Source: Thermoproteota archaeon
Lineage (GTDB): Archaea > Korarchaeota > Korarchaeia > B14-G2
Direction: 5' to 3'
NCBI GenBank assembly: GCA_003661385.1
Contig: QMWA01000068.1
Location: forward strand, 1-8,301
Length of the DNA: 8,301 bases
The notes beneath the pieces were generated by a model, which was not told the origin of the DNA, searched no databases, and saw only the letters and a program-made list of their open reading frames with translations. Below, one piece after another: positions 1-8,301 of this stretch (the stretch's first letter is position 1; each line of letters begins with the position of its first letter). The translations under genes were made by a program, and so were the position numbers.

Positions 1-252
1 CTTTACAGTATACAAAATAGGTGATGGCAGCGGTGAAGCTGTCTTAGACCCTAGCATAGCAGTCAGCTCTGCCTTAGCTTCGTTTACATGTATCCTGAGC
101 CTGACGTGAGCAGCCCTCCATCTCACACGTGGCACCTCGATGACATACCTGAGGGAGATGCTGATGGCTGTGGGTGCATGGAGCAGGGAGCTGCCAGGTG
201 GAGGCTCTGCTGCTCTCAGAAGGCAGGGTAGTCGGCTTGGAGAGGGCTGAGA
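1..252 (-). CDS. Unidentified partial open frame downstream of argH
   Basis: After the argH stop, the same minus frame stays open for 84 codons to the window edge. Its latter half looks coding: regular alternation of hydrophobic and charged residues (RYVIEVPRVRWRAAHVRLRI, then an EAKAEL stretch) and the same codon preferences as the neighbours (AGG, CTA, GCT). I do not recognise the family. The first third is poor in structure and rich in Pro/Ser, so the true start is uncertain; in-frame GTG codons lie at 135 and 126. An ATG at 259 overlaps the argH stop (ATGGTGA) but is in another frame that closes at 74. A gene starting at that ATG with a frameshift into this frame is one possibility. The gene continues outside the window, so length and product cannot be judged. 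Confidence 0.38.
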
Positions 253-1599
253 TCACCATCGAGGGCTAGCTTCAGCTGCTCGCTGAGCATAAAGCTTAGC
301 TCTCTCTATGAGATCCCTCTCAGCCTCCAGCATGCCTCTCTCCCTGGCGTGCCACCACGAGGCCTCTTGCTGGACTGCCTTCCGCAGCTCTCTTGCAGTC
401 TCCAGCACTCTAGCTGGCTTCGGGCTTCCCAAGTGGTCTTGCATCTCAAGTGCTTCACCTGGATCTACTTCTGGTAGGCTGGCTTCCCCCTCCTCTATGA
501 GCTTCTTCACCTCAGCATACGGCTTGTTCAGCTGCCTTGCTAGCTTGGCTGCTTTAGCTGCTAGCATGCAGCTCTGAGCTCTCGTGTACATCTCCTCTGG
601 TAGAGGCCTAGCTGACCTGAACAAGGCTGACAAGGCTTTCAGCGAGTACTCTAGTGCCTTAAAGCAGTCTACTATCGGCTTCTTCGTCTCCCTGCTGTCT
701 CTCTGGTACCCTGATGGCAGGGACTTTAGAGCTGTGTACATGTGGGTGTAGCATGCAAGCGTCCTCGCGGAAGCTGCCCTCAGGAGCTCAGCTACATCCG
801 GGTTCAGTTTAGCTGGTATGATCGAGCTGCCTTCGCCTGCTTTGACCTCAACTAAGCCAAGTGAGCTCCAGTTTACGAGGTCTTCAGCTAGCCTGCTGAG
901 CAGCAGCGCTAGTGCAGATGCCCATGAGGCAGCATACAGCTCTATGTGGCCTCTGGATGTGACAGCGTACAGCGAGTTCAGTACTGGCTTACTGAAGCCT
1001 AGTAGCCTGCTGGTCAGCTCCCTGTCTATAGGCCAGTACACACCTTGAGAAGCTCCAGCTCCGAGGGGGCACTTGTCAGCTGCCTTGTAGGCTGCTTTAG
1101 CTAGCTCCATCGTGTCAAGGATCCCCTCGGCATAGCACTGAAGCCAGAAGCCGAATGTCATGGGCATGGAGGGCATCTGGTGGGTGTAGCCTGGCATCAC
1201 GAGAGAGCAGTACTTCTCTGACAGGTCTAGCATCTCAGCGCAGCAGCTTAAGGCCCTGAGGGCTAGGGACACTAGCTTATGCCTGATGTATATCCTCATT
1301 CTAGCTGCTACCTCGTCGTTCCTGCTTCTAGCCTGGTGGAACCATAGTGAGCTTGCTCCAGCTGCCTCTCTGAGCTTAGCCTCTACCACCTGGTGTATGT
1401 CCATCCCCACCTTGACCTTGAGCCTTCCACCTCTGGCCTCCTCTAGGAGGGCTAGTAGGGCTTTTATCACCCTGGCAGCATCCTGCTCTGGTATGATGCC
1501 TCGCTCAGCTAGCATTATGTTGTGGGCTATGGTGTCCAGTATGTAGTACTCTGCTAGCTCCTCTTCTAGCTCAGCTTGCTCCTCATCTACTATGAGCAT
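253..1599 (-). CDS. argH: Argininosuccinate lyase family protein (divergent ArgH)
   Basis: This is a 448-residue member of the fumarase/aspartase superfamily. The classical enzyme is cytoplasmic, tetrameric and splits argininosuccinate into arginine and fumarate. Family hallmarks seen are RSRND (91-95), MPGYTH with the catalytic histidine at 140, a PLGAGA...PIDRE...LLGF block (178-202), and the signature GSSIIPAKLNP (257-267) with the catalytic serine loop, Lys264 and Asn266. Differences from typical ArgH: the segment after TH reads QMPSMP instead of LQxAQP, MPQKKNP has become IPAKLNP, and the usual YxRDLQEDK is YQRDSRETK (298-306). The N-terminus starts at what is normally about residue 20-25, without the WGGRF-type segment that contributes substrate contacts. 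No upstream in-frame start exists, because a stop lies inside the argG overlap. The ATG overlaps the end of argG by 17 bases, so the two are translationally coupled. ArgH family membership is secure; the substrate is less so. Confidence 0.85.
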   Translation of the reverse strand: MLIVDEEQAELEEELAEYYILDTIAHNIMLAERGIIPEQDAARVIKALLALLEEARGGRLKVKVGMDIHQVVEAKLREAAGASSLWFHQARSRNDEVAARMRIYIRHKLVSLALRALSCCAEMLDLSEKYCSLVMPGYTHQMPSMPMTFGFWLQCYAEGILDTMELAKAAYKAADKCPLGAGASQGVYWPIDRELTSRLLGFSKPVLNSLYAVTSRGHIELYAASWASALALLLSRLAEDLVNWSSLGLVEVKAGEGSSIIPAKLNPDVAELLRAASARTLACYTHMYTALKSLPSGYQRDSRETKKPIVDCFKALEYSLKALSALFRSARPLPEEMYTRAQSCMLAAKAAKLARQLNKPYAEVKKLIEEGEASLPEVDPGEALEMQDHLGSPKPARVLETARELRKAVQQEASWWHARERGMLEAERDLIERAKLYAQRAAEASPRW

Positions 1600-2785
1600 G
1601 CTCCTGCACCAGGTGTGCGGTAGTAGACTGGTAGGTGAACACCTCTGTGAAGCCTATGACCTGCTGGCTTGTGAACATGCTCTCCTCACCATACCTGTAG
1701 CCTAGTGCCGTGAGCTGGTAGGGGGAGTCTAGTGCGACCACCCTGCAGCAGCCCTTGTAGAGCTGTATGGTAGCTGAGCCTGTGACCTTCCTCTGCATCT
1801 CCTGGGCTGCTGCTTCGAGAGCCTTGAGCAGAGGCTCGTGGTATAGGCCGCTGAACACGAGGTTTGTCCACTCCTCCTCTAGCCTGGCCTTGAATGAGAG
1901 CTCTCTCCTGGTGAGCACTATGCTCTCCAGTGCCCTGTGAGCTGCTATGAGCGCGTATGCTGCCGGCGCCTCTATGCCTACTCTCCCCTTGATGCCTATT
2001 ATGCAGTCTCCAGTGTACTCTGCTAGCCCGAAGCCGTGGCTTCCACACTTCGTGTTGAGGGACTCGAGGAGCTCAGGGCCGCTTAGAGCTGAGCCATCTA
2101 GCGAGACAGGTGCCCCGCGCTCGAACTCCACCTCCACCTCCTCCGGGTGGCTTGGAGCTTGCTCGACGGGCTTCACCCAGCAGCACGCCTCAAGCCACTC
2201 CTCTAAAGGTATCTTGTAGCTTGGAGACGACATCTCTGGGCTGTAGACTGTACAGCCCCATAGGTTCCTTGTCGTAGAGAACCTCCTGCTGACTGGAGGT
2301 GGAGGGAAGCCCTTCTTCTCGAGGTACTCTGCCTCCTCTGCTCTGGTTGTGGAGAGCTCAGCTACTGGAGCTAGAACCTTCAGGTCTGGTGCTAGAGCTT
2401 TAAAAGCTGAGGTTAGCCTCACTATGTCGTTTCCAGCTGCTGTGCATCCGTGTGCTACTGCTTCAGCACCTACTTCTCTAGCTACCTTAACGGTCTCCTC
2501 TGCTATGATCAGCCTGTCTATTGGGCAGCATAGCGGGTACACCCCTTGGTATAGGGCGTTCATGGCCAGGGCTTTCGAGGCCATCTCCCATAGCCTGCTC
2601 TTGGCCTCAGCTGTGTAGTGCTCCTTGGCGCCCAGAGCGTATGCCTTCTCCTCTATCTTGCTGAGCTCTCTGCTGCTGTAGCCTCCTACATCTACTGTCA
2701 CAGTGTAAACCTCGTGGCTCTCTGAGAGCTTAGCTAGGACGAAGGACGTGTCTAGGCCTCCTGAGAACGCTAGAGCTACCCTCAT
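1583..2785 (-). CDS. argG: Argininosuccinate synthase family protein (divergent ArgG)
   Basis: This is a 400-residue protein, the normal family length. The classical enzyme uses ATP to adenylate citrulline and then adds aspartate, giving argininosuccinate. Seen are the N-type ATP pyrophosphatase loop SGGLDTS (8-14), the aspartate-binding HGCTAAGND (112-120, with Thr115, Asn119, Asp120), Arg123, and FSTTRNLWG (169-177). Several positions that normally contact citrulline are changed: YPLSTSLARP is YPLCCPIDR (83-91), Ser after NLWGR is Thr179, the VENR glutamate aligns with Gly259, and the tyrosine of the VYETP motif aligns with Ile271. The HGCTGKGND lysine is Ala. The C-terminal oligomerisation tail is also unusual. 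The ATG overlaps the GNAT stop (ATGA) and has a GGAGGT site upstream. ArgG family membership is clear. Whether the acceptor is free citrulline is open, since residue equivalences are from memory. Confidence 0.86.
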   Translation of the reverse strand: MRVALAFSGGLDTSFVLAKLSESHEVYTVTVDVGGYSSRELSKIEEKAYALGAKEHYTAEAKSRLWEMASKALAMNALYQGVYPLCCPIDRLIIAEETVKVAREVGAEAVAHGCTAAGNDIVRLTSAFKALAPDLKVLAPVAELSTTRAEEAEYLEKKGFPPPPVSRRFSTTRNLWGCTVYSPEMSSPSYKIPLEEWLEACCWVKPVEQAPSHPEEVEVEFERGAPVSLDGSALSGPELLESLNTKCGSHGFGLAEYTGDCIIGIKGRVGIEAPAAYALIAAHRALESIVLTRRELSFKARLEEEWTNLVFSGLYHEPLLKALEAAAQEMQRKVTGSATIQLYKGCCRVVALDSPYQLTALGYRYGEESMFTSQQVIGFTEVFTYQSTTAHLVQEHAHSR

Positions 2786-3486
2786 GATACCTCCACCATT
2801 ATGACTGGGCTGCTCCTCCTGTACCAGCCGACTAGGGCTAGTGTCCTCGTGGAAGCGTGCTCTGCCAGCTTCACCACGTCCTTGTGGGAGCTGGAGACTA
2901 GGAGCCTGCTCCCAGCCTTGAGCTCCTGAGCTCTCGAGATCTCCACAGCATCCTCTAGAGGAGGCATATCGTACCTGCTCATCAGCGTTTCAAGAGGGCT
3001 CTCTGGCATGCTGGCTTCACATGCTATGCTGTTCGGCATGTGCGTGTGGTGGAAGCCTGCTCCTATGACCTTCAGCTTGCCTCCAGAGTTCGATAGGTGC
3101 AGGTAGACTGGTATAGCCTCGTCTTCTACCTGGGTTATGAAGGTGAGCTTGCTCATGTGTGAGCATAGCATGCAAGCCAGCGCTAGAGTGGCTTTGCCTA
3201 GGCCTAGCTTCCTGTATGCTGGCGTGACCATCAGAGTCCATATGTGCACTGTACCTGGGTCAAGTGACCCACAGGCTCTCACCATCGAGACTACCTCGCC
3301 TCTATGGAGGAATCCTGCTGTGAACCCTGCTGTTATCCCGAAGTTCTGGTCTATCCATGGCTCAGTTGGCATCCCCTTCTCTCCATAGACCCTCTGGTTG
3401 ATGACGGTTATGTTCTCCTTGATCCATGCTGCAGCTTCTGGCAGGATGCCGTTAACAACTTTCAGCTCAAATGGGAGAGCATCCAA
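2782..3486 (-). CDS. GNAT-family N-acetyltransferase, first gene of the argGH operon
   Basis: This is a 234-residue protein from a TTG start. The acetyl-CoA binding motif A is visible as MVTPAYRKLGLGKATLA (about 86-102, RxxGxG at 92-97), preceded by strand-like HIWTLMV and followed by a cysteine-rich helix. That is the usual GNAT core (about 1-145). About 85 further residues after the core have no motif I recognise. The stop overlaps the argG start (ATGA), so it is cotranslated with argG and argH. This suggests a role in the same pathway. N-acetylglutamate synthase is one candidate, because some marine gammaproteobacteria carry a GNAT domain fused to ArgH. Acylation of another pathway intermediate is another. 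The start is doubtful: the frame is open for 47 more codons upstream with no start codon, and that stretch looks coding. An ATG at 3557 in another frame hints at an indel. The substrate cannot be told from sequence. Confidence 0.8.
   Translation of the reverse strand: MDALPFELKVVNGILPEAAAWIKENITVINQRVYGEKGMPTEPWIDQNFGITAGFTAGFLHRGEVVSMVRACGSLDPGTVHIWTLMVTPAYRKLGLGKATLALACMLCSHMSKLTFITQVEDEAIPVYLHLSNSGGKLKVIGAGFHHTHMPNSIACEASMPESPLETLMSRYDMPPLEDAVEISRAQELKAGSRLLVSSSHKDVVKLAEHASTRTLALVGWYRRSSPVIMVEVS
2789..2794 (-). promoter_or_regulatory. Shine-Dalgarno site of argG
   Basis: GGAGGT lies three bases before the argG ATG at 2785, inside the end of the GNAT gene. It supports that ATG as the true start and coupled translation through the ATGA overlap. 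The spacing is short. Confidence 0.6.
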
Positions 3487-3598
3487 GCTTAGGTTAGAGA
3501 GTATACTAGGCCTGGAGACGACGTAGGCCTTAAGGCTCTTGATGAAGCTCGTTCCATAGAACCACCTTGAGCCCTGGGTGCTAGGGGTTAAAAATGTG
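3487..3598 (-). promoter_or_regulatory. Gap between ATPase stop and GNAT start, possible terminator/promoter
   Basis: Just after the ATPase stop the minus strand reads CATTTTTAACCCC (T5 at 3594-3590). This could be a weak archaeal U-tract terminator, a TATA-like element, or both. As a TATA box it would place a transcript start near 3565. A second TATA-like site (GTATAC, 3506-3501) lies too close to the TTG at 3486 to serve it. An AGGTGG-like Shine-Dalgarno stretch precedes an ATG at 3557, whose frame closes after 22 codons, whereas the GNAT frame itself is open through this whole gap. The gap may therefore partly be coding sequence. Confidence 0.35.
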
Positions 3599-5002
3599 TT
3601 ATTGTGTGAGGGCTTTCTCCACGTCTCTTAGGTCGAAGGCGAGGTAGCCTTCTTCCCTTAGCAGGCTCTTGCCGTCGACTTCTCTGGCTACTATCCCGTA
3701 GTATGCTCTCTCAGGCTCTAGCCTGGCTGCTTTGAGCTTCTCTGCCAGCTTGCTGAGGATTCTTCTGGCATCACTCAGCTTTAGAGAAGCCCACTTCACC
3801 TCAAAGGCGAGTAGCACACGCTTATCTAGGGTGTAGCCTAGTATGTCTATCTCGTAAGCTCCCTTGCTCGTCTTCCCCCACTGCCTGCTTAGCTTCACTG
3901 GCTTAGCTGGCAGCCTCACCTTAGCGAGCAGCTTCCTAGCTATTCTCTCGAATACCCAGCTCATGTAGCTGCTGTAGTCTCTCTTGATCTCCTCTAGGAG
4001 CTCAGCGGACCTCCACTCCTCTATCAGGTCTCTGTTGGGGTAGATGTAGCGGAACCAGAACCTCATGTAGCAGTCCTTTATGTAGTACAGCCTCTTCTTG
4101 GTCTTCGGCTTCTCTAACGCTGGTGTCTCAAATCCTACTAGGTCTAGGAGCTCTAGTGTATGCAGGTATCTTGAGACAGCAGACTTGTCTAGCCCAGTGT
4201 CGGATGCTATGTCTGTGACCCTCCTCTTCCCCTCTGATATCGACTTCATGATCATCATGTATGCCCTGGGCTCTCTGAGCTCTTGCCTAAGTAGGTACTC
4301 TGCCTCCTCGTAGAGGACTCCACCCTTGGTCAGATAGAGCTGCTCTACGTTCTCCCAGAAGCTTAGCTTGCTGTTGAAGAGCTTTAGGTAGGCTGGGACG
4401 CCGCCTGCTGCACCATATACGTGTAGCACCTCTTGGAAGCTGTACCTTGGGATGAACTCCCATACTGCTCTCAGTTCAAGCTCCCCAACCTTCCATTGGC
4501 CAGTTCTCCTGCCGTATAGTGGGCTCCTATACCCCTAGGACCTCTGTCTCCATCATCCCAACGCTGGATCCACATAGAACCAGCATGATGTCGCTTCTCC
4601 TTGAGAGGACTTCATCCCATGCTTTCCGGAGGGTTGAAGGTACACCAGGGTCTAGCTCTATTAGGTATGGCAGCTCATCTAACACCACTACAACCCTCTC
4701 TGGAGACTGCTTCCACTCAGCAAACTCCTTGAGGATGTCTTCTAGGTCTCGGAAGGGTATCCTGCTGAAGCTCTCTTTACCGAGGTAGGAGGCCATTTTA
4801 GCTGCTAGCTTCGACATGTTCTTCTCTACTGTAGTCCTCTCACATAGGAAGTACACGTAGGGCTTTCCTGACGTGAACTTGAGTAGGAGCTCGGTTTTCC
4901 CTATTCTACGCCTCCCATAGACTACCACCAGCTGAGCACCTGGCTTGCAGTAGCCTCCAGGAACTTGATCTCTCTTTCCCTATCAACAAACTGTTGACTC
5001 AT
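3599..5002 (-). pseudogene. Archaeal ATPase (AAA+ with C-terminal DUF234) broken by two frameshifts
   Basis: Read from ATG 5002 to the TAA at 3599-3601, this is a 468-codon gene, the usual family length, but in three pieces. Piece 1 (from 5002) gives FVDREREIKFLE, the family N-terminal motif, then hits a stop at 4924-4922. Piece 2 (about 4954-4527) gives YCKPGAQLVVVYGRRRIGKTE, with Walker A GRRRIGKT (about 30-37), Walker B VVVVLDE (about 105-110) and the LVLCGSSVGMME sensor strand, then a stop. Piece 3 (4534-3599) gives YRSPLYGRRTGQW, a winged helix (about 255-295) and a PD-(D/E)xK-like DUF234 end (EIDIL, then AFEVKW). The first shift is one base short (mod 3), and the second is one extra G in a GGGG run, so the frame is restored overall. 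All motifs survive, implying very recent inactivation, sequencing error, or recoding. Such ATPases are frequent, patchily distributed archaeal genes of poorly known role. Two separate shorter proteins are less likely. Confidence 0.85.
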
Positions 5003-5030
5003 GATTATGATAATCTGCTGTCAACTGTAT
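4988..5030. repeat. Imperfect inverted repeat spanning the carB stop and ATPase start
   Basis: The arms are 4988-4998 (AAACTGTTGAC) and 5020-5030 (GTCAACTGTAT). They match as inverted copies at 9 of 11 positions, with a perfect GTTGAC/GTCAAC core and a 21-base AT-rich spacer. The repeat covers the carB stop, the ATPase ATG and the edge of the TATA-like box, a plausible operator position. It may equally be chance. Confidence 0.35.
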
Positions 5031-8000
5031 ATAAGCCTGACTTGATGCAGCTGCCGCCGCGGAGCCTCCAGTACTCTCTTAGCTCAGCTAGCTTGAGGCC
5101 ATCAGAGGCCTTCACGGCTTCAGCTATGGCCTTAGCCTGCTCCAGTGTGGTTACAACTGGGATCCCCAGCTCAGCAGCCTTCCTGCGTATCTCCCTGCCA
5201 TCCTCTAGCATGTGAGAGTACTTCTCAAGTGTAGTGCTCCATGGTATGTTTATCACTAGCGCTATGCTGTCTCTGGCTAGGAGGTCAGCTATGTTAGGGT
5301 GCCTATCAGGCTCGCTGATCTTGTAGATCGTCTCAGCTGGCACCCCAGCTGATCTTAGGGCCTGTGCGGTGTGCTCTGTTGACAGTATCTTGAAGCCGCA
5401 CTCGTGTAGCACTCTGGCTACAGGCAGCACCTTTGACTTGAGCTCTAGGCCACCGACGGTGATCAGCACAGAGCTGCCCTTGAGGTCTATGCCTGAGGCT
5501 TTGAGGGCTTTCACATAGGCCTCATGCATGGATTCACCTAGGCAGCATACTTCTCCAGTGCTCATCATCTCGACTCCTAGCAGAGGGTCTACGCCAGGGA
5601 GCTGCCTGAAGCTGAACTGAGGCACCTTGACAGCGTAGTAGCGCATCTCTGGCGGCCCCTTGACGCCGCTGAACCCTAGGCTCCCCCCTAGGAGGACATC
5701 TACAGCTAGCTTCACGAGGTTGACTCCAGTCGCCTTGCTGACGTATGGCATTGACCTGCTAGCCCTCAGGTTGCACTCTATCACATAGACCTCGTCCTTC
5801 ACCAGGAACTGTATGTTTAGGGGGCCTCTGGCGTCTAGTGCCCTCGCTATCTTTAGGGTGTACTCTCTCATCCTGCTCACAGCCCACTCTGGTAGGGAGC
5901 ATGGTGGGATGACCATCGTCGAGTCGCCGCTGTGGACCCCAGCGTTCTCGATGTGCTCTATGACAGCCCCAATGTAGGCTGAGGAGCCATCTGAGACGGC
6001 ATCGACCTCAGCTTCCCTCGCCCCCATGATGAACCTGGATACGACGACAGGGTGCTCCTCAGAGACCTCAGCAGCCTGCTTCAGGTACCTCTCGAGCTCG
6101 CTTCTGCTGTAAGCTACCCGCATAGCTTGCCCACTCAGGACGTAGCTCGGCCTCACTATCACAGGGTACTTGCCTTCAGCGAACTCCAGAGCCTCCCTTA
6201 TGCTTGAGGCTGAAGCCCACTCTGGCTGGGGGATGCCAAGCGAGTCTAGCAGGCTGCTGAACTTCTCCCTGTCCTCTGCCATGTCTATGCTCTCAGCACT
6301 CGAGCCGACCAGCTTCACGCCAGCCTCGTGGAGAGGGACTGCGAGGTTGTTTGCGGTCTGCCCTCCGAAGGACACCACAACTCCCTCTGGGCTCTCGGCC
6401 TCATATATGTCGAGCACACGCTCCAGGGTAAGCTCCTCGAAGTAGAGCCTGTCACTTACATCGTAGTCTGTTGAAACAGTTTCAGGGTTGCAGTTCACCA
6501 CTATGACCTCAAAGCCGCGGGCTCTGAGCTCCCTGACAGCATTAACACAGCACCAGTCGAACTCGACTGAGCTACCAACCCTATAGCAGCCGCTGCCAAG
6601 CACCATGATCTTCCTACGCTTGCTCTCCTCTATGTCGCTCTCCACACCGCCATACGTCACATAGAGGTAGTTTGTCTGAGCAGGCCACTCTGCAGCTAGG
6701 GTGTCGATCTGCTTGACACAGGGCTTGACACCGAGCCTCTTCCTCAGCTCTCTGACCTCGCTTTCAGGTAGGCCAGTGCACATGGCTATCTGCCTATCTG
6801 AGAAGCCAAGCCTCTTAGCTTCCCTCAGCAAGCTGGGCTTCAAGCCCTCCTTCCTGAGCCTCTCCTCCAGCCTAACTATGTTCTCCACCTTACTGATGTA
6901 GAACTTGTCTATCTTAGATGCCTCAGCCACCTCGCCTATGCTAGCTCCAAGCTTCAGTGCCTCAGCTATCTCAAGGATCCTGTTGTCCTTTGGGGTCCTT
7001 ATGGATTCCAGGACCTCGGCTAGAGGCCTACCTGACAGCTTGACGCACGCTACTCCAGGGTACCCTTTGTCGAGCATCCTGAAAGCCTTCTGTAGGGCTT
7101 CCTCAAAGCACCTCCCGATGGCCATGACCTCGCCTATGCTCTTCATCCCAGTGCCAAGCTCCCTTGCTGCTCCAGGGAACTTCTCAAAGTCCCATCTCGG
7201 GACCTTGACCACAACGTAGTCTAGTGCAGGCTCGAACGCTGCTGTAGTGACTCCTGTGACCTTGTTCTTGAGCTCAGGGAGGGTGTAGCCTATGGCGAGC
7301 TTAGCAGCCACGTAGGCTAGAGGGTAGCCTGTAGCCTTGCTTGCTAGAGCTGAGCTCCTTGACATCCTAGCGTTGACCTCTATCACACGATACTCCTCCC
7401 CCTCAGGGTGCAGTGCAAACTGCACATTGCACTCCCCGACGACGCCCACAGCCTCAGCTACACGCAAGCTAGCTTGCCTGAGCATGTGGTACTCTCTATC
7501 AGTCAAGGTCTGGGATGGAGCTACCACTATGCTGTCCCCGGTGTGCACGCCCATAGGGTCAACGTTCTCCATGTTGCACACTGTGACACAGTTCCCAGCA
7601 TAGTCCCTTACCACCTCGTACTCGACCTCCTTCCAGCCCCCTAGGTACTCCTCAACCTGAATGGAAGCGGACTTGGCTAGAGCCCTCCTAGCTACCTCCC
7701 TGAGCTCCCCTCTAGACCACGCGACGCCACTCCCGCCGCCACCAAGCATGTACTGAGCCTTAACCACGACAGGGTAGCCTAGCTCATCAGCAGCTTCAAG
7801 AGCGTCCTCGACTGTGAAGGCCTTCCTAGACCTTGGAACAGGGATCCCAGCATCCTCCATCGTCCTTCTGAAGAGCTCCCTGTCCTCGGTTCTCTCTATA
7901 GCCTCCACTGAGCTACCCAGGACCCTGACGCCATGCTCCTCTAGCACACCAGATTTAGCTAAGGCTACTCCGCAGTTCAGTGCTGTCTGGCCTCCGAAGC

Positions 8001-8265
8001 CTAGCAGTATGCCCTGAGGCCTTTCCCTCTCAATGACCTTAGCAACATGCTCTGGGGTAACTGGAACCAGGTAGACTTTATCAGCCATAGTGGGGTCAGT
8101 CTGTATCGTAGCTATGTTCGGGTTCACTAGCACAGCTTCAATGCCCTCCTCTGAGAGGGCTTTGAGAGCTTGGCTGCCACTGTAGTCGAACTCCCCAGCT
8201 TCACCTATCTTAATGCCGCCACTCCCCAAGACTAGAGCTTTGCTCAGCCAGCTGAACTTAGGCAT
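5005..8265 (-). CDS. carB: Carbamoyl-phosphate synthase large subunit
   Basis: CarB makes carbamoyl phosphate from bicarbonate, ammonia passed from CarA, and two ATP, feeding arginine and pyrimidine synthesis in the cytoplasm. The 1086-residue protein has the full layout. The first synthetase half starts with KALVLGSGGIKIGEAGEFDY (about 9-28), with its ATP-grasp at about 125-390 and EVNARMSRSSALASKATGYP (about 296-315). A helical linker follows (about 400-545). The second half (about 552 on) has an ATP-grasp ending in IECNLRASRSMPYVSKATG. An MGS-like allosteric domain lies at about 930-1055. I chose ATG 8265 over the upstream in-frame TTG at 8283 because GAGGAGGG sits just before it and family proteins begin near there. 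The start overlaps the carA stop by 8 bases (ATGCCTAA), so subunits are translationally coupled. About 16 residues follow the usual C-terminal end. The motif opening the second half is GSGCYRVGSSVEFDW rather than GSGPIRIGQGxEFDY. Confidence 0.97.
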   Translation of the reverse strand: MPKFSWLSKALVLGSGGIKIGEAGEFDYSGSQALKALSEEGIEAVLVNPNIATIQTDPTMADKVYLVPVTPEHVAKVIERERPQGILLGFGGQTALNCGVALAKSGVLEEHGVRVLGSSVEAIERTEDRELFRRTMEDAGIPVPRSRKAFTVEDALEAADELGYPVVVKAQYMLGGGGSGVAWSRGELREVARRALAKSASIQVEEYLGGWKEVEYEVVRDYAGNCVTVCNMENVDPMGVHTGDSIVVAPSQTLTDREYHMLRQASLRVAEAVGVVGECNVQFALHPEGEEYRVIEVNARMSRSSALASKATGYPLAYVAAKLAIGYTLPELKNKVTGVTTAAFEPALDYVVVKVPRWDFEKFPGAARELGTGMKSIGEVMAIGRCFEEALQKAFRMLDKGYPGVACVKLSGRPLAEVLESIRTPKDNRILEIAEALKLGASIGEVAEASKIDKFYISKVENIVRLEERLRKEGLKPSLLREAKRLGFSDRQIAMCTGLPESEVRELRKRLGVKPCVKQIDTLAAEWPAQTNYLYVTYGGVESDIEESKRRKIMVLGSGCYRVGSSVEFDWCCVNAVRELRARGFEVIVVNCNPETVSTDYDVSDRLYFEELTLERVLDIYEAESPEGVVVSFGGQTANNLAVPLHEAGVKLVGSSAESIDMAEDREKFSSLLDSLGIPQPEWASASSIREALEFAEGKYPVIVRPSYVLSGQAMRVAYSRSELERYLKQAAEVSEEHPVVVSRFIMGAREAEVDAVSDGSSAYIGAVIEHIENAGVHSGDSTMVIPPCSLPEWAVSRMREYTLKIARALDARGPLNIQFLVKDEVYVIECNLRASRSMPYVSKATGVNLVKLAVDVLLGGSLGFSGVKGPPEMRYYAVKVPQFSFRQLPGVDPLLGVEMMSTGEVCCLGESMHEAYVKALKASGIDLKGSSVLITVGGLELKSKVLPVARVLHECGFKILSTEHTAQALRSAGVPAETIYKISEPDRHPNIADLLARDSIALVINIPWSTTLEKYSHMLEDGREIRRKAAELGIPVVTTLEQAKAIAEAVKASDGLKLAELREYWRLRGGSCIKSGLYTVDSRLS
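5026..5036 (-). promoter_or_regulatory. TATA-like promoter of the ATPase gene, inside carB
   Basis: The minus strand reads GCTTATATACA, a good archaeal TATA-box match, in the last codons of carB. Its centre (about 5031) lies about 29 bases before the ATPase ATG at 5002. Transcription would then begin within a few bases of that ATG, giving a leaderless mRNA, consistent with the lack of a Shine-Dalgarno site there. Confidence 0.55.
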
Positions 8266-8301
8266 GTAAGACCCTCCTCGCAAACATGTCGAAAACGAAG
8301 C
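8258..8301 (-). CDS. carA: Carbamoyl-phosphate synthase small subunit, C-terminal end only
   Basis: The last 13 codons before a TAA at 8260-8258 read FVFDMFARRVLHA. This fits the CarA C-terminus, which usually ends in a motif like PLFDHFIELI after the PGP segment. It overlaps the carB start by 8 bases, the usual carAB arrangement. CarA is the glutamine amidotransferase subunit that delivers ammonia to CarB. The rest lies beyond the right edge, so the call rests on a short match plus its position. Confidence 0.7.
   Translation of the reverse strand, partial: FVFDMFARRVLHA
8272..8279 (-). promoter_or_regulatory. Shine-Dalgarno site deciding the carB start
   Basis: GAGGAGGG lies six bases before the ATG at 8265, an ideal spacing. 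It sits within the end of carA and favours this ATG over the TTG at 8283, which lies upstream of the site. Confidence 0.75.

Follow-up and report, generated by a model that had tools for sequence, protein, structure and literature searches.

In human argininosuccinate synthase (ASS), citrulline is contacted by Tyr87, Asn123, Arg127, Ser189, Glu191, Glu270 and Tyr282, and Glu191 and Glu270 rank with the sites least tolerant of substitution; the enzyme carrying either Glu191Gln or Glu270Gln is reported to be inactive on citrulline (PMC13289927). Two bacterial groups make arginine by N-acylated routes, in which N-acetyl- or N-succinylornithine is carbamoylated. In Xanthomonas, ArgE deacetylates acetylcitrulline (PMC1865377), and in Bacteroidota succinylcitrulline is most likely desuccinylated (PMC7311316). 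The Bacteroides argininosuccinate synthase (ArgG) BT3760 has genetic support for a role in arginine synthesis, and GapMind lists Bacteroides ArgG as a moderate-confidence candidate with <40% identity to any characterized enzyme (PMC7311316). The subfamily to which the Xanthomonas protein belongs is already known as an annotation (NF003385); the archaeal protein described here, judged by its sequence, is outside the known members and has a residue combination of its own. In the open-licence literature searched, no description was found of the pocket difference or of a link to N-acyl pathways.

The window, meaning the whole stretch of DNA analyzed, is an entire contig of 8301 bp (G000:C68) from an archaeal genome of 1.74 Mb in 206 contigs that is 91% complete. 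The genes of interest all lie on the (-) strand: carB, an ATPase_2/DUF234 gene in two pieces, a GNAT-family acetyltransferase gene, argG and argH, with the last three forming overlapping intact ORFs. The argG homologue (1583..2785, (-) strand) is a single intact ORF that encodes 400 aa from an ATG start. Its product is matched over its whole length by PF00764 and PF20979, both above cut-off, matches PDB entry 4u7j (E 9e-60) and scores 320 bits with the ArgG model TIGR00032 (cut-off 268), although it falls below the cut-off of several ArgG models. The predicted structural model gives Z 37-38 against Thermus, human and Legionella ArgG, with low confidence in pocket loop 257-267. As read from its translation, the protein is a full-length member of the argininosuccinate synthase family that departs from the canonical citrulline contacts.

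Downstream, the argininosuccinate lyase homologue ArgH (253..1599, (-) strand; 448 aa) overlaps the end of argG, is diverged and scores below the argH curated cut-off. It carries Arg303, Ile261 and Ser144 in columns that hold Gln, Met and Ala in 32/32 other ArgH, a pattern that fits either co-adaptation or general divergence. A loss of N-terminal substrate residues in ArgH was also considered, and this idea was weakened by the retention of an acid at the Asp column and by the absence of the Ser in relatives with canonical ArgG as well. Upstream, the GNAT gene (2782..3486, (-) strand; TTG start) overlaps the start of argG by 4 nt, and a search of 197 other archaeal genomes gave no relative of its product at E 0.001. 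Homology to the GNAT that precedes Bacteroidota argG is not detectable despite the like adjacency. The large subunit of carbamoyl-phosphate synthase, CarB (5005..8283, (-) strand; 1092 aa), is 65% identical to that of another archaeal lineage (G139) versus ~60% for class relatives, whose matches stop near residue 930; carB may thus have been acquired by horizontal transfer. Two ORFs that separate carB from the GNAT gene (3599-4429 and 4527-4928, both on the (-) strand) correspond to an archaeal ATPase_2/DUF234 protein whose gene looks broken or frameshifted.

Human residue numbers were placed on the alignment by motif. The ArgG of the window keeps human Tyr87, Asn123 and Arg127 together with the ATP and aspartate motifs (SGGLDTS and human Thr119, Asn123 and Asp124). 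At the columns of human Ser189, Glu191, Glu270 and Tyr282, computed alignments place Thr179 (codon 2249..2251), Tyr181 (2243..2245), Gly259 (GGA, 2009..2011) and Ile271 (ATA, 1973..1975), respectively, all on the (-) strand. Glu270 is taken to be the human contact that holds the alpha-amino group of citrulline. An earlier note had proposed an altered citrulline pocket with intact ATP and aspartate sites. Its main point stands: SGGLDTS, Tyr83, Thr115, Asn119, Asp120, Arg123 and Ser170 are all present, the equivalences given for Thr179, Gly259 and Ile271 are reproduced, and four of the seven citrulline contacts are not conserved in place. The note missed Tyr181 and overstated the loss of a serine at Pro88 (codon 2522..2524, (-) strand). 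Proline is indeed unusual in this column (human Ser92), but serine is not the archaeal norm, and most archaeal ArgG have alanine there.

The first comparison set comprised 63 other ArgG, mostly archaeal. In this set the Glu270 column holds E in 63/63, the Tyr282 column Y in 60/63 and F in 3/63, the Ser189 column S in 57/63, T in 3/63 and A in 3/63, and the Glu191 column E in 60/63. The Ser92 column holds A in 51/63 and S in 12/63, which leaves only the proline itself as odd. Altogether, the ArgG of the window is altered at 17 of the 70 columns that are at least 95% conserved in this alignment, and many of these changes occur identically in a separate clade, so the pocket change is more than chance. 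Two further positions deserve attention. Ala117 (codon 2435..2437, (-) strand) occupies the column of human Lys121, in the motif GKGND. Asp90 (codon 2516..2518, (-) strand), in the column of human Ala94, is a candidate compensating acid: the column is acidic in all variant-clade ArgG compared and small in canonical ArgG, and in the predicted model position 90 lies at a helix start, next to the Ser92 contact.

In the set of 63, the three exceptions all belong to a single archaeal family, f34. No genome was recovered with a strict DNA pattern for the Gly270 segment, a zero that is uninformative, as the pattern missed even the genome of the window because Ile271 is coded by ATA. A pattern for the changed GKGND motif (GAGND), scanned over 394 archaeal genomes, recovered the window together with five genomes of f34 and one of f112, and a search of plasmid records with an f34 protein matched ArgG from Xanthomonas sacchari and Bacteroidota. 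The seven bacterial variants (six Bacteroidota and one Xanthomonas) share Gly at 270 with the window, and their position 282 is Phe and position 191 is Ser, Cys or Gly; all six archaeal variants keep Glu270 and pair Phe at 282 with Ser at 191. Residues 191, 270 and 282 are all kept in ArgG from Arthrobacter, Thermomicrobium, Sphingomonas, Monoglobus and Staphylococcus and in canonical archaeal ArgG. Across the clade, Lys121 is also replaced by Ala or Met, Arg272 by Thr, Glu or Cys, and Ala94 by Asp or Glu.

In a tree computed after removal of the pocket columns, with three f34, one Xanthomonas and three Bacteroidota proteins as variant members, the ArgG of the window and these seven form one clade with support of 100/98. 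The window protein is the outermost branch of this clade, and its exact place is unsure given the long branches of the window, Xanthomonas and Bacteroidota proteins; the f34 branches are not long. Xanthomonas and Bacteroidota are grouped at 84/70. ArgG from other genomes of the same phylum is canonical where inspected.

Clade members sit in arginine operons, and these differ in the carbamoyltransferase step. In Xanthomonas and two annotated Bacteroidota records, the argG operon also encodes a deacylase and an N-acetylornithine carbamoyltransferase, and the Bernardetia and Xanthomonas carbamoyltransferases exceed the curated NF003384 cut-off; for the remaining Bacteroidota, the source for the N-acyl route is published work on the phylum (PMC7311316) rather than these records. 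In f34, the three loci that were read contain argG, argH, argC, argJ, argB, argD and argF, and all five f34 genomes with variant ArgG have an ornithine carbamoyltransferase (OTC) above cut-off, which gives an ordinary OTC above the curated cut-off in 5/6 archaeal variants. In the f112 genome (G300), no OTC was seen and one weaker transcarbamylase match was the only candidate, which has no bearing on the Gly270 correlation. The arginine operon of this genome (L157 6125-7384 (+)) encodes an acetylglutamate kinase with a C-terminal extension that, judged by eye, is possibly a GNAT domain as in the Xanthomonas NAGS-K.

Gly270 thus occurs in the N-acyl lineages and the window, with Glu270 kept in archaeal members that have an ordinary OTC, as would be predicted if an N-blocked substrate were accommodated by Gly270. 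This match counts as a single independent event, or two at the most, because the two bacterial lineages are grouped in the tree, and the losses of Glu191 and Tyr282 need no N-blocked substrate because members with ordinary OTC share them. Since deacylation is placed at the citrulline stage in Xanthomonas and Bacteroidota, the Gly270 ArgG of these organisms would see free citrulline. No report of N-acylcitrulline being tried on a Gly270 ArgG was found in the open-licence literature searched.

In the genome of the window, one OTC is encoded on another contig (G000:C18) and scores 336 bits against a cut-off of 281. It keeps the FxKxSTRT lysine, the ornithine-binding Asn, DxxxSMG (as DTWFSMG) and the HC motif, with a shifted SMG loop and HCQPWFLG where HCLPAHRG is expected. 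Loss of its ornithine contacts was entertained and dropped, as alignment shows that Lys53, Asn167, Asp231, SMG and the Cys are kept. This OTC type is seen in the phylum (L107 9630-10592 (-); L067; L184; L186), with HPLQ, GDGxANTxHSL and HCQPWFLGQE replacing HPCQ, GDGNN and HCLPAHRGEE, and it occurs in relatives that include one genome without a detected ArgG (G025) and others without LysW above cut-off. No N-acylornithine carbamoyltransferase was found in the genome (91% complete), in which only the OTC and PyrB were detected; the same model would see the Xanthomonas and Bernardetia enzymes (192 and 148 bits). LysZ, LysW, LysX, LysJ and LysK are encoded on a further contig (G000:C127) that ends in a LysY fragment, and the LysW cluster with LysY can supply what is needed to make ornithine on a carrier protein.

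The ArgG of the window is probably the argininosuccinate synthase of this organism's arginine biosynthesis, acting on free citrulline through a differently built site. The enzyme would join citrulline and aspartate at the expense of ATP and pass argininosuccinate to the adjacent ArgH. Its ATP and aspartate chemistry would be ordinary, and its citrulline site appears to have been rewired across the clade. The acid at position 90 may help to replace Glu270 in holding the alpha-amino group, and free citrulline is the presumed substrate. This account is favored by the whole-length family match, the single copy, the neighboring carB and argH, the arginine operons of clade members, the OTC with its ornithine-binding motifs and a LysW/LysX/LysJ/LysK cluster that can supply ornithine. 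It is weakened because replacement of human Glu191 or Glu270 by Gln is reported to abolish activity, and the Gly270 pattern and the odd ArgH also count against it. The acceptor might instead be an N-blocked citrulline, as the earlier note had suggested: N-acetyl- or N-succinylcitrulline in Xanthomonas and Bacteroidota, and LysW-gamma- or another N-acylcitrulline in the archaeon. Gly259 would then remove a charge and make room at the site of the free alpha-amino group, and deblocking would come later. Gly270 in 7/7 ArgG of N-acyl pathways and in the window, against Glu270 in 6/6 archaeal variants, speaks for this reading, and the LysW cluster, the diverged ArgH and the GNAT directly upstream of argG are also in its favor. 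It is nevertheless unlikely, as the sole OTC of the genome retains its contacts to ornithine's free amine and carboxyl, the same OTC type occurs in relatives without LysW above cut-off, deacylation is put at the citrulline stage in the bacterial systems (PMC7311316, PMC1865377), the GNAT is unrelated by sequence to its Bacteroidota counterpart, and no N-acylornithine carbamoyltransferase was found in this genome. A stronger form, in which ArgG across the clade, including that of the window, joins aspartate to N-blocked citrulline, and in this archaeon to LysW-gamma-citrulline, with the carrier kept through ArgG and ArgH until LysK frees arginine last, is distinctly improbable.

The remaining alternatives place the protein outside arginine synthesis or treat its changes as uninformative. 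ArgG and ArgH could act on another ureido compound, for example to form a different guanidine, given that both the pocket and ArgH are unusual and that new substrates are known for other ArgG homologues, for instance ArtA (PDB 9leh, 9lei). Such a role is very unlikely because argG and argH are neighbors of carB and form the sole ArgG/ArgH pair found, and a family search of the genome (91% complete) gave no second ArgG copy; ornithine-pathway genes and OTC are also present in the genome, and clade members lie within arginine operons. Mis-binning of the contig, which would make the OTC, the LysW cluster and the single-copy context inapplicable to argG, could explain why CarB is closest to another archaeal lineage. 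It has slightly less to recommend it still, as tetranucleotide composition and codon usage agree with those of the bin's LysW and pyrimidine contigs, and LysW, LysX and LysZ from the LysW contig are most like those of same-class relatives among the loci compared. Contamination is accordingly not favored; the OTC contig, which carries ribosomal-protein genes, differs more in composition, and its OTC is closest to class relatives. Decay or relaxed constraint, which would make the changed contacts meaningless, could account for the long branch and the scores below several model cut-offs. It is the most improbable of these explanations, as the GNAT, argG and argH ORFs are intact and overlapping, the ATP and aspartate motifs are kept, and the same columns are changed, often to the same residue, in distant functional ArgG.

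A whole arginine-making clade thus lacks residues that are regarded as essential for human and model ArgG to bind citrulline. The canonical contacts define canonical ArgG rather than the whole family because they are missing in ArgG accepted as functional (Xanthomonas, Bacteroidota). Either ArgG has a second way to hold citrulline, or argininosuccinate arises in some organisms in an N-acyl or carrier-bound form; were the carrier-bound reading true, it would add a new order of steps to arginine synthesis. The link between Gly270 and N-acylornithine carbamoyltransferase lends itself to direct tests in Xanthomonas and Bacteroides and has consequences for argG annotation.

Among known systems, the Xanthomonas-type ArgG (NF003385 / PRK04527) shares with the window Gly at 270, Thr at 189, Asp at 94 and the loss of Glu191, Tyr282, Lys121 and Arg272. 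The window protein is 37% identical to it, has Ile rather than Phe at 282 and Tyr at 191, and scores 314.2 bits with NF003385 against a cut-off of 603, compared with 822.7 for X. sacchari ArgG. Xanthomonas also has an N-acetylornithine carbamoyltransferase and an acetylcitrulline deacetylase beside argG, whereas the carbamoyltransferase was not detected in the genome of the window. The Bacteroidota ArgG of the N-succinyl route (BT3760 type) has an almost identical GDxIIGIKGRVG(F/I)EA segment, Gly at 270 and a GNAT directly upstream; identity is 30-33%, the GNATs are not detectably homologous and no succinylornithine carbamoyltransferase was found in this genome. The f34/f112 variants (G176, G346, G378, G160, G297, G300), three of which were placed in the tree and share the clade of the window, likewise have DR for ARP, GAGND for GKGND, Thr189 and no Glu191, with Phe for Tyr282. 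Unlike the window protein they keep Glu270, f34 has ordinary OTC, and the three fully read operons carry argJ. Nitrile synthetase ArtA (9leh, 9lei) has the ArgG fold in common but is more distant (24% identity) and performs different chemistry. Canonical ArgG (Thermus, human, E. coli and same-phylum archaea) has the fold, SGGLDTS, Tyr87, Thr119, Asn123, Asp124, Arg127 and Ser180 in common with the window protein at about 24-47% identity, and differs from it in retaining Glu191, Glu270, Tyr282, Lys121 and Arg272.
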